A stretch of 64,000 nucleotides of DNA from an uncultured Bacteroidales bacterium (lineage in GTDB: Bacteria > Bacteroidota > Bacteroidia > Bacteroidales > Bacteroidaceae). The DNA is taken from assembly GCA_902800925.1 (NCBI GenBank), contig CADCGD010000004.1, forward strand, positions 48,495 through 112,494, in the 5' to 3' direction. Shown piece after piece: positions 1-64,000 of the stretch. A program made the translations under genes and the position numbers. The notes under the pieces are model-generated. The model searched no databases. It saw only the letters and a list, made by a program, of their open reading frames with translations, and had not been told where the DNA came from. Position 1 is the first letter of the stretch. Each line of letters opens with the position of its first letter.

Positions 1-222
1 AGCCGCAAATTCAAGATTGTCATGTGGGATCTGGTGACGCGCGACTACTCCAAATGGATGACTGCTGCTGACGTGCTGAACAACGTAAAGCGCTATGCCC
101 GCAACGGCAGTATTATCACCTTCCACGACTCATTGAAGAGCATCGAAAAGTTACGCATCGCCCTACCTGCCGCCATTGAGTGGCTCTTGGCCGAGGGGTA
201 CGCTTTCAAGATTTTTGAATAG
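1..222 (+). CDS. Polysaccharide deacetylase-like protein, C-terminal part (cut by window edge)
   Basis: The frame is open from the first base, so the gene begins upstream of the window; about 73 residues are visible. The tail has the pattern seen at the end of NodB-type polysaccharide deacetylases: a strand with FHDS after GSIITF, then a helix ending in LPAAIEWLLAEGYAFKIF. Family knowledge places such enzymes in removal of N-acetyl groups from cell-wall or exopolysaccharide sugars. The metal-binding motifs near the N-terminus are not in view, so activity cannot be judged. It converges on btuC, with a 16-base gap. Confidence 0.6.
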   Translation, partial: SRKFKIVMWDLVTRDYSKWMTAADVLNNVKRYARNGSIITFHDSLKSIEKLRIALPAAIEWLLAEGYAFKIFE

Positions 223-238
223 GAGTGTGTGATTTTGT

Positions 239-1249
239 TTAGTTGCGACGTGCAATGATATAAATGATAACAGGTGCGCCCATAACAGGCGTAACAGCAT
301 TCAAAGGAATGACACCCGACTCACCAGGAAGGAAACAGATGGCATTGCAGACAAGGGCAATGACGGCACCGCAAAGGATGGTGCCTGGCATCAGGATGCG
401 ATGGTCAGCCTGACGGAATAAGAGGTGAGCAATATGGGGCACTGCCAAACCTATGAACATGATAGGACCGCAATAGGCCGTAGTGATGGCGGTCAGCAGA
501 CCAGTAACGATAATCAGCCAGTTGCGTACTCTATGGGTGTTGACACCCAGATTCTCGGCATAGCGTTCGCCCAGGAGCAGGGCGTTGAGGGGCTTTACTA
601 ACAGCAGAGCACCCACAAGTCCTAATACGCACAAAGAGGCGAACAGTGGTATCTGGCTCATGGGCACACCGCCGAAGGAGCCCATACCCCATACCATATA
701 CGACTTGACGCCTTCATCGGTGGCAAAGAAGTTGAGCAACGCCACCACACTATTGGCGATATACCCAATCATGATGCCCACAATGAGCAGCATGACATTA
801 TTGTGTACCATGGTGCTGAACAGGAAGATCAGTCCCATCACAGCCATAGCACCGACAAAGGCGGCAGCAAGGACAGCCATAAAGCCTGTAATGCTGACAG
901 AGCCCACAGAGAGCGAACCTCCTAGGCCGAGCATCACCAATGCCACACCCACACCAGCACCACTGTTGATACCAAAGATGCTGGGGCCTGCCAACGGATT
1001 CTTAAAAGCCGTCTGCAACATCAGACCGCTGACAGCCAGCGAGCCACCGCAGAGCATGGCGGTGATAGCCTGTGGCAGTCGGCTCTCCATAATGATATAC
1101 TGCCAAGAAGGGCGTGCAGCCTCATGTCCCATCACGATGCTGACGACATCTCGGAGCGGTATGGATACCGATCCTACAGCTAAGTTGACAGCCAACAACG
1201 CAACCATCAACAGCGCCAACAGGCAACAGAGAACAACACCTCGCTTCAC
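239..1249 (-). CDS. btuC: FecCD/BtuC-type ABC transporter permease (first copy)
   Basis: This 336-residue, strongly hydrophobic protein has the FecCD family layout of about ten membrane segments. It shows the usual landmarks: SRLPQAITAMLCGGSLAVSG, LAGPSIFGINSGAG and the late motif MFIGLAVPHIAHLLFR. It should form the inner-membrane channel that passes corrinoid from the periplasmic binding protein into the cytoplasm. It is the last gene of the riboswitch-led operon btuB-btuG-btuF-btuC, eight bases after btuF. The usual btuD ATPase does not follow; the next gene is convergent. It is clearly related to the second permease at 7048-8091. The substrate is inferred from the operon. Confidence 0.9.
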   Translation of the reverse strand: MKRGVVLCCLLALLMVALLAVNLAVGSVSIPLRDVVSIVMGHEAARPSWQYIIMESRLPQAITAMLCGGSLAVSGLMLQTAFKNPLAGPSIFGINSGAGVGVALVMLGLGGSLSVGSVSITGFMAVLAAAFVGAMAVMGLIFLFSTMVHNNVMLLIVGIMIGYIANSVVALLNFFATDEGVKSYMVWGMGSFGGVPMSQIPLFASLCVLGLVGALLLVKPLNALLLGERYAENLGVNTHRVRNWLIIVTGLLTAITTAYCGPIMFIGLAVPHIAHLLFRQADHRILMPGTILCGAVIALVCNAICFLPGESGVIPLNAVTPVMGAPVIIYIIARRN

Positions 1250-1257
1250 AATAACCG

Positions 1258-2406
1258 TTACTCTTTCAGTTTCTTATAATAACGCAGCGGAGGCAATCCT
1301 ATTATATCGGGATGCAAAATTTGCAGGAAGTCGCAGAGCAGACGGTCGGGATGGAACGGTGTATCTTCATAGAAATGCGACTGTTCCACATTACATCCAT
1401 AGACCTCATGCTGGCGGAATGCCTTCAACTGACTATAGCCACGATGACCTGACAGCAACTCCTTGTAATCCCAATCGTGGTCGCTGGAGTAGCGTAACAT
1501 CCACACATCAGACTCCCCTCCTCTTTCGAGTACCGTCTCGAAAGGCAGTGACAGCGAACCGCTCTGATTGTCTGTTGCCCACGGATACTGTCCACCAGCA
1601 TCCTGCAGCATCTGACCTATCGTGCTACGGCCGCCAGGCATATACCATACAGAGCCTACCACCTTGTCAACAATGATAGAGCGTCCCTTGCCTGCCTGTG
1701 CAGCCTGTTGTTTCAAGGCAACATAACTGCTGTCTACGTTGTGGAACAAGGCATCGGCCTTGTCGCCGGCACCAAACAGCAAGCCATAGAAGCGCATCCA
1801 TTCGGCACGTGCCAGAGGCGACGTCTCCATATACTCGGCACACTCTATCAATGGGATTCCTATCTCCTCCGTCTTACCATAGCCGCCACTGTTTTCAAAG
1901 GGTGACAGCATGATGACATCGGGCTTCACGTCCATAATCTTCTCGACGATGGGGTTCAAGCCATTGCCACAGTCTACAATGTGACCAGCCTTGATCTGCT
2001 GCTGGATATAAGGCACCTTGATATACTTGGAGTCTGCCACACCCACGATATGACTGCCTACGCCCAGTTCCGTGAGCAAGGCACAGTGAACGGTAGTAAA
2101 GACAGCAGCGCGCTGGACAGGAATCTCGATGACGGTACCGTCGGGGATGTCTGATGTCTGAGGCTTGTTATCTGATGTACGGGGCACAAGATAGTAGCGG
2201 TGAAGCATCTTGCCGGGCTTCCAGGGATTCTTGATGTCGGCAACGACATAGCCGTCGTGCTCAACGATGGTGAGCAGTGACGAATACTTCAGTGCAACGG
2301 TGTCGCCTCCCTCTACAGACAAAGAAGTGTTGTTGCCACCTCGGCACGAGGCCAAGGCGACAACAACGGAAAATAGTATAGATAGTAAGGTTAGTTGCTT
2401 ACTCAT
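1258..2406 (-). CDS. btuF: Periplasmic corrinoid-binding lipoprotein, BtuF-like (first copy)
   Basis: The 382-residue protein begins with a lipoprotein signal ending in the lipobox ALASC (Cys21). The residues after the cysteine are not acidic, which suggests a periplasmic, membrane-tethered position. The body is a type III (helical backbone) solute-binding protein: VQRAAVFTTVHCALLTELG, KPDVIMLSP and the C-terminal HPD region are typical of BtuF/FecB proteins. Its start overlaps the end of btuG by eight bases, so translation is probably coupled. An imperfect TCTGATGT repeat near 2148-2178 lies in frame in a loop (residues TSDNKPQTSD). The B12 role follows from the riboswitch and its neighbours. 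Confidence 0.88.
   Translation of the reverse strand: MSKQLTLLSILFSVVVALASCRGGNNTSLSVEGGDTVALKYSSLLTIVEHDGYVVADIKNPWKPGKMLHRYYLVPRTSDNKPQTSDIPDGTVIEIPVQRAAVFTTVHCALLTELGVGSHIVGVADSKYIKVPYIQQQIKAGHIVDCGNGLNPIVEKIMDVKPDVIMLSPFENSGGYGKTEEIGIPLIECAEYMETSPLARAEWMRFYGLLFGAGDKADALFHNVDSSYVALKQQAAQAGKGRSIIVDKVVGSVWYMPGGRSTIGQMLQDAGGQYPWATDNQSGSLSLPFETVLERGGESDVWMLRYSSDHDWDYKELLSGHRGYSQLKAFRQHEVYGCNVEQSHFYEDTPFHPDRLLCDFLQILHPDIIGLPPLRYYKKLKE
2148..2178. repeat. In-frame TCTGATGT word repeat inside btuF
   Basis: Three imperfect copies of TCTGATGT occur in 31 bases and encode the low-complexity stretch TSDNKPQTSD. The reading frame is kept. It is one of several such word repeats in this window. Confidence 0.5.
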
Positions 2407-3559
2407 ACTTTACGCTCGTTTTGGCAATAATAGCGCACGGGCCTACCCAACAGTCGAATTTAGTGACGAAGGAACCGTCAGCCTTATATTGCTTGACATA
2501 GCCAGGAGTCTTATAGCTAGCCTTACCAGTGTCGGGATCCTTGGAATTAGAAGCAATAAAGACATTGTTGGTAATAGGATCAACACCGATGGTGTTAGGA
2601 TATTCAACTTCCTCACTGGGGGTAAAGGCAGACGTACTGCTGGTTGCTACATCATAAACGGAATAAGACGTACTGTTGAGTCCATAGGGTGAATTGATCA
2701 CATAGATTTTCTTGCCGTCAGAGCACATAGCCGTAGCATCAAGAACCTTGGTAACCTCTCCGTTTTCTGTAACTTTACGAACACCTGCATTAATCTGGGC
2801 ATAAGGAGGATTGTAATCGTATGAACCAGAATCCAGATAGTACAGACTACCATTGATAGCGACAGCAGCTACAGGATTGATGATATCTTCGTTAGAAATC
2901 TTGGTCTCAGCACCTGTTGAGAGGTTAATCTTAGAGATAGTGCCATTGCCCATACCGTAGTTTGAGTTAACCACATAGAGGTTGTTACCAACAATAGCCA
3001 GGCCCTCAGGATAGCCACCTACGGCATAGGTAGCCTTCAGCTGATAGGTGTTTGCGTCGATAACTGCTACAGAACCGTTACCGTTGACAGAGTATGTTGA
3101 CCAGTCAGCACTGGATGTACCATAGTTAGATACATACAATTTACCGTCTTGTGCAATGATGTGACGTGGGTGAGCACCCTGTCCATCGGCCATCAGTTCT
3201 TTAAGTTTAATCTGCTTGATAGACTTCAGGTTATTCTTGTCTACGACCTCAATGGTGTTCTCGTTGTCAACAACGATATACATCTTGTCTTCATACACCA
3301 AAGCATCGTTGGCAGTTAGACCCAACTCACGACCATTGACAGATTTGAAGGCTTGAGCAGTAACCGTTTTAGTTTCGTAGTCATAATAGGTCAGACCTCC
3401 ATTGACAGGAGTAGACATGTTTCCAGAACATACAACGAAAACACCGTTAGTGACATCAACGGGTTTAGGCTCATAGGGAGTCTCATCGTCGCTGCTACAT
3501 GCAACCAAAGCCCATGCTCCAACGAGCAACATAGCTAAACTTAATAAATTCTTTTTCAT
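2399..3559 (-). CDS. btuG: Surface corrinoid-binding beta-propeller lipoprotein, BtuG-like (DUF5074)
   Basis: This 386-residue lipoprotein (lipobox ending at Cys21) is followed by SSDDE, an acidic tail like the Bacteroidota lipoprotein surface-export signal, so it is probably displayed on the cell surface. The rest is a repeating beta-propeller with YncE/DUF5074 features: NGVFVVCSGN at the start, and recurring strands such as LYVVNSNYG and KIYVINSPYG. In Bacteroides, BtuG is a very tight B12 binder that sits on BtuB and feeds it. The position directly after btuB in a cobalamin-riboswitch operon supports the same role. It is 12 bases downstream of btuB and overlaps btuF. Confidence 0.85.
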   Translation of the reverse strand: MKKNLLSLAMLLVGAWALVACSSDDETPYEPKPVDVTNGVFVVCSGNMSTPVNGGLTYYDYETKTVTAQAFKSVNGRELGLTANDALVYEDKMYIVVDNENTIEVVDKNNLKSIKQIKLKELMADGQGAHPRHIIAQDGKLYVSNYGTSSADWSTYSVNGNGSVAVIDANTYQLKATYAVGGYPEGLAIVGNNLYVVNSNYGMGNGTISKINLSTGAETKISNEDIINPVAAVAINGSLYYLDSGSYDYNPPYAQINAGVRKVTENGEVTKVLDATAMCSDGKKIYVINSPYGLNSTSYSVYDVATSSTSAFTPSEEVEYPNTIGVDPITNNVFIASNSKDPDTGKASYKTPGYVKQYKADGSFVTKFDCWVGPCAIIAKTSVKYE

Positions 3560-3571
3560 GTTTGTTGTTTG

Positions 3572-5557
3572 TTAAAATTGGTATTTAATAGAAAACTGAT
3601 AACTTCTGCGAGGCATAGGATAGTGACTCACTATCTCATACTGTTGGTCGAACAAGTTTTTAATATCGGCACGAACCTCCAACGAGTGACGATTCCAATG
3701 CAAATGGTGCCATACAGTCAGTCCATAGTCTTGATAACCTTTTACCAGCGTACCCTCCAAATGGTCATTGGTTGCCCACCGATTGCTGACAAAGGTACCG
3801 TGGAAGCTCATGTTTAGCCAAGGATTCTCATAACTGACAGACATGCTACCCGTATGTTCCGGATAATAAGCAATCTGCTTTCGGTAGTTAGGCGACTCCG
3901 GATTGGTACGGTTCTCTACTTGTTGGTAAGTATAATTGCCCGAAGCTTTCAACTCATGCTTAGGAGCTAACGTCAAAGAGGCAGAACCTGTGACATCCAG
4001 TCCAAACACCTCAACCTTACCTACATTGATACACGTCCATACAAACATATTATGCGGCACAGAGACTATCATGTCGTGTACACGATTGTAATATCCGTCA
4101 GCCGTCATCTGGAAAGACAGACATTGCCAAAGGTCATCATGCCAAGTCATACCTACATTCAACTGGTCTGTTTTCTCTGGCAGCAGGTCAGCACTGCCAT
4201 AGTGGAAATAATAGCTTTCATTGAACGTTGGAGAACGGAAAATGTTCTTGTACGAGGCTCGCACATATAAGTCTTGCTCTGGGAAAACTCGATAGGACAA
4301 TGACAGTGATGGTGACAATTGTCGCATGTCGCGGGCACTCTCACCCTTTTCGGCATGATTGAGATAAAGAGAGTGCAGCAATCTTCCCAACAAGGTCAGT
4401 CGTCCATTGTGATATTTAGCAGTAGCACTTTGGAGTAGCGAATATCGCCACGGATGAACTATCTGTCCCGTATTGCTATTGAGTGAGTTATAGGCATAAT
4501 CTGCTGCATAGTTAAATGCCCAATGGTTATTTGGGCCATACAACACGGCAACGGTTCCCACAGCCTCACGTTGCCAGTAGTCCGACTCACTAGTACTGCC
4601 AAAGTAGGCACCATCTTTATAAATGGATGCCGACCAATTGTATTTGGCTGCTATCTTCAATGCCCACCCACTGGCATTTCGTGTCTGGTACTGCAACTGT
4701 CCGAAAGCATTACGGTCACGCAATGTCTCATTACTTTCATTGGTATAATAGCGTACCTGTCCTGGCAACTGACGATCGTTGTCATAATAGTACAACTTAC
4801 CACTCAAGCGATTCTTGTCGTTGATGTTCCATAAGAAGTTGACCTCACCGTGTCCACTATTCATACGGCTGTTTTTACGCGTATCCTCAGTGACAATAGT
4901 CACATTGCGTAACGTATACGGATATTCATTGTCAGCATAGGTGTATTCTCCTACCACAGACAGCGCCAACCGACTACTCACATTCTGCTCATAACGCATA
5001 AATGGATTCACATAGCCAAAGGAGCCTACTTTCAGCTGTGTCGTCAAATGAGGCTGCAGGTCTTCAGAAGGTACGCGCAACGTCTCAATATGGAGCACTG
5101 CAGGCGTGGAAGACTGACGAGCAGGAATAAAAATGTCATCATTATCGCCCACAACGAGTGACAGATGGTCGACATTATCCAGTGAGTAGCGCGACAGGTC
5201 TATCTCACCACTCTGACACTCTGAGAGCATGACACCATCGTAGCTGACACCCGTATGCTTGGCTCCGAAACCACGCACAGATACTGTCTTCATACCACCC
5301 GCGCCACCATAGTCGCGCAGCGTGATGCCTGGCAGACGGTGCAAGGCATCGGCCATATCGGTCACACCCATCGTCAGCATGTCACGACGGTCCAGTACGT
5401 GCATCGGTGCCGAACTCTGCATCGCACGTTGATGGCGGTCCTTGCTGATGGTGACCTCGCGCAACTGATGCGTCTTGCCAGCAATAGTGTCTGTCTGAGC
5501 GACACTACACAACGGTATGCTGAACAAGATGACAAAAGACCATAATATCTTTTTCAT
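3572..5557 (-). CDS. btuB: TonB-dependent outer-membrane vitamin B12 receptor BtuB
   Basis: The 661-residue protein has a signal peptide (to about residue 21, ending SVAQ), then a plug domain (VLDRRDMLTMGVTDMADALHRLPGITLRDYGG, given here in pieces: VLDRRDML, LPGITL) and a beta-barrel that ends in the aromatic terminus YQFSIKYQF. It is the first gene after the cobalamin riboswitch at 5685-5825, with a 130-base leader. It is followed by btuG, btuF and btuC. TonB receptors of this kind move corrinoids across the outer membrane with energy from TonB-ExbBD. The specificity is inferred from the riboswitch and btuG. Confidence 0.9.
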   Translation of the reverse strand: MKKILWSFVILFSIPLCSVAQTDTIAGKTHQLREVTISKDRHQRAMQSSAPMHVLDRRDMLTMGVTDMADALHRLPGITLRDYGGAGGMKTVSVRGFGAKHTGVSYDGVMLSECQSGEIDLSRYSLDNVDHLSLVVGDNDDIFIPARQSSTPAVLHIETLRVPSEDLQPHLTTQLKVGSFGYVNPFMRYEQNVSSRLALSVVGEYTYADNEYPYTLRNVTIVTEDTRKNSRMNSGHGEVNFLWNINDKNRLSGKLYYYDNDRQLPGQVRYYTNESNETLRDRNAFGQLQYQTRNASGWALKIAAKYNWSASIYKDGAYFGSTSESDYWQREAVGTVAVLYGPNNHWAFNYAADYAYNSLNSNTGQIVHPWRYSLLQSATAKYHNGRLTLLGRLLHSLYLNHAEKGESARDMRQLSPSLSLSYRVFPEQDLYVRASYKNIFRSPTFNESYYFHYGSADLLPEKTDQLNVGMTWHDDLWQCLSFQMTADGYYNRVHDMIVSVPHNMFVWTCINVGKVEVFGLDVTGSASLTLAPKHELKASGNYTYQQVENRTNPESPNYRKQIAYYPEHTGSMSVSYENPWLNMSFHGTFVSNRWATNDHLEGTLVKGYQDYGLTVWHHLHWNRHSLEVRADIKNLFDQQYEIVSHYPMPRRSYQFSIKYQF

Positions 5558-5579
5558 TCAAATGTTTTTTCCAAAAAGT

Positions 5580-5619
5580 GGAGAGACTCCCTGTCTCACG
5601 ACATAAGCCTCTCCGAGAC
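5580..5619 (-). promoter_or_regulatory. Interleaved stems in the btuB expression platform
   Basis: Two short inverted repeats overlap in an interleaved way: GGAGAG at 5580-5585 with CTCTCC at 5609-5614, and GTCTC at 5593-5597 with GAGAC at 5615-5619. They cannot both form as simple hairpins. They lie between the riboswitch aptamer and the btuB start codon, so they could be the on/off switch of the expression platform. This is inference from base pairing only. Confidence 0.4.
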
Positions 5620-5684
5620 TTATATAATAATACACGTATCTCGCCTTACGGACCTAACCCCAGAGGTACAGAAGACGAATGGCA

Positions 5685-5825
5685 CAACAGGCAGGTATTC
5701 TGACTTGCAACCGGGTGGCGAACGTCTTCCCAATAATATCAGTGACATCGTGTTCACACCGCGAATGGCTGCTTACAGCTGCGGGACAGTCGGGGCTTCT
5801 CACCCCATTCCCTAACCTATTGCGG
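5685..5825 (-). ncRNA. Cobalamin riboswitch upstream of btuB
   Basis: Read on the minus strand, this has the main conserved blocks of the adenosylcobalamin/cobalamin riboswitch in order: GGGAAT near the 5' end, GACTGTCCCGCAGCTGTAA, TGTCACTG, GGGAAGACG, and the B12 box AGTCAGAATACCTGCCTG at about 5689-5706. Binding of cobalamin normally lowers expression of the downstream transport genes. It precedes btuB-btuG-btuF-btuC. Confidence 0.95.
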
Positions 5826-5828
5826 GTG

Positions 5829-5836
5829 CAAAATTA
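5829..5836 (-). promoter_or_regulatory. Probable -7 box for the btuB operon
   Basis: TAATTTTG on the minus strand matches the Bacteroidota TAnnTTTG box and lies just upstream of the riboswitch, so transcription would start at the aptamer 5' end. Confidence 0.55.
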
Positions 5837-5879
5837 CAAAAAAAAAGGTAAATGCCATACTTTGAGAGGAAAAATTTTG

Positions 5880-5887
5880 TATCTTTG
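5880..5887 (+). promoter_or_regulatory. -7 box of the second btuF-btuC operon
   Basis: TATCTTTG on the plus strand. The predicted RNA start, near 5892, lies before the ATG at 5909 and excludes any start codon further upstream, such as the in-frame ATG at 5852. This promoter is back to back with the riboswitch promoter. Confidence 0.7.
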
Positions 5888-5908
5888 CACACTGAAGAAA
5901 ATAAAGAA

Positions 5909-7051
5909 ATGAAACCTATGAAGATAAAATTTGGCCGAAGTCTTGTCATTACTATCGTATTGTCGACAATAATAAGTGCCTGTTCTCTCAAAAGCAACCA
6001 GTCATCAACCGACAATAATAAGGATACCGGTTATGGTTCCTCAACAAATATTACAGTAAAGTATGCCACAGGATTTTGTGTGCGAGACACAGCCGGCATT
6101 CGCCTTGTTGATGTTGGCGAAAAGTATCACTTTGCCTTAGTTTCATCAGTCGATGCTGAAGTACCCGATGGCTATACTAAGGTACATGTACCCGTTAAGA
6201 GTACCATCTGCATGACTGCTCTGCAGCTGTCGAACTTTACCATCTTGGATGCCCATGATGTGGTGAAGGGCTTGACGGGCACAAAGAATTTGTTTAACCA
6301 GGATATCCTTGACAGAGTCAATGATGGGCGCATCGTAAAGATTGGCATGGAGGGGAACTTTGATACGGAAATGGTGTTGGCTGCCAATCCTGATATCATT
6401 TTCATATCGCCCTCGAAGCGTGGCGGATATGATGCTATCAAAGAAACTGGTATCACACTAGTACCCCACTTAGGATATCAGGAGCTCAACCCATTAGGGC
6501 AGGCCGAATGGATTAAGTTCGTGAGCATGTTCATCGGTAAAGAAAAAGAAGCCAATGAGGTCTTCGCGGGTATCGAGAATCGCTACAACGACCTAAAGTC
6601 CAAAGTTCAAAGTTCAAAGATGGCAGCACCGAGTGTCTTCAGTGGTGAGATGCATTATGGAAACTGGCACGCTGTGGGCGGAAAGAATTATCTGGCACAG
6701 ATTTTCCGTGATGCTGGGGCACGCTATGTCATCAATGACGAGGAGACTGGCGGTGAGGATTTGGAATTTGAAAAGATGTATTCACTGGCTGCCAATGCTA
6801 CCTACTGGCGTATTCTGAACAGTTATCCTGGTGATTTCTCGTATGAAGCACTGAAAGCCTCGGAACCTCGCAACGAGTTATTCAAGGCATACAAAGAGAA
6901 AAAGGTCATCTACTGTAACATGAAGCAGACGCCGTACTACGAGATATCGCCTGTACAACCTGACGTGCTATTAAAGGACTTCGTAGCAATCTTCCACCCG
7001 GAGTTGGTGGAGGCTGATTACAAACCCACTTTCTATTATCTACTGAAATGA
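5909..7051 (+). CDS. btuF: Periplasmic BtuF-like solute-binding lipoprotein (second copy)
   Basis: The start was set at 5909 because a TATCTTTG promoter box ends at 5887, just upstream; this gives a 380-residue protein beginning MKPMKIKFGR with a lipobox ending ISAC. The fold is the type III solute-binding family: DAHDVVKGLTGTKNLF, NPDIIFISPSKRGGY and the end HPELVEADYKPTFYYL. It is a diverged paralog of the first BtuF copy, sharing the GGY..KETGI and AEWI.F motifs. A loop around 6594-6620 is made of a repeated AAAGTTC word. It overlaps the following permease by four bases (ATGA). No riboswitch precedes it, so it may be expressed when the other operon is repressed, or bind another corrinoid. 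Confidence 0.85.
   Translation: MKPMKIKFGRSLVITIVLSTIISACSLKSNQSSTDNNKDTGYGSSTNITVKYATGFCVRDTAGIRLVDVGEKYHFALVSSVDAEVPDGYTKVHVPVKSTICMTALQLSNFTILDAHDVVKGLTGTKNLFNQDILDRVNDGRIVKIGMEGNFDTEMVLAANPDIIFISPSKRGGYDAIKETGITLVPHLGYQELNPLGQAEWIKFVSMFIGKEKEANEVFAGIENRYNDLKSKVQSSKMAAPSVFSGEMHYGNWHAVGGKNYLAQIFRDAGARYVINDEETGGEDLEFEKMYSLAANATYWRILNSYPGDFSYEALKASEPRNELFKAYKEKKVIYCNMKQTPYYEISPVQPDVLLKDFVAIFHPELVEADYKPTFYYLLK
6594..6620. repeat. In-frame AAAGTTC word repeat inside the second btuF
   Basis: Three to four copies of a 7-base AAAGTTC-like word in tandem encode LKSKVQSSK. The reading frame is kept. No function is apparent. Confidence 0.55.
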
Positions 7052-8091
7052 CCTTTCGGCCACAGATTACACGGATTTCACTGATTTTTCTATTGGTGTT
7101 GGCAATCGTCGTCATGGCCATTGTCAATCTGCTCATAGGCTCGGTCAAGATACCCATGGCGGACATCTGTCGTATCCTACTGGGTGATGATAGTCATGAG
7201 ATATGGACAAACATCATCTGGAAGTCACGACTGCCACAGGCACTGACGGCAATTGTTGCGGGTGCTGGTTTGGCGGTCAGTGGCCTACAGATGCAGACGG
7301 TTTTCCGCAATCCGCTGGCGGGTCCTTCCGTGCTGGGTATCTCGAACGGTTCAGCAATGGGTGTAGCTTTCGTGGTACTACTGTCGGGCAAAATCGGCGG
7401 TGTAGCGCTGAGCCGTCTTGGTTATCTAGGGAATGCAGCTATGAGTATTGCCGCCATCATTGGTGCATTGGCTGTTATGCTGTTAATATTATGGATTGCA
7501 CAGAAGGTAAAAGGTAATGTCACCTTATTAATAATAGGTGTGATGATTGGCTATCTGGCCAATGCCATCATCGGTGTACTGAAATTCCTCAGTCCAGAAG
7601 AGGACGTAAAAGCCTTTGTGGTATGGGGACTTGGTTCGTTCTCAAGGGTGTCGGGTGACGAGATGATACTCTTCGTGGTACTGATGTGTATCCTGCTACC
7701 TTTGACCTGTCTGTTAGTAAAACCTATGAATATTCTGCTATTAGGTGACCGCTATGCAGCCAATCTGGGACTCAACGTAAAACGGGCTCGTATGCTGGTA
7801 ATTATCTCGTCTGGCGTACTGGTAGCTATCGTCACTGCCTATTGCGGACCTATCATGTTCATCGGTTTGGCAGTACCGCATCTGGCGCGTGCCATCTTCC
7901 GCACCAGCGACCACCGTCTGTTGATGCCAGCCACCGCCCTTTGCGGTGCCGTCTTGGCACTGATTTGTAACCTCATTGCCCGTATGCCAGGTTTCGAAGG
8001 TGCCCTACCAGTCAATAGTGTAACAGCTCTTGTTGGTGCCCCCGTTATAGCGAGTGTATTGTTCCGCCGTCGTCAATCAATAGAAGAGTAA
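7048..8091 (+). CDS. btuC: FecCD/BtuC-type ABC transporter permease (second copy)
   Basis: This 347-residue permease has about ten membrane segments and the family signatures SRLPQALTAIVAGAGLAVSG, NPLAGPSVLGISNG and MFIGLAVPHLARAIFR. It starts inside the stop codon of the upstream binding-protein gene (ATGA), so the two are translationally coupled. Its last 47 bases overlap the 3' end of the convergent cbiJ/cbiD gene. The first dozen residues (FRPQITRISLIF) are encoded by a CACAGATTACACGGATTTCA-type word repeat, so part of the N-terminus appears to derive from repeat DNA. No ATPase gene accompanies it. Confidence 0.9.
   Translation: MTFRPQITRISLIFLLVLAIVVMAIVNLLIGSVKIPMADICRILLGDDSHEIWTNIIWKSRLPQALTAIVAGAGLAVSGLQMQTVFRNPLAGPSVLGISNGSAMGVAFVVLLSGKIGGVALSRLGYLGNAAMSIAAIIGALAVMLLILWIAQKVKGNVTLLIIGVMIGYLANAIIGVLKFLSPEEDVKAFVVWGLGSFSRVSGDEMILFVVLMCILLPLTCLLVKPMNILLLGDRYAANLGLNVKRARMLVIISSGVLVAIVTAYCGPIMFIGLAVPHLARAIFRTSDHRLLMPATALCGAVLALICNLIARMPGFEGALPVNSVTALVGAPVIASVLFRRRQSIEE
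7063..7088. repeat. Word repeat at the start of the second btuC
   Basis: Imperfect 9-10 base copies of ACAGATTAC / ACGGATTTC / ACTGATTTT lie in tandem at the 5' end of the gene and encode its cytoplasmic N-terminus. Confidence 0.45.
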
Positions 8092-9811
8092 GGTGGCTGT
8101 TAGGCACCAGCGGACAGCAATACTTCAGACAATGCTTCAACACTACGTGACAGAAGTCCTCAATCTTATCCTGTGGAATTACCTGCCATAATTCACGAGC
8201 GAGCGTTATCTCTTCTAAATCTGCCATACACTCTGCTTCGTTAAGCATCTGCCCAATAAACTCTTTATCCATCGTAGCCTTACGACTATGAGTATCAAGA
8301 TGACCGGCAGCCAACTTTACAGCTTTACCAAGCATCACGCCAAGGGTGACGTTCTTGATGTCGAGTTCGTGAGCTATCTTCAGCGTCTCTCCGATATAGT
8401 TTCCATATTCCACAAATGCCTGTGGGGGCAGGTTGGGATAAAGTGCCTTTACATAACGTTCACTCTTGCCACCGCTGTTGATGACGACACGACTGGTGCC
8501 GCTGGCTTGGGCTACATTCATACACTTGCGGATGCTGTCGATAAAGGCTTCCTCAGAGAATGGCTTAACGATGCCAGAGACACCAATAATCGAGATACCA
8601 CCTTCAATTCCCAAACGGGGATTGAAAGTACGTCGGGCAACCTCTGCACCATTAGGAACAGAGATGATTATACGCATATCTTCCTTGATATTCTTGCGAA
8701 TCATCTCGCGTGGTGCCTTGTTGATAGCAGCATCGCCAGGGGGAAAGTCGAAGCCAGGAAGTGTGAAGCGCCCTACTCCTTCACCCCCTATAATCTCAAA
8801 CGTGTTAGCAGGTTTCACACTCGCTCTCACTTCAATTCCATTAGTCACGTCAGGGTCGTCACCTGCATCCTTGATGCAATAGGCATAATCCTCGCCATAT
8901 CCAACAGAAACTTGTATCGTCTCTCCATCAGGCAATAATACGGGCACCTCCTTGGGCATCTCGTTTTTCAATAGTCGTATTGTAGCGGCTGTGGCAGCAG
9001 CCGTAGCACAAGTACCCGTCGTCAGTCCACTATGTAAGGGATAGAACTCTGGCAGCAGTTTCTCCACCGCCCGTCGTAATCCATAAGGTCCATTGACATG
9101 TTCTATATGAACATGCTGTGGATTAGGTGTAACGGGTGGATATTTCGGACGCTCTATCACGAAAACTTTGATGCCTGCATGTTTCGCTATTTCAACCTTT
9201 TCAGTAAAACCGCCACTGATTCCACTCTCCTTTGTAAGAATAGCTTGTGGTTTCAGCTTTTTTATCAAGTTTTGAGTTTCGTCCTCCTCATAATATACCA
9301 AATGGTCTTCAGGGAAGTGCGACTTATGTGCTAACATCTGTGAAAACTGGCGGTTTAGGATTCGAAACCAGCACTCATGCTTTTGCCAATAAGGACGTAA
9401 AGTACCAATGTTATTCACTCCAGTCAAGGCTAATAGACGGTCTATACTCTCATGCTCAAGTTTGTCCATCGCATCCTGATAGTCCTTACACCAGATAAGT
9501 TCTTTGTCATGTTGTGGATATATGCGATCATACCGAATAATAGGAGCTTGAATGCGCTTGGCAAGAAACAACAGATTACGATGCAGGTCTTCTGCAAAGG
9601 GATGAGCCGCATCCACGATGAGACGGATATCGTGCTTACGACAACAAGTAATCATTTCAGGTACTTCCATACCGCCCGTCAGATGAATGCCATGCACCAA
9701 TTCTATCTTCTGCCCGTCACTGCGGGTAGAATAATAGTAAAGCGAGCCACCCTCCTCCAACACCTCTACAGCCTTACGGCCTTCCGTCGTCCCTCCGAAT
9801 ACTAGTATCAT
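8045..9811 (-). CDS. cbiJ/cbiD: Fused precorrin-6A reductase (CbiJ) and cobalt-precorrin-5B C1-methyltransferase (CbiD)
   Basis: The 588-residue protein joins two steps of anaerobic corrin synthesis. Residues 1 to about 245 are CbiJ/CobK: the nucleotide-binding start ILVFGGTTEGR, VDAAHPFA and ILTKESGISGGFTEK. From about residue 260 it is CbiD: SGLTTGTCATAAATAA, a glycine-rich GIEGGISIIGVSG region and a C-terminal helical part. CbiD adds the C1 methyl group using S-adenosylmethionine; CbiJ reduces cobalt-precorrin-6A. The start codon overlaps the end of cbiG/cbiF by four bases. It is the last gene of the riboswitch operon that begins near 19.8 kb. The 3' end overlaps the convergent btuC by 47 bases. 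Confidence 0.93.
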   Translation of the reverse strand: MILVFGGTTEGRKAVEVLEEGGSLYYYSTRSDGQKIELVHGIHLTGGMEVPEMITCCRKHDIRLIVDAAHPFAEDLHRNLLFLAKRIQAPIIRYDRIYPQHDKELIWCKDYQDAMDKLEHESIDRLLALTGVNNIGTLRPYWQKHECWFRILNRQFSQMLAHKSHFPEDHLVYYEEDETQNLIKKLKPQAILTKESGISGGFTEKVEIAKHAGIKVFVIERPKYPPVTPNPQHVHIEHVNGPYGLRRAVEKLLPEFYPLHSGLTTGTCATAAATAATIRLLKNEMPKEVPVLLPDGETIQVSVGYGEDYAYCIKDAGDDPDVTNGIEVRASVKPANTFEIIGGEGVGRFTLPGFDFPPGDAAINKAPREMIRKNIKEDMRIIISVPNGAEVARRTFNPRLGIEGGISIIGVSGIVKPFSEEAFIDSIRKCMNVAQASGTSRVVINSGGKSERYVKALYPNLPPQAFVEYGNYIGETLKIAHELDIKNVTLGVMLGKAVKLAAGHLDTHSRKATMDKEFIGQMLNEAECMADLEEITLARELWQVIPQDKIEDFCHVVLKHCLKYCCPLVPNSHLTLLLIDDGGTIHSL

Positions 9812-11592
9812 GATGCTGTATCGTCGCCCTGACGGAACAGGTGAGTGAAATGTTTTGAATATAATTCAGAGAGTCCACAGCGGTTATCGATAGCCTCACC
9901 AACGACAAGCATCGTTGTAAGAGTAAGATGATTGTCATGGACAATCTTTGCAAGATCCTTCAATTGACCACGATAGATTTTCTGGTCAGGCCATGTAAGA
10001 TGATAGCAAGCTGCAACAGGAGTATCCTCTGGATATTCCATCAACAGTTCCTTTTGCACATCATCAACAATCGATGCCGATAGGAAGATACACATCGTGC
10101 TTTGGCTCTTGGCCAACAAGTGGAGCTGTTCTTTCTCTGGCATAGGGGTACGTCCCTCACCACGTGTCAAGATAATAGTTTGACAGCGCTCAGGAATGGT
10201 GAACTGACTCTGCAACTCAGCAGCTGCAGCGAGGAACGATGAAATACCGGGGGTAATATGATAATGCATACCTTGTTGGTCGAAGAACGCCATCTGCTCC
10301 TGAATGGCACCAAAGATACAGGGGTCACCAGTATGTAGGCGAACGATGAAATGCCCTTTGTCATAGTGCTCCTTCATAAGTGCACATTGTTCTTCAAGAG
10401 CCATATCAGCAGAAGAGCGCACTACAGCGCTAGGTTTATGACATTCCGTCAATGCTTTAGGTACCAGAGAGCCAGCATAGAGAATCAGGTCAGCCTGTTC
10501 CAACATTTTACGACCTCGAACGCTTACCAAGTCAGGATCGCCAGGACCAGCACCGACAATCTCGATATGACCTTGTCTTTCACGCAAATATTTGTAGTCG
10601 ATGGCGAGGGCTGCTGTCCAGTTTTTACCTTTTATTTTAGGGACAATGAGCTTTCCATGATTGGAACCGAGAATGGCAGCAGCTTCACATACACTTGGTG
10701 TACCAACGTGTTTTTGAACAGTCTTGCTAGGATTGGGCACCTCAACTTGGGATAATTGTTCAGCCGTATAGAATACGAGTTCTTCTCCTAAATCATCTAC
10801 GAGCATAGCACAGAACTCTTCGTCTTTCTTGACATCAATAGTACAATAATTCTTGTAGCAAGGCAACACACCAATCTGACTCATTGCCTCGTCTATCTGG
10901 TCATATATCTCCTCATAGTCGTCAGGATGACTGGCTAGTCCAAAGCCTAAAGAACCAATCATTGGGACAAAATGCAGTTCGAGCACGCCATAGGGTACAC
11001 AAAGATTGTAGGGTGTCACCAAGATGACAAGGCTGAACTTCTTAGGATTGACCTCTTCAAGACTCTTGACAATGGTCACATGCGAAGGCAAGGTCTTTTC
11101 CAGATAGTCAGTACCTTCATCACAAACGTCCATCAGTAGTGCCGTAGGCTTACGATTGACAAAAGCAGAGATACACTTGTTCATATCGTCATCGCTGGCA
11201 ATAGACCAATTGAACCGTTCTGCAAACGTGTCGAGCGCCCAAAGGCCTGCAGCATCACTTTGGGTAGTGACCACCTCACGAGCACCTATCACGGCAGCCA
11301 CCTCACGAGCCAGTTGGTTAGCACCACCGATATGTCCTGAGAGTACAGAAATGGCATTCATCCCCATGCTATCGACACACACCACAGCAGGATCTTCGTG
11401 TTTATCCTTGACATATGGGGCAATCGTGCGCACACAGATGCCCATTGCGCCAATGAAAATGAAGGCATCATATCTGTTCCATTGTTTACCAACGTCAGTA
11501 CGACTAAGCATCGTTGCTCCAAGTTCACGTTGGAGCGTATTGGCAATATTCTTGCCTGCTTCACTGATTTGTATGACTGCTATCTGTGACAT
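9808..11592 (-). CDS. cbiG/cbiF: Fused cobalt-precorrin-5A hydrolase (CbiG) and cobalt-precorrin-4 C11-methyltransferase (CbiF)
   Basis: This 594-residue protein carries CbiG at residues 1-340 and CbiF/CobM from 341 onward. CbiG marks are FIGAMGICVRTIAPYV, LSGHIGGANQLA and, near residue 286, VPNPSKTVQKHVGTPSVCEA. CbiF marks are IVGAGPGDPDL, VRLHTGDPCIFGAI and TPGISSFLAAAAEL, the usual tetrapyrrole methylase loops. CbiF methylates C11 and CbiG opens the ring lactone, which releases acetaldehyde. The two are successive steps, so a fusion makes sense. It overlaps both neighbours (cbiE/cbiT by 13 bases, cbiJ/cbiD by four), so it belongs to one tight operon. Confidence 0.93.
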   Translation of the reverse strand: MSQIAVIQISEAGKNIANTLQRELGATMLSRTDVGKQWNRYDAFIFIGAMGICVRTIAPYVKDKHEDPAVVCVDSMGMNAISVLSGHIGGANQLAREVAAVIGAREVVTTQSDAAGLWALDTFAERFNWSIASDDDMNKCISAFVNRKPTALLMDVCDEGTDYLEKTLPSHVTIVKSLEEVNPKKFSLVILVTPYNLCVPYGVLELHFVPMIGSLGFGLASHPDDYEEIYDQIDEAMSQIGVLPCYKNYCTIDVKKDEEFCAMLVDDLGEELVFYTAEQLSQVEVPNPSKTVQKHVGTPSVCEAAAILGSNHGKLIVPKIKGKNWTAALAIDYKYLRERQGHIEIVGAGPGDPDLVSVRGRKMLEQADLILYAGSLVPKALTECHKPSAVVRSSADMALEEQCALMKEHYDKGHFIVRLHTGDPCIFGAIQEQMAFFDQQGMHYHITPGISSFLAAAAELQSQFTIPERCQTIILTRGEGRTPMPEKEQLHLLAKSQSTMCIFLSASIVDDVQKELLMEYPEDTPVAACYHLTWPDQKIYRGQLKDLAKIVHDNHLTLTTMLVVGEAIDNRCGLSELYSKHFTHLFRQGDDTAS

Positions 11593-12770
11593 TTCAATAT
11601 TTCGATAGGATGGTTTTCATTGAGGAGAATCCTGGTGGGCGGCTCTTGTTTCAACCCAAGTTCTGCACAGGCTTCGTCCCATAGCTGATGACTGTCAGTA
11701 GTGACCTTTGGCGCTTTCACGCTGTTCATCACGATACAGCCGTCATCCGCCAGTACTGTCAGTACCTTTTGGAATATTTCTTTCAGTTTTCCCCCATGCC
11801 CACCGATAAATACAGCATCAGGGCGAGGAAGTGTAGAGATGTCCTTTTCAAGAAAATCACCTATGTGGATATTAATGCCTGGCGCTCCGAAACGGCGGGT
11901 ATTCTCTTGGATAATGGACTCACACTCAGGACGAACTTCGAAGGCCTCGATTTGTAGATGAGGGAACTGCAGGCGAGCCTCAATAGAAATGCTCCCCGTA
12001 CAGAAACCGATGTCCCAGAACACCTTCTTTATAGGTAGATCGAGTACCTGTAATGTCAACAAGCGAATAGGCATCTTGGTTATCATCTTCTCTCGACCGT
12101 CTAAGAGTGTGAACTCGGAATCAGGGATACCAAACCATGAATGAGACGAACCACATAAATTGAGTATTACGCAGTTGGGCATGGAGAAATCCGTCTTTGT
12201 TACCTCTTCGAGGGATAGCGTCATTACCTTTTCCAACAATGGGTTACCGAGATGTTCACCAACATACATCACATAGTTGGTGTAGCCATATTCCAACATT
12301 CGTTGGGCAATGGCAGCAGGGTTATGTTCCTTATCCGTCAACACACCTATCTTCTCTACCCGTTCAATCAGTGCTCTGTCAAATTTAGGCCAAGGGCGAC
12401 CAGTAAGTGATACGATTCGCATATCATGGTAAGGCATTACCAACCGATGGGCTAACAGTTGCAAAGAGTTAAACGACGGATAGAGCACAATGTCTGCCTC
12501 AGGCATCTTACGTCGTATGGTATTGGCAAAACCAAAGAACAGCGGATCACCAGAAGCAAAAACCACCACCTCGTCATGATACTGTTCAAAAACAGCATCA
12601 AGGGGGACTGTAATATCAATCCACTGAGCATCAACAGGCAGTAGTGGCGCGACTATCTCATGATGTCGCTTGCCGCCAGAGAACACCCTACCCTGCCTGA
12701 TAATCGCCATCACTTCAGGAGGGAGCCAAGGGTCAGGATTGTCTGTGATACCAATAACGATAAACTTCAT
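11580..12770 (-). CDS. cbiET: Fused C5/C15 methyltransferase and decarboxylase CbiE-CbiT
   Basis: The 396-residue protein corresponds to the bifunctional CobL/CbiET enzyme. CbiE (residues 1 to about 205) shows FASGDPLFFGFANTI and the SFNSLQLLAHRL stretch of tetrapyrrole methylases. CbiT (from about 235) shows the methyltransferase motif VFWDIGFCTGSISIEA and FIGGHGGKLKEI. Together they methylate C5 and C15 and remove the C12 acetate carboxyl. It starts four bases inside the end of cbiH/cbiC and overlaps cbiG/cbiF at its 3' end. Its length matches other CbiET fusions. Confidence 0.94.
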   Translation of the reverse strand: MKFIVIGITDNPDPWLPPEVMAIIRQGRVFSGGKRHHEIVAPLLPVDAQWIDITVPLDAVFEQYHDEVVVFASGDPLFFGFANTIRRKMPEADIVLYPSFNSLQLLAHRLVMPYHDMRIVSLTGRPWPKFDRALIERVEKIGVLTDKEHNPAAIAQRMLEYGYTNYVMYVGEHLGNPLLEKVMTLSLEEVTKTDFSMPNCVILNLCGSSHSWFGIPDSEFTLLDGREKMITKMPIRLLTLQVLDLPIKKVFWDIGFCTGSISIEARLQFPHLQIEAFEVRPECESIIQENTRRFGAPGINIHIGDFLEKDISTLPRPDAVFIGGHGGKLKEIFQKVLTVLADDGCIVMNSVKAPKVTTDSHQLWDEACAELGLKQEPPTRILLNENHPIEILKCHR

Positions 12771-14164
12771 AAATCACGTCCTGGTTTGAGTTGTTCAGCA
12801 TCATCGAAGGTCAGAATGGCATTACAGAGGGTTGCCGCCAGATTACTGCCCCCCTTACGTCCCTCGACAATAACCTTGGGGATATCTTTAAAAGGCTTCA
12901 CCATGTGCTTCGACTCGCGGACATGCACAAAGCCTACGGGAGCAGCAATGATGCCAGCCGGCTTGGCCTTTCCTTTGCGAATCAAGTCGCAGAGTTCCAT
13001 CAATGCCGTTGGAGCATTGCCAAAGGCGAAGAGTGCATCAGGGTGTTCTTCGACGGCTAAACGAATGCCCGCCTGAGTACGGGTGATGTTATTGATAGCG
13101 GCAAATTCTGCCACACGAGCATCGCCCAAATAGCATTTCGCCTCGACACCTAAGCGTTGCAAGGCTCCCTTGCGGATACCGCTAGTAACCATGGTGACAT
13201 CGGTGATGATGAGTTTCAGTTCTCCGTTCTTTACCTTATTATACAGTGTCTCCACAGCCTTGTCATCAGTATAGAGGATGTCTTCCATTTCGAAATCTGC
13301 CGTAGTATGGATAGCATGCAACAGCGCCCATTTGTGATCTAAAGAATAGTCTCTCTTCAGTTCACTGGCAATGGTGCGAAATGACTCTATCATGATGTTT
13401 TGGCCTATCTTTTCGCCCTCGTTCGTCTGCTCACGATAGTAGCCACGAGGAGTGATAAACTTGCCGTCAGCAACATACGACTGTGAGTTACCAATGAGAA
13501 TGACCGTAAACATGTCAACATCCTCTGGATCGAAAGAGGCAAGAGTGGTAACCTTTGTCTCCTGTTCCTCACGTCCCGCCTGACGAACGTATCCCACAGG
13601 GGTCTCAGCAGAGCGTTCCTGTAGGAAGAGTTCTACAAGACGATACAGTTGCCAATAACGTCCGTGAGACTTTGGGTTATAGATGGCAGTAACGAAATCA
13701 CCCGTAGCAGCAGACTTGATGCGTCGTTCGATGACTTCCCATGGAGTCATCAAGTCAGAAAGCGAGATGATACAGAAGTCGTGACCGATAGGAGCGCCCA
13801 ACAACGAAGCAGCCTTCTGAAATGCAGAGATACCTGGAAGTGTTTCCACTTCAATGTCCGACTGTCGGTCACGCTTCATCTCATATATCAACGGAGCCAT
13901 GCCATAGATACCTGCATCGCCAGAGGAAATCACGACAACAGTCTTGTTTTGCCCAGCAAGCATAAATGCCTGCTCGGCACGTTCACGCTCCTTCTTCATG
14001 CCCGTGTCGACACACTCGCAACCAGGCTTGACATACGATTCTATGAACTGGAAATAATACTTATATCCCACAATAACATCTGCCTCACGTACTGCTTCGA
14101 GTACAGCGGGGGTGATGTCTTCTTTACTGCCAGGTCCAATGCCTGCGACGATGATTTTTCCCAT
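12767..14164 (-). CDS. cbiH/cbiC: Fused C17-methyltransferase (CbiH/CobJ) and precorrin-8X methylmutase (CbiC)
   Basis: I chose the ATG at 14164 (465 residues), not the upstream TTG at 14203, because MGKIIVAGIGPGSKEDITP is the normal start of the methylase. CbiH occupies about residues 1-245 (ISSGDAGIYGMAPL, TLPGISAFQKAASLLGAPIG, AIYNPKSHGR). CbiC follows from about 260 (HTTADFEMED, TDVTMVTSGIRK, GNAPTALMEL, APVGFVHVRESK). CbiH contracts the ring while methylating C17; CbiC moves the C11 methyl to C12. It lies 42 bases after a TonB-receptor gene and overlaps cbiET by four bases. A TATCTTTG box at 14173-14180 could give a near-leaderless internal transcript. Confidence 0.92.
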   Translation of the reverse strand: MGKIIVAGIGPGSKEDITPAVLEAVREADVIVGYKYYFQFIESYVKPGCECVDTGMKKERERAEQAFMLAGQNKTVVVISSGDAGIYGMAPLIYEMKRDRQSDIEVETLPGISAFQKAASLLGAPIGHDFCIISLSDLMTPWEVIERRIKSAATGDFVTAIYNPKSHGRYWQLYRLVELFLQERSAETPVGYVRQAGREEQETKVTTLASFDPEDVDMFTVILIGNSQSYVADGKFITPRGYYREQTNEGEKIGQNIMIESFRTIASELKRDYSLDHKWALLHAIHTTADFEMEDILYTDDKAVETLYNKVKNGELKLIITDVTMVTSGIRKGALQRLGVEAKCYLGDARVAEFAAINNITRTQAGIRLAVEEHPDALFAFGNAPTALMELCDLIRKGKAKPAGIIAAPVGFVHVRESKHMVKPFKDIPKVIVEGRKGGSNLAATLCNAILTFDDAEQLKPGRDL

Positions 14165-14172
14165 ATTGCCCA

Positions 14173-14180
14173 CAAAGATA
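14173..14180 (-). promoter_or_regulatory. Possible internal -7 box in front of cbiH/cbiC
   Basis: TATCTTTG on the minus strand ends eight bases before the ATG at 14164. If used, the biosynthetic genes could be transcribed without the riboswitch, with almost no leader. One 8-base match inside an operon could also be chance. Confidence 0.35.
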
Positions 14181-14206
14181 GGAAGATTCTGGCAAAACGC
14201 CAAATA

Positions 14207-16279
14207 TTATTGCTTAAACGTCAGCTTCAAACCTACTACCAGCATGCGACCTGGCGAGTAGAGTGCATATTTGCGAGTAGAAGAATCGATTCGTCGATCG
14301 ACCTTATTGAAGATATTATCAATGCCAATACTAGGTTCTATATATGCCCACCTCAAAACGTCTAAGGAGTGGGTGGTATGAAGATTCCACACGCCAAAGC
14401 CAGGTGCATCCTCATAGTTTCCCGTATAGTAGGTCTTGGACTGCAAACGTCCGTTCAGGTTCACATTCAACCCATATCTGCCCCATGTGTGATGGTAGTT
14501 GGCAGTGATGGTGGCAGCATGGCGGATGCTCCGCTCTAACACAGTCCATTCGTCATCGCTCTTTGTACGGGCGTAGGTATAGACGTAGTTGGCAGAGAGG
14601 TTGAAACCCTCGAAGATATTGGCAGAGACATTCACCTGCAGACCTTTAACATCTCCTTTGTCGCTGTTCTGATAGAGAGCATAGCTCACCATCTTGTCTG
14701 CTTGGTCCTGTGTCATCTCAGGAAACTCTGCCAGCAACATCTTTCTTGCAGCATCGTCAACGTCAACATTCTGCTTGACCACCATATCATTGATACGATT
14801 CAGATAACCCGTAATACTGACAGCAACTTGCTGTGTGCGATATTCGGCATTCAGCGAGAAGTAGTTGCTCTTTTCAGGCTTCAGGTCCTTATTACCAAAA
14901 CTGATCTGTGCCTTACCACGATTCACGGAAAAATAGTGATAGTAGAGCTCGTCAAGACCTGGAGCGCGGAAACCTGCAGAATAGGTAGCACGGAATCGGA
15001 AGTTGCCTGGCGCATACATCAGCGTCGCTTTAGGCGTCAGGTGTTGATTGAAGGTCTCATGATGAGTCAGTCGCACCCCCAGTGTCGCCGTAAAGTCCTT
15101 CAAAAACCTCATCTCATGCTGGGCATAGGCTGCCAACGAGTAAACATGCTGGTCAATATTGCCACTGGAAGCCGTAAGATTCTCTTGACGCCAATTGGCG
15201 CCAATGATGGTGGTGGAATTCTTGGTAAGTCCAAGGATTGCCTTCAACTGTCCCTCCATCATGCGCTGCTTCTTCGACTGCACATAGTCGCCCACGGCAT
15301 TTGTCTTCGTCTCTACATCATACTCCTTACCATAGCGGAAACGGTCTACGACGAAATCTGCCTGTAGCGAATTCTTAGCAGTAAACTTATAGATGCCACC
15401 CACATTCCAGCGAAAACCTTTGTAGCGCATCTCGTAGTCGGTACCACCCGCGATGTCAGTACGTGTTTCAGGGCGGTCGGTGATCTTATATGAATAGTCT
15501 AAGCCCGCATTCAGCGCCAGATGCTGATTGGGGGCATAGGTAAATTTCTGTCCGATGATGGTCGAGCGATAGCCTGTAAACAGGGGAGCAATCGATGATT
15601 GCGTCTCCGTATCAGAGTTTTTCTGGTATTCCAAGTCATTGTTGCGATAGCTATCGGCACGATCATGAGAAAAAGAGGTGTAAGAACCAAAACCGTTCTT
15701 ATAGATGTCCAGACTGACAGACTCAGTCAGTATGCCATGGCCTGAGACACGGGTATCGCTGGTCACGTTGATGAAGTCTTGCGTAGGCTGGTCGGTAATA
15801 ATATTGATGACACCAGCAATGGCATCTGAGCCATAGAGAGACGAAGCCGCTCCGTCGAGTACCTCGATACGCTTTACACGGCTCATATTGATACGGTTCA
15901 GGTCAACATTGTTCGAGATGTCGCCCGACAGTTTCTGCCCGTTAATCAGAATCAAAATATACTTGTTGCCAAGTCCGTTGAGCCGCAATTGCGAACCCAT
16001 ACTGTTGGGGGCCATCGACACCTGCGGCATCATGCGTTGAAGAGCACCGTCAAAGGTGGTGATGCCCTGTTCGCGAATCTCCTGACTACCCAATACATGA
16101 ACTGGCGTTGCCGTGCTTTTCAGTCGCTGGTGGTGACCGGAACCAGTCACTACCACCGGGTTCAGATTATAAGTGCGACTGGTCATCGACGAGTCGCTAC
16201 GTTCCATTTTATGGATTTGGGAGAAAGCGGCACTCCACACAAGGAGTGCCGCAGCCAATACAATTAGCTTTTTATTCAT
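14207..16279 (-). CDS. TonB-dependent outer-membrane receptor (downstream of the CbiK-like gene)
   Basis: This 690-residue receptor has a signal peptide ending near AFSQ, a plug domain (NPVVVTGSGHHQRLKSTATP in pieces: VVVTGSG, ATPVHVLGSQEIREQG; SSLYGSDAIAGVINIITDQP) and a long beta-barrel ending in VVGLKLTFKQ. It belongs to the BtuB/CirA-like group of receptors. It sits between the CbiK-like lipoprotein and the corrin-ring genes in a cobalamin-riboswitch operon. The cargo is therefore likely a corrinoid, a corrinoid precursor, a tetrapyrrole or cobalt chelate; the sequence alone does not decide between them. It is related to, but distinct from, the receptor at 17411-19591. Confidence 0.85.
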   Translation of the reverse strand: MNKKLIVLAAALLVWSAAFSQIHKMERSDSSMTSRTYNLNPVVVTGSGHHQRLKSTATPVHVLGSQEIREQGITTFDGALQRMMPQVSMAPNSMGSQLRLNGLGNKYILILINGQKLSGDISNNVDLNRINMSRVKRIEVLDGAASSLYGSDAIAGVINIITDQPTQDFINVTSDTRVSGHGILTESVSLDIYKNGFGSYTSFSHDRADSYRNNDLEYQKNSDTETQSSIAPLFTGYRSTIIGQKFTYAPNQHLALNAGLDYSYKITDRPETRTDIAGGTDYEMRYKGFRWNVGGIYKFTAKNSLQADFVVDRFRYGKEYDVETKTNAVGDYVQSKKQRMMEGQLKAILGLTKNSTTIIGANWRQENLTASSGNIDQHVYSLAAYAQHEMRFLKDFTATLGVRLTHHETFNQHLTPKATLMYAPGNFRFRATYSAGFRAPGLDELYYHYFSVNRGKAQISFGNKDLKPEKSNYFSLNAEYRTQQVAVSITGYLNRINDMVVKQNVDVDDAARKMLLAEFPEMTQDQADKMVSYALYQNSDKGDVKGLQVNVSANIFEGFNLSANYVYTYARTKSDDEWTVLERSIRHAATITANYHHTWGRYGLNVNLNGRLQSKTYYTGNYEDAPGFGVWNLHTTHSLDVLRWAYIEPSIGIDNIFNKVDRRIDSSTRKYALYSPGRMLVVGLKLTFKQ

Positions 16280-16290
16280 CGAGAGAGAGT

Positions 16291-17424
16291 TTATTCCTCA
16301 GGATACATTGAGTGGTAAGCATCCTCGAAGAACTCAGCATTCTTCGTGTGGTTAATCCACACATTGCGGACACCCTCCAGTTCCAGCAGACCCAATGGGT
16401 GCTTGTTGGTAACAGGAACAACCGATGTGTAGTTAGCATGGTTGAAGAACTCATACCAGCTGTTCTCCTCGTGCTCTGGGTTGTTGGGGTGGCTCCAGTA
16501 CTCATCACCTTCACCAGCCATATCGTTGTGAGCGTGGTCACCAGCGATAGACATCAAGGCGTGCAGATAAACCTTACCCGTGTTGAAACCCTTCTCCTGC
16601 ATACGAGCCATCACGTCCTGCTTGAAGTTGCCGTCCATATCAACGGTACCAACGAAGTATTTAGGATTCAGCTTCTGAAGTTCATCTTCGAGTTGTTCAT
16701 AACGAACATTAGCTTTGAAGGTGTCGTACTTGTCGGGGTTGCCGTGACCCATGAAGGCAACAACACCATCACTGGCCTCAGAAGCATACAGGGCATTCAG
16801 CTGCTTGGCAACCTCAGGAACGTCCTCATCTGGGGTGTTCAGCAGAGGCATGCCAAAGAAGATGGCTTCGTTGTCAGCCAGCTTAGCCAGATATTTGTCG
16901 TCGAGGTGAGCCTTGCCGATATAGCCGTTGTTCATGAACTTCTTGACAGAAGCCACAACGGCAGCAAACTCCTCACCAGGAATGACCTGCAGAGACTGCA
17001 CGTAGATCTTGCTGTACTGGGCAGCACCAATGGCGTGCAGCAGGTAGCGAGGCTCGTAGTAGTCGCGCTTCACGATGTTACCATTGTCATCGACATTCTC
17101 ACCTACGCTGGCGCGGTTGATACAGATATCGCTGGAAAAACTCATGTAGACATCAGCCTCTGGGAAAGCCTTCTCGTAGGCGGCTATCGTCTTGTCGAAA
17201 GCCTTGAAGGCGTTGTCCCACGTAGAACCAAAGGCTACGAGCAGTACGGCAACGTCCTTCTTCGAGGCAGCCTTCTGCGCAGCAACGGCCTTGTCGTTGA
17301 TGTCATACTCTGAAATCAGGTTTGTAACGGTGCTCTCTGAGTCGTCATCGCCACAAGCGGTTAGTACTGGGGCTACCATAGCCATTGCCACGAAAGCCAA
17401 CATGAATGTTTTAATCTTCTTCAT
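16291..17424 (-). CDS. cbiK: CbiK-like cobaltochelatase lipoprotein, predicted surface-exposed
   Basis: The start was placed at 17424 (377 residues, MKKIKTFMLA). It is a lipoprotein (lipobox ending at Cys24) followed by GDDDSE, an acidic run like the Bacteroidota surface-export signal. The body is the CbiK class II chelatase family: LLVAFGSTWDNAF, VVAFMGHGNP (His227) and HALMSIAGDHAHNDMAG (His288, His296). In CbiK, two histidines bind cobalt and insert it into sirohydrochlorin; both regions are present. Anaerobic B12 synthesis needs this step in the cytoplasm, yet this protein carries an export signal. Family relatives in Bacteroidota (for example the P. gingivalis IhtB hemin-binding lipoprotein) sit outside the cell beside TonB receptors, as here. 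It could strip or load metal on an imported tetrapyrrole. It overlaps the upstream receptor gene by 14 bases. Confidence 0.82.
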   Translation of the reverse strand: MKKIKTFMLAFVAMAMVAPVLTACGDDDSESTVTNLISEYDINDKAVAAQKAASKKDVAVLLVAFGSTWDNAFKAFDKTIAAYEKAFPEADVYMSFSSDICINRASVGENVDDNGNIVKRDYYEPRYLLHAIGAAQYSKIYVQSLQVIPGEEFAAVVASVKKFMNNGYIGKAHLDDKYLAKLADNEAIFFGMPLLNTPDEDVPEVAKQLNALYASEASDGVVAFMGHGNPDKYDTFKANVRYEQLEDELQKLNPKYFVGTVDMDGNFKQDVMARMQEKGFNTGKVYLHALMSIAGDHAHNDMAGEGDEYWSHPNNPEHEENSWYEFFNHANYTSVVPVTNKHPLGLLELEGVRNVWINHTKNAEFFEDAYHSMYPEE

Positions 17425-19591
17425 AGTAATTTTTTTGTTTTGTTGATAAATTATGTTGTTTAACACTCTTTCCGTAATTCAGCCGGACAACGACCTTGCC
17501 ATAGACCGTAGTGCCTGAGGTGTTGTTGCCTAAATGGTAGGGACGCATGGTGCGATCCACGTAGTTGAATATGTTGTCAATGCCCGCCTCCAGCCTGAAA
17601 CTGGCAATCTTGAAACTTGAAACCTGAAAGTCGTGCGTAGTGTTGATGCGCCATAGCTGATAGGCTCGTCCGTCACCGTTGTTCTCATAGTAGCGTTTAC
17701 TGCTGCCTCGTGTCGACAGGTTTACGCCCAACTTATAGATGTTGCTGAACGCATGGTTGTACATCACGGAGGCGTTCCATTTGTGGTGCGCCATTCCGTC
17801 AATCACTACCGTCTTCATTTGGTCTGTACCAGCATCATAAAGGTTCGCTTCCGTGTCGAGATAGCTGTATGCTGCTGTCATCGACAGTTCCTTGGTGAAT
17901 TTATATCCCAGCGTCACGTCCACACCACAGGTGCGTGCATCGTCCATGTTTTTATACATACGTGCCTGTACATTATCACTTCCGTCGCCCATATAGGCTG
18001 TGGTCACTCCTGCAGGAATCTCACCCACAGGCACATTCACCAATGCAATCATGTTGTCGAGCTTGTTGATGTAGCCTGTTACCGATGCTGTCAGCCTGTC
18101 GCCTCGATACTCCACGTTGGCCGACCAATAGTTGCTGGTCTGTGGGTCTAACTTAGTGTTTCCCATATTGAAGAACGTGCTGCTGCCCATGACGTGCAGA
18201 TAGCGATAGTAGAGTTCCTTGACAGTAGGAGTCTTGAAACCCTGGCTCCAGCCCAGTCTAAAGCGCCAGTCGCCCCACGAGGCCATCGCGCTGATTTTGG
18301 GCGTCAGCCTAAAGCCAAAGTTCTGGTTGTCGACCAGTCGCAAGCCTGCTGTGATGTTCAGCCACGAAAGTTTGTTAAACTCATCCTGCACATATACGGC
18401 TGACGTCCAGTCGCTGGCCGTACCCGTCGCTGTGCGCTCTGGCGCCTTCAGGTGGTCGTAGCGGTATTCTGCTCCAGCATTGATGGTGTTGTTGTAGGGC
18501 AGATGGAAGATTCCCTTCAACTGTCCCATCACACGCTGCTGGTTGCTCTGCAATTTCCGCTGACCAGGATACATAGCTACTGAAAACCATTCACCATTCT
18601 GGTCGCCATACTCCTCGCCCTCCAGCAACACGTAGTCGTAGTGTCTGGCGGTGTATTTGTAATAGTAGGCGTGCATGTTCCAGTCTACGTCGAGTGTGAC
18701 GTAGTCTTGCAGCGAGCCTTTACCTCCCAACTTCCATTTTCCGCCCACGGACGCCGAGGCATTGTTATAGTGCAGGTCGTAGGTATAGACATCGCAACTG
18801 GCATGCTTGCCATCGCGTGGTCGCATAATATCCTTTTTATAGTAGGTGCCGTCGGCATACAGCTCTATCTTCTTCGTTGGCTGGAATGTCAGGTGCTCGG
18901 CAATCTGCCAATTGCGGAACTTATTGACCGTCATGTTCTTGCTATCTGTTAGCACCATGGCTTCTGCATATTCCTCGGCCGTATTCTGCCAACCGTCGTT
19001 ACGCTGCAGTTGGAAATTTGTCTGACTGCTCCACTTACCATAGTTCAACGCCAACGTATTGTGCTGTCGCAGGTCGTTATGGGTGCCATACTGCGTGCTG
19101 TTATCCACATAGAGTCCCTTCTGTCTGTGCTTCTTGGTAATAATGTTGATAACACCAGCCATCGCGTCCGAGCCGTACAGCGCACTCTGCGCACCCTTCA
19201 CGATTTCTATCTTTTCGATGTTCTGCGGATCAATGAGTCCCAGGTCGTTCTCACCACCCACATCGCCGTGAATGCGCTTGCCGTCTATTAATATAAGGAT
19301 GTACGAGTTACCCAAACCGCCCAACTGCATCTGACTGCCCATGTCGCCCTCGCTGAAGGCAAACGATGCCGTCAGTCCTGACAGGATATCCTCCAGACTC
19401 TTGCCGCCATAGCTGTCGAGCATCTTGCGCGAAATGACCTCAGTCTGCACGGGCGCATCTTTCAGCAGGTGCCGGGTACCAGTACCTGTCACCACCACCT
19501 CCTGCACACTATCGGAGCGCCAGACATCATTTTGTGCTACTACAGATAACACATTTAAAAACAGCAATAATACTGTTAATAGTCTCTTCAT
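17411..19591 (-). CDS. TonB-dependent outer-membrane receptor, first gene after the second cobalamin riboswitch
   Basis: I chose the ATG at 19591 (726 residues, MKRLLTVLLL) since it begins a clean signal peptide ending VVAQ. The plug has VQEVVVTGTGTRHLLKDAPV (EVVVTGTG) and YGSDAMAGVINIITKK; the barrel ends in TVYGKVVVRLNYGKSVKQ with a short polar tail. The gene is directly controlled by the riboswitch at 19640-19790 and is followed by the CbiK-like lipoprotein. A corrinoid or corrinoid precursor is the most likely cargo. The stretch near 17594-17630 contains a TTGAAAC word repeat within the barrel-encoding part (residues FQVSSFKIASFRLEAG). Confidence 0.87.
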   Translation of the reverse strand: MKRLLTVLLLFLNVLSVVAQNDVWRSDSVQEVVVTGTGTRHLLKDAPVQTEVISRKMLDSYGGKSLEDILSGLTASFAFSEGDMGSQMQLGGLGNSYILILIDGKRIHGDVGGENDLGLIDPQNIEKIEIVKGAQSALYGSDAMAGVINIITKKHRQKGLYVDNSTQYGTHNDLRQHNTLALNYGKWSSQTNFQLQRNDGWQNTAEEYAEAMVLTDSKNMTVNKFRNWQIAEHLTFQPTKKIELYADGTYYKKDIMRPRDGKHASCDVYTYDLHYNNASASVGGKWKLGGKGSLQDYVTLDVDWNMHAYYYKYTARHYDYVLLEGEEYGDQNGEWFSVAMYPGQRKLQSNQQRVMGQLKGIFHLPYNNTINAGAEYRYDHLKAPERTATGTASDWTSAVYVQDEFNKLSWLNITAGLRLVDNQNFGFRLTPKISAMASWGDWRFRLGWSQGFKTPTVKELYYRYLHVMGSSTFFNMGNTKLDPQTSNYWSANVEYRGDRLTASVTGYINKLDNMIALVNVPVGEIPAGVTTAYMGDGSDNVQARMYKNMDDARTCGVDVTLGYKFTKELSMTAAYSYLDTEANLYDAGTDQMKTVVIDGMAHHKWNASVMYNHAFSNIYKLGVNLSTRGSSKRYYENNGDGRAYQLWRINTTHDFQVSSFKIASFRLEAGIDNIFNYVDRTMRPYHLGNNTSGTTVYGKVVVRLNYGKSVKQHNLSTKQKNYYEED
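17594..17630. repeat. CTGAAAC/TTGAAAC word repeat inside the receptor gene
   Basis: Four spaced copies of TGAAAC-like words lie in frame in a strand-loop part of the receptor. The pattern is weaker than the other word repeats. Confidence 0.35.
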
Positions 19592-19639
19592 TTTTCGTCT
19601 ATTTCCGTCACGCATATACCTGTGCGCACGTACATCATA

Positions 19640-19790
19640 ATTTTGGCAGGTCTTCTGACTTTCCCCAGTCTGTACTACCTTCCCGACTCATGGTCAGTGG
19701 CGTTATACATACAGACCTCTTTAACGAGGATTACAGCTGCAGGAACAGTTCCGGACTTCCACCGGATTCCCTTACATCAGGCGGCATCAG
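19640..19790 (-). ncRNA. Cobalamin riboswitch upstream of the receptor-CbiK-corrin operon
   Basis: On the minus strand the conserved blocks appear in order: AAGGGAATCCGGTGGAAGTC, GGAACTGTTCCTGCAGCTGTAAT, ACGCCACTG, CGGGAAGG and the B12 box AGTCAGAAGACCTGCC at 19643-19658. It precedes the receptor at 19591 and so probably controls the whole operon down to cbiJ/cbiD at 8 kb. Confidence 0.95.
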
Positions 19791-19815
19791 CCACCAGATT
19801 ACCTTATTTCGTGGG

Positions 19816-19823
19816 CAAAGGTA
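19816..19823 (-). promoter_or_regulatory. -7 box of the riboswitch-led corrin operon
   Basis: TACCTTTG on the minus strand, about 25-30 bases upstream of the aptamer, is the likely promoter of the long operon. Confidence 0.65.
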
Positions 19824-19897
19824 CAAAATAAAGTGAAAAGTGAAGAGCAAAAAGTAAAAAAATTGCTACTGACACACTAAAAAAAATAAAAAGTCTG

Positions 19898-19905
19898 TAT
19901 CTTTG
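19898..19905 (+). promoter_or_regulatory. -7 box of cbiA, predicted leaderless
   Basis: TATCTTTG is followed by only five bases before the ATG at 19911. With the usual spacing, RNA would start at or next to the start codon. A run of AAGTGAAAAG words lies just upstream (19833-19860). Confidence 0.65.
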
Positions 19906-19910
19906 TACCC

Positions 19911-20564
19911 ATGAAGCCGAGTTTTCTCATAGCTGCGCCAACCAGTGGCTCTGGCAAGACAACCATTGCCAGAGGGTTGATGGCGTTATTGACGGCCAAG
20001 GGTTATCGGGTACAGCCCTTCAAGTGCGGACCAGACTACATCGATACGAAGTTTCATGAGGCAGTATGCGGACGTCCCAGCATTAACCTCGACACCTTCA
20101 TGGCTACGCCAGCGCATGTCAAAGAACTATTTGCCCAATATGGAGAGCATGCTGACATCTGTATCATCGAGGGTATGATGGGGCTCTATGACGGCTATGA
20201 TCGTGATCAAGGTTCCTCAGCTGAGATTGCAGCAACACTTAAAATTCCTGTGGTATTGGTGGTTGACGCCAAGTCTGCAGCCTATTCTATAGCCCCATTA
20301 TTACAGGGGTTCATCCATTTCCGTAAAGATGTTCGCATCGTGGGAGTCATTTTTAACAAGGTGGGCTCACAACGCCACTATCAGCTGTTGAGAGAGGTCT
20401 GCAACGACTTGCATATTACCTGTTTTGGCTACTTGCCCAAGAACACGTCGCTCGAACAAGCTTCACGCTATTTAGGACTGGACTTTTCTGAACAAGCCGA
20501 ACAGTCTCAACTGGTTAAATTATTAGAGGAACACGTCAGATGGCAGGAACTACTACAACTTTAA
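19911..20564 (+). CDS. cbiA: Cobyrinic acid a,c-diamide synthase CbiA, N-terminal synthetase part (frame broken)
   Basis: The 217-residue piece is the ATP-dependent synthetase half of CbiA: P-loop APTSGSGKTTIARGL, FKCGPDYIDTKFH, GRPSINLDTF, IIEGMMGLYDG and VVDAKSAAYS. CbiA amidates the a and c side chains with glutamine. The frame stops at 20562-20564, exactly in the linker before the glutaminase domain, which continues in another frame from 20540. One extra T in the CTTT run at 20559-20562 would join both into one protein of about 395 residues. It is either a recent frameshift, an assembly error or a truly split enzyme. It is the first gene of a four-step operon with no riboswitch. Confidence 0.85.
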   Translation: MKPSFLIAAPTSGSGKTTIARGLMALLTAKGYRVQPFKCGPDYIDTKFHEAVCGRPSINLDTFMATPAHVKELFAQYGEHADICIIEGMMGLYDGYDRDQGSSAEIAATLKIPVVLVVDAKSAAYSIAPLLQGFIHFRKDVRIVGVIFNKVGSQRHYQLLREVCNDLHITCFGYLPKNTSLEQASRYLGLDFSEQAEQSQLVKLLEEHVRWQELLQL

Positions 20565-21097
20565 TAGCACGCAACAAAGAGTCATTCTCGTTTCTGTATC
20601 AGGAAAACATTGACCGATTAGGCAAGGTCGTGTATTTTGATCCAGAATGTGACGTACCATCCTTTGAGGACATCGACATGCTATATCTGCCTGGTGGCTA
20701 TCCAGAAAAGCACCTTGACGCATTGGTGGCCAACAAAGCCTGCAGGGAATCTATCAAGGACTTTGCCGAGCAGGGTGGGAAGATTGTCGCTGAGTGTGGT
20801 GGGATGATGTATCTCTGCCAACAGATCGTAACAGATGAGGGCGCCTATCCCATGTGTGGCGTGCTGCCCTACTCTATCACCGCTTGCAAGGCAGACCGTA
20901 AGCTATCTCTCGGCTACAGGCGATTCGAACTGGAGGGCAGAGAGTATCGTGGCCATGAGTTTCACTATACGCAATTTCTTGGCGAGAAACCTGAATCAGT
21001 CACACAAGTCTACAATGCCAAAGGAGAACCCGTCGAAACACCCGTATTCAGATATAAAAATATATTAGCAAGCTATACCCATCTCTATCAGATATGA
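20540..21097 (+). CDS. cbiA: CbiA glutamine amidotransferase part (second piece of split gene)
   Basis: These 185 residues form the class I-like glutaminase half of CbiA: FSFLYQENIDRLG, LYLPGGYPEKHLDAL, the nucleophile region IVAECGGMMYLC and RGHEFHYTQF. All key segments are intact, so decay is at most recent. The ATG at 20540 lies inside the first piece and its first eight residues (MAGTTTTL) are only a shifted reading of the other frame, which argues for a former continuous gene. The stop overlaps the cobQ start (ATGA). Confidence 0.82.
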   Translation: MAGTTTTLIARNKESFSFLYQENIDRLGKVVYFDPECDVPSFEDIDMLYLPGGYPEKHLDALVANKACRESIKDFAEQGGKIVAECGGMMYLCQQIVTDEGAYPMCGVLPYSITACKADRKLSLGYRRFELEGREYRGHEFHYTQFLGEKPESVTQVYNAKGEPVETPVFRYKNILASYTHLYQI

Positions 21098-22584
21098 AAC
21101 GTCGTCTACATCCTATCATGTTTGCCGGAACGGGCAGCGATGTCGGTAAGAGCATCGTTGCTGCCGCCTTCTGCCGTATCTTCAAGCAGGACGGCTATAC
21201 CCCTGCCCCCTTCAAGGCACAGAATATGGCCCTGAACAGCTATGTAACACCTGACGGACTGGAGATAGGACGAGCACAGGCGGTACAGGCTGAAGCGGCG
21301 GGCATCCCCTGTCATACGGACATGAACCCGCTACTGCTGAAGCCCAACTCCGACCATACCTCGCAGGTGGTGCTACACGGCAAGCCCATCGGCAACAAGG
21401 ATGCCTACGACTACTGGAAAGCCTCCCATGTACAGCGAGGTTTCCCCTCGCTGACCGGTCCCGACTTCCGCCATGAGGTCCATGCCGCCTTCGACCGCCT
21501 GGCCTCACGCTACAACCCCATTGTCATGGAAGGCGCTGGCAGCATTGCGGAGATTAACCTGAAGGACCGCGACTTGGTCAACATGTCGATGGCGCAGCAT
21601 GCCAAGGCGGATGTCATCCTAGTGGGTGATATCGACCGCGGTGGTGTCTTTGCCAGTGTCTATGGCAGCATCATGTTACAGACGCCAGAGGACAGGGCGC
21701 TCATCAAGGGCATCATCATCAACAAGTTTCGTGGCGACATGCGGCTGTTCGACGAAGGACGCCGCATGCTGGAAGACCTCTGCGGCATTCCTGTCCTTGG
21801 CGTTATACCTTATTATAAAGATATCTATATCGACGAAGAGGACTCGGTGAGTCTTGAAAAGAAGCAGCGCCAACTGGCTGAGGGCAAGGTGAACATTGCC
21901 GTTGTCCTGCTGCGGCATATCAGCAATTTCACCGACTTCGACACGCTGGAGCGTGACCCACGCGTCAACCTCTTCTATACCAACAACACCAGCGACTTGC
22001 AAGAGGCCGACATCATCATTCTGCCTGGCACCAAGTCGACACTCGACGACTTGTTGGAACTGCGCCGCAACGGTTGTGCACAGGCCATTCTGCGTGCTCA
22101 CCGCAATGGCAAGCAGGTCATCGGAATCTGTGGTGGCTATCAGATGCTGGGACAGACGGTCAACGACCCCGAAGGCATCGAGGGCACCATCACCAGTCTG
22201 CCTGGCTTGGGTCTGTTGCCTATCAACACCACGATGACGCAGGAGAAGACCACCCAGCAGGTGACATTCCAATTCAATGGTCAGGAGTGCCAAGGCTACG
22301 AGATTCACCAAGGGGTCAGCGATACCGACCAAGCCATCCTGCAGACCGACCACTGCATTGGCACCTACATCCACGGCTTCCTCGACAATGCTCCCGTCAT
22401 TGAACACCTGCTCAGCAAGCATGTGAATCACGGGGACTGTCCCCTGTGTGAGAAGCGTAGCGGATTACATGGGGCCTGTCCCCCAGAGAATTTCAAGAAT
22501 GAGCAATACGACAAGCTGGCTGCTCATGTCCGCCAGCATGTCGATATGGAACGCATCTATCAAATATTGACTAACGATGATTAA
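21094..22584 (+). CDS. cobQ: Cobyric acid synthase
   Basis: The 496-residue enzyme (also called CbiP) amidates four side chains of adenosylcobyrinic a,c-diamide using glutamine and ATP. Motifs: MFAGTGSDVGKSIVAAAFCR, QNMALNSYV, VMEGAGSIAEINL, and the glutaminase part VIGICGGYQMLG and GTYIHGFLDN. Near residues 447-464 there is an added stretch rich in Cys and His (HGDCPLCEKRSGLHGACPPE), encoded by a palindromic DNA insert, just before the usual EQYDKLAAHVR C-terminus. It overlaps cbiA by four bases and cobD by eight. Confidence 0.95.
   Translation: MKRRLHPIMFAGTGSDVGKSIVAAAFCRIFKQDGYTPAPFKAQNMALNSYVTPDGLEIGRAQAVQAEAAGIPCHTDMNPLLLKPNSDHTSQVVLHGKPIGNKDAYDYWKASHVQRGFPSLTGPDFRHEVHAAFDRLASRYNPIVMEGAGSIAEINLKDRDLVNMSMAQHAKADVILVGDIDRGGVFASVYGSIMLQTPEDRALIKGIIINKFRGDMRLFDEGRRMLEDLCGIPVLGVIPYYKDIYIDEEDSVSLEKKQRQLAEGKVNIAVVLLRHISNFTDFDTLERDPRVNLFYTNNTSDLQEADIIILPGTKSTLDDLLELRRNGCAQAILRAHRNGKQVIGICGGYQMLGQTVNDPEGIEGTITSLPGLGLLPINTTMTQEKTTQQVTFQFNGQECQGYEIHQGVSDTDQAILQTDHCIGTYIHGFLDNAPVIEHLLSKHVNHGDCPLCEKRSGLHGACPPENFKNEQYDKLAAHVRQHVDMERIYQILTNDD
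22431..22484 (+). repeat. Palindromic insert in frame in cobQ
   Basis: Two near-identical 13-mers, GGGGACTGTCCCC at 22432-22444 and GGGGCCTGTCCCC at 22471-22483, frame a 26-base spacer. The first is itself a palindrome around its central T. The insert adds about 18 codons, keeps the frame and sits between conserved blocks of the glutaminase domain. Confidence 0.7.
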
Positions 22585-23548
22585 AGGACACGGCGACGAC
22601 GCCTACCAATATCCGCACATCGTCTCAGACTTCTCGTCGAACATCTGTGCACAGAAGAGTCATCAGGCACTGATGGGCTATCTGGCTGCTCACCCTGAGT
22701 TCGCCAGCCACTACCCGGAACCTGAGGCATGGTCGTTGGAGCAGATGATTGCCGAACAGCACGATTTGGATCCTGAACAGGTCATCGTCACCAACGGAGC
22801 TACAGAGGCCATCTACCTCATCGCCCAGGCTTTCCCATTGCATGCCGACATTCCTCGTCCCACGTTCAGCGAGTATGAAGATGCCTGTCAGCTTTTTCCT
22901 CGCACAGACACAGCCCACCGTATGCTGTGGCTGTGCAACCCTAACAACCCCACTGGCGACGTCTACGACCAGTCGGTGATAGACCGTATGGTGACGAAGT
23001 ACGACCTCGTGGTGGTCGACCAGTCATACGAGAACTATACCAACCATTTCGTCATGAATCCACGTTGGGCAGCACGCCTGCCGAACCTCATCCAGATTCA
23101 TTCGTTCACCAAGACCTACGGAATACCAGGCTTGCGACTGGGCTACATCACGGCACATGCCTCGCTGACAGCACACCTGCGCCAGTTCCTGCGTCCATGG
23201 AGTGTGTCGGCACTAGCTGTAGAGGCTGGCAAGTTCCTCCTGCGCAATGACGAGCTACGTTGTACGCCCGACCTGGACGAGGCTCAACGGCTTCGTGACC
23301 AGCTGCAACAGATTGACGGCATCCTCACGCAGGAGACACAGACTAACTTCATCCTCTGTCAGCGTGAAAATGGTAGTGCCGCAGAACTGAAGGACTACTT
23401 GGCGCGCCAGCACCACCTCCTCATTCGCGATGCCTCCAACTTCAAAGGACTCACCCCACGCCACTTCCGCATCGCAGCCCAGACACCAGCAGAGAACGAT
23501 GCCCTCGTAGCAGCCATTCAAGAATTCGTAAACAGCAACAAAAAATAG
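22577..23548 (+). CDS. cobD: Threonine-phosphate decarboxylase CobD-like aminotransferase
   Basis: The 323-residue protein is a fold-type I PLP enzyme. Visible marks are VTNGATEAIYLIAQAF, LCNPNNPTGDVY, VVVDQSYENYT and the PLP-lysine region SFTKTYGIPGLRLGY. In the Salmonella nomenclature CobD makes (R)-1-amino-2-propanol phosphate for the nucleotide loop. The position between cobQ and cbiB, which uses its product, supports this. It is slightly shorter than typical CobD (about 360 residues). It overlaps cobQ by eight bases and precedes cbiB by four bases. Confidence 0.88.
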   Translation: MIKGHGDDAYQYPHIVSDFSSNICAQKSHQALMGYLAAHPEFASHYPEPEAWSLEQMIAEQHDLDPEQVIVTNGATEAIYLIAQAFPLHADIPRPTFSEYEDACQLFPRTDTAHRMLWLCNPNNPTGDVYDQSVIDRMVTKYDLVVVDQSYENYTNHFVMNPRWAARLPNLIQIHSFTKTYGIPGLRLGYITAHASLTAHLRQFLRPWSVSALAVEAGKFLLRNDELRCTPDLDEAQRLRDQLQQIDGILTQETQTNFILCQRENGSAAELKDYLARQHHLLIRDASNFKGLTPRHFRIAAQTPAENDALVAAIQEFVNSNKK

Positions 23549-23552
23549 AGGT

Positions 23553-24548
23553 ATGGCGGAAGCAGACTTTTCACTTTTCACTATTCACTGTTCACTTCTA
23601 ATAGGCTGGTTCCTCGACCTGCTCATTGGCGACCCTGCATGGCTGCCCCATCCCGTTGTAGGTTTTGGCAAGATGATAGCCTTTGGCGAGCACCACCTCA
23701 ACAATGGCCGCTATCGCAAAGTGAAGGGTGCCCTCATGGCTATCATCTATATAATAGGTATATTTGTTGCCGTGTGGTTCCTGCGCACTATACTATCCTC
23801 TCACCTCTCACCTCTCGCCACTCACCTCTTCGACACAGTCGTCATCTTCTTCTGCCTCGCTGGCACAACGCTTATCCGTGAGGTACGACAGGTATTCCTT
23901 GCCCTTGACCGCTCACTTGACGAAGGCCGCAAGCAGGTGGCCCGCATCGTAGGGCGCGACACCTCCGAACTCTCTGCCCAAGAGGTGCGCACAGCAGCTT
24001 TAGAGACGTTAGCTGAGAATCTCTCCGATGGCGTCATTGCCCCACTCTTCTGGTTTGCCATCCTTGGTGTTCCAGGTATGTTGGCCTATAAGATGGTGAA
24101 CACCCTCGACTCCATGATTGGCTACAAGACTGACCGCTATCGTGATTTCGGCTGTTGGGCAGCCCATATCGACGACATCGCCAACTACATCCCTGCCCGC
24201 CTCACCGCCCTGCTAATGGTTTTAGGTGATTGGTGTTGGGTATCAGGTGTTAGCCATCACCTATCAACCATCACCCAACACCTTCATTTCGTCCGTCAGA
24301 ACGGACGAAATCATGCCTCGCCCAACAGCGGTTATCCAGAGGCAGCATTGGCAGGCATCCTCAACTGTCGATTTGGCGGTCCCCATTATTACTTCGGTCA
24401 ACTCTTCGATAAACCCTTCATCGGCACCAACGAACGCCCACTAAACACTGACGACATGAAAAAAGCCGTCCAGATAAACAGAACGGCAGAAGTATTGATG
24501 GTAGTAATCGTTAGCTGTTGGCTATTAGCCATCACAGGCGTTTCATGA
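23553..24548 (+). CDS. cbiB: Adenosylcobinamide-phosphate synthase CbiB
   Basis: This 331-residue inner-membrane protein attaches aminopropanol (phosphate) to cobyric acid. Family marks: WFLDLLIGDPAWLPHPVVGFGKMI, LAENLSDGVIAPLFWF, YKMVNTLDSMIGYKTDRY, HASPNSGYPEAALAG. Three repeat-derived stretches are embedded: the N-terminus DFSLFTIHCSLL (TTCACT words), residues SSHLSPLATHL (CTCACCT words) and GVSHHLSTITQHL (a palindrome). The last 17 bases overlap the convergent gene at 24532-25749. It ends the cbiA-cobQ-cobD-cbiB operon. Confidence 0.93.
   Translation: MAEADFSLFTIHCSLLIGWFLDLLIGDPAWLPHPVVGFGKMIAFGEHHLNNGRYRKVKGALMAIIYIIGIFVAVWFLRTILSSHLSPLATHLFDTVVIFFCLAGTTLIREVRQVFLALDRSLDEGRKQVARIVGRDTSELSAQEVRTAALETLAENLSDGVIAPLFWFAILGVPGMLAYKMVNTLDSMIGYKTDRYRDFGCWAAHIDDIANYIPARLTALLMVLGDWCWVSGVSHHLSTITQHLHFVRQNGRNHASPNSGYPEAALAGILNCRFGGPHYYFGQLFDKPFIGTNERPLNTDDMKKAVQINRTAEVLMVVIVSCWLLAITGVS
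23569..23600. repeat. TTCACT word repeat encoding the CbiB N-terminus
   Basis: Four imperfect TTCACT(N) copies directly after the start codon encode SLFTIHCSLL, which extends the first membrane helix. A similar TTCACTATTCACTTTTC run occurs upstream of psd near 36830-36850. Confidence 0.6.
23794..23829. repeat. CTCACCT heptamer repeat inside cbiB
   Basis: About four to five copies of a CTCACCT/CTCGCCA heptamer encode SSHLSPLATHL between two membrane helices. The same heptamer, on the coding strand and in the same reading frame, occurs in cobT at 26851-26880. Confidence 0.65.
24232..24282. repeat. Nested palindrome inside cbiB
   Basis: GGTGTTGGGT at 24232-24241 pairs with ACCCAACACC at 24273-24282, and AGGTG at 24245-24249 pairs with CACCT at 24258-24262. 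It encodes the loop VSGVSHHLSTITQHL just before the conserved SPNSG motif. The frame is kept. Confidence 0.6.
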
Positions 24549-25749
24549 TACGTGCAATAGCACGATTGAGCGACTCGGTGGGTTCAATGATGTTATAATC
24601 TTGCCAGAATACAGGGTCAAGGAAGTAATCTACCTTATCAAAGAAAGCATCGCGCTGATCAAACGACTCTCGACCACGGATGGGATGCGCTGAAGCGATA
24701 TCCTGACCAGTAACAACCATTTCGCAACAAGCCGTAAATGACGTAGCAAAGAGTCGGCGACGCCAGTCACAATTAAAGCGGAACAGGGTGCGAATATAAC
24801 TGATGCGCGTGACATCATTGTCCTGACGAAAATCCACCAACAGCGACAACTCCTTAGGACGGAAACGCACACCCAGAGGTTTCTTGACCAGCATCATCTG
24901 CGTAGCCTTGTTACGGTCTTTCATGTCCAGATCCAGCTCTGCACGAGTAAAGGCCAGCGTTTCCTGATCGATATACAGCTTTCCATAATAGAGTGCGTAA
25001 GGCATGGTGCGACGCGGACGGATACTCACAACATATTGGTGACGGTCTCCAATGGTTGTCGGCACCTCCATCTGCATCTGATAACAGTCCAGCTCCTCTT
25101 CATTCAACAAGAAATCACGCTGTTTGACAATATCCAACTGAATGGGCAACACAGGACCGCCCGTCACCTTGACACTCAGCGTATCGCCCTTGCGAGGACT
25201 CAGCAAGCGACGTCCCTTACGGATAGCCACACGGTCGTCGCCATTATCCCAATAGGCGTAGGACGACTTATACATGTCCACCACTCCCTCAGCTATCATG
25301 ATATAGTTCTGGCGCTTCTGAGCTGTTTCCCGATAGAAGCAATGGAACAGTTCAGGATGCTGGCTATAGTTCTTAGGAATCTTGCTGATGGCTGCCATTA
25401 CCAGTTCGCGGGCATTAGCGTTCATGACCAGCACCTCTTGCAATTGGATGGTTGCCGGACTCAGACTGATGTGCAAGTCCCCACTCTGCAACTGATCCAG
25501 TCGCACACGCAGGGCACGAAATCCCACATTCGACACCGTAATCGTCTTCAGTTCCGATTCCGCTTTCAACACGAAGTAGCCATCACCATTCGTCACCACG
25601 GTATGTCCCCCACCCGTCACGCTGGCCCCCACCAGAACCTTTCCTGTAGTACGGTCAAGCACCGTACCACTCACCTGCGTAATCGTCTGTGCGCTGACCC
25701 CTATCAGGGCCAGCACCGCCAATAATCCTATGACAAATAACCTCCTCAT
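24532..25749 (-). CDS. Carboxypeptidase-like regulatory-domain protein, secreted, unknown role
   Basis: The start at 25749 (405 residues) gives a clean signal peptide (MRRLFVIGLLAVL...SAQT); a TATCTTTG box at 25798-25805 excludes the more upstream start at 25800. Residues about 25-100 form a CarboxypepD_reg-like beta-sandwich (VSGTVLDRTTGKVLVGASV, then VTNGDGYFVLKA). The remainder resembles the outer-membrane or periplasmic domain often following such modules in Bacteroidota (FHCFYRETAQKRQNYIMIAEG). The function is not known. It is a single gene, convergent with cbiB and overlapping it by 17 bases. Confidence 0.75.
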   Translation of the reverse strand: MRRLFVIGLLAVLALIGVSAQTITQVSGTVLDRTTGKVLVGASVTGGGHTVVTNGDGYFVLKAESELKTITVSNVGFRALRVRLDQLQSGDLHISLSPATIQLQEVLVMNANARELVMAAISKIPKNYSQHPELFHCFYRETAQKRQNYIMIAEGVVDMYKSSYAYWDNGDDRVAIRKGRRLLSPRKGDTLSVKVTGGPVLPIQLDIVKQRDFLLNEEELDCYQMQMEVPTTIGDRHQYVVSIRPRRTMPYALYYGKLYIDQETLAFTRAELDLDMKDRNKATQMMLVKKPLGVRFRPKELSLLVDFRQDNDVTRISYIRTLFRFNCDWRRRLFATSFTACCEMVVTGQDIASAHPIRGRESFDQRDAFFDKVDYFLDPVFWQDYNIIEPTESLNRAIARIMKRL

Positions 25750-25797
25750 CGCAGCGTCCTCCCCTTGAGTCTTCATCATTTGTTCTTGTGTACATCG

Positions 25798-25805
25798 CAA
25801 AGATA
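25798..25805 (-). promoter_or_regulatory. -7 box for the carboxypeptidase-like gene
   Basis: TATCTTTG on the minus strand, about 49 bases upstream of the chosen ATG. Confidence 0.6.
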
Positions 25806-25874
25806 ACGTTTTTTTCAGAACAAACCAAATAATTGTGTAGCATTTTTTTAGAGTATCCTATTTCGAATAGCAGC

Positions 25875-26450
25875 TCAGTATTGGTCGTTGTCTTCATCCT
25901 CTTCCTGCCTGCAAATTCTGCGTGTTTCCTTGCGAGCCTCACGCCAGCGGGGAAAATACTTGTCCATGAGGGCATGGAAGCGGGCGTTGTGGCTTGGCTC
26001 CAAAAGATGGCATAGCTCGTGAACCACGACGTGCTCGACACACCATTCCGGCAACAGCAGGACGTAAGCAGAGATGCAGATGCTGCGGTCACGGAAGTTA
26101 CATTGTCCCCAGCGCGAGATGGTGGGTTTGTAATAGACGATGCTTGGTTTAACTCCCATTTCCTTAGCGTGCCGTTCCATCATCGGCTCCACCAGTGTCT
26201 TCAATCGTTTCAATGCTTCGTCGGCTTGGGCGCGAGTGGCTAATGGCAGTTTATTAAAAAACGCAGCCCGCTGTTTGTGACGCTCATACGTCTTCTTTCT
26301 CGCTTCGTTAATCCAGTCTTTGTGTTCATCAATGAATGCCACCACCTTCTCACGTGGCATTCCGATGGGTGCCGACACATGTACATCGCCGTTCTTTACG
26401 ATGCGCATTGACAACCGACTTGTCCGTCTATATGTTACCTGTATCGCCAT
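25875..26450 (-). CDS. YgjP-like zinc metallopeptidase (M48/DUF45)
   Basis: The 191-residue protein belongs to the YgjP/DUF45 family. Its zinc site is HVVVHELCHLLEPSHNARFH, the HExxH-like pattern HELCH followed by a third histidine in the SHNARFH segment. The region RWGQCNFRDRSICIS is also typical. No signal peptide is visible, so it is cytoplasmic. Its natural substrate is unknown. It lies downstream of cobT with a 48-base gap and no clear promoter, so it may be read from the cob operon. Confidence 0.85.
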   Translation of the reverse strand: MAIQVTYRRTSRLSMRIVKNGDVHVSAPIGMPREKVVAFIDEHKDWINEARKKTYERHKQRAAFFNKLPLATRAQADEALKRLKTLVEPMMERHAKEMGVKPSIVYYKPTISRWGQCNFRDRSICISAYVLLLPEWCVEHVVVHELCHLLEPSHNARFHALMDKYFPRWREARKETRRICRQEEDEDNDQY

Positions 26451-26498
26451 CTATCATAAATGTTTGGCAACGGTTCAAATGCTAATTCAGCTCGATTT

Positions 26499-27644
26499 TT
26501 AGAAGTATTTCGTAATCTTCGCATTGTCGAAGTTGTTCATTTCGTTCATCATGCGGACAGCAGAGTCGACGATGGGAAAAGCACAGAGGGCACCAGTACC
26601 CTCGCCAAGGCGCAGGCCAAGATGCAACAGGGGCTTGGCGTTCACAATGTCGAGCATGCGCTTGTGACCACTCTCGTCACCACAATGGGTGAAGATCATG
26701 TAGTCCTGGACGGCAGGATAGAGGCGAATGGCAGCAATGGCACAGGCCGTCATGATGAAGCCATCGACTAATATGATCAGATGTTGCTCGGCAGCACGAA
26801 GCATAGCACCAATGGCAGCTACCATCTCGAAGCCACCGAAGATTCTCAGGGGTGAGAGGTGAGAGGTGAGAGGTGAGAGGATAGACTGATAGCGGGCAAC
26901 TGCCTGAGACAAAATCTCGTATTTATGACGAATGCCATCGTTGTTGAGGCCAGCGCCTGCACCAATACACTCATCCAAAGGGATGTTGCCAAAGAGGTGC
27001 ATCCAGATGCTGCTGGGCGATGTGTTAGCAATGCCCATCTCGCCAATGCTGAGTACACGACAGCCCTCAGCAACACAGTCATCGACTAAATCAACGCCAA
27101 CCTGGATGGCTTTATCAAATTCTTCTTCGCTCATCGCTGGCTCATAGAGGAAATTCTTGGTGCCATAGGCTATCTTGCGGTCAAGGAATAATGTAGAGTG
27201 TTGAGTGTAGAGTGTAGAGTTTGCTACCGCCTTAGTGTCTGCGCTTCCTTCGGTGGCGGTAGCAAACTCTACATTCTCCGTTCTACACTCTAAACTATAG
27301 AAATCGTAATCCACGCCAACATCCACCACACGAAGTTTGAAACCATGCTGTCGGCAGAACATATTAACCCCTCCACCACCACGTGTGAAGTTTATCATCT
27401 GTTGCCAAGTGACCTCACGAGGTGAAACGCTGACGCCCTCACGCTCAATACCATGATCGCCACCTAAAAGCAGGTGGCAGGGATGCGCCAGCGATGGTTC
27501 CAGCGTCTGCTGAATCAGGCATACCTGCATGGCTAACTCTTCCAAACGGCCCAACGACCCCTTGGGCTTGTTCAGGTTATCTATTTTTTCCTGAATGGCT
27601 GTTTTCAGAGATGTATTAACAGGTTGTATATCGAATGCTTTCAT
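26499..27644 (-). CDS. cobT: Nicotinate-nucleotide-dimethylbenzimidazole phosphoribosyltransferase CobT
   Basis: The ATG at 27644, which overlaps the cobU stop (ATGA), gives 381 residues; conserved family sequence begins there (IQEKIDNLNKPKGSLGRLE). The enzyme activates the lower-ligand base as alpha-ribazole phosphate. Motifs: LLLGGDHGIEREGVS, VVDVGVDYDF, KIAYGTKNF, SIGEMGIANTSPSS. Two additions are out of keeping with the usual 340-355 residue family: about 35 residues at 118-153, encoded by the palindromic element shared with cobU, and SPLTSHLSPL at about 257-266 from a heptamer repeat. Both fall in loops between conserved blocks. Confidence 0.94.
   Translation of the reverse strand: MKAFDIQPVNTSLKTAIQEKIDNLNKPKGSLGRLEELAMQVCLIQQTLEPSLAHPCHLLLGGDHGIEREGVSVSPREVTWQQMINFTRGGGGVNMFCRQHGFKLRVVDVGVDYDFYSLECRTENVEFATATEGSADTKAVANSTLYTQHSTLFLDRKIAYGTKNFLYEPAMSEEEFDKAIQVGVDLVDDCVAEGCRVLSIGEMGIANTSPSSIWMHLFGNIPLDECIGAGAGLNNDGIRHKYEILSQAVARYQSILSPLTSHLSPLRIFGGFEMVAAIGAMLRAAEQHLIILVDGFIMTACAIAAIRLYPAVQDYMIFTHCGDESGHKRMLDIVNAKPLLHLGLRLGEGTGALCAFPIVDSAVRMMNEMNNFDNAKITKYF
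26851..26880 (-). repeat. Perfect GGTGAGA heptamer array inside cobT
   Basis: Four perfect copies of GGTGAGA plus GG lie in tandem (coding strand: CTCACCT words). They encode SPLTSHLSPL right before the conserved FGGFE motif. The same heptamer occurs in cbiB at 23794-23829. Confidence 0.8.
27191..27295 (-). repeat. Palindromic in-frame element, copy 1 (in cobT)
   Basis: A perfect 19-bp inverted repeat (27213-27231 with 27255-27273) encloses a 23-base loop and is flanked by TGTAGAG/CTCTACA words. On the coding strand it reads as ECRTENVEFATATEGSAD then AVANSTLYTQHSTL. Copy 2 in cobU has almost the same DNA and peptide. Confidence 0.88.
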
Positions 27645-28228
27645 TTGATTTTCATTTCTATTCCACTTACCATCAGTATCACTTCGTCTGCTTTCTGTGC
27701 AATATACTGGTTCATCCAACCTTGCAGGTCCGTGAACTTGCGCTGGAGAGCATTGTCGCTGACTCCACCTAAGCCTATCTCGTTGGTCACAAAGATATAA
27801 GTAGCATCATGCTGGGTAAAGGCATCGAACTCACGCTTGGCCAATTCAAGAATAGAGTGGAGAGTGGAGAGTGGAGAGTTTGCTACCGCTGCAAAGTCTG
27901 CGCTACCTTCGGATGCGGTAGCAAACTCTCCATTCTCCGTTCTACACTCTGCATTATAAAGAAGATTCGTCAGCCACAGCGTCACGCAGTCGATGACCAC
28001 TACCCTACCCGTCAGGTCGTGACGGCTAAGGTATAGCTCTTCCTCGATGTTCGTCCACTCAGGTCCACGACGCTCCTGATGGCGACGAACCCGTTCACGA
28101 AACTCATCGTCCCATACATGGGCAGTAGCCAGATAGACAGGATTCGTGCTCAGACTCAGCGCCAAGGCCTCAGCTTTCTCGCTCTTGCCAGAGCGCTGAC
28201 CACCAGTAATAAGGATTATCTTCTTCAT
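27641..28228 (-). CDS. cobU: Adenosylcobinamide kinase / guanylyltransferase CobU
   Basis: With the ATG at 28228 (ATGA overlap with cobS) the protein has 195 residues. It phosphorylates adenosylcobinamide and then adds GMP. The P-loop GGQRSGKS is at residues 9-16; VIDCVTLWLTNLL and FVTNEIGLGGVSDN are family motifs. About 35 residues at 92-127 (starting ECRTENGEF) interrupt the usual loop after TNLL and come from the palindromic element shared with cobT. Without the insert the protein would be about 160 residues, a little under the usual 170-180. Confidence 0.94.
   Translation of the reverse strand: MKKIILITGGQRSGKSEKAEALALSLSTNPVYLATAHVWDDEFRERVRRHQERRGPEWTNIEEELYLSRHDLTGRVVVIDCVTLWLTNLLYNAECRTENGEFATASEGSADFAAVANSPLSTLHSILELAKREFDAFTQHDATYIFVTNEIGLGGVSDNALQRKFTDLQGWMNQYIAQKADEVILMVSGIEMKIK
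27851..27957 (-). repeat. Palindromic in-frame element, copy 2 (in cobU)
   Basis: A perfect 18-bp inverted repeat (27872-27889 with 27915-27932) encloses a 25-base loop. The coding strand gives ECRTENGEFATASEGSAD then AVANSPLSTLHSIL. Compared with copy 1, the stem differs at TGGAGAG versus TGTAGAG, with the matching change in the other arm. Confidence 0.88.
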
Positions 28229-29004
28229 AGTGCACAAACGACTAAATAAACAGCGAGTTCAACGAGCAGACAGACGGCACCACAGCAGTCGCCCGTATAG
28301 CCACGCAGACGATTCCATATCAGCAAATAGAGGAAATACATCGCCAGACAGGGCAGGAAGATGACCAATTCCCATGCCAGACCCGTATACCACAGATACA
28401 AGCCCATCGGCAACAAACCCTGAACAGCCAGACTGATGCTGGCAGGCCACTGCATCTTGCGATAGATGGTTTTGTTCTTCGCCTCCTCTTCCCTACGAGC
28501 ATAAGGCATCATCATGATGAGTTGGGCAGTCACCATCTTCGCATACGGATCGGCAGCAAGGATGGTCAAGGCTGCCAACGTAGGTGGCAGAGAAAGGAGA
28601 CAGGCTGCCAACAGCAGTTCATAGAGGATAAGCCCCAGAACACCATAGGTACCAATGTGCGAGTCCTTCATGATGGCAAGAATACGCTCGCGATCGTGTC
28701 CGCCACCACCAAAGCCATCGAGGAAGTCAGCCAGTCCGTCTTCATGTAAAGCTCCTGTCACTAACAGTCTGACAACGATAGCCAACAATACCGCTATGAT
28801 ATACGGCAGATACATGCTACCCACATAGAGCGTGGCTGCCATCAGTCCTCCCGTCAGCCAACCAGCAAGTGGCCAATGCTCCACTACCGTCTTATAACAC
28901 TCCTGTGGAGGCTGGTGCAGTCGCCAGAAAGGCAGTCGCGTAAAAAATATCAATGCCGCCCATATACGGTCGTACCAATGTGTCTGGTCTATACTTGTCT
29001 GCAT
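28225..29004 (-). CDS. cobS: Adenosylcobinamide-GDP ribazoletransferase CobS
   Basis: This 259-residue inner-membrane enzyme joins adenosylcobinamide-GDP and alpha-ribazole (phosphate), the last assembly step. Family motifs are FFTRLPFWRL near the N-terminus, TGALHEDGLADFLDGFGGG (HEDGLADFxDG), ILAIMKDSHIGTYG and DPYAKM. About six membrane segments follow. It is the first gene of cobS-cobU-cobT, joined by ATGA overlaps. A TAACTTTG box lies 19 bases upstream; no riboswitch is visible. Confidence 0.95.
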   Translation of the reverse strand: MQTSIDQTHWYDRIWAALIFFTRLPFWRLHQPPQECYKTVVEHWPLAGWLTGGLMAATLYVGSMYLPYIIAVLLAIVVRLLVTGALHEDGLADFLDGFGGGGHDRERILAIMKDSHIGTYGVLGLILYELLLAACLLSLPPTLAALTILAADPYAKMVTAQLIMMMPYARREEEAKNKTIYRKMQWPASISLAVQGLLPMGLYLWYTGLAWELVIFLPCLAMYFLYLLIWNRLRGYTGDCCGAVCLLVELAVYLVVCAL

Positions 29005-29023
29005 ATATTTCTCATTTATTTTG

Positions 29024-29031
29024 CAAAGTTA
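29024..29031 (-). promoter_or_regulatory. -7 box of cobS-cobU-cobT
   Basis: TAACTTTG on the minus strand, 19 bases before the cobS ATG. It stands almost back to back with the box at 29044-29051 on the other strand, so the two operons share a compact divergent promoter. Confidence 0.65.
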
Positions 29032-29043
29032 CAAATATTTTTG

Positions 29044-29051
29044 TACTTTTG
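29044..29051 (+). promoter_or_regulatory. -7 box of the unknown lipoprotein operon
   Basis: TACTTTTG on the plus strand, with a leader of about 70 bases before the ATG at 29124. Confidence 0.6.
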
Positions 29052-29123
29052 CATACTGAAAGCATTTAAAAATCAATAGAAATTTACAAATACTATCATT
29101 GTACTATCATATATTACTTAAAG

Positions 29124-29987
29124 ATGACACGCTTTCTGTTTTCTCTTCTGATAGCAGTACTGATGCTGACCGGTTGTCAACAACAGTCGCCAATGCCACA
29201 GCAGAATAGCGTCTATTATTGGCGAACTGAGTGGCACCTGGATAGTGTGGAGCGCAATTTCCTAAAACAATATGATATTCAGAAAGTCTACTGTCGCTAC
29301 TTCGATGTGGTCATGCGTAATGACGAACCCATGCCCAATGCCACCATCAGTTTTGCAGAGCCTGTTGACCCTTCGCTTAGTATTGTGCCCACCGTATATA
29401 TCACCGAGGACTGCATGCACAGCGAACATAAAGGGTTGGCAAAGAAGATTGTGGAGCGTATCATTCAGATGAACGAGACCAACGACGTGAAACAGGTCAA
29501 AGAGATACAGATAGACTGTGACTATACGGGTCGGAGCATGAAAACCTACTATCAGTTCTTGGAGGATGTGCGCAAAATAGCCGACCAACACGACATGCGG
29601 CTGTCTACCACCATCCGTCTGCATCAATTGTCGATGGAGGTACCGCCTGCTGACTATGGTGTGCTGATGCTTTACAATACTGGCAATCCTCAGAAATATG
29701 CTGAGCGCAACCCCATCCTCGACATCCGTGACGTGATGCCCTATATCAGCAAGTTGGATGACTATGCATTACCCCTGGCTACTGCCTATCCCGTCTTCCT
29801 CTGGCAGCGCACCATCTATGGCGTTCACGTGGACCACTGGGTAGAGGCCGACGAGATACTGAAGGTGAAGGACGCTGTCGAAGAGAAGCGTCCTGAACTG
29901 CGTCGCACCATCCTGACCTATCATTTAGACAAAGAAAATATAAAACGATATACACCAGAAACATATGAAACGATTTATCATCATTAG
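29124..29987 (+). CDS. Unknown lipoprotein, possible TIM-barrel-like
   Basis: I do not recognise the family with confidence. The 287-residue protein has a lipoprotein signal (lipobox MLTGC, Cys18) with neutral residues after it, so it is probably periplasmic. The alternating strand/helix pattern (VYYWRTEWHLDSVE, IQKVYCRYFDVV, KEIQIDCDYTGRS, MRLSTTIRLHQLS, YGVLMLYNTGN) resembles a TIM barrel of the glycoside-hydrolase-like DUF3142 type; this is inference. It overlaps the next gene by 23 bases, so the two probably act together. Confidence 0.7.
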   Translation: MTRFLFSLLIAVLMLTGCQQQSPMPQQNSVYYWRTEWHLDSVERNFLKQYDIQKVYCRYFDVVMRNDEPMPNATISFAEPVDPSLSIVPTVYITEDCMHSEHKGLAKKIVERIIQMNETNDVKQVKEIQIDCDYTGRSMKTYYQFLEDVRKIADQHDMRLSTTIRLHQLSMEVPPADYGVLMLYNTGNPQKYAERNPILDIRDVMPYISKLDDYALPLATAYPVFLWQRTIYGVHVDHWVEADEILKVKDAVEEKRPELRRTILTYHLDKENIKRYTPETYETIYHH

Positions 29988-31980
29988 CCTGCTTACTGCA
30001 CTGGTTGGCCGTGCTTTCCCCTGTGCATATCCTGGCACAGACAACTACTATCTGTTCTGCGTCTGTGACAAACAGGAGTTCAGTGACCGCGTCAATAGCA
30101 TCACCCAGGACAACTGGAAAGCCTACTTGGGTTCGGACAAGGAGTATTACTGGTTTGATGCCGACGAGGTCATCAACTTTGCACAAGGCAAGGGCGATGC
30201 GCTGATGGTCAGCTATGTCAAGAACCTGCAGAAATACCTGCAGTGTTCCGATGAGGTAAGGAACGAACAATGGGACTACCCCACCAAGGCACAGCTGCAA
30301 CAGCGTCGCCAGGCATTGCAGAGCGTGCGCACCTATGCCTCCAGCAAACTGAAGACCCGACTGCGCAGTCAGCATGCCCTACTCTACATGCGTTGTAACA
30401 TGCTGTTGGGGAACCATAGCACCAACGTCACCTTCTGGGAGCAGACTGCCAGCCAGTACATCGAGACGGTATATAAGGAGATGATGCAGAACATCTATGC
30501 TGGTGCCCTGCTGAAGACAGGACGCCCCACCGAGGCTGCACGAATCTTTGCCGAACAAGGTGACTGGAACAGCCTGATGACACAATACTACAAGCAGCGT
30601 TCCTTTGCCGCCATCCGTCAGGAATACCTGCGCGATGCCAACTCACCTGTTTTACCTTTCTTGTTGGAGGATTTCGTCAACAATAGTCAGGAGGCTTACG
30701 ATGCAGAGCATCATGATGGCGTACCCGGCAAGTTGTTCGTTCGTGACATCCAGCGTAGTGAGGCACAGGAGATGATACGCTTTGCCGGCAATGTCGTGAA
30801 AGAAGGCAAGACAGAGGTTCCTGCCCTATGGAAGTCGGCTCAGGCTTGGCTGGAGTATTTCTTTGGCGACCGCAAACAAGCACTGGCTGATGCAAAGGTT
30901 GGCGCTACGTTGGAAGGTACGGAACGCATGAAGGACGTAGCACGCATCATCTATATGTATGTCAAGGCTGACGTGGAACCCATCAACAGCAACTTCGACA
31001 ACTGGCTGGCTGGCGAGCTCAGTTGGCTGAATGAGCACCTAGCTGGCTACTATTATAACAGAACCCGCGCACGCCTCCTCAACTGCGTGGTGGGCGAGAA
31101 ATATGCCAAGGCCAACCAACCCTTTATGTCGGCAGCACTCTACGCTATGAACAATTCAGAATGCGCATTTACATTGGTCGATACCATGAAGGTGGAAGAC
31201 CTGTCACAGTATTTGGAGTATGTCAATAGGCCTGCCCAAACGCCACTGGAGAAAATAGTGAAAGAACGTCTGAAGATAGACGAAGACCGTCTGAACGACC
31301 TCATAGGCACCAAGTATCTGCGTGCATGCTGGTGGGAGGATGCCATCTTTTGGCTCAACAAAGTGCCGTTGTCATACTATAACCAGAAAGGCTACGCTGT
31401 CTATGCTGCCAATCGCCGTTATACCGTGGAACCTTGGATCAAGCGTCAGTGGCTGAAATCTGACTTGGAATGGAATCATGACGAGATACACCTGAAGAGT
31501 AATCCCAAGCTGGACTTTGCCATGGAGGTGCGTCGCATGGAGGGAGAAATGTACGATGCCAGTGGAGAGCCCTTATATCAGCTCTGTTATGACTTAGCTA
31601 TACGCTATGCCCAGGCACACTTCACGGGCGACTGCTGGTTCCTGACGCACGATGGTAAGAGTGTCAATGATGTACAGAGACCTAACGAGAAAGACTTTGC
31701 TGCCAAAGCGCTATTTATGTTGGAAAAGGCAGCAATGAGCAAGAATCCCCGTCTGAAGGAGAAGGCGTTGTTTGCGATGACCTACAGCATTTTCTACCCA
31801 AAGACGTGGTACACGATGGAGTGGAACGACAGCAAGTGTGACTACGAGAAGCTAGTACATCAAGACTCACCACAGTACGCTGCCTTGAACAATCTGCTGC
31901 GCTTCGAACGTGCCAACAATAACGTCAGCGACTACGTGTCACTTTGCGACGAGTACAAGACGTTTGCCCAAAGGCACTAA
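29965..31980 (+). CDS. Unknown secreted helical-repeat protein
   Basis: A 671-residue protein with a signal peptide (MKRFIIISLLTALVGRAF) and no lipobox in the first 20 residues. The body is almost all helices with TPR/SEL1-like spacing (for example LLKTGRPTEAARIFAEQGDW, ALADAKVGATLEG, AADYAMNNSEC-like segments). It has a conserved-looking WW-rich segment CWWEDAIFWLNKVPL. I know no function for it. It is the second gene of a two-gene unit with the preceding lipoprotein and converges on the HAD gene with one spare base. Confidence 0.7.
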   Translation: MKRFIIISLLTALVGRAFPCAYPGTDNYYLFCVCDKQEFSDRVNSITQDNWKAYLGSDKEYYWFDADEVINFAQGKGDALMVSYVKNLQKYLQCSDEVRNEQWDYPTKAQLQQRRQALQSVRTYASSKLKTRLRSQHALLYMRCNMLLGNHSTNVTFWEQTASQYIETVYKEMMQNIYAGALLKTGRPTEAARIFAEQGDWNSLMTQYYKQRSFAAIRQEYLRDANSPVLPFLLEDFVNNSQEAYDAEHHDGVPGKLFVRDIQRSEAQEMIRFAGNVVKEGKTEVPALWKSAQAWLEYFFGDRKQALADAKVGATLEGTERMKDVARIIYMYVKADVEPINSNFDNWLAGELSWLNEHLAGYYYNRTRARLLNCVVGEKYAKANQPFMSAALYAMNNSECAFTLVDTMKVEDLSQYLEYVNRPAQTPLEKIVKERLKIDEDRLNDLIGTKYLRACWWEDAIFWLNKVPLSYYNQKGYAVYAANRRYTVEPWIKRQWLKSDLEWNHDEIHLKSNPKLDFAMEVRRMEGEMYDASGEPLYQLCYDLAIRYAQAHFTGDCWFLTHDGKSVNDVQRPNEKDFAAKALFMLEKAAMSKNPRLKEKALFAMTYSIFYPKTWYTMEWNDSKCDYEKLVHQDSPQYAALNNLLRFERANNNVSDYVSLCDEYKTFAQRH

Positions 31981-31981
31981 G

Positions 31982-32689
31982 TTACAACAGGTTCTTAATA
32001 TCAAGCAAGCGATCTACGACAAATGTGGGTTGCTTGTTTGCTTCTTCTGGATTAACATTCCAACGATTGAAGAGCAGTGCATCGATACCTGCATTGAGTG
32101 CCCCCTGGATATCCGTCTGTAGGTTGTCGCCAATCATCAGCGTGGTCTCCCGTTCAGCACCCGACATCTTCAAGGCATAGTCGAAATACAAGGGTGAGGG
32201 TTTATTAACGCCAGCATCCTCACTAAGGATAATGGTATCAAAATAGTCCGTTAGTCCACAAGCCGCCAACTTCTTGTACTGCACCTCATGGAAACCATTA
32301 CTCGTCATGTGCATGCGATAGCCTTTCCCTTTCAGGTAGTCCATCAACTCGTGGGCACCCTCCACCACCCCAGGCTTGCTGGAGCAGAAGTCAAGGAAGA
32401 CGTCGCTCATCTCCAAACAGAATGCTTCGGTGACAGATATACCGTCGCCCACACTAAGTGGACGACGGAATCGTTCCACGATAAGATAGTCGCGCGTGAT
32501 GTCACCCTTCGAATAGTGACTCCACAAGTCAATATTTGCAAGCCAATAGGCATCATAGAACACTTGCGGGTCACTGAAGTAACTTTCCAGATGGAACGCC
32601 TCAAAGGTCTCCTTCAGCGCAATGACAGCATTGCCATGAGTATCATACAGTGTATCGTCGAAGTCGACAAAAAGATCCTTATATCTCAT
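31982..32689 (-). CDS. YjjG-family HAD hydrolase (nucleotidase-like)
   Basis: The 235-residue protein is a HAD-superfamily phosphatase of the YjjG subgroup. Motif I is DFDDTLYD (nucleophile Asp), motif II is MTSNG, the motif III lysine is in AGVNKPSPLYF, and motif IV is MIGDNLQTDIQGA. YjjG enzymes dephosphorylate nucleoside monophosphates and non-canonical nucleotides. It follows the thioredoxin frame by eight bases, so it is probably the third gene of a dnaE-trx-HAD unit. Confidence 0.88.
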   Translation of the reverse strand: MRYKDLFVDFDDTLYDTHGNAVIALKETFEAFHLESYFSDPQVFYDAYWLANIDLWSHYSKGDITRDYLIVERFRRPLSVGDGISVTEAFCLEMSDVFLDFCSSKPGVVEGAHELMDYLKGKGYRMHMTSNGFHEVQYKKLAACGLTDYFDTIILSEDAGVNKPSPLYFDYALKMSGAERETTLMIGDNLQTDIQGALNAGIDALLFNRWNVNPEEANKQPTFVVDRLLDIKNLL

Positions 32690-32697
32690 GCAGCTGT

Positions 32698-32988
32698 TTA
32701 CAGCAATGCTTGGATCTTCTCCTCAATCTTGGCCTTGGGCTGTGCGCCAATCAGCTTGTCGACAACCTGACCACCCTTGAAGAAGAGGATAGTAGGAATG
32801 TTACGGATGCCAAACTCTGCAGCCAGTTCCTCGCACTCCTCCACGTCGCACTTAGCTACTGTTACCTTGCCATCGTAGGCCTCAGCCAGTTCAGCAATAA
32901 CGGGAGCAATCATACGGCAGGGGCCGCACCATGTTGCCCAGAAATCCACTACTAATGGCTGTGCGCCATTCTTCAGGCTCTCTAATTT
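32698..32988 (-). CDS. trxA: Thioredoxin lacking a normal start codon
   Basis: The frame encodes an intact thioredoxin core: VVDFWATWCGPCRMIAPVIA with the CGPC active site, the cis-proline segment IRNIPTILFFKGG and the C-terminal helix. The given limit is the full open frame after the dnaE stop (TAA at 32989-32991), which lies in the same frame. Between that stop and the active site there is no in-frame ATG; candidates are a CTG at 32976 and a GTG at 32949, which would cut into the strand before the active site. The first strand of the usual 105-residue fold is missing. It could be started from a non-standard codon, be made as a rare dnaE readthrough product, or have lost its start. Confidence 0.75.
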   Translation of the reverse strand, partial: KLESLKNGAQPLVVDFWATWCGPCRMIAPVIAELAEAYDGKVTVAKCDVEECEELAAEFGIRNIPTILFFKGGQVVDKLIGAQPKAKIEEKIQALL

Positions 32989-35900
32989 TTAATTTATTTT
33001 GTAATCCAATGCTGGCGATTGTTCAATATATTGTATCAGTTCACTCTTCACATCGATCATCTTGGTGGTACTCTTCAGCAACACGTGGTTCTTACCCGTC
33101 AGGTCGTGCAACTGGAAGAAGAGCTTCGTCTTACCAGGATGGGCAGCAATCAGCTCTCCCAATTCCGTCACCACCTGGTCGTCCAAGAGGTCGGAAGTCA
33201 ACGAGATGGTGATACGGTCAATGGCACGTTCCTTAATGGTCTGCAGGAACTCAACACCTGTAATGCCAAGGTCTTTCGGCCCGTCAGGGTTATACGAGAA
33301 ACGAGGCTTCACTTTGCCCGTGACATAGACCGAGGCACCCACGCTGAAGAATCCCGATTTGTCACCCCACGTCTCACCAAACAAGGCCAACTCGCCAGAG
33401 CCCACAAAGTCTTCGAGGGTCACGATGCCGAAAGGTTTACCCGTCTTCGTAAAACCAGTACGCACTGCTGTAACGATACCACCGATGGTAACATCCTCAC
33501 GACCTGCCAGATTACCAACATCTGCCAATTCGTCACAACGCGTATTACACAAGTTGTCGAGCACAATCTTATACTCGTCCAACGGATGTGCTGACAGGTA
33601 GATACCTACCAGTTCACGCTCCTTGTTCAGACGTTCGATGTCACTCCAACGCTCCTCACTCTTCGGCAACGTGGGCGTCTGTATCTCCAACTCATCGAAG
33701 GCACCAAACAGCGAATTCTGTGCCTGCTGCTTCTCCGTCTGATAGAGTTGACCGTAACGCATCACGATTTCTATGAAGCCCTCACCCTTGTTATTCGTTG
33801 CAAAGAAATCCTCACGACGATAACCGAAACTGTCGAAGCCACCACTCAATGCCAATGCTTCAAAAGCCTTGCGGTTGACCTGACCGAAATTAACACGCTG
33901 CACGAAGTCGAAGATATCTTTGTAAGGTCCATTCTTCTCACGTTCGTCAATGATAGCCTGAGCCACATTGTCGCCCATACCCTTGATGGCAGCCAGTCCG
34001 AAACGTATCTCACCCTTTTTGTTCACACCGAACTTCTGGTACGACTCGTTGACATCCGGACCCAGCGTAGCAATACCCATCGCCTTGCACTCATCCATCA
34101 ACTTCGTGATTTCCGTTATTTGGTCGCGACGACGACTCATGATAGCCGCCATGAATTCAGCAGGATAGTTGGCTTTGAGGTATGCCGTCTGGTAGGCCAC
34201 CCACGAGTAGCAGGCAGCATGCGACTTGTTGAAAGCATAGGAGGCGAAAGCTTCCCAGTCGCTCCATATCTTGTCGAGCACCTTCGGATCGTGACCGTTC
34301 TTCTTACCACCCTCGATGAACTTCGGTTTCATGGCGTCAACGATATCCTTCTTTTTCTTACCCATGGCCTTACGCAGGGCATCGCTCTCGCCACGGGTGA
34401 AGTCGGCCAGCAGACGCGAGAGCAACATCACCTGCTCCTGATAGACGGTGATACCGTAGGTATCCTTCAGGTATTTCTCCATAACGGGGATATCGTAGGT
34501 GATAGGCTCCTCACCATGCTTACGACGAATAAACTGTGGGATGTAACCCATAGGTCCTGGTCGGTAGAGGGCGTTCATAGCGATAAGATCCTCAAAGACG
34601 GTGGGCTTCAACTCACGCAGATACTTCTGCATACCTGCTGACTCAAACTGGAACGTGCCGATGGTACGTCCCTGCTGATAGAGCTCGAAGGTCTTGGGGT
34701 CGTCGATAGGAATGGTATCCAGATCGACATCAATGCCGCGTGTCTGTTTGATAACTGCACAGGCCTCCTTCATCTCCGACAGCGTCTTCAATCCAAGGAA
34801 GTCCATCTTAATCAAGCCCGTCGACTCAATGACGTGACCATCATACTGCGTACAATTGGTCTTCACATCCTTGAAGTCAGGGTCGTCGGCAGTAGACACA
34901 GGTACCCAGTCAGAAATCGGGTCGCGACAGATGATGAATCCACAGGCATGGATACCCGTGCCACGCACGGTACCTTCCAGCATCTTCGCATATTTGATGG
35001 TATTAGCCAGAGCTCTGTCAGGACTAGCCTCAGCATCCTGCAACTCACGCACCGCCTTAATGGCATTGGGCAAATTCATCTTCGGTGTCTTACCATCCAC
35101 ATCGGGAAGGCGGTCGGGAATAGCCTTACACAGAGCGTTGACCACACCCAATGGCACCTTCTCCACACGGGCCACATCTTTGATAGAGTTCTTCGTGGCC
35201 ATCGTGGCATAGGTGATGATATGTGCACAGTTCTCGTGCCCATACTTATCCTCTACCCACTTCAGCACCTTACCACGTCCGTCATCATCGAAGTCGGTAT
35301 CGATATCAGGCAGTGAGATACGATCAGGATTCAGGAAACGCTCGAATAGCAGATCGTACTTCAACGGGTCTATCTTCGTGATACCCAGACAGTAAGCGAC
35401 TACGGAGCCTGCAGCAGATCCACGTCCTGGACCAACCATCACGCCCAACTCATCGCGTGCAGAGTTGATGAAGTCCTGCACAATGAGGAAGTAGCCTGGG
35501 AAACCCATCGTCTTCATGATGTGCAGTTCGAAACGCACACGATCGTCGACCTCCTTGGGCAATGGCGTGCCGTAGCGACGGGCAGCACCCTCATACGCCA
35601 GTTTGGCCAAGTAGTCGGCCTCGAACTTGATGCGGTACAACTTGTCGTAACCACCCAACTTTTTGATTTTCTTCTCGCCGTCCTCCTGTGATAATGGATT
35701 TTCCCCATTCTCATCAGAGGTAAACTCACGGAACAGGTCGTCCTCCGTAAACTTCTGGCGCCACTGCTCCTCCGTACCGAACTCCTCAGGAATGGGGAAG
35801 AACGGCATGATGGGGTCGTGGTCGATGCTGTATATCTCTACCTTATCTAATATCTCAAGAGTATTCAACAGCGCCTCAGGGACATCCTGGAAGATGTCGT

Positions 35901-36717
35901 TCATCTCCTCACGGGTCTTAAACCACTCCTGCTTGGAGTAGAGCATACGCGTGGGATCATCGAGTTCCTTACCCGTCGACAAACACAACAGATGGTCGTG
36001 GGCCTCGGCATTCTCCTGGTCTACAAAGTGGGCATCGTTGGTACAGACGAGTTTGATGCCATACTCCCGCGCCAGTTCAATGAGCACCTTGTTGGCCTTC
36101 TGCTGCAAGGGAAATGTCTCACGATTGGCACGGATGGTGGGATCTTTCACCTCGTGGCGTTGCAACTCCAGATAATAGTCGTCGCCAAACAGGTTATGAT
36201 ACCACTCTATGGCCTCGCGGGCTCCTGCAATGTCGCCTTTCAAAATCTTGGCAGGCACCTCACCGGCAATACAAGCTGAACAGACGATGAGTCCTTCGTG
36301 GTATTTTTCCAAATCCTCACGGTCAGTACGTGGGCGCATATAGTAGCCGTCCACCCATGAATTGCTGACCAACTTGATAAGATTCTTGTAACCTTTATAG
36401 TTCTTGGCCAATACAATAAGGTGGTAACCACCCTGATCTTCCTTACCACGACGCAGCGACTTAGAGCCATGGCGCGACACATACATCTCACAACCAAAGA
36501 TAGGAATGAAGGGATCCAATCCTTCCTTCTTACGTCCTTTGTTGATGCCGCCCACATAGTCGTGAAACTCCTTGATGCCAAACATATCGCCGTGGTCGGT
36601 AATGGCCATGCCTCGCATTCCGTTGGCAACAGCCTTATCTACCAAGCGTTTGATACTCGACTGTCCATCGAGTATAGAGTAATAAGTATGTACATGTAAG
36701 TGAATGAAATCTTCCAT
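32989..36717 (-). CDS. dnaE: DNA polymerase III alpha subunit
   Basis: This is the main replicative polymerase, 1242 residues from the ATG at 36717. The PHP domain opens with FIHLHVHTYYSILDG and AITDHGDMFG. The catalytic carboxylates lie in SLPDIDTDFDDDGR, with VGPGRGSAAGSVVAYCLGIT just before. An OB-fold region (VTIGGIVTAVRTGFTKTGKP) follows near the C-terminus. A TATCTTTG box lies about 44 bases upstream. It is followed in the same frame by the thioredoxin frame. Confidence 0.97.
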   Translation of the reverse strand: MEDFIHLHVHTYYSILDGQSSIKRLVDKAVANGMRGMAITDHGDMFGIKEFHDYVGGINKGRKKEGLDPFIPIFGCEMYVSRHGSKSLRRGKEDQGGYHLIVLAKNYKGYKNLIKLVSNSWVDGYYMRPRTDREDLEKYHEGLIVCSACIAGEVPAKILKGDIAGAREAIEWYHNLFGDDYYLELQRHEVKDPTIRANRETFPLQQKANKVLIELAREYGIKLVCTNDAHFVDQENAEAHDHLLCLSTGKELDDPTRMLYSKQEWFKTREEMNDIFQDVPEALLNTLEILDKVEIYSIDHDPIMPFFPIPEEFGTEEQWRQKFTEDDLFREFTSDENGENPLSQEDGEKKIKKLGGYDKLYRIKFEADYLAKLAYEGAARRYGTPLPKEVDDRVRFELHIMKTMGFPGYFLIVQDFINSARDELGVMVGPGRGSAAGSVVAYCLGITKIDPLKYDLLFERFLNPDRISLPDIDTDFDDDGRGKVLKWVEDKYGHENCAHIITYATMATKNSIKDVARVEKVPLGVVNALCKAIPDRLPDVDGKTPKMNLPNAIKAVRELQDAEASPDRALANTIKYAKMLEGTVRGTGIHACGFIICRDPISDWVPVSTADDPDFKDVKTNCTQYDGHVIESTGLIKMDFLGLKTLSEMKEACAVIKQTRGIDVDLDTIPIDDPKTFELYQQGRTIGTFQFESAGMQKYLRELKPTVFEDLIAMNALYRPGPMGYIPQFIRRKHGEEPITYDIPVMEKYLKDTYGITVYQEQVMLLSRLLADFTRGESDALRKAMGKKKKDIVDAMKPKFIEGGKKNGHDPKVLDKIWSDWEAFASYAFNKSHAACYSWVAYQTAYLKANYPAEFMAAIMSRRRDQITEITKLMDECKAMGIATLGPDVNESYQKFGVNKKGEIRFGLAAIKGMGDNVAQAIIDEREKNGPYKDIFDFVQRVNFGQVNRKAFEALALSGGFDSFGYRREDFFATNNKGEGFIEIVMRYGQLYQTEKQQAQNSLFGAFDELEIQTPTLPKSEERWSDIERLNKERELVGIYLSAHPLDEYKIVLDNLCNTRCDELADVGNLAGREDVTIGGIVTAVRTGFTKTGKPFGIVTLEDFVGSGELALFGETWGDKSGFFSVGASVYVTGKVKPRFSYNPDGPKDLGITGVEFLQTIKERAIDRITISLTSDLLDDQVVTELGELIAAHPGKTKLFFQLHDLTGKNHVLLKSTTKMIDVKSELIQYIEQSPALDYKIN

Positions 36718-36760
36718 ATTGCGTGCCACACTTCGACCTTTAGGTTGAAGAATTTATGCG

Positions 36761-36768
36761 CAAAGATA
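36761..36768 (-). promoter_or_regulatory. -7 box of dnaE
   Basis: TATCTTTG on the minus strand. The short leader holds an imperfect hairpin made of CTTCAACC and GGTCGAAG around TAAA. Confidence 0.6.
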
Positions 36769-36862
36769 CGTCGAAAAGGCGAGAATACCAAAAAAATTCA
36801 TAATTATTAAGCGTAAATCAAAAATTCTTCACTATTCACTTTTCTCTTTTCGCTTTTTTTAT

Positions 36863-36870
36863 TACCTTTG
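36863..36870 (+). promoter_or_regulatory. -7 box of psd-pssA
   Basis: TACCTTTG on the plus strand. RNA would start near 36875, which excludes the TTG at 36875 as a start codon and favours the ATG at 36899. A TTCACT word repeat lies just upstream. Confidence 0.65.
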
Positions 36871-36898
36871 CATATTGAAAAAAGCTATTAACTACCTC

Positions 36899-37588
36899 AT
36901 GGGAGAAAGAATTAAGAAACTCAAGAATATCCGCATACATCGTGAAGGCACCAACGAGCTCACGCTCAGCATGCTGACAATAGCACTTATTGGCACCGTC
37001 TTATGGTACGCCCTCGACTCTACTATTCCTTTCTGGATATTCGTCATCGTCTTTGGTGCCGCATGGCTGATAGCCCTCAATTTCTACCGTTGTCCTATCC
37101 GCTATTATAATGGCGACACCGACAAATTGGTGGTGGCTCCTGCCGACGGAAAGATTGTTGTCGTAGAGGAAGCAGAGGAAAACACCTACTTTCACGACAA
37201 GCGTCTCATGATTAGTATTTTCATGAGTCCACTGAACGTTCACGCCAACTGGTTCCCTGTTGACGGCAAGGTGAAGTTTGTCAAGCACTTTGACGGCAAC
37301 TACCACAAGGCCTGGCTCCCCAAAGCCAGTGAGGAGAATGAACATGCGGATATCATGATTACAACACCTGACGGACAAGACATCCTGTGTCGCCAGATTG
37401 CCGGTGCTTTGGCTCGCCGCATCGTTACCTACGCCAAGGAAGGAGAGGAGTGCTACATTGACGAACACCTGGGCTTCATCAAACTGGGTTCGCGCGTCGA
37501 TGTCTATCTGCCACTGACCGCTCGTGCTTGCGTGACGATGAACCAGCCCACCACAGGCGACCAGACCGTCATCGCCAAACTTGCCTAA
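36899..37588 (+). CDS. psd: Phosphatidylserine decarboxylase
   Basis: The 229-residue enzyme makes phosphatidylethanolamine from phosphatidylserine. It has two N-terminal membrane helices (about residues 22-60), the conserved [14 protein letters not shown] and [15 protein letters not shown], and the self-cleavage region [13 protein letters not shown] in which the serine of LGS becomes the pyruvoyl group. The length fits the short bacterial class. It is followed by pssA, the preceding step of the pathway, after 35 bases. Confidence 0.95.
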
Positions 37589-37623
37589 AAAGTCCTTTAG
37601 TCCTGTAGTCGTTGCAAAGAAAC

Positions 37624-38328
37624 ATGAAGCTACTCAATATTCCAAATATCATCACTTGCCTGAATCTGATTTCGGGTTGCATAGCCACCTTTTGGGCATT
37701 CCAAGGCGACTACCGCATGGCATTGCTATTCATCATTATCGGTGCCGTTTTCGATTTCTTCGATGGTATGGTAGCGCGCCTGTTGCACGTTTCCTCCCCT
37801 ATTGGCAAGGAGCTCGACTCATTGGCAGACGACATCACCTTCGGTTTTGCCCCCTCTGCCATCATCTTCAGCTACCTGAACGAGTCCTGTGCGGCAGCAA
37901 ACTCTACACTCTGCACTCTACACTCTATACTTCCGTTCGTGGCATTTATCCTCGCAGCCTTCTCAGCATTACGCTTGGCAAAGTTCAACCTCGATGAGCG
38001 TCAGGCTTTGGGATTCATCGGACTGCCCACTCCTGCCAACGCCCTCTTCTGGGGAGCGCTGATTGGTGGTTTGCAGGGCTACGACATCCATTTCGAGGGT
38101 ATCGAGTGGTGTATCATTGCAGGCATCTTCATCAGCAGCTACCTGCTGATTAGCGAAATACCAATGTTTGCCCTAAAGTTCAAGACATGGGGCTGGAAGG
38201 GCAACGAGATCAAATACATCTTCCTGCTGACCTGCATACCGATGCTCTTTCTGGGCATCTTCGGACTGGCCGCCATCATTGCATGGTATGTCATCCTGTC
38301 AGCAGTAAATACCTATATGTTAAACTAA
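37624..38328 (+). CDS. pssA: CDP-diacylglycerol-serine O-phosphatidyltransferase
   Basis: The ATG at 37624 gives 234 residues starting with MKLLNIPNIITCLNLISG, the usual opening. The CDP-alcohol phosphatidyltransferase motif is complete: DG (47-48), AR (51-52), G61, D65 and D69. The enzyme makes phosphatidylserine for Psd. About 15 residues near 88-103 (AANSTLCTLHSIL) lie in the loop between helices and match the second half of the palindromic element of cobT and cobU. Confidence 0.95.
   Translation: MKLLNIPNIITCLNLISGCIATFWAFQGDYRMALLFIIIGAVFDFFDGMVARLLHVSSPIGKELDSLADDITFGFAPSAIIFSYLNESCAAANSTLCTLHSILPFVAFILAAFSALRLAKFNLDERQALGFIGLPTPANALFWGALIGGLQGYDIHFEGIEWCIIAGIFISSYLLISEIPMFALKFKTWGWKGNEIKYIFLLTCIPMLFLGIFGLAAIIAWYVILSAVNTYMLN
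37891..37932 (+). repeat. Half copy of the cobT/cobU palindromic element in pssA
   Basis: GCGGCAGCAAACTCTACACT and the following ACTCT words match one arm plus the flank of the element, in coding orientation and in the same reading frame (AANSTLCTLHSIL versus AVANSPLSTLHSIL). The other arm is absent. Confidence 0.75.
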
Positions 38329-38340
38329 CCATCCGTTATT

Positions 38341-38715
38341 ATGTTAAAAGGCCTATTAGGCTTCTTTGCCTTTATATTCTTCCTGATTGTTCTCATCCTG
38401 TTGTTGGTGGGAAGCTATCTCTACCGCACTTACCGAAAGATACGTATTGCCACTCAACGCGCAGCAGAACGTCAGGCCCAGCAACACCGTGAGGAGACAG
38501 GAAGACAGCGCCAACAGTACAGCCAGCGTCAGCAGACGTGGAGCACTCAGAATCAGAGTGCTCAGGGTTTCCAGAACGCTGAGGGAGGCGACCAGCCTCG
38601 CACCACGCAGACAGCTACTGGCGAGACTATCATAGACAATCGCCATCAAGAGCGCGAGAACAAGAAGATTTTCGACGACTCCGATGGCGAATATGTAGAT
38701 TTCGTTGAAGAATAA
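38341..38715 (+). CDS. DUF4834 family membrane-anchored protein
   Basis: The 124-residue protein has one N-terminal membrane helix (residues about 5-26), a basic segment, a low-complexity glutamine/arginine-rich middle (about residues 38-75) and an acidic end KIFDDSDGEYVDFVEE, which is the conserved tail of DUF4834. The function is unknown. It follows pssA by 12 bases and is read together with psd and pssA. Confidence 0.8.
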   Translation: MLKGLLGFFAFIFFLIVLILLLVGSYLYRTYRKIRIATQRAAERQAQQHREETGRQRQQYSQRQQTWSTQNQSAQGFQNAEGGDQPRTTQTATGETIIDNRHQERENKKIFDDSDGEYVDFVEE

Positions 38716-38739
38716 CCATCATAAAACCTAAATACGAAT

Positions 38740-40296
38740 ATGGACAATATTAATTTCAAACGTTCAACATTGTTGTGCCTTGTGCTCAGCATCCTTTTCA
38801 TTGGCATCCACGTCTATAACCAAGTTGTATTACGGAACACGCTACCCACCCAGTTAGGCTATGTCCATTTGGAGAAAAATACGGACCTGATGGCATACGG
38901 AGTAACAAATGACGAAATAAAGATACCAGTACATAAGGGCGACAGTTTGCTTATTCTCGGATTCCGTGATTCCGACACATACCACCCTGCCCAACTGCTT
39001 GTCGAGACTGCTGACGGGCAACGTGGTTTCATTAGCACCATCGAGTTAGGATATCCGCAACTGTATAGAAGCAATGACCTTGTCGACACGATAAGCATCA
39101 TCTCTATCAAGCCTGCCAGCAAGGATAAGAAAGAGTCTCCGAAGGTAAATATCCGCCTTGCTAATGGCGACACGAAGGAAGTAGGCTACGGCAGTCTGCA
39201 TGCTGTACTTCCCGACGACATCAGGAACTGGGAATACAACGGCAAGGGCAACTACTACATGTCGGAAAAGAAATTCAAACGTCTCTATGTCGGCAAGTCA
39301 CTACAGGAGGCCGCTAGTCTCTATCGCCCCTACACTACAGCTGTGCGCACGAAAGACGGCTTGGTGGTGAAGTTCAACACTGTCGAGGTTTTCTTCAAAG
39401 AGGAAGGTCGGTTTGCTAATCCGGTCATCACCTACGACAACGACCTCAACTATCAGTCGCATGAGATGACCGTCTTCCACGGCAATAACGGTTTTGCCAT
39501 GCGCTGGGTACCATTTATCGAACCCATCATCGACTTCGATCCGCTGGCGACCCTCATCCAAGGAGAATTCTACGAAAACTATATCTACGGTGCCGACTTC
39601 AGTCTTGCTGGTGGCAACAAACCTTGGTGGATGTGGGGACTTGCCGGACTCTACCTCCTTTTCGCCTTCTTCTGGCTCATCTGTACACCCATGATTCCTG
39701 CAGTGGTAATGGGCGCAGCCATGCAGTGCCGCTATACCTTCTATCACCTGAACGATAATATTCTGGAATGGTGCATCCGTGGTATCACTTATATAGCCAT
39801 CTACCTGTGGTTCGTTCTGCTTATAACATGGGGAACATTGTGGTGGATAGCCCTACCAATGATGTGCATTGTTCTATGGGCTCCAGGAATCGCTACCAAG
39901 CCTCTCTCCACCTTTCCACACAATCGCTGCGAGAATTGTCGCCGCATGTGGTGCAACCGTTTTAAGGAAAACGAAATACTGGAGGACTTCACCCGATGGG
40001 AAATGGTTTCGGAAAAGGGTAACCTGCTCCATCAGGAACACAGTTCGTATAAGACATGGACAGAGACCACCTATAATGATGGCCATACCACAAAGAGTAA
40101 CGAGAAAACTCATCATGTCACCGATTCCACCTATGCCGTCCACAACTACAATGTGCTGTTCCTATACCATCCCTACAACGAGATCTACGAATGTGCCGGC
40201 TGCGGCCATATTGAGAAGATTTACAAATATACCCGTGAGGAACTGGAAAGGAAGTATATGAGTTCGAACACCACTACGATAACGACGGAAACATAA
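38740..40296 (+). CDS. Unknown multi-pass membrane protein with CxxC pairs
   Basis: I do not recognise this 518-residue protein. It has one N-terminal membrane helix (about 9-27), a soluble extracytoplasmic part (about 30-290; the segment around 60-110 could be an SH3-like domain with IPVHKGDSLLILGFRDSD), then four hydrophobic helices (about 294-390) and a C-terminal soluble part. The last part has two cysteine pairs, CENC...C near 397-405 and CAGC near 486, which could hold one zinc ion. It closes the psd-pssA-DUF4834 unit and is followed by a strong terminator. Confidence 0.75.
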   Translation: MDNINFKRSTLLCLVLSILFIGIHVYNQVVLRNTLPTQLGYVHLEKNTDLMAYGVTNDEIKIPVHKGDSLLILGFRDSDTYHPAQLLVETADGQRGFISTIELGYPQLYRSNDLVDTISIISIKPASKDKKESPKVNIRLANGDTKEVGYGSLHAVLPDDIRNWEYNGKGNYYMSEKKFKRLYVGKSLQEAASLYRPYTTAVRTKDGLVVKFNTVEVFFKEEGRFANPVITYDNDLNYQSHEMTVFHGNNGFAMRWVPFIEPIIDFDPLATLIQGEFYENYIYGADFSLAGGNKPWWMWGLAGLYLLFAFFWLICTPMIPAVVMGAAMQCRYTFYHLNDNILEWCIRGITYIAIYLWFVLLITWGTLWWIALPMMCIVLWAPGIATKPLSTFPHNRCENCRRMWCNRFKENEILEDFTRWEMVSEKGNLLHQEHSSYKTWTETTYNDGHTTKSNEKTHHVTDSTYAVHNYNVLFLYHPYNEIYECAGCGHIEKIYKYTREELERKYMSSNTTTITTET

Positions 40297-40313
40297 TCGT
40301 TGTGAACAAACAG

Positions 40314-40356
40314 CAAATTAAGAGGCGACATCATTTCGACGTCGCCTCTTAATTTG
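40314..40356. terminator. Bidirectional terminator between the membrane-protein gene and pyrH
   Basis: A perfect 16-bp stem (40314-40329 with 40341-40356; core AAGAGGCGAC / GTCGCCTCTT) with an 11-base loop and A/T-rich flanks on both sides, placed between convergent genes. Confidence 0.85.
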
Positions 40357-40370
40357 TTATGTATTCGTTA

Positions 40371-41081
40371 TTAGTTGTGGACTAACGTGCCAATCTCCTC
40401 GCCGTCCATCACCTTCTTCAGGTTGCCGACAATATCCATGTTGAACACATAGATGGGCAGGTTGTTGTCCTGACACATGCAGATAGCCGTGAGGTCCATC
40501 ACCTTCAGGCCTCGCGCGAGTACCTCTTTATAAGTAATAGCGTCGAACTTGGTAGCAGTGGGATCCTTCTCGGGGTCAGCGGTATAGATGCCATCCACAC
40601 GAGTGCCCTTCAGCATGACGTCAGCCTCAATCTCGATGCCACGCAGACTAGAGCCTGTATCGGTCGTAAAGTAAGGAGAGCCCGTACCTGCTGAGAAGAT
40701 GCAGACATAGCCAGCCTCCATGGCCTCGATAGCCTTCCACTTGGTGTAGAACTCACCGATAGGCTCCATGCGGATAGCCGTCAGCACCTTGTTCTTCACA
40801 CCAATAGCACCCAGTGCCGAGCTCAGCGCCAGCGAGTTGATGACGGTGGCGCACATACCCATCTGGTCGCCCTTCACACGGTCGAAACCCTTCTGTGAGC
40901 CAGAGAGTCCACGGAAGATATTACCACCACCGATGACGATGCCAATCTGCACCCCCATCTCACTCACTTCCTTAATCTGCTTGGCATAGTCGCTCAAGCG
41001 CTCAGGGTCGATACCGTAACCCTGCTTACCCATCAGGCTCTCACCCGACAGCTTCAATAGAATCCTTTTAAATCTTGCCAT
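40371..41081 (-). CDS. pyrH: UMP kinase
   Basis: The 236-residue enzyme phosphorylates UMP with ATP, as a homohexamer of the amino-acid-kinase fold. Marks: RILLKLSGESLMG, IGIVIGGGNIFRG, FSAGTGSPYFTTDT and GTRVDGIYTADPEKDPTA. The length is typical. An 8-base repeat array lies directly upstream (41094-41165) and no consensus promoter is visible in it. Confidence 0.97.
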   Translation of the reverse strand: MARFKRILLKLSGESLMGKQGYGIDPERLSDYAKQIKEVSEMGVQIGIVIGGGNIFRGLSGSQKGFDRVKGDQMGMCATVINSLALSSALGAIGVKNKVLTAIRMEPIGEFYTKWKAIEAMEAGYVCIFSAGTGSPYFTTDTGSSLRGIEIEADVMLKGTRVDGIYTADPEKDPTATKFDAITYKEVLARGLKVMDLTAICMCQDNNLPIYVFNMDIVGNLKKVMDGEEIGTLVHN

Positions 41082-41093
41082 AATATTATATCT

Positions 41094-41165
41094 TTTCGAT
41101 GTTTCGATAGTTCGATGCTTCGATGTTTCGACGTTTCGACATTTCGATGTTTCGAGGTTTCGACC
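41094..41165. repeat. Octanucleotide array A (pyrH-birA)
   Basis: Nine tandem 8-base units of the type TTTCGATG. They are the reverse complement of the CGAAACAT units in arrays B and C, so birA is bounded by the same repeat in opposite orientations. Confidence 0.85.
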
Positions 41166-41237
41166 GCAAAGTTACGAAAAAACAAGTGAAGAACAAAGAA
41201 AATACATTTTTTATTTTGTATTGTGCACGCTTATTCA

Positions 41238-41245
41238 TAACTTTG
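41238..41245 (+). promoter_or_regulatory. -7 box of birA, predicted leaderless
   Basis: TAACTTTG, then CAAT, then the ATG at 41250. With usual spacing the RNA begins at the start codon. Confidence 0.65.
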
Positions 41246-41249
41246 CAAT

Positions 41250-41966
41250 ATGGAATGGGACATAATACATATTGCAGAGACTGACTCAACGAATCACTGG
41301 CTACGCGAAAACCGACAGCTAACAGCTAATAGTCAGAAGGCCATAGCCGTCTACGCTGACTACCAGACGGCAGGACGTGGCTGTGGCACCAACCGCTGGG
41401 AGTCTGAGCGTCACAAGAATCTTCTGTTCTCGCTATTGCTGCACCCAAAACAAATACACGCTTCCAAACAGTTTCATATCTCGATGGCAGTCTCACTAGC
41501 CATTACGGAGGCATTAGGACAATATATCGGTAACCTCAGCATCAAGTGGCCCAACGACATATATTGGAAGAACGGTAAACTGGCGGGCATCCTGATAGAG
41601 AACACCCTGAAGGGCACGATGATCAAGGACAGCATCATTGGTGTGGGAATAAACGTCAACCAGCAACATTTTAGCAGCGACGCCCCTAACCCCGTGTCAA
41701 TATGGCAGATTTGCGAACGAGAGACAGACCGTAAAAAACTCCTGCACGACATACTGAATTGCTTAGACCACTATCTGTATCACGACATCAAGCAGCAGTA
41801 CTGCGCCATGCTCTACAGGCGGCAGGGATTCCATCCCTACACCGACAAAAACGGTGCCTTCATGGCTGAAATTGTGGACGTAGCGGACGACGGCCACCTG
41901 CTGCTGCGCGATGACAACGGAAAGGAGCGCTGCTATGCCTTCAAGGAAGTGCAGTTCATCATTTAG
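41250..41966 (+). CDS. birA: Biotin-[acetyl-CoA-carboxylase] ligase
   Basis: The 238-residue protein is the catalytic form of BirA without the DNA-binding domain. It activates biotin with ATP and attaches it to the carrier protein. Marks: DSTNHWLRE, TAGRGCGTNRWES, IKWPNDIYWKNGKLAGILIE (family KWPND and GKLAGIL) and VGINVNQ. The start codon is four bases after a TAACTTTG box. A short word repeat (CAGCTAACAGCTAATAG, 41316-41332) encodes QLTANS in the loop between the first helix and the next strand. Confidence 0.95.
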   Translation: MEWDIIHIAETDSTNHWLRENRQLTANSQKAIAVYADYQTAGRGCGTNRWESERHKNLLFSLLLHPKQIHASKQFHISMAVSLAITEALGQYIGNLSIKWPNDIYWKNGKLAGILIENTLKGTMIKDSIIGVGINVNQQHFSSDAPNPVSIWQICERETDRKKLLHDILNCLDHYLYHDIKQQYCAMLYRRQGFHPYTDKNGAFMAEIVDVADDGHLLLRDDNGKERCYAFKEVQFII

Positions 41967-41974
41967 CAAGACAT

Positions 41975-42056
41975 CGAAGCCTCGAAATATCGAAACATCG
42001 AAGCCTCGAAAAGACTCGAAATATCGAAGCATCGAAATATCGAAACATCGAAACAT
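41975..42056. repeat. Octanucleotide array B (birA to four-helix-bundle gene)
   Basis: Ten CGAAACAT-type units with one 2-base phase slip after the fifth unit. It begins nine bases after the birA stop and ends 17 bases before the next ATG. Confidence 0.88.
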
Positions 42057-42073
42057 CATAAAATAAAAAAACA

Positions 42074-42811
42074 ATGGAAATCGCAATCTTCAAATACTAC
42101 TGGTTAGACACATGGGTGCTCGCCAACGTAATACAATTAGCTACGCAGGACTTCTGCATCCGATACCTTAACCAGACCAACGACCCTTGCGGACGGCTCT
42201 TCGACCAAATGACCATGGCGGCACGCTCGGTTCCTGCCAATATTGCTGAAGGCAGTTCCAGGCATTCCACCTCACGAGAGACAGAAATGAAACTTATTGA
42301 CGTGGCTCGTGCCAGTCTCTCTGAACTGTCTAACGACTACCTTAACTGGCTTCTGCGCTGTGAAAATACTCCCTGGTCATCAACATCACAAGAATATCTT
42401 GCCGTCAACAACATCCAACTGGACCGTCCAATGTATAAAGATGATGTCCTTTACCAAAGCAGCAAACATATTCTGACCCAAAAGCACAAGTTTGACAATT
42501 GGCTAACCAGGGGCGATTCACTGATAGCAGCCAACTGTCTTATCATTCTCTGCAACCGTCTTATTATGATGCTTAGACGCCAAATAGAACATCTGTTGGA
42601 TACGTTCAAAGTGGAAGGCGGCTTTACCGAGGGACTCACTGCCGAACGTCTGGCCTATCGTTCCCAGCAAAGTACACAAAGCGGTGCTCCCAATTGTCCT
42701 CTATGCGGTAAGCCCATGATTAAGCGTGTCGCCAAGAAAGGCATCAACTCCGGTAAAGAATTCTGGAGCTGTAGCAACTACCCCACCTGCAACGGAACAT
42801 TAAACATCTAA
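42074..42811 (+). CDS. Four-helix-bundle (S23/IVS-like) protein fused to a topoisomerase-type zinc finger
   Basis: The 245-residue protein begins with a helical domain (about 1-195) of the 23S rRNA intervening-sequence protein family; VPANIAEGSSRHS and the RASLSELSNDYL helix are typical. The last 40 residues are a C4 zinc finger as in topoisomerase I C-termini: CPLCGKPMIKR then GKEFWSCSNYPTCNG. The zinc finger suggests binding to DNA or RNA. The biological role is unknown. It sits between two octanucleotide arrays. Confidence 0.8.
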   Translation: MEIAIFKYYWLDTWVLANVIQLATQDFCIRYLNQTNDPCGRLFDQMTMAARSVPANIAEGSSRHSTSRETEMKLIDVARASLSELSNDYLNWLLRCENTPWSSTSQEYLAVNNIQLDRPMYKDDVLYQSSKHILTQKHKFDNWLTRGDSLIAANCLIILCNRLIMMLRRQIEHLLDTFKVEGGFTEGLTAERLAYRSQQSTQSGAPNCPLCGKPMIKRVAKKGINSGKEFWSCSNYPTCNGTLNI

Positions 42812-42821
42812 CAGAAATCTT

Positions 42822-42997
42822 CGACGCATCGAAACCTCGAAACATCGAAACATCGAAATATCGAAACATCGAAGCCTCGAAACATCGAAACATCGAAATA
42901 TCGAAACATCGAAATATCGAAATATCGAAACATCGAAGCCTCGAAACATCGAAACATCGAAATATCGAAACATCGAAATATCGAAATATCGAAATCT
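42822..42997. repeat. Octanucleotide array C (up to the tadA start codon)
   Basis: Twenty-two exact-length 8-base units (CGAAACAT, CGAAATAT, CGAAGCCT types) with no spacer. A higher-order period of eight units (64 bases) is visible: units 6-13 match units 14-21 except in the last. The array ends one base before the ATG of tadA, so it forms the ribosome-binding region. Confidence 0.93.
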
Positions 42998-42998
42998 C

Positions 42999-43442
42999 AT
43001 GGACCAGAAAAATAAAGACGAGCGGTATATGCGCAAGGCCCTGGACGAAGCCAAGCAGGCCTTTGACGAGGGCGAGATACCCATTGGAGCGGTTGTGGTC
43101 TGCCAGGACCGCATCATTGCACGTGCTCACAACCTGACAGAGACATTGCACGACGTAACAGCCCATGCCGAGATGCAGGCTATCACTGCTGCAGCCAACG
43201 AACTGGGCGGCAAGTACCTCACCGACTGCACACTCTACGTCACAGTAGAGCCCTGCACCATGTGTGCCGGAGCCTTAGGCTGGAGTCAGATACCCCGCAT
43301 CGTTTATGGCTGTCGCGACGAGAAGCGTGGCTACACCGACTATGCGCCCCACGCCCTGCACCCCAAATGTCAGGTTACTGGTGGTGTGCTCGAAGAGGAA
43401 TGCCGACAACTGATGCAGGACTTTTTCAAGAGTAAACGGTAA
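42999..43442 (+). CDS. tadA: tRNA-specific adenosine deaminase
   Basis: The 147-residue enzyme converts A34 to inosine in tRNA-Arg(ACG). The zinc site is complete: HAEMQAI with the catalytic glutamate and TVEPCTMCAGAL (PCxxC). The N-terminus DERYMRKALDEAKQAF is typical. The start codon is placed right after the 176-base octanucleotide array, with no promoter box in between, so expression probably depends on upstream transcription. Confidence 0.96.
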   Translation: MDQKNKDERYMRKALDEAKQAFDEGEIPIGAVVVCQDRIIARAHNLTETLHDVTAHAEMQAITAAANELGGKYLTDCTLYVTVEPCTMCAGALGWSQIPRIVYGCRDEKRGYTDYAPHALHPKCQVTGGVLEEECRQLMQDFFKSKR

Positions 43443-43502
43443 AGGTGACCGTGTAATCGTCATCAAAACTATGCTTTTTCGTAGGCACGTCACTTTAGGG
43501 TC

Positions 43503-43640
43503 GTTCCTGACGTTCCTTTCACCCGTTCCGATGGCGTTTTGCGGTCGTTCCGATGATACTTTACCCCTCTAAAGTATCATCGGAACGGGTCGTAGATGAC
43601 GTCGGAAGCACCCGAAGATGACGTTGGAAAGAGTCATGAA
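43503..43640. repeat. Large imperfect palindrome between tadA and the C10 protease
   Basis: The centre is a perfect 18-bp inverted repeat (43546-43563 with 43570-43587, loop CCCCTC). Outward on both sides the same GGAACGGGT/ACCCGTTCC words recur in mirrored orientation, and on the right about 22-base units starting ATGACGT are repeated. It may act as a terminator for the convergent genes, but there is no T-run. The rest of the 298-base gap shows nothing else. Confidence 0.6.
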
Positions 43641-43740
43641 TGACATACCTTCAAGACAAAATATAGCGGAACCACCATTGTGTAGTGGCTCCGCATATAT
43701 ATTAAAGTGTAAGAATCCGTAATTCCGTGATTCCTTGTGA

Positions 43741-45387
43741 TTACTTCACCACGACCTTTTTTCCATTCCGGATATACAGACCACGGGTAGGAGTCTTCAC
43801 CTCACGACCTTGCAGGTCGAAGTAGCGTGCTGAGGCATCAGACTGTGTGGCAACAGGTGACTGAATAGCAGTAGCCACATTGAGAGACCACAGGTCATCC
43901 GTACTCTCCTGCCACGTAACACCATCAGGAGACTTAGTAACAATGAAATTGTTGACCTGTCCCTCCAAGGGACGTACCAATTGCCACTGGGTATCCTCTG
44001 CTGTGCGGGAGGCGACGTAGAGACGATAGGTTCCGTCAGATACTGATGACACACTATTTGCCAACAGACTAATAGACTGTAGCCAGTAGGTACCATTGAC
44101 GATGGGTTTAATGGTCATCTCATCTGTTTTCTTCAGTACCGTTATATCTCCCGTTTCCATATTCTGCAAAACGCAAGCTATAACACCTGTGAAACCTTCT
44201 GCTCCTGCATTGTAAATTTTGCCGGTAATGGTAACACTCGTTTTAATCTTGATGAACGATAACTCTTTCGCCACAATCTGAGACTCGTAAGGAATATTGG
44301 CATCCGGACTCACATTCAATATCATATTCTGGGCTATCGAAAACTGATAGGAAGGCGGATTTAACAAAGCAATGTCAAAAAAGCCATCCGACTTACCGCC
44401 CCATCCCCAATTGATGTGTACCAGACCTGATTCGTCGTAGCCGTCCAAGACGAAAGCATGACCGCCACCACCATCGCTGACACCATCATAGTAGATAGGC
44501 CCATACTGATTCAGTTCATGATAAATCAGCTTCATCCAAGACTCTGCGGAGTAATAATCACGGGTATAGAGACGTGCATTCTTATTATATCTGAAATAGG
44601 TTTTCAAAGCCCTACATGCCTCTTGGCCAAAGGCACCACTTCCGCTTGCCGTATAGCTCATATCTACAGCCACACCACAATGGAGCATCAGCGTAGCCAC
44701 AGCATTTGCCTGTTCATCAGTATAGGTCGTTGAGCTATAGTCGTCAAGCATGTTATTCCAGTCATAGTGAGTCTCTCCGAAATTAGCATAGATGATACGG
44801 CCATCACCCAAAGACGGCTGGAAGGAATACTGGTGCTCGCCTTGTCCTTGCATAGGATAATTATAATACTTCATGACCTGCGACAAAGCCGTTGCAACGC
44901 ATCCTGTAGGATAAAGCCTTGAGGAAGAGCCATTACCGCCGGGACACAGATTATTATAAGGTTTCCCCTGATCCCAATGAGTCTTCACCAAAGGATCCAG
45001 CTTGGAAGGAAATTCTGAAGATGGCGGAATAGTTGTTCTGCGCTGACCAGTAGCAACAATATGCTTCAGCGCTTTGTCAGCTGCATCCAGATACCACGAC
45101 AATGCCGGCGGAAAAGTCGTAAAGGGTGTCTGCGAATAGCCCACTACAGCAGGAACGTTATCATCATTAGCAATGATGACAAATCCTTCTTGCTCATGGC
45201 CAATAACCGTCAGCATATCACCTTGCTGCAAAGTCTTCAGGGAATTCGTATTGCCGGCACGATGCGTATGAAATCCATACAGGATATTCTGCGCCACGCT
45301 GAACATTTCAGTTTCCGAACGGTTAGAAGCCATTGCCGTTCCTACTATCCATATGAGTAATAACAGTGTTGTGTTCCTCAGTTTCAT
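43741..45387 (-). CDS. Secreted C10 cysteine peptidase (streptopain/prevotellin-like) with a T9SS-type tail
   Basis: The 548-residue protein starts with a signal peptide (to about residue 20) and a Spi-like propeptide (about 25-115). The mature C10 peptidase has the catalytic Cys163 in PTGCVATALSQVMKYY and His310 in GGHAFVLDGYDESGLVHINWGWGG. Two beta domains follow. The end (YFDLQGREVKTPTRGLYIRNGKKVVVK in pieces: YFDLQGREV, GLYIRNGKKVVVK) looks like the short C-terminal sorting signal of Bacteroidota type IX secretion. It degrades extracellular protein. It follows the SusCD-lipoprotein operon after a terminator. Confidence 0.9.
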   Translation of the reverse strand: MKLRNTTLLLLIWIVGTAMASNRSETEMFSVAQNILYGFHTHRAGNTNSLKTLQQGDMLTVIGHEQEGFVIIANDDNVPAVVGYSQTPFTTFPPALSWYLDAADKALKHIVATGQRRTTIPPSSEFPSKLDPLVKTHWDQGKPYNNLCPGGNGSSSRLYPTGCVATALSQVMKYYNYPMQGQGEHQYSFQPSLGDGRIIYANFGETHYDWNNMLDDYSSTTYTDEQANAVATLMLHCGVAVDMSYTASGSGAFGQEACRALKTYFRYNKNARLYTRDYYSAESWMKLIYHELNQYGPIYYDGVSDGGGGHAFVLDGYDESGLVHINWGWGGKSDGFFDIALLNPPSYQFSIAQNMILNVSPDANIPYESQIVAKELSFIKIKTSVTITGKIYNAGAEGFTGVIACVLQNMETGDITVLKKTDEMTIKPIVNGTYWLQSISLLANSVSSVSDGTYRLYVASRTAEDTQWQLVRPLEGQVNNFIVTKSPDGVTWQESTDDLWSLNVATAIQSPVATQSDASARYFDLQGREVKTPTRGLYIRNGKKVVVK

Positions 45388-45403
45388 AGCAAAAAGTTCG
45401 TTT

Positions 45404-45450
45404 AGAAAAAAGGCCGCACCGCAGTAAATTCGACGGCACGGCCTTTTGTT
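45404..45450 (-). terminator. Terminator after the SusCD-lipoprotein operon
   Basis: On the minus strand AAAAGGCCG..CCG pairs with CGG..CGGCCTTTTTT, an interrupted stem ending in a T-run, between the lipoprotein gene and the C10 peptidase gene. Confidence 0.7.
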
Positions 45451-45464
45451 TATTTAAATAGTTC

Positions 45465-46247
45465 TTATTCGGGAAGTGCTAATGCATCATATTCAGTACC
45501 TGCACCGAATGAACCTGCAGATACAGTATAAGTCGTCGGGAGATAAATCACACTACCATCACGAATAATATCGACAGGCTTACCATCATCGGTTGTTCTA
45601 CCTGCAACAGATATCATACCATAGCTGGGATGAACATATCCTGTTTCCTGCTTGGCAATCGGCTTGAGCAGATGCTGTCCGTCCTCAGTTAACTCAAAGA
45701 TGATATCGTAACCTTTAGCAATGCAATCAGTCAGTTTATACATCTGAGTGCCTTCTCCACGGTATACATCTTGCTCCCATGACTGTCCAAAAAGCCAGCA
45801 CTGATATACACCAACACCGAGATACTCCCATACGAAGTCACGGGTAATGGTGAATGTTGCAGACTTTACACCGTAAACAGTAGCATTCTCTTCAGCTACA
45901 GAAATCGTAACCTGTTCGGTTGTACCACCTAAGATGGCGAAAGGAATATCTATCGTCTTCTTAGCCTCGTCTGCAGAGAAACTTACAGATGAAGGAACAT
46001 TGAAATGAGCGTTGTCACAGGTCAGCTTAACATCCTCTGCGGCACCGACATTAGTACGCATCAAAGTGAGTTTCAAAATCTGAGCATCCTCTGCAGCATA
46101 CTTTAACGTTGTAGCGTCAACGCTGAGGAATGCACCTGGATCCTGCGCACCAGGTCCGTCATAGTCGTAAGTATCTTTACATGAGGTAACAGCCATAGCC
46201 ATCACTCCAGCAAGTACAACATATGCATATTTCATTATCTTTTTCAT
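45465..46247 (-). CDS. Unknown surface lipoprotein of the SusCD operon
   Basis: The 260-residue lipoprotein has its lipobox ending VTSC with KDTYDYD after it, which fits surface export. Residues about 40-130 form a beta-sandwich resembling Calx-beta/BACON-type modules (LKLTLMRTNVGAAEDVKLT, FSADEAKKTIDIPF). The rest has aromatic residues (WEYLGVGVYQCWLFGQSWEQ) that could bind ligand. It is placed like SusE/SusF proteins, third after SusC and SusD. I do not recognise a closer family. Confidence 0.75.
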   Translation of the reverse strand: MKKIMKYAYVVLAGVMAMAVTSCKDTYDYDGPGAQDPGAFLSVDATTLKYAAEDAQILKLTLMRTNVGAAEDVKLTCDNAHFNVPSSVSFSADEAKKTIDIPFAILGGTTEQVTISVAEENATVYGVKSATFTITRDFVWEYLGVGVYQCWLFGQSWEQDVYRGEGTQMYKLTDCIAKGYDIIFELTEDGQHLLKPIAKQETGYVHPSYGMISVAGRTTDDGKPVDIIRDGSVIYLPTTYTVSAGSFGAGTEYDALALPE

Positions 46248-46275
46248 AATCGTCTTTCTTTAATGATGATTCAAA

Positions 46276-47883
46276 TTATTTACTCCATACAGGATATACA
46301 TCTGATGGGTCAGGATTGTTCCAACCATCTACAGCAGGATTGTTGTTCTTCTCTGTACGTACCATCACGAGGTTCATCCATGCAGGACGAGTGGTGGTGT
46401 TGAAACGGGCGGTAGCAATAAAGTTAGTTCCTTCATAGCCACGAACAACAGGATAGTTCAGTCGTTTGATATCGAAGAACGACTGTCCCTCACCTACCAG
46501 TTCTACACGCTTCTGGAAGACAATTTCCTCAATCAGATTAGCACCGGTGAGTGTGGTGTTGTAGTTAGGATCACGATACTGCTTCATGAAACTGTTGATC
46601 AGCTGCTGACCCTCACTGTCACTCTGATGAGCGGCAGCCTCGGCCTCGATGAAGTACATCTCCTCAACGCGCATAATAGGATATGCAGTAGCAGAACCTT
46701 CCATATAGTCATCAGCATTACCATTGCCTGGACGGAACTTTACCATAGTGTAATCATCCATATCGGCAGCGTAAGCCTTATTAACATATGAAACCTTGCT
46801 GGCCAATGGAGAATCATCAGGAGCCTTGAACCACAGCTTACGGAAGTCAGTGTCCTTAATTCTATTATAGAAGCTCTTGCTTGCTACGTTGTACAAACCT
46901 GTTGCAGGGCCACAGTAACCAAATGTTGACTCATCGCTGACATGAGATGTCCAGTTGATGATACCAGTCTGTACAACATCATCCTCTGTAGTCTGCTTTG
47001 CACCCCACATCCAAGGATCTGTAACATTGAAGCCTGTGGTTGTGTTCAGACATTCCTGCTGAGTCATAGGACCAACATTTGCTGCATCGATAGCCTTACG
47101 AGCATACTCTTTAGCCTTGGCATAGTCCTCAAGCCACATATAAAGACGGGCTTTCAAACCGTATACACAAGCGAGGTCAGGAAGAGTCTTGCCCTGAGTG
47201 TTAGTCAAATTGGGAATTAACTCCTCTGCCTTGTTCAAATCGCTTTCGATGAATTTAGCCATATCAGTGCGAGAAGCACGAGGATTGTTGCGGGCTTCAT
47301 CCTGAGTCATCTCAGCCTTTACGATGGGAACGGTGAGATTAGTAACGTCGTTACCATTAGCATTGATGTTAGAGGTACCATCGTTAGGCAGGAACTCATA
47401 CATACGAGCCATATCCAGATAAAGCATGGCACGGAAAGCATAGCCTGTACCCAGATAGCCCTTCTGCTCTTCAGTAGCAGAGCCTTCGACAACGTTGCCA
47501 ATAATGTTGTTAGAAGCCAATACGAAACCATAGTAGTAGTTCCAGATGAACTGACCGAAGATATAGGCATCACCCTGATACTGGTTGCAGAGCCAGTAAC
47601 GCCACTGGTTGTAACTGGTAGAACTCTTTGTAATATCGCTGGCAAAGAGGTCGCGGACATGCATCATAGCACCATAACCAAACGAGTAGTGACGGTCTTC
47701 ATCCCACAAGTGGTTGAAGTAAGCAGGCTGAGCCATCAACAGAGCTTCTGTTGCAGATGCAGACTCGGCAATCTGTTTGGTTGTAGCTACCGATGTAGGC
47801 TCGGTCTCTTCAATACAGCTGGTATTCACCAAAGCCAAAGAGAAAAGGCCTGCGCTTAATATTGATTTGAAATATCTTTTCAT
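46276..47883 (-). CDS. SusD/RagB-like nutrient-binding lipoprotein
   Basis: The 535-residue lipoprotein (lipobox VNTSC, then IEETE) has the SusD family layout: TPR-like helices in the first half (LGTGYAFRAMLYLDMARMYE; ADLACVYGLKARLYMWLEDYAKAKEYA-like segment), and the C-terminal PFAM-type end with VEEMYFIEAEAAAH, EEIVFQKRVELVGEGQSFFDIKRL in pieces. SusD proteins lie over the SusC pore and bind oligosaccharides or peptides. The neighbouring C10 protease makes peptides a plausible ligand, as in the RagAB system. Confidence 0.93.
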   Translation of the reverse strand: MKRYFKSILSAGLFSLALVNTSCIEETEPTSVATTKQIAESASATEALLMAQPAYFNHLWDEDRHYSFGYGAMMHVRDLFASDITKSSTSYNQWRYWLCNQYQGDAYIFGQFIWNYYYGFVLASNNIIGNVVEGSATEEQKGYLGTGYAFRAMLYLDMARMYEFLPNDGTSNINANGNDVTNLTVPIVKAEMTQDEARNNPRASRTDMAKFIESDLNKAEELIPNLTNTQGKTLPDLACVYGLKARLYMWLEDYAKAKEYARKAIDAANVGPMTQQECLNTTTGFNVTDPWMWGAKQTTEDDVVQTGIINWTSHVSDESTFGYCGPATGLYNVASKSFYNRIKDTDFRKLWFKAPDDSPLASKVSYVNKAYAADMDDYTMVKFRPGNGNADDYMEGSATAYPIMRVEEMYFIEAEAAAHQSDSEGQQLINSFMKQYRDPNYNTTLTGANLIEEIVFQKRVELVGEGQSFFDIKRLNYPVVRGYEGTNFIATARFNTTTRPAWMNLVMVRTEKNNNPAVDGWNNPDPSDVYPVWSK

Positions 47884-47920
47884 ATTCGTTTTCTTTTATA
47901 CCTTTTTACTTATTTATCCA

Positions 47921-50900
47921 TTAGAACGTCACTGAGATACCACCAGAAATAGTACGGATAGCGCTGTAATACTGAGCACCTGAACCACCAGTGATGCTGC
48001 GACGTGGGTCAAGACCCTGACGCTTTGACCAAAGCCATACATTGTCAGCTACGCCGTAGATGCGGATTTTCTCAACCATGAACTTCTTGGTGAGCGACTT
48101 CGGCAGTGTGTAACCAATTGTAATATTCTGCAGTGAGAGGTAAGAAGCACCTATGATGAAACGGTCTGATGCACCATTGCTATAGGTATCCTGAGACTGA
48201 TAACGAGGAACGTCAGTAACCTTGTTAGTTGGAGTCCAAGAGTTCAGCATATCAACATGCATACCGAAACCACGGGTGTTACCCATCAAGCTTGCATACT
48301 CACTGTCGTATACCTTACCGCCCAACTGATACTGGAAGTCAATAGAGAAGTCAAAGCCCTTCCAAGCAACGCTGGTACCGAAACCACCATATACATCAGG
48401 CATCATGTCGCCAATGATATAGTCATCAGACTCAGTATAGTTGGTAGTAGTCTCCTCACCGACCTTCTTACGACGCTTCTCACCGACGTAGCTGTCAGGA
48501 TTGTCAATCTTGTTCCAGTTAGAATCGTAGTAGATTTCCTTACCGTTGGCATCCTTCTCATAGACGTTCTTCCACCACATTGACACACCAGTCTCAGGAT
48601 CAACACCTGCATAGCGACGTGTCATATAGCTATAACGTGACTCACCTTCCATGTAGAAGTAGCTGCCAGATGAATAACCCTTGCCCTGCAGGTTATCCTG
48701 CCAAGTCTTACGGGCCTCAGCCAACTCGGTAACCTCATTGTGGTTAGAAGTCAGGTTGGCATAAACAGTCCAGCTAAAGTCCTTCAGGCGCAGAGGCTCT
48801 GCGTGCAGGTCAATTTCAACACCCTTGTTAACCATGTTACCTACGTTAGCATAGTAACCGGTATAACCGAATGAGGCGGGCAATGGATACCATGACAACA
48901 TGTCATTGGTCTTATTGCGATAATACTCAATGCTACCCCAAATACGGTTGCGGAACAAAGAGAAATCAACACCAACATTGAATTTAGCAGCCTTCTCCCA
49001 AGAGATATCCACGTTACCCAGTGAAGAAGGAACCAAAGATACCTGGTTGTTAGCATTGTTAATGTTGAAATAGTTAATATAACGATAAGAACCAATCTGG
49101 TCATTACCATTCTCACCATAAGAAGCCTTCAGTTTCAGTTCGTTAACCCATTTTACATTGAAGAACTTCTCCTTGCTCAGCATCCAGGCTGCACCCAGTG
49201 ACCAGAAAGTACCCCAACGGTTATCTGGAGCGAAGTGTGAAGATGCCTCGTAAGTAACTGAGCTATGTACGAAGTAGCGCTCGTCGAAGCTGTACTGTGC
49301 ACGACCTACCCAACGCTCATCGTTATAGTCGCCCTGAGTAGAAGAAGCACTACCCAAGATAACGGCACCTGCCAGTTCCTTATTGAAAACAGAGAACATG
49401 TTCTGCTTTGAAGCCCACAGGTCATAGTCACGGTCACGAGTGTACTCGTGAGCTACCATTGCCTCAATATCATGCTTGCCAAAAGAACCACGCCAGTTCA
49501 AACGCTGCTGGAAGTTGTAGTTCCACCAACGCAGATGCTCCTTTTGTACAATACCATTTGAGCTGGCATACTGACCAAAGAATGGGTTGGTAGTATTGGT
49601 ATAGCGATATTCGCGCATGTAAACACTGTTGATAGAAGTAAAGGTAAAGCCATAAGGCAAACGAACTTCGATAGTACCAGATGCATTTACGGTGTTACCC
49701 TCACGCTCACGTGTATCCAATGTGTTAGCAGAGATGGGGTTCGACTGACTCAGGTATGGACGATACTGACCGTTGATAGCACGATCACCATAGTCGTAGA
49801 AATTCATACGAGACTTCTCATCGTAAATGAAATTTCCGTTAGCGTCACGGATATAAACAGGATAGATAGGAGCAATGTTAATCAGTGAGAAAGCATTACC
49901 AGAGCTGCCGCTTGTTCCATCATCGCCCAGATAGTTCTGCTTGAAGTGAGAATAGCTGACATTAGCGCCAACCTTCAACCACTCCTTCAGCTGGTAATCA
50001 GCCTTCAGACGAGCAGTGAAACGCTTATAGTCTGAACCGGTTGTGATACCTTCGTTGTCCAGGTAGTTACCAGACAGGTAGAACGTGCTACGATCAGTTG
50101 CACCATTTGCACTGATAGTATATTCCTGACGGAGACCATTGTGATAAACCTCGTCCTCCCAGTTGTCAGGAGTCAACAGGTAGTCACTACCATTATAGCT
50201 AACCACACGGCCCAAGGTCGCATTGGGATTCATCTTACCGTTCTGACCAATCATCATCTGACCAGTGGGAACGTTGAACACATTGTAACCCAATGTAAAG
50301 TCACCTGAATTAGCCAACATGTTCTGGTTAGCCCACATCCATGCATCATTAGCATTCATACCCAGCTTATCCTGAGCATAAAGGTTCAGACCACCATAAT
50401 ACATCTCATAATATTTGGCAGGGTCACCGATAACCTCGTAGTTAGGAGTAGCCTTCTGGTTAGAACCCCACTTGGCATCAAATGTAATAGTAGCATCCTT
50501 ACCACGCTTACCAGTCTTGGTAGTAATAAGAATAACACCATTACCACCACGAGCACCATACAATGATGTAGAAGCAGCATCCTTCAGCACGGTCATCGAC
50601 TCAACGTCACTTGGGTTGATATCGTTCAAAGAACCATCATAAGGAGCACCATCAACAACCAGCAGAGGATCACTTTCTGCATTGATAGAGTTCACACCAC
50701 GGATACGGATAGTAGGTGTAGTACCAGGCTGACCTGAAGCACTATAAATCTGCACACCAGCAGCCTTACCCTTCAAGGCATCAACTGCGTTGGTAACCTG
50801 TACTTTGCCAATTTCATCAGCGTTTACAACAGAAGCAGAACCCGTGAATGAAGATTTCTTCTGCGTACCGTAAGCCACAACGATCACCTCGTCCAAAGCC

Positions 50901-51193
50901 TTCTGGTCACTGGTCAGCATAATCTTCATGTTTGGACGTGCGCTAACCTCAATAGGCTCCATACCCACGTAAGTGATACGCAACATTTTCTTACCTTCAG
51001 GTACAGTCAGCGAGAACTTACCATTGGCATCCGTTACAGTACCGGTCTGTGTGCCAACGACTAAGACGCTAGCGCCAATGACGGGCTGTCCATCATCTTG
51101 AGATGTCACGGTACCATTAACTTTAGTCTGAGCCAGAGCCGTTCCTACCATGAGGAAGAGCGCGGCCAAAAACATAGTTAGTCTTTTTTTCAT
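47921..51193 (-). CDS. SusC/RagA-family TonB-linked outer-membrane transporter
   Basis: The ATG at 51193 gives 1090 residues. It has a signal peptide (ending ALAQ), a carboxypeptidase-like domain (VNGTVTSQDDGQPVIGASVL), the family segment LDEVIVVAYGTQKKSSFTGS (VVAYGTQKK), the plug with IRIRGVNSINAESDPLLVVDG in pieces (RIRGVNSIN, LLVVDGAPYDG) and SLYGARGGNGVILITTK, then a large barrel ending ISGGISVTF. It imports large nutrient oligomers together with the SusD partner directly downstream. Confidence 0.95.
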   Translation of the reverse strand: MKKRLTMFLAALFLMVGTALAQTKVNGTVTSQDDGQPVIGASVLVVGTQTGTVTDANGKFSLTVPEGKKMLRITYVGMEPIEVSARPNMKIMLTSDQKALDEVIVVAYGTQKKSSFTGSASVVNADEIGKVQVTNAVDALKGKAAGVQIYSASGQPGTTPTIRIRGVNSINAESDPLLVVDGAPYDGSLNDINPSDVESMTVLKDAASTSLYGARGGNGVILITTKTGKRGKDATITFDAKWGSNQKATPNYEVIGDPAKYYEMYYGGLNLYAQDKLGMNANDAWMWANQNMLANSGDFTLGYNVFNVPTGQMMIGQNGKMNPNATLGRVVSYNGSDYLLTPDNWEDEVYHNGLRQEYTISANGATDRSTFYLSGNYLDNEGITTGSDYKRFTARLKADYQLKEWLKVGANVSYSHFKQNYLGDDGTSGSSGNAFSLINIAPIYPVYIRDANGNFIYDEKSRMNFYDYGDRAINGQYRPYLSQSNPISANTLDTREREGNTVNASGTIEVRLPYGFTFTSINSVYMREYRYTNTTNPFFGQYASSNGIVQKEHLRWWNYNFQQRLNWRGSFGKHDIEAMVAHEYTRDRDYDLWASKQNMFSVFNKELAGAVILGSASSTQGDYNDERWVGRAQYSFDERYFVHSSVTYEASSHFAPDNRWGTFWSLGAAWMLSKEKFFNVKWVNELKLKASYGENGNDQIGSYRYINYFNINNANNQVSLVPSSLGNVDISWEKAAKFNVGVDFSLFRNRIWGSIEYYRNKTNDMLSWYPLPASFGYTGYYANVGNMVNKGVEIDLHAEPLRLKDFSWTVYANLTSNHNEVTELAEARKTWQDNLQGKGYSSGSYFYMEGESRYSYMTRRYAGVDPETGVSMWWKNVYEKDANGKEIYYDSNWNKIDNPDSYVGEKRRKKVGEETTTNYTESDDYIIGDMMPDVYGGFGTSVAWKGFDFSIDFQYQLGGKVYDSEYASLMGNTRGFGMHVDMLNSWTPTNKVTDVPRYQSQDTYSNGASDRFIIGASYLSLQNITIGYTLPKSLTKKFMVEKIRIYGVADNVWLWSKRQGLDPRRSITGGSGAQYYSAIRTISGGISVTF

Positions 51194-51299
51194 AAACACT
51201 CTCTTGTTATTATTAATACGTTAATTAATTATATATGGTCTCTACATGTCATACCTCTGCGCAAGAGGCATAGCGCATCCAATTACGAATACGACCGTG

Positions 51300-51307
51300 C
51301 AAAGGTA
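51300..51307 (-). promoter_or_regulatory. -7 box of the SusCD operon
   Basis: TACCTTTG on the minus strand, with a TTTG about 20 bases further upstream that fits the -33 element. The leader is about 100 bases and contains a small hairpin (CCTCT/AGAGG). The rest of the 310-base gap to the next gene holds only this promoter and the terminator at 51431-51465. Confidence 0.75.
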
Positions 51308-51430
51308 ATGTATTCAAAGCTAAAAAACAAATAAAATTTAAAAAAAAATACATTTTAAGGCAAAAAATTAACTTAAAAGCATCATTTTCTGCCAAACTGG
51401 TGCATTTTTTAAGCAAAAGTTTGCACACTG

Positions 51431-51465
51431 AAAAAAAAGATGTCACATAAAAGTATATGACATCT
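51431..51465 (-). terminator. Terminator of the coiled-coil lipoprotein gene
   Basis: On the minus strand AGATGTCA and TGACATCT form an 8-bp stem with a 12-base loop, followed by seven to eight T residues. Confidence 0.8.
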
Positions 51466-51503
51466 TGTTCTATTTATTATAAAGGTACGCGTGACTTATT
51501 CTG

Positions 51504-52355
51504 TTATTTCACCAACACCACTAGATACTTACTGGTTGACCAAAACAGCTGGGGATTGGTAATGCGCAGGATATATTGCTTGTTGGCATCCTGCAGCAAG
51601 GTGTAGCTGGACTGGGGGTGAGCCGTCAGAATCTTGGCAGAACGACTATAGAGACGTATTTCCTTGTCAATACGGATGTCTATCTTCGTAAAATAGTCAC
51701 GATTGAAGTTAGAACGCAGCACCTTGCCATCTTCGATAATACGCTGCTCTTTCAGTTCCTTCTTCGTGCCATACACAAACCATGCGGTATTCAGCTGCTT
51801 ATCCTGAGAAGTAATGGTCTGCGACTTCTGGGTAGACTCTTCCTTCAAGTCGCTGACATTACTAGACAGCGTGTTTACCTGCTGGTTCAACTCGCCTATC
51901 TGTACGTCCTTGGCTTCCAGCTCTGCCTGTAACTGGCGCAACTGGTTGTCCTTCTCCTCCAGCTGTTGGGTGAGGTTTTCCAAGGTACGACGCAGCTGAT
52001 CTGCCCTGACAGAACTCTGACGCAACTGGTTCCTCAACTTACTGATGAGCTCACGGTTCTGCTGCATCTGGTTCTGGATAAACTGCATGTTCTCACGAAT
52101 GCTCTCAGCCTCAGAGACGCCTTCGCCATTAGAGGCAATGGTGACACGCTGTTCAGCCTCGTTGATGGCACGGAATCCCTCCTGGATATCATTCATCGTG
52201 GCCATCATATCGTCAATCTCATTATCTTTCTGCTCAATAATACGTGTCAGGGAGTCTCGTTGCTGTTGCAACGCCAACTCTGCCGCATTGTTACTATTCT
52301 GTTTACATGCTACCAGTGTCAACAGACACAAGACTGCTATCATCAACTTTTTCAT
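51504..52355 (-). CDS. Coiled-coil lipoprotein of unknown function
   Basis: The 283-residue lipoprotein (lipobox VAC at residue 17) is not followed by acidic residues and is probably periplasmic. Residues about 28-190 are one long coiled coil (LRRTLENLTQQLEEKDNQLR). The last 90 residues form a small globular domain (WFVYGTKKELKEQRII, YTLLQDANKQYILRITNP, WSTSKYLVVLVK). This type is common in Bacteroidota but its role is unknown to me. A 9-base repeat CGTTATTACGTTATGACGTTATTACG (in pieces: CGTTATTAC, GTTATGA) lies between it and rsmI. Confidence 0.75.
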   Translation of the reverse strand: MKKLMIAVLCLLTLVACKQNSNNAAELALQQQRDSLTRIIEQKDNEIDDMMATMNDIQEGFRAINEAEQRVTIASNGEGVSEAESIRENMQFIQNQMQQNRELISKLRNQLRQSSVRADQLRRTLENLTQQLEEKDNQLRQLQAELEAKDVQIGELNQQVNTLSSNVSDLKEESTQKSQTITSQDKQLNTAWFVYGTKKELKEQRIIEDGKVLRSNFNRDYFTKIDIRIDKEIRLYSRSAKILTAHPQSSYTLLQDANKQYILRITNPQLFWSTSKYLVVLVK

Positions 52356-52392
52356 ATCATTATCTTTTTTTCGTTATTACGTTATGACGTTA

Positions 52393-53064
52393 TTACGATT
52401 TCCCTGCTAACACTATCACGAACTCACCCCTGGGCTCGTGCTCCTGAAAATGAGCCATCACCTCTGCCAAGGTACCACGTACGCTCTCCTCGTGAACCTT
52501 GGAAATCTCGCGGCAACAGCTTACCTGACGGTCAGGACCAAATACCTCACTGAACTGCTGCAGGGTCTTCAGCACACGATAGGGCGACTCGTAGAACACC
52601 ATCGTACGCTCCTCGTCCTGCAACGACAGCAACTTGGTCTGACGTCCCTTTTTCTGGGGCAGGAAACCCTCAAAGCAGAATCGGTCACAAGGCAGTCCAC
52701 TTGATACCAGTGCAGGAACAAAGGCCGTAGCACCCGGTAGGGTCTGCACCTCAATGCCTGCCTTGACGGCCTCGCGCACCAAGAAGAATCCCGGATCAGA
52801 AATGCCTGGCGTACCGGCATCGCTTATCAACGCTACCGTCTGACCAGCCTGCAGGCGCTCAATGACCGAAGCAGAAGTGCCATGTTCATTGAACTTATGG
52901 TGTGACAGCAAGTGCTGCTTGATGTCGAAATGCTTTAGCAGGATGCCCGACGTACGGGTATCCTCTGCCAACACTACGTCCGCCTCTTTCAAGATGCGGA
53001 TGGCCCTCAGCGTCATATCCTCCATGTTCCCCACAGGCGTGGGTACAATATATAATATTCCCAT
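52393..53064 (-). CDS. rsmI: 16S rRNA (cytidine1402-2'-O)-methyltransferase
   Basis: The 223-residue enzyme methylates C1402 of 16S rRNA. Family marks: LYIVPTPVGNMEDMTLRAI, AEDTRTSGILLKHF, ALISDAGTPGISDPGF, and LPGATAFVPALVSSGLP. Length matches the short form. A TAACTTTG box ends eight bases before the ATG (53073-53080), so the mRNA would have an extremely short leader. It is divergent from tdk. Confidence 0.96.
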   Translation of the reverse strand: MGILYIVPTPVGNMEDMTLRAIRILKEADVVLAEDTRTSGILLKHFDIKQHLLSHHKFNEHGTSASVIERLQAGQTVALISDAGTPGISDPGFFLVREAVKAGIEVQTLPGATAFVPALVSSGLPCDRFCFEGFLPQKKGRQTKLLSLQDEERTMVFYESPYRVLKTLQQFSEVFGPDRQVSCCREISKVHEESVRGTLAEVMAHFQEHEPRGEFVIVLAGKS

Positions 53065-53072
53065 ATCTGCTG

Positions 53073-53080
53073 CAAAGTTA
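53073..53080 (-). promoter_or_regulatory. -7 box of rsmI, near-leaderless
   Basis: TAACTTTG on the minus strand, eight bases before the start codon. Confidence 0.6.
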
Positions 53081-53106
53081 GCAATTTTCGCACAAAACTA
53101 TCGTCC

Positions 53107-53144
53107 TTTAACTCCCTTTAACTCCTTTAACTTCTTTAACTCCC
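53107..53144. repeat. TTTAACTCC word repeat between rsmI and tdk
   Basis: Four imperfect copies of a 9-10 base TTTAACTCC(C) word, located where the -33 elements of both divergent promoters would lie. Confidence 0.6.
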
Positions 53145-53154
53145 TAAAAAAACG

Positions 53155-53162
53155 TATCTTTG
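53155..53162 (+). promoter_or_regulatory. -7 box of tdk, predicted leaderless
   Basis: TATCTTTG, then CAGC, then the ATG at 53167: the same four-base spacing as in birA. Confidence 0.65.
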
Positions 53163-53166
53163 CAGC

Positions 53167-53754
53167 ATGATTACATATCCAACATCAGGTGAAAGCCGCC
53201 GCCCTGGCCGTATAGAAGTCGTTTGCGGCTCTATGTTCTCCGGAAAGACCGAAGAACTAATCCGTCGTCTGCGTCGCGCCCAGTTTGCCAAGCAGAAAGT
53301 AGAGATTTTCAAGCCTGCCATCGACACCCGTTATAGTGACGAGGAGGTGGTTAGCCACGACCATAATGCGATTCCCTCTACCCCACTCGACTCATCGGCC
53401 AGCATTCTGTTGTTGTCCAGCGACATCGATGTGGTAGGTATCGACGAGGCACAGTTCTTTGACGAGGGACTAGTCAGTGTCTGCAACGAGCTGGCCAATC
53501 GTGGGGTACGTGTCATCATTGCCGGTCTGGACATGGACTACAAGGGCATACCCTTCGGGCCGATGCCTGCCCTCTGTGCCATTGCCGACGATGTCACCAA
53601 GGTACACGCCATCTGCGTCAAGTGCGGTTCCTTGGCCTATGTCAGTCACCGTACCGTCCAGAACGATAAGCGCGTTCTTTTAGGCGAGACACAAGAGTAC
53701 GAACCCCTCTGTCGTGAGTGTTATCAGAAAGCAATTGAGAGTGAAAATCGTTAA
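53167..53754 (+). CDS. tdk: Thymidine kinase
   Basis: The 195-residue enzyme phosphorylates thymidine and belongs to the type II (TK1-like) class. The P-loop is [11 protein letters not shown], the catalytic Glu lies in [10 protein letters not shown], the lasso region is near [13 protein letters not shown], and four cysteines (CVKC..., CREC) make the zinc site. The N-terminus carries about 12 extra residues ([18 protein letters not shown]), common in Bacteroidota. Confidence 0.96.
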
Positions 53755-53773
53755 TTTACGTTAATTACTCATT

Positions 53774-53805
53774 AATTCTCAATTCTCAATTCTCAATTCT
53801 CAATT
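53774..53805. repeat. AATTCTC heptamer array after tdk
   Basis: Four perfect tandem copies of AATTCTC followed by AATT, immediately upstream of the tRNA promoter. Confidence 0.75.
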
Positions 53806-53813
53806 AAAAGCAG

Positions 53814-53821
53814 TACCTTTG
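53814..53821 (+). promoter_or_regulatory. -7 box of the tRNA gene
   Basis: TACCTTTG, about 32 bases before the mature tRNA 5' end. Confidence 0.7.
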
Positions 53822-53852
53822 CACCCGCTTTTCAATAAAAAGCACCAAGGTT

Positions 53853-53925
53853 GATCCGCTAGCTCAGTTGGTAGAGCACAACACTTTTAATGTTGGGGTC
53901 TTGGGTTCGAGCCCCAAGCGGATCA
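53853..53925 (+). tRNA. tRNA-Lys (anticodon TTT)
   Basis: A complete cloverleaf of 73 bases: acceptor GATCCGC paired with GCGGATC, D arm GCTC/GAGC, anticodon stem CAACA/TGTTG with loop CTTTTAA (anticodon at 53886-53888), T arm TTGGG/CCCAA with loop TTCGAGC and discriminator A. CCA is not encoded. Confidence 0.97.
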
Positions 53926-53930
53926 CGAAG

Positions 53931-53958
53931 AAGGGACTTACATCAAGTCCCTTTTTTC
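53931..53958 (+). terminator. Terminator of tRNA-Lys
   Basis: AAGGGACTT (53931-53939) pairs with AAGTCCCTT (53945-53953) around a five-base loop, followed by T residues. Confidence 0.88.
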
Positions 53959-54014
53959 GTTCTAGGGGTTCTCGCCCAAGGGTTCTTTGACTTGGAGGTC
54001 AAAGCAAGCAAGCC

Positions 54015-54659
54015 CTAATAACCAAGACTCTCCCCTACCAGCACAACGACATGCCGACCTCGGGGTGAGTTCCTGAGAAAATGAACGTAGTTGCAGATGG
54101 ATTCCGGCGAGTTGCAGTTATGGCACACGCCGTCCGTCTGGCAAGGAGTCTTGATGGCGAAGCGGGCTGCGTTGATGGGCGATGCCGTGCTACGTGCCCT
54201 TGCAAGAGCAGCCTCTACATTCTGAGCAACTTTATTCAGGCCGATGACGAAAATCACCTTCTTCGGTCCCCAGGTAATAGCAGCCACACGGTTTCCGTTG
54301 CCATCGATGTTTACGATGACGCCGTCCTCAGAGATGGCATTGGCACTGGATAGATAAACATCTGCCGAAAAGGCCCTGAGATACATCGCCTGCTTTTCCT
54401 CTGGCGTTTCAACGAGGTCACGGTCAAGCACCTGCAACGTACCACGATCTTTCAAATATTGTGGAATACCCAGATCGCGGACAGTCATTGTTCCGCCCCA
54501 TGTCACACTTTTTCCGTCGTCAATGAGTTCGGATACTTTCTTCACAGCCTCTTCTGCCGTCGCACAATAGAAGCCCTCTATGTGGCGACGCTTCAGATTC
54601 TTGATTATCGTCTGAGCAAGACGCTCATTTCTTTGTTCTTGCGGATTGTTGCCTAACAT
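54015..54659 (-). CDS. LUD-domain (LutC/DUF162-like) protein
   Basis: The 214-residue protein has the LUD domain found in lactate-utilisation LutB/LutC: ATAEEAVKKVSELIDDGKSVTWGGTMTVRDLGI (in pieces: KSVTWGG, TVRDLG), ADVYLSSANAISEDGVIVNIDGNGNR (SANAISEDG), GPKKVIFVIGLNKV, and the cysteine cluster PCQTDGVCHNCNSPESIC near the end. The stand-alone DUF162 form is common in anaerobes and its exact role is not established. The gene stands alone with a TATATTTG box about 35-40 bases upstream. Confidence 0.88.
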   Translation of the reverse strand: MLGNNPQEQRNERLAQTIIKNLKRRHIEGFYCATAEEAVKKVSELIDDGKSVTWGGTMTVRDLGIPQYLKDRGTLQVLDRDLVETPEEKQAMYLRAFSADVYLSSANAISEDGVIVNIDGNGNRVAAITWGPKKVIFVIGLNKVAQNVEAALARARSTASPINAARFAIKTPCQTDGVCHNCNSPESICNYVHFLRNSPRGRHVVVLVGESLGY

Positions 54660-54693
54660 GATTGTATTCGTTTTCGTTCATAAATTCTTGCCG

Positions 54694-54701
54694 CAAATAT
54701 A
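54694..54701 (-). promoter_or_regulatory. -7 box of the LUD-domain gene
   Basis: TATATTTG on the minus strand, 34 bases before the ATG at 54659. Confidence 0.6.
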
Positions 54702-54707
54702 CAAATT

Positions 54708-54742
54708 AAATCCCAAAACAGGGTGATTCTGCCTTGGGATTT
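54708..54742. terminator. Terminator after the truncated beta-helix gene
   Basis: AAATCCCAA (54708-54716) pairs with TTGGGATTT (54734-54742). It ends transcription coming from the right. Confidence 0.75.
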
Positions 54743-54756
54743 AACAATCATTGTCA

Positions 54757-55809
54757 TCAATGCCAGCCACCAGGACCTCCGCCCATGCTGTTGCCACTAG
54801 AATAGGACGAGAGACTGACGCTGGAGCCACCGCTGATGGTACCACCTGCAATGCTGAGACCACTGAAATAAGAGGTGCCATCCGCAACGGTTACCCCCGA
54901 CTTAAGTGTGGGCTGAGAGGCTCCGCTGACGACAAGACCCGAACCACCGCTCGATGGTGTCTTGAAGGAGAAGGTGTCGTTGCCAACAGTCAGAGTATAC
55001 CAGGTGTTAGCACTCCATGAGGAGGCTTGATAGCACGACTGCGTAAGGCTGGCACCATTCTCCAGTCCGCCGATGGCGATGATGGTACCGCCACTGACAT
55101 AGAGTTTCTTGCCGCCTTCTGTATTGGCATCGATGGCTACTTCAGGCGTTCCTGAACAGATGGCATAGACCGTTCCACCCTTGATATAGCAGTTACCATT
55201 GGCATCCAGACCATCGTTATGCTGGCCCTGGGCATAGACGTAACCACCATTGATGGTCATGTCACCTTTCGAGTTGATGGCGTCGTCGTAGGCATAGCTG
55301 GCCACTTCGCCACCCGTGATAGTCAGCTTGCTCTTGGTCTCGATGCCCTCACCGTTGTTGCCGCTGGTGCGTACCCAAATCTTGCCGCCAGAGATGGTGA
55401 GATCACCGTCAACCTTGATACCCTTAGGCGACGAGGTGTCATTATTGCTCTTGTATTGTCCACCCGTGGTGACGACATACACGCTGCCTCCATTGAAGTT
55501 GGCTTCCATATCCACGTTAATACCCTTGCCACCAGTACCTGTACTCTTCAGTCGCAGTTCACCGCCATTGATAGTGAAGGTCGAGTCGGCCTTGATGCCT
55601 GCAGCACCTTTTGCCTCCTTATCCTCTGTGTCGTACATACCGCTGCCTGTTGTCAGCACTGTCGTGCGTCCACCGTTCACGACAATGTGGCTCTCGCAGT
55701 TGATGCCTTTGGTAGCCGCTGCCGATACTTCGTTTGATTGCTTGTTTTGTTTGTTAGATTTAGCGCAAAGGTAGACATAAAAAACCGGTCTGCCAATAAT
55801 ATTCAGCAA
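54757..55809 (-). pseudogene. N-terminally truncated Cthe_2159-type (DUF4353) beta-helix protein
   Basis: The frame encodes a right-handed beta-helix carbohydrate-binding domain with repeated TINGG-type turns (FTINGGELRLKSTG, LTISGGKIWVRTSG, LTITGGEVASYAYD, MTINGGYVYAQGQHNDGLDANG). It is a paralog of the next gene but lacks its signal peptide and about 200 N-terminal residues. The first 15 codons run through a terminator hairpin and a TACCTTTG promoter box (55766-55773), so the real RNA begins near 55762, where no in-frame ATG exists until 55638 (a GTG is at 55680). It may be a decayed or fused remnant, or a short cytosolic product. Confidence 0.65.
55766..55773 (-). promoter_or_regulatory. 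-7 box inside the truncated beta-helix frame
   Basis: TACCTTTG on the minus strand, directly after a terminator hairpin and before a beta-helix frame that has no nearby start codon. Confidence 0.5.
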
Positions 55810-55814
55810 ACCGG
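55779..55814 (-). terminator. Terminator after the full-length beta-helix gene
   Basis: On the minus strand CCGGTTTGC pairs with GCAGACCGG (one mismatch), followed by six T residues. Confidence 0.78.
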
Positions 55815-55841
55815 CCTATTTGTTCAATGAATAGACAATGT

Positions 55842-56975
55842 TCAGTAGGTTATCACTACCGACTTCTTGTTGATATTTGATGTCTTGGGGGTACCAACAA
55901 CCGTTACGCAGTTGGCCAGTTTTTCAGCGTCGGTAGTTGTATCATCGCCATAGCCACTGTCGCAGGCCCAACTCTTATCTACCTTTGCCGTAAACGAACC
56001 GCCACTCACAACAATACCCGTTGTAGCCTTGATAGCCTTGGGCTTACCGTCTTCGTTGTCGCCAGTGGTAATGGCACTCAAGGTACCACCGCTGAAGAGA
56101 ACCTTGGCTGAGCTGTTGATGCCCTTGCCGCCATCGCCGCTACTGGTCATGGTCAGCGTGCCGCCGCTCATGGTGAAGTCAAGGTCACACTTGATGCAGG
56201 CTGCGCTGCTGTATTCGTCCGCATCATCGTCGTAAACGCAGTCGCCACTGGTGGTGATGGTGGTAGTTCCGCCGGTAATTTCTACTACATTGTCGCACCG
56301 GATGCCACGGGCCCCATCAGCTGTGACGTTGATGTCGAGTGTACCATTATTAATCCATAGTCCGTCGTTCACCTTGATGCCGTTACCAGTAGAGGATGTA
56401 GCCTGTAACTTTACGTTTTCGTCAATGATGATATAGTCGTCGCAGGCGATGGCGTGTTTGCAGTTGCCCGTAACCGACAGACTGCCTGTTCCTAGGAATA
56501 TCATCTGACCCTCGCTAAACAAAGCACCCTTCTGGTCATACTCCTGCTCTGTATAAGCAGTACCGTCGGTTAGTGTATTCGTGGTACCATCTGCAACATG
56601 CAGATAGAGCGACTTGCTGCACTGGTTGTTAATGGCTGGACCATTGGCATGATGGATGTTGACACCATTCAGCTGTATGCCGAATTTTGACTCACGATAC
56701 ACCAGCAACGAACCATTGGTCGTTGAACCACTAAGAACGAGCAGCAGCGAATCGGTGTCGGTGCCGGTATTCACTGTTACGTCTGCTCCGTTAGTGGTTA
56801 CATAGCCTTTGGTATCGCCCGTTACCGTAACATTTGTACCGTTGTATACTATATTAACAATATGGTTGGATGTTGTTGGGGTCGTTCCATTGATGTACTC
56901 GCTGAAGTCGGTGTCATCGTTCTGACAGCCAATCGTCAGGACTGCAGCCATCAGGAATAATATTATTTTCTTCAT
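55842..56975 (-). CDS. Cthe_2159-type (DUF4353) carbohydrate-binding beta-helix lipoprotein
   Basis: The 377-residue lipoprotein (lipobox TIGC, then QNDDTD) is probably surface-exposed. After a beta-rich N-terminal part (about 35-110) it forms a right-handed beta-helix with repeats such as GIQLNGVNIHHANGPAINNQ, VEITGGTTTITTSGDCVYDD, and FTMSGGTLTMTSSGDGGKGI. The Clostridium thermocellum relative Cthe_2159 binds acidic polysaccharide. It is the last gene of an operon with a VTC polyphosphate polymerase, DUF4956 and DUF2490, an association also seen for this family in Firmicutes. Confidence 0.83.
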   Translation of the reverse strand: MKKIILFLMAAVLTIGCQNDDTDFSEYINGTTPTTSNHIVNIVYNGTNVTVTGDTKGYVTTNGADVTVNTGTDTDSLLLVLSGSTTNGSLLVYRESKFGIQLNGVNIHHANGPAINNQCSKSLYLHVADGTTNTLTDGTAYTEQEYDQKGALFSEGQMIFLGTGSLSVTGNCKHAIACDDYIIIDENVKLQATSSTGNGIKVNDGLWINNGTLDINVTADGARGIRCDNVVEITGGTTTITTSGDCVYDDDADEYSSAACIKCDLDFTMSGGTLTMTSSGDGGKGINSSAKVLFSGGTLSAITTGDNEDGKPKAIKATTGIVVSGGSFTAKVDKSWACDSGYGDDTTTDAEKLANCVTVVGTPKTSNINKKSVVITY

Positions 56976-57009
56976 AAAACAATTTGTTTAGTCCGTGAAA
57001 TACGTTGTT

Positions 57010-57762
57010 TTAGAACTTAAATTTGTAACTGACACCAAGGTAGTGCATGTCGGGCTCGTAGTCTTCGTCATCTACCTGTCTCATGTCCTGGTAGCGGTAA
57101 TAGATGCTGAGATTGTGTTGCTTTGACAGACGCAGATCCGTACCGATGTTATAGCGTATCTTCTCAATGCCCCACGAGTTATAAAGCTCGATGCTCGTAA
57201 AGGGCGTCAAAAGGGCACGCTTGCGGTCGTAGGAGATTTCGAAGCGCGAGCGTAGCTGATTCTTGCCAGAGCCAGCGCGCACCTTGTCCTCCCAGGCCTC
57301 ATCATCGAAGTCCCAGCGCTCAACGGTTTTCTCTGGACGGTAGGTATACTGCCAGCGTTCGCGCAGTTCCAGTTTAATGTTGTTCGAGAACTTATACGAA
57401 CCTGCCAACGAGGCATAGAAACGGTGCTTCACTCCCCAATACGAGGGACGCCAATGGTTATAGGCTCCGCTACTCTTCAGGTCGATGTCCTCACGGAAGT
57501 TGGTGTTCAACAGTTTGTAGCCGGCGTCAGCCTTCAACCAGTTGGTCAGCTTATACTGTGCACCCAGTCCAACGACCCAACGGTCCATCGTCTTGAAGTT
57601 GTTGCGTGTGCGCAACTCTGCCTCCAGCGAGATGCTCAGTTCCTTGCTCAGCTTCTTGTTGGCTTCAGCTCCCAACAGCAGACCACCTTCACTCTGTGCA
57701 GATGCTGTAAGCGACAAGTGGAAGAGAAAGAGTACGGCGACAAATTTATTATACACTCGCAT
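57010..57762 (-). CDS. DUF2490 outer-membrane beta-barrel protein
   Basis: The 250-residue protein has a signal peptide ending ASAQ, followed by an amphipathic strand pattern throughout (LGAEANKKLSKELSISLEAELRT, WVVGLGAQYKLTNWLKADAGYKLL, ending MHYLGVSYKFKF), typical of a 10-12-stranded outer-membrane barrel of the DUF2490 family. The terminal phenylalanine fits BAM-dependent insertion. Its function is unknown. It overlaps DUF4956 by 14 bases, so it is part of the VTC operon. Confidence 0.83.
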   Translation of the reverse strand: MRVYNKFVAVLFLFHLSLTASAQSEGGLLLGAEANKKLSKELSISLEAELRTRNNFKTMDRWVVGLGAQYKLTNWLKADAGYKLLNTNFREDIDLKSSGAYNHWRPSYWGVKHRFYASLAGSYKFSNNIKLELRERWQYTYRPEKTVERWDFDDEAWEDKVRAGSGKNQLRSRFEISYDRKRALLTPFTSIELYNSWGIEKIRYNIGTDLRLSKQHNLSIYYRYQDMRQVDDEDYEPDMHYLGVSYKFKF

Positions 57763-58426
57763 ATTCTGAATTTTTAATCTTTAACATGTTCTTCACATCA
57801 CCACTGTCGTTGCCTTCATAGTAGACACGCAATACAGCCATATCACGCAGGAAGTCGATGGCTCCCACACGGACGGCAATGACTTTCAGTCCCAGGCGTT
57901 CTTCCAGGTCGGCAATGAGTTCCTCGCGACGTTCAGGTTTGATGAGCTCTATGCGGTCATATTGTACCAACTTTGAGGCTACCACTTTCAGGAACCGCTC
58001 AAATACCATGATGATAACAATCGTTATCACGTCGATAATCAGCAGTTCAACCAGTGGAGTACCTACCATTTTACCCGCATTATCAACTCCAAACGGCTCA
58101 GCAATGGCATGGACTACCGACAGGCAGACTACCACGAAGAGATAAGTCATCTCACGTACTGGCATGGAGTCCGTACGATAACGCATGATGCTGAAGATGC
58201 CGAAGAGTCCGAGTCCGACACCCATTGTTGCCTTTCCTCGATCCAGCCCCATCATCAGATAGACCAGGAAGAAGATGGCCATAGATATAATCATAAAGGT
58301 GAAGTAGAAGTCGCGACGCTTGCTCTTCCTGAAATAGAGAAAATGGACTATCATCCAGTTCACCAGCATACAGATAAAAAATCTCACTAAGGTGTCAGCA
58401 AAGCTGACAGAAATAATCTCATTCAT
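57749..58426 (-). CDS. DUF4956 membrane protein of the VTC operon
   Basis: The 225-residue protein has four hydrophobic helices in its first 135 residues (for example ICMLVNWMIVHFLYF, FTFMIISMAIFFLVYLMMG, LIIDVITIVIIMVFE), with the conserved motif GLFGIFSIMRYRTDSMPVREMTYLF, the hallmark of DUF4956. The cytoplasmic C-terminus (about 145-225) looks like a small alpha/beta domain. The family occurs beside VTC-domain polymerases in many bacteria, so it may be the membrane partner or channel; this is inference. Confidence 0.88.
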   Translation of the reverse strand: MNEIISVSFADTLVRFFICMLVNWMIVHFLYFRKSKRRDFYFTFMIISMAIFFLVYLMMGLDRGKATMGVGLGLFGIFSIMRYRTDSMPVREMTYLFVVVCLSVVHAIAEPFGVDNAGKMVGTPLVELLIIDVITIVIIMVFERFLKVVASKLVQYDRIELIKPERREELIADLEERLGLKVIAVRVGAIDFLRDMAVLRVYYEGNDSGDVKNMLKIKNSEYASV

Positions 58427-58435
58427 ACATTTAGT

Positions 58436-59182
58436 TTATTGCTTGGTTACGATTTTATTAATCTCTATCAGTTTGCGCTTGAAACGATTAATGCGCAGTT
58501 CGGAATTGGTCAATGCCGACCCCATGCAGTATTTTGAGAATCCATGTGGATGGATACGCAACTGGCGAAGCATCTCCAGCACAGGCGAGTAGACCAGTCC
58601 GTCGCGTTTCAGTTCGATAATCACCAAATCACCCATATCCCTGTCCACTCCGCTTACGAGGTTGTGGAAACGCAGTGTAGAGTCGATGGTGAGCCGTTCT
58701 GTCTTGGCTTTGTTGACTAGCGTAATGCGTGAGAAATGGTTGTTGAGGGCTGGCTGCAGAGTCTCTACTCCATAGCGCAGGTACTTGCCTAAGAAGTCAC
58801 ACTTTTCCTGTTCGCAGAGGTTCATGTCCGTCACCTCGATACGTTTCTTCTTCGTGCGTCCGTGGTTGTTCTTCGTCTTTACCTCCATGAACTGTAGACC
58901 ACTGATACAATAAGTGCGGAAACGTATCTTCTGTCGGTTGGTGTGGTTCCACTGATGCTGATTGTACATGTCGAACTGCATCGTATCGAAGTACGTCGTG
59001 TCATACTCCAGATTGCGACTGCCGTCAATTTCCTGCACATAGTAGTCATTCTGAGCCATCTCTAACAGTTGACATAGCTTCGCCATATTAGCGACGAACT
59101 TCGTATCAGTACGGTTCATCAACTTTACACAGCTCATTTGTTCCAAAGAGATGGGGGCAAAATCACTCAATAATTCCAGCAT
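58436..59182 (-). CDS. VTC-domain polyphosphate polymerase
   Basis: The ATG at 59182 (248 residues, MLELLSDFAPISLEQM) lies just after a TACCTTTG box at 59211-59218, so the longer frame is not used. The protein is a VTC/CYTH-like tunnel enzyme. The basic residues that hold the growing phosphate chain are in NRTDTKFVA, RQKIRFRTY and KTKNNHGRTKKKRIEV, and the metal-binding Glu is probably in VIIELKRDG. In yeast Vtc4 this domain makes polyphosphate from ATP. It is the first gene of the operon with DUF4956, DUF2490 and the beta-helix lipoprotein. Confidence 0.87.
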   Translation of the reverse strand: MLELLSDFAPISLEQMSCVKLMNRTDTKFVANMAKLCQLLEMAQNDYYVQEIDGSRNLEYDTTYFDTMQFDMYNQHQWNHTNRQKIRFRTYCISGLQFMEVKTKNNHGRTKKKRIEVTDMNLCEQEKCDFLGKYLRYGVETLQPALNNHFSRITLVNKAKTERLTIDSTLRFHNLVSGVDRDMGDLVIIELKRDGLVYSPVLEMLRQLRIHPHGFSKYCMGSALTNSELRINRFKRKLIEINKIVTKQ

Positions 59183-59210
59183 ATGGTTGTCAGTAGGGTT
59201 ATTTTCGCTA

Positions 59211-59218
59211 CAAAGGTA
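59211..59218 (-). promoter_or_regulatory. -7 box of the VTC operon
   Basis: TACCTTTG on the minus strand, 28 bases before the ATG at 59182 and downstream of the pulA stop, so the VTC operon has its own promoter. Confidence 0.65.
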
Positions 59219-59269
59219 GAAATGACACCCATTCTGTGCAAATATATTCGGTGAAATGCCCAAATCAAT

Positions 59270-61213
59270 CTACGAACCCGTAATTATCAAGGCAGACTGC
59301 GGAGCCACGGTAACCTGATTGTCTGTAAAGGAGTCGATACCGTTCAGGTCGATGACACCAGAAGCGCAAATTACCGTGTAATGTCCTTCGGGGACACTAA
59401 CGGTCTGTTGGCGACGGGTAGGATTGAGCACCACGATGACGTTGTTCACAACACAGCCCACAGCCCCTGTAATGTTATAGGCCACCACACCACGGGGAGC
59501 ATCAAGGAAGCATAATTTGTCGCGTACCTCGTCAGCACTGCCCAGACGGAAGTGCGGATATTGCTTGCGCAACGCTATCAGGTTCTTGTAGTATTCGAAG
59601 ACCTGTGGATAGCGCAACTTGTTCTGCCAGTCAAGCTGGTTGATGGAGTCGGGCGACTCGAAGCTGTTATGCACTCCTTTTTTGTTGCGCAGCAGTTCCT
59701 CACCACTGAGCATGAAGGGCACACCCTGCGAGGTAAAGACGGCCGTCTGAGCCAGTAAGTCGAGACGAATCAACTCGTCTTCCTTAACACGAGGGATACT
59801 TGCCTTCAAACGATCCACCAGACACATGTCATCATGACAAGAGACATAGGACATCATCTGGGTGGGTTCCACAGCCCACGGTGCCTTGGAGTAGTTCACC
59901 TTCTTCATATCTACCTGCGGATGCTGGATGCAACCTACGAGGCCGAACTTCAGGCTCTCCACATTAATATCAATAGTTGTCTTTGTTGTCTCAGTTGTCG
60001 TTAAATCACAATCTTTTGTCGTAAAGAATCCCAGCCAACCCGGTTTGGTATCGTCAGAGAACGGGCCACGCAGAGCATCGCGTATCTCATCAGAGAAAGC
60101 GGCAATGCCAGGCATCTGCGGAATATTGGCCTTCATGCCCAGTTTCTCGTTGGGTAATGCACACGCGCCAGCACTCCAGCCCTCGCCATATATAAATATG
60201 GTGGGGTCTATCTCGTTGACCATCTGCCGTATTTGGTTCATCGTCTCGATGTCGTGACAACCCATCAGGTCGAAGCGGAAACCGTCGATGTGGTATTCGT
60301 TAATCCAGTATTTCACTGACTCCATCATGAAACGGCGCATCATAGGCTTTTCGGATGCCGTCTCATTGCCACAGCCACTGCCATTGCTATAGCCCGACGG
60401 AGAACCGTCGGGAGTAGTGGCTATCTTACGGTAGAAATAGTCGGGGTAGGTCTTTTGGAAGTTGGAGTTGTCGATGTTGTACGTGTGGTTATAGACCACG
60501 TCGAGGATAACGCGGATACCAGCATTGTGGAGTGCCTGCACCATCTGCTTGAACTCACGGATCCGCACGGCAGGATCAGCGGGATTGGTGGAATACGAAC
60601 CCTCAGGAACATTGTAGTTTACAGGGTCGTAACCCCAGTTATACTGAGGCTCATTGAGACGTGTCTCGTCAACTGAACCATAGTCATAGCTGGGCAGTAT
60701 ATGCACCGCATTGATACCCAGGTCCTTCAGATGCTTGATGGCCCACGGTTCCGTTAGCGCCAGAAACTTACCCGGATATTTAGCATCCTTGCGGGCAATG
60801 GAGAAGTCGCGATGGTGCATCTCATAGACTACAAGGTCAACAGGTGATTTACAGACGGGACGCTTATCCCTCTCCCACCCTGCAGGATTGGTGGTCGTGA
60901 GATCGAGGATATATGCCTCCTTACCATTGGTACCCACGGCCTTGGCAAAGACACCTGGTGTATCGCCGTGACCGGTATTGAACACATAGGGCTGTCCCTG
61001 CAGGTCACCCTTCACAGTAGCCGTCCACAGGCAGTCTCCCGTCTTCCTCATCTTCACCTTCTTCTTACCCACCTTCACAGTACACTTGGCATTATTGGGA
61101 GCAAAGAGTTTGAAAACAGTCTGCTCTGGCGAGTACGTCATCTCGTCGAACTGAAAGTCCTGGGCAGAGGCAAGAGCAGGCATCATCATCAACATAAAAT
61201 ACAACTTCTTCAT
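59270..61213 (-). CDS. pulA: Type I pullulanase, secreted
   Basis: The 647-residue GH13 enzyme cleaves alpha-1,6 branches of pullulan and starch. A signal peptide ends ASAQ. A CBM48-like beta domain lies about 25-105. The type I pullulanase motif YNWGYDPVNYNVPEGSYST starts at residue 191. Catalytic residues are Asp315 (GFRFDLMG), Glu344 (YGEGW) and the Asp of SYVSCHDDMCL; the first conserved region is DVVYNHTYN. It lies in the malQ-GH97-pulA starch unit, with a long inverted repeat before its start. Confidence 0.95.
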   Translation of the reverse strand: MKKLYFMLMMMPALASAQDFQFDEMTYSPEQTVFKLFAPNNAKCTVKVGKKKVKMRKTGDCLWTATVKGDLQGQPYVFNTGHGDTPGVFAKAVGTNGKEAYILDLTTTNPAGWERDKRPVCKSPVDLVVYEMHHRDFSIARKDAKYPGKFLALTEPWAIKHLKDLGINAVHILPSYDYGSVDETRLNEPQYNWGYDPVNYNVPEGSYSTNPADPAVRIREFKQMVQALHNAGIRVILDVVYNHTYNIDNSNFQKTYPDYFYRKIATTPDGSPSGYSNGSGCGNETASEKPMMRRFMMESVKYWINEYHIDGFRFDLMGCHDIETMNQIRQMVNEIDPTIFIYGEGWSAGACALPNEKLGMKANIPQMPGIAAFSDEIRDALRGPFSDDTKPGWLGFFTTKDCDLTTTETTKTTIDINVESLKFGLVGCIQHPQVDMKKVNYSKAPWAVEPTQMMSYVSCHDDMCLVDRLKASIPRVKEDELIRLDLLAQTAVFTSQGVPFMLSGEELLRNKKGVHNSFESPDSINQLDWQNKLRYPQVFEYYKNLIALRKQYPHFRLGSADEVRDKLCFLDAPRGVVAYNITGAVGCVVNNVIVVLNPTRRQQTVSVPEGHYTVICASGVIDLNGIDSFTDNQVTVAPQSALIITGS

Positions 61214-61250
61214 ATTTGTTCTTCTTTTACGACAACTTGGTTATTTTTTT

Positions 61251-61377
61251 TAAGACAACTTGGACAACTAAAACAACTTAGGACAACTCTTTTGTAGGCT
61301 AATATCAATGTTCTCTGCAAGCAGAGTGTGGCGTTGCATTGTCCAATGTTGTCCTAAGTTGTCCAAGTTGTCTTAAA
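61251..61377. repeat. Nested inverted repeat between the GH97 gene and pulA
   Basis: A left arm (61251-61288) made of GACAACTTGG / GGACAACT words is mirrored by a right arm (61349-61377) with the same sequence minus about nine bases. A second hairpin, CTCTGC-AA-GCAGAG (61314-61327), lies between them. It could be a transcript hairpin that tunes pulA relative to the GH97 gene. Confidence 0.65.
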
Positions 61378-61419
61378 TTATAACTCATCGTTGTTTTTTT
61401 ATAACATATCGGTTGTCGT

Positions 61420-63693
<2,274 letters not shown>

Positions 63694-64000
63694 TTACTTT
63701 CGGCCGCTTTGGGTTATCAATGTCTTGATCTCATTATTGAACTCATCTTCCTTGAGCAGTTGCTCGAGGGTGATATGCATACGATAGCGCCAATAGTGGC
63801 GAGGATTAGCAGGGATATTGATACGTTCAGCGTTCTGGTCGGGCAGACGCAGGCGCTCGTCGATAGACAGCCAGTCTTGCAGTGACAGCAGACAGAGCAT
63901 AGACGGTGACGTCAGATGACGACTGACGATGTCTCTGGCCAGCCAGCCTGGCAGTGGATGAGGAGCAGCACCGCCACGATAGAGCATGGTATTGTAGTAG
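63694..64000 (-). CDS. malQ: 4-alpha-glucanotransferase, C-terminal part (cut by window edge)
   Basis: The frame is open to the last base, so the N-terminus lies beyond the window; about 100 residues are visible. The end PSMLCLLSLQDWLSIDERLR with NIPANPRHYWRYRMHITLEQ is the characteristic C-terminus of amylomaltase (GH77), where the QD..L...R..N.P......W.WR pattern closes the barrel. It transfers glucan segments between maltodextrins. It is followed by the GH97 gene and pulA in the same direction, a starch-processing set. Confidence 0.87.
   Translation of the reverse strand, partial: YYNTMLYRGGAAPHPLPGWLARDIVSRHLTSPSMLCLLSLQDWLSIDERLRLPDQNAERINIPANPRHYWRYRMHITLEQLLKEDEFNNEIKTLITQSGRK

Follow-up and report, generated by a model that had tools for sequence, protein, structure and literature searches.

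Two neighboring cobamide genes, cobT and cobU, lie in the 64,000-nucleotide stretch of DNA that was analyzed (the window), and each carries a palindromic element inserted in its reading frame (Table 1). The two copies form a direct repeat of 106 nt with 85% identity and a start-to-start spacing of 659, which bears out the near-identity of some 105 bases in unrelated hosts described in an earlier note on this DNA. Each copy has a perfect inner stem, of 19 bp in cobT and 18 bp in cobU, around a loop of 23–25 nt, and the inverted arms reach outwards to 44 nt (84% complementary) in cobT and 36 nt (89% complementary) in cobU. Re-reading of the sequence agreed with the note on the letters, coordinates, orientation and common frame of the elements, on the stems and loops, and on a compensated TGTAGAG/TGGAGAG change between the copies. 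RNA folding, which the note had proposed as a check, gave coding-strand structures of −51.3 and −58.3 kcal/mol (z −10.3 and −10.8), far more stable than shuffled sequences, of which 0/200 were equally stable. At the sequence level, alignments to solved CobU and CobT chains are interrupted at the inserts.

Table 1. Coordinates, strand and content of the window's palindromic elements, related repeats and host genes.
Feature	Positions	Strand	Details
cobT, host gene	26499..27644	-	PF02277 DBI_PRT, E 3.6e-124; ATG at 27644 taken as start
Second heptamer array of cobT, in frame, (GGTGAGA) x 4.3	26851..26880	-	Translation LSPLTSHLSPLR
Full palindromic element in cobT	27188..27298	-	Arms 27188-27231 and 27255-27298, 23-nt loop; in-frame translation SLECRTENVEFATA-TEGSADTK-AVANSTLYTQHSTLF
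Inner box TTTGCTACCGC, cobT copy	27220..27230	+	Opposite-strand partner 27256-27266
cobU, host gene	27641..28228	-	PF02283 CobU, E 8.2e-53; ATG at 28228 taken as start
Full palindromic element in cobU	27851..27957	-	Arms 27854-27889 and 27915-27950, 25-nt loop; in-frame translation AECRTENGEFATA-SEGSADFA-AVANSPLSTLHSIL
Inner box TTTGCTACCGC, cobU copy	27879..27889	+	Opposite-strand partner 27915-27925
Phosphatidylserine-synthase-like gene: in-frame half unit with one arm and box TTTGCTGCCGC	37891..37931	+	Translation AAANSTLCTLHSIL; gene name from sequence reading

The underlying unit consists of successive heptamers and has TTTGCTACCGC at its end. Two inverted units around a loop make a full copy, and single arms occur as well. 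Across copies, the heptamers and TTTGCTACCGC are constant and the loops differ. Thus, the loop GCGCT(A/T)CCTTCGG noted earlier is common to the cobT/cobU pair but is not a general feature, and the conserved 35-residue peptide proposed for the element holds in the arms but not in the loop.

Further copies, expected if the element is mobile, are numerous in the window's own genome and in relatives of the genus. With the cobT copy as a DNA query, the window's assembly (2.72 Mb, 66 contigs, 82.9% complete) yielded 43 matching stretches, with both strands of each palindrome counted. These include at least 11 full copies, nine of them in frame in genes, plus single arms. The in-frame hosts, named by reading of the sequence except where Pfam was run, are cobT, cobU, ArgS and asparagine-synthetase-like, TPR-protein, M3-peptidase-like, MurF-like, AcrB-type-transporter and GH2-like genes. 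One other copy (L012) sits at a frame junction preceding an AraC-type domain, another (L022) lies outside any ORF of 100 aa, and one further box pair was located by position (G000:C37:5193/5235). Single arms are found within or upstream of other genes, for example a HisS-like gene, and a CarA-like gene has two inverted arms around a stretch of native appearance. With up to one mismatch allowed, the 2.72-Mb assembly has 46 sites of the core AATTTGCTACCGC versus one for the reversed pattern, which together with copies in many genomes rules out chance or an assembly artefact. Dispersal in frame among unrelated genes, the behavior for which the earlier note had likened the element to the palindromic elements of Rickettsia, is therefore borne out by the copy survey. 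Like MITEs, the copies are short and multiple and have inverted repeats at their ends. By eye, TA stands at many copy ends in the window's genome.

Across the genus, AGAGTTTGCTACCGC (at most one mismatch) has at least one match in 98 of 200 genomes, the window's own included, single matches being at the level of the reversed control (0–2 per genome). Three or more matches, by a hand count of rows, occur in 53 of the 200, with up to 66 in one genome. Queried with the cobU copy, 15 of 60 genomes matched, namely the window's own plus 14 among 35 further genomes of the genus, some of them matching through heptamers only; 0 of 24 genomes of other families of the order matched this query.

The inserts in cobT and cobU are absent from the orthologs that we compared. 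The best 30 CobU loci from a search of 80 genus genomes, including the window's own, show no element in any of the 29 other orthologs, in which the site is a variable and mostly short loop. CobT is present in 26 of these loci, and none of the 25 besides the window's own has the element; in 23 of the 25, the place of the insert is taken by a stretch like SxVPG, about four to six residues long. The possibility raised earlier, that orthologs generally hold unrelated sequence of the same length at these sites, is thus not the case, and an ancestral loop is ruled out for the 29 CobU and 25 CobT orthologs examined. At the site of the element, the loop of one CobU (L186) is unrelated and nearly 30 residues longer, and one CobT (L196) holds another kind of insert, of nearly 40 residues, so the two sites tolerate inserts generally; a third locus (L197) has a slightly longer CobT loop. 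Target-site duplications were sought by eye and none could be defined, the orthologous sites being too diverged and the loops variable.

ArgS offers a view of one site over many genomes. It was matched in 182 of 200 genomes, and the best 30 loci were examined, a ranking that favors copy-bearing loci because the query contained the element. All 30 share one variable loop, between RSILRK and KE(I/V)ELIQK. By eye, clear TTTGCTACCGC palindromes occupy this loop in four loci (L324, from the window's own genome, L325, L327 and L328), degenerate palindromes in L326 and L331, and a single arm in L334 and L347. Other loci hold different repeat runs (for example L329, L330, L343 and L351) or unrelated palindromes (L338, L344 and L342), and genomes G000 and G034 share a common ArgS site with different heptamers. 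Because one loop holds several different repeats across genomes, the pattern is better explained by a tolerant loop in which repeats were inserted or replaced more than once, or by arms that changed in concert, than by one old insertion that has stayed unchanged.

The reading phase of the insertions was studied in 53 distinct full palindromes from the loci fetched, which are not a random sample: the coding copies include orthologs (four ArgS, two fucosidase-like and two MATE-like transporter copies), and 13 of the 20 copies outside ORFs come from genome G034. Thirty-three of the 53 lie within an ORF of at least 100 aa and 20 outside such ORFs. Of the 33 ORF copies, 32, from 12 genomes, are all read in a single phase (EFATA...AVANS) and have an ORF that continues for 70 aa or more to either side; in the remaining one (L061) the ORF extends 5 aa past the element on one side, and it is probably no gene. 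The box-to-box gap in the 32 coding copies is 19–40 nt and equals 1 mod 3 in every one, versus 10 of the 20 copies outside ORFs (p = 1.2e-5). The used phase is open in 32/32 coding copies and the other two coding phases in 0 and 1 of 32, an openness that is partly circular because 'coding' was defined by lying in an ORF and gene-disrupting copies would count as outside. Among the 20 copies outside ORFs, the used phase is open on either strand in nine with 20 nt of arm per side and in one with 30 nt. The arms of coding copies have thus been cleared of stops, although any copy that disrupted a gene would have been counted as lying outside ORFs. Inserts with stop-free arms in the used phase would therefore be read through as roughly 33–40 extra residues, and the host proteins presumably keep their function. 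As a separate observation, in 24 of the 32 coding copies the RNA strand complementary to the host message is the more stably folded of the two, with a p value (1e-4) that is overstated because the copies are related.

The same arms, inverted, surround genes of the 23S rRNA intervening-sequence protein (S23 or IVP, PF05635). At locus L057, for example, two inverted arms with boxes 400 bp apart (start to start) enclose a 134-codon ORF that is an S23 protein (PF05635, E 7.5e-28; best solved relative 2rld, E 1.9e-36). Box spacing of about 400 bp predicted S23 genes at two other places, G179:C112 and G197:C7, where such pairs stood among the matches listed, and the prediction held in both (a model made for this analysis, searched over 364 ORFs, gave E 2.1e-41 and 8.4e-41). 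PF05635 occurs in 48 of 60 genomes, the window's own included. We scored inverted repeats within 350 bp on each side of S23 domains, with one fixed threshold of 15 or more. Inverted arms flanked 48 of 73 domains in a first set, versus 0/346 random segments of the same loci and 28/3000 in the window. In an enlarged, de-duplicated set they flanked 119 of 160 domains (113 of the 153 with both flanks available), and 41 of the 160 had no arms at this score. The complete elements thus have an S23 gene between stem-forming inverted repeats, and the window copies hold no S23. Locations also bear on the comparison with rRNA: L057 and L215 adjoin protein-coding ORFs, and the window copies lie in cobT and cobU, not in a 23S rRNA helix.

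Arm types follow S23 relationships. The TTTGCTACCGC box adjoins 20 of the 160 S23 domains, on both sides in 19, and 0/532 control places. The arm heptamers of S23 genes are those of the palindromes (GTGTAGA, GTGGAGA, GTGAAGA), with different ones at L115 and some other loci. On a tree of 158 S23 proteins (107 columns, a quick method, many forks unresolved), the 20 box-bearing tips need five changes versus at least 16 (mean 19.1) in 1000 shuffles. Other S23 clades have inner ends of their own by eye, for example TATGATTA(C/G) or GACAATA. The second heptamer array in cobT (Table 1) lies in a host loop of about normal length, and similar heptamers form the arms of two S23 genes of relatives (L104 and L143). 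The architecture also extends beyond the genus. A profile of box-type S23 run against GTDB representatives gave 583 relatives, and 59 of the best 80 loci, some of which overlap with the 160-domain set, have inverted arms at the same score (controls 1/279). The arm-bearing loci span several phyla, and by record title include Prevotella, Tannerella forsythia (L431), Alcanivorax jadensis, Propionigenium maris and Accumulibacter as well as clostridial, verrucomicrobial and patescibacterial entries; many of these records are metagenome bins, and single organism names may be wrong. A second Tannerella forsythia locus (L416) is without arms.

At the genome level, palindrome copies are associated with their cognate S23. 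Among the S23 flanks examined, which represent part of the domains of 40 genomes, box-type S23 genes occur in 14/20 copy-rich versus 1/20 copy-free genomes (p = 3.9e-5), and in 12/20 versus 1/20 (p = 4e-4) when three loci fetched for a nearby box are left out. Counted per domain, the box adjoins 16 of 55 S23 domains in copy-rich and 1 of 34 in copy-free genomes, or 13 of 52 and 1 of 34 without those three loci (p = 0.007). The copy-rich genomes are a choice of 20 from the 29 with nine or more box matches, omitting G000, G013, G022, G023, G031, G034, G105, G107 and G169. Six of the omitted genomes had S23 flanks examined, with a box S23 in G000, G023 and G031 and none in G013, G022 and G034. 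The copy-free genomes were chosen among nearly complete ones (97–99%), a choice that biases the comparison against an association. Because the genomes are related, the tests lack independence, and shared ancestry and uneven sampling weaken all of them. Two cases count against a simple S23 model. First, the sole box-bearing member (L115) of six PF05635 matches in the window's assembly has other heptamers. Second, G034 has 41 box matches and two PF05635 matches (L091 and L128), neither with a box. Reverse transcriptases (RVT_1) show no enrichment in copy-rich genomes (9/20 versus 14/20 copy-free, p = 0.2) and were discarded as a partner. One 'copy-free' genome, G118, contains a variant box and an in-frame copy (L314).

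With moderate confidence, we propose that free-standing S23 hairpin elements, which resemble the intervening sequences of rRNA, are mobile, with the in-frame palindromes as their miniature forms. A complete element would consist of a heptamer arm, an inner box, an S23/IVP gene, an inverted inner box and an inverted heptamer arm, and such forms would reside on the chromosome outside rRNA. The palindromes in cobT and cobU would be gene-less miniature copies, with two arms around a short loop (19–40 nt in coding copies), and in this genus many conserved proteins would have acquired such miniatures, in frame, in their loops. The arms of the palindromes are those of S23/IVP elements, which therefore are the likely parent of the in-frame element, and the miniatures would have derived from complete forms. 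By eye, miniature loops and the interiors of S23 elements had no evident match, and we dropped the idea that the loops are remnants of those interiors. As the most likely mechanism, the S23 protein, an Avd-like four-helix bundle, could recognize the hairpin of its own clade and help to move it. To our knowledge, S23 has no catalytic activity and is not a known transposase; a role as mobilizer of the hairpins is suggested by its position between cognate arms and by the genome-level association.

A different mobilizer is conceivable but unlikely: the palindromes could be REP/BIME-like or MITE elements moved in trans by a REP-associated tyrosine (Y1) transposase, with S23 genes as passengers that share the hairpins. 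On the opposite strand the inner box reads GCGGTAGC and includes GTAG, which marks one REP superfamily according to an excerpt of PMC3733652, and Y1_Tnp is commoner in copy-rich than in copy-free genomes (15/20 versus 6/20, p = 0.01), although many of the Y1 matches are weak or partial. This genome-level association keeps the transposase in play as a rival, but it is weaker than that of box-type S23. Moreover, the inner ends of other S23 clades are without GTAG by eye, and the box is absent from both Y1_Tnp loci of the window's genome (L009 and L010, 3.4 and 1.7 kb examined), so that the two flanks examined give no support to a Y1 transposase as the parent.

It is also quite improbable that no mobile element is involved and that heptamer minisatellites grow by slippage and turn palindromic by fold-back DNA synthesis, with S23 genes landing in or beside the arrays. 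The arms are indeed tandem repeats: among periods 5–10 tried on the 114 arms of at least 22 nt, the period is 7 in 86, 8 in 20, 9 in 4 and 10 in 4. In addition, many arrays in the window are non-palindromic, heptamers vary between genomes, and a survey of prokaryotic satellites (passage in PMC6749651) traces some of the most abundant bacterial families to heptamer and hexamer repeats and states that non-coding satellites rarely transpose. Slippage nevertheless leaves unexplained why 46 places share a box that is not itself a repeat, why unrelated genes hold full palindromes, why box-bearing proteins cluster on the S23 tree and why S23 genes of several phyla stand between inverted arms. Finally, removal of the inserts by RNA excision or their skipping by translational bypass, giving host proteins without the peptide, is very hard to credit: strong RNA hairpins (z about −10) and the excision of 23S rRNA intervening sequences by RNase III (excerpt of PMC4990558) are in its favor, but neither process would require a reading frame, yet 32/32 coding copies keep a gap of 1 mod 3 and no stop (openness being partly circular), and removal of intervening sequences leaves the RNA fragmented (same source), so an mRNA would be broken.

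A broader reading can be entertained tentatively, at somewhat less than an even chance. S23/IVP proteins may define widespread, transposase-less hairpin elements built of tandem heptamers, with rRNA intervening sequences, much of the dispersed heptamer content of several phyla and in-frame coding palindromes as products of one system. What is new here is that the arms of the palindromes are the arms of stand-alone S23 elements, which supplies a candidate source for in-frame palindromic insertions. The hosts also constitute a natural set of enzymes (ArgS, MurF-like, CarB-like, CobU and CobT) that apparently tolerate foreign loops of more than 30 residues. More generally, S23-linked hairpin repeats point to a little-understood kind of mobile DNA. 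Among the papers listed, judged by title and the start of the abstract, with preprints and most subscription journals outside that coverage, we found no S23 elements with heptamer arms outside rRNA and no such in-frame palindromes in Bacteroidota. The S23 family is named in a figure legend of PMC10910872.

In-frame palindromic insertions are known mainly from Rickettsia, and we know of no S23-type parent for the palindromic elements of that genus. As described in an excerpt of PMC10969869, reporting on Ogata et al. (2000, 2002), these elements, about 150 bp long, interrupt unrelated metabolic genes without breaking the frame, and each encodes a conserved peptide. The likeness is one of behavior: a palindromic repeat in frame in unrelated genes, here in 32 ORF copies in one phase. 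By contrast, the elements studied here have arms of heptamer runs, occur as single arms and have a candidate S23 parent. The short tandemly repeated heptamers (STRR) of cyanobacteria also form dispersed arrays, and some may resemble S23 arms. REP sequences with their RAYT transposases (GTAG class, passage in PMC3733652) are similar in being dispersed palindromes, with GTAG within the inner box here, but differ from our elements, which have long heptamer arms, frequent intragenic placement and no box at two Y1 loci. Diversity-generating retroelements depend for retrohoming on Avd, a protein that PF05635 is said to resemble (part of PMC10053308); our elements differ at the genome level, where reverse transcriptases are not enriched with copies.

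A parallel in gene content is the 23S rRNA intervening sequence, in which, according to an excerpt of PMC4990558, an S23 gene lies between inverted repeats that form a stem, with heptameric repeats directly before the S23 start in Coxiella. The same excerpt, from 2016, calls the origin and function of rRNA intervening sequences unclear and treats mobility as a hypothesis only. That hypothesis becomes directly testable now that the gene-in-hairpin architecture is seen free-standing in several phyla, together with dispersed miniatures that have the same arms. Like the rRNA intervening sequences, the elements described here combine an S23 gene, stem-forming inverted repeats and heptamers; unlike them, those examined lie within or beside protein genes, are dispersed and are accompanied by gene-less miniatures.

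Protein loops appear to be used by several unrelated repeat families, as judged by eye from inserts that differ from the palindromic elements of cobT and cobU. Different palindrome-like sequences lie in frame in the variable ArgS loop between RSILRK and KE(I/V)ELIQK at three loci (L338, L344 and L342), as well as in other genes (L002 and L003), and encode peptides such as SSPEGDT...EAPSGAVG, PLRKEGG...LPLEGLGE or SPNPSPKGEG. A second CobT loop, which in the window carries a GGTGAGA array, may be a second hot spot, because arm-like sequence occupies it in the relatives' loci L200, L201 and L202, for example VANSKLYTLNSTQ in L201 and GSKFSTLHS in L202.

Among the 32 coding copies of the element, RNA antisense to the host gene gives the more stable hairpin in 24, and the window's cobT and cobU copies both have fewer pairing interruptions on the antisense strand.

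Half units, or single arms, also border or enter coding sequence. At three loci (L017, L019 and L021), the start codon immediately follows a single arm, in the order box and then ATG, and such arms may be a source of leader or start-region sequence. In a CarA-like protein of the window's own genome (L014, contig C23), two inverted single arms stand on either side of ~28 native-looking residues; at L222, a full copy lies within the CarB-like part, adjoining the CarA-like part, of one long ORF.

Further repeat arrays occur in the window, and the inverted arrays at 61249-61377 constitute an additional palindromic element of a different kind.

Repeat arrays of the window
Feature	Position	Details
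Heptamer array, ACTTTTC	first listed of the pair 23566-23597 / 23797-23829	in frame, ORF 23553-24548; peptide SLFTIHCSLLI
Heptamer array, CCTCTCA	second of the same pair	in frame, ORF 23553-24548; peptide SSHLSPLATHL
GGTGAGA array	26851-26880	second CobT loop
Octamer arrays, unit based on CATCGAAA	41094-41163, 41971-42057, 42827-42994	up to 21 copies
Inverted arrays, GACAACTT-type repeats	61249-61377	perfect over 21 nt, 88% over 25 nt; spacing 60-87 nt

In type, the two in-frame heptamer arrays that share an ORF resemble the arrays flanking genes for the 23S rRNA intervening-sequence protein (S23, PF05635) at other loci.
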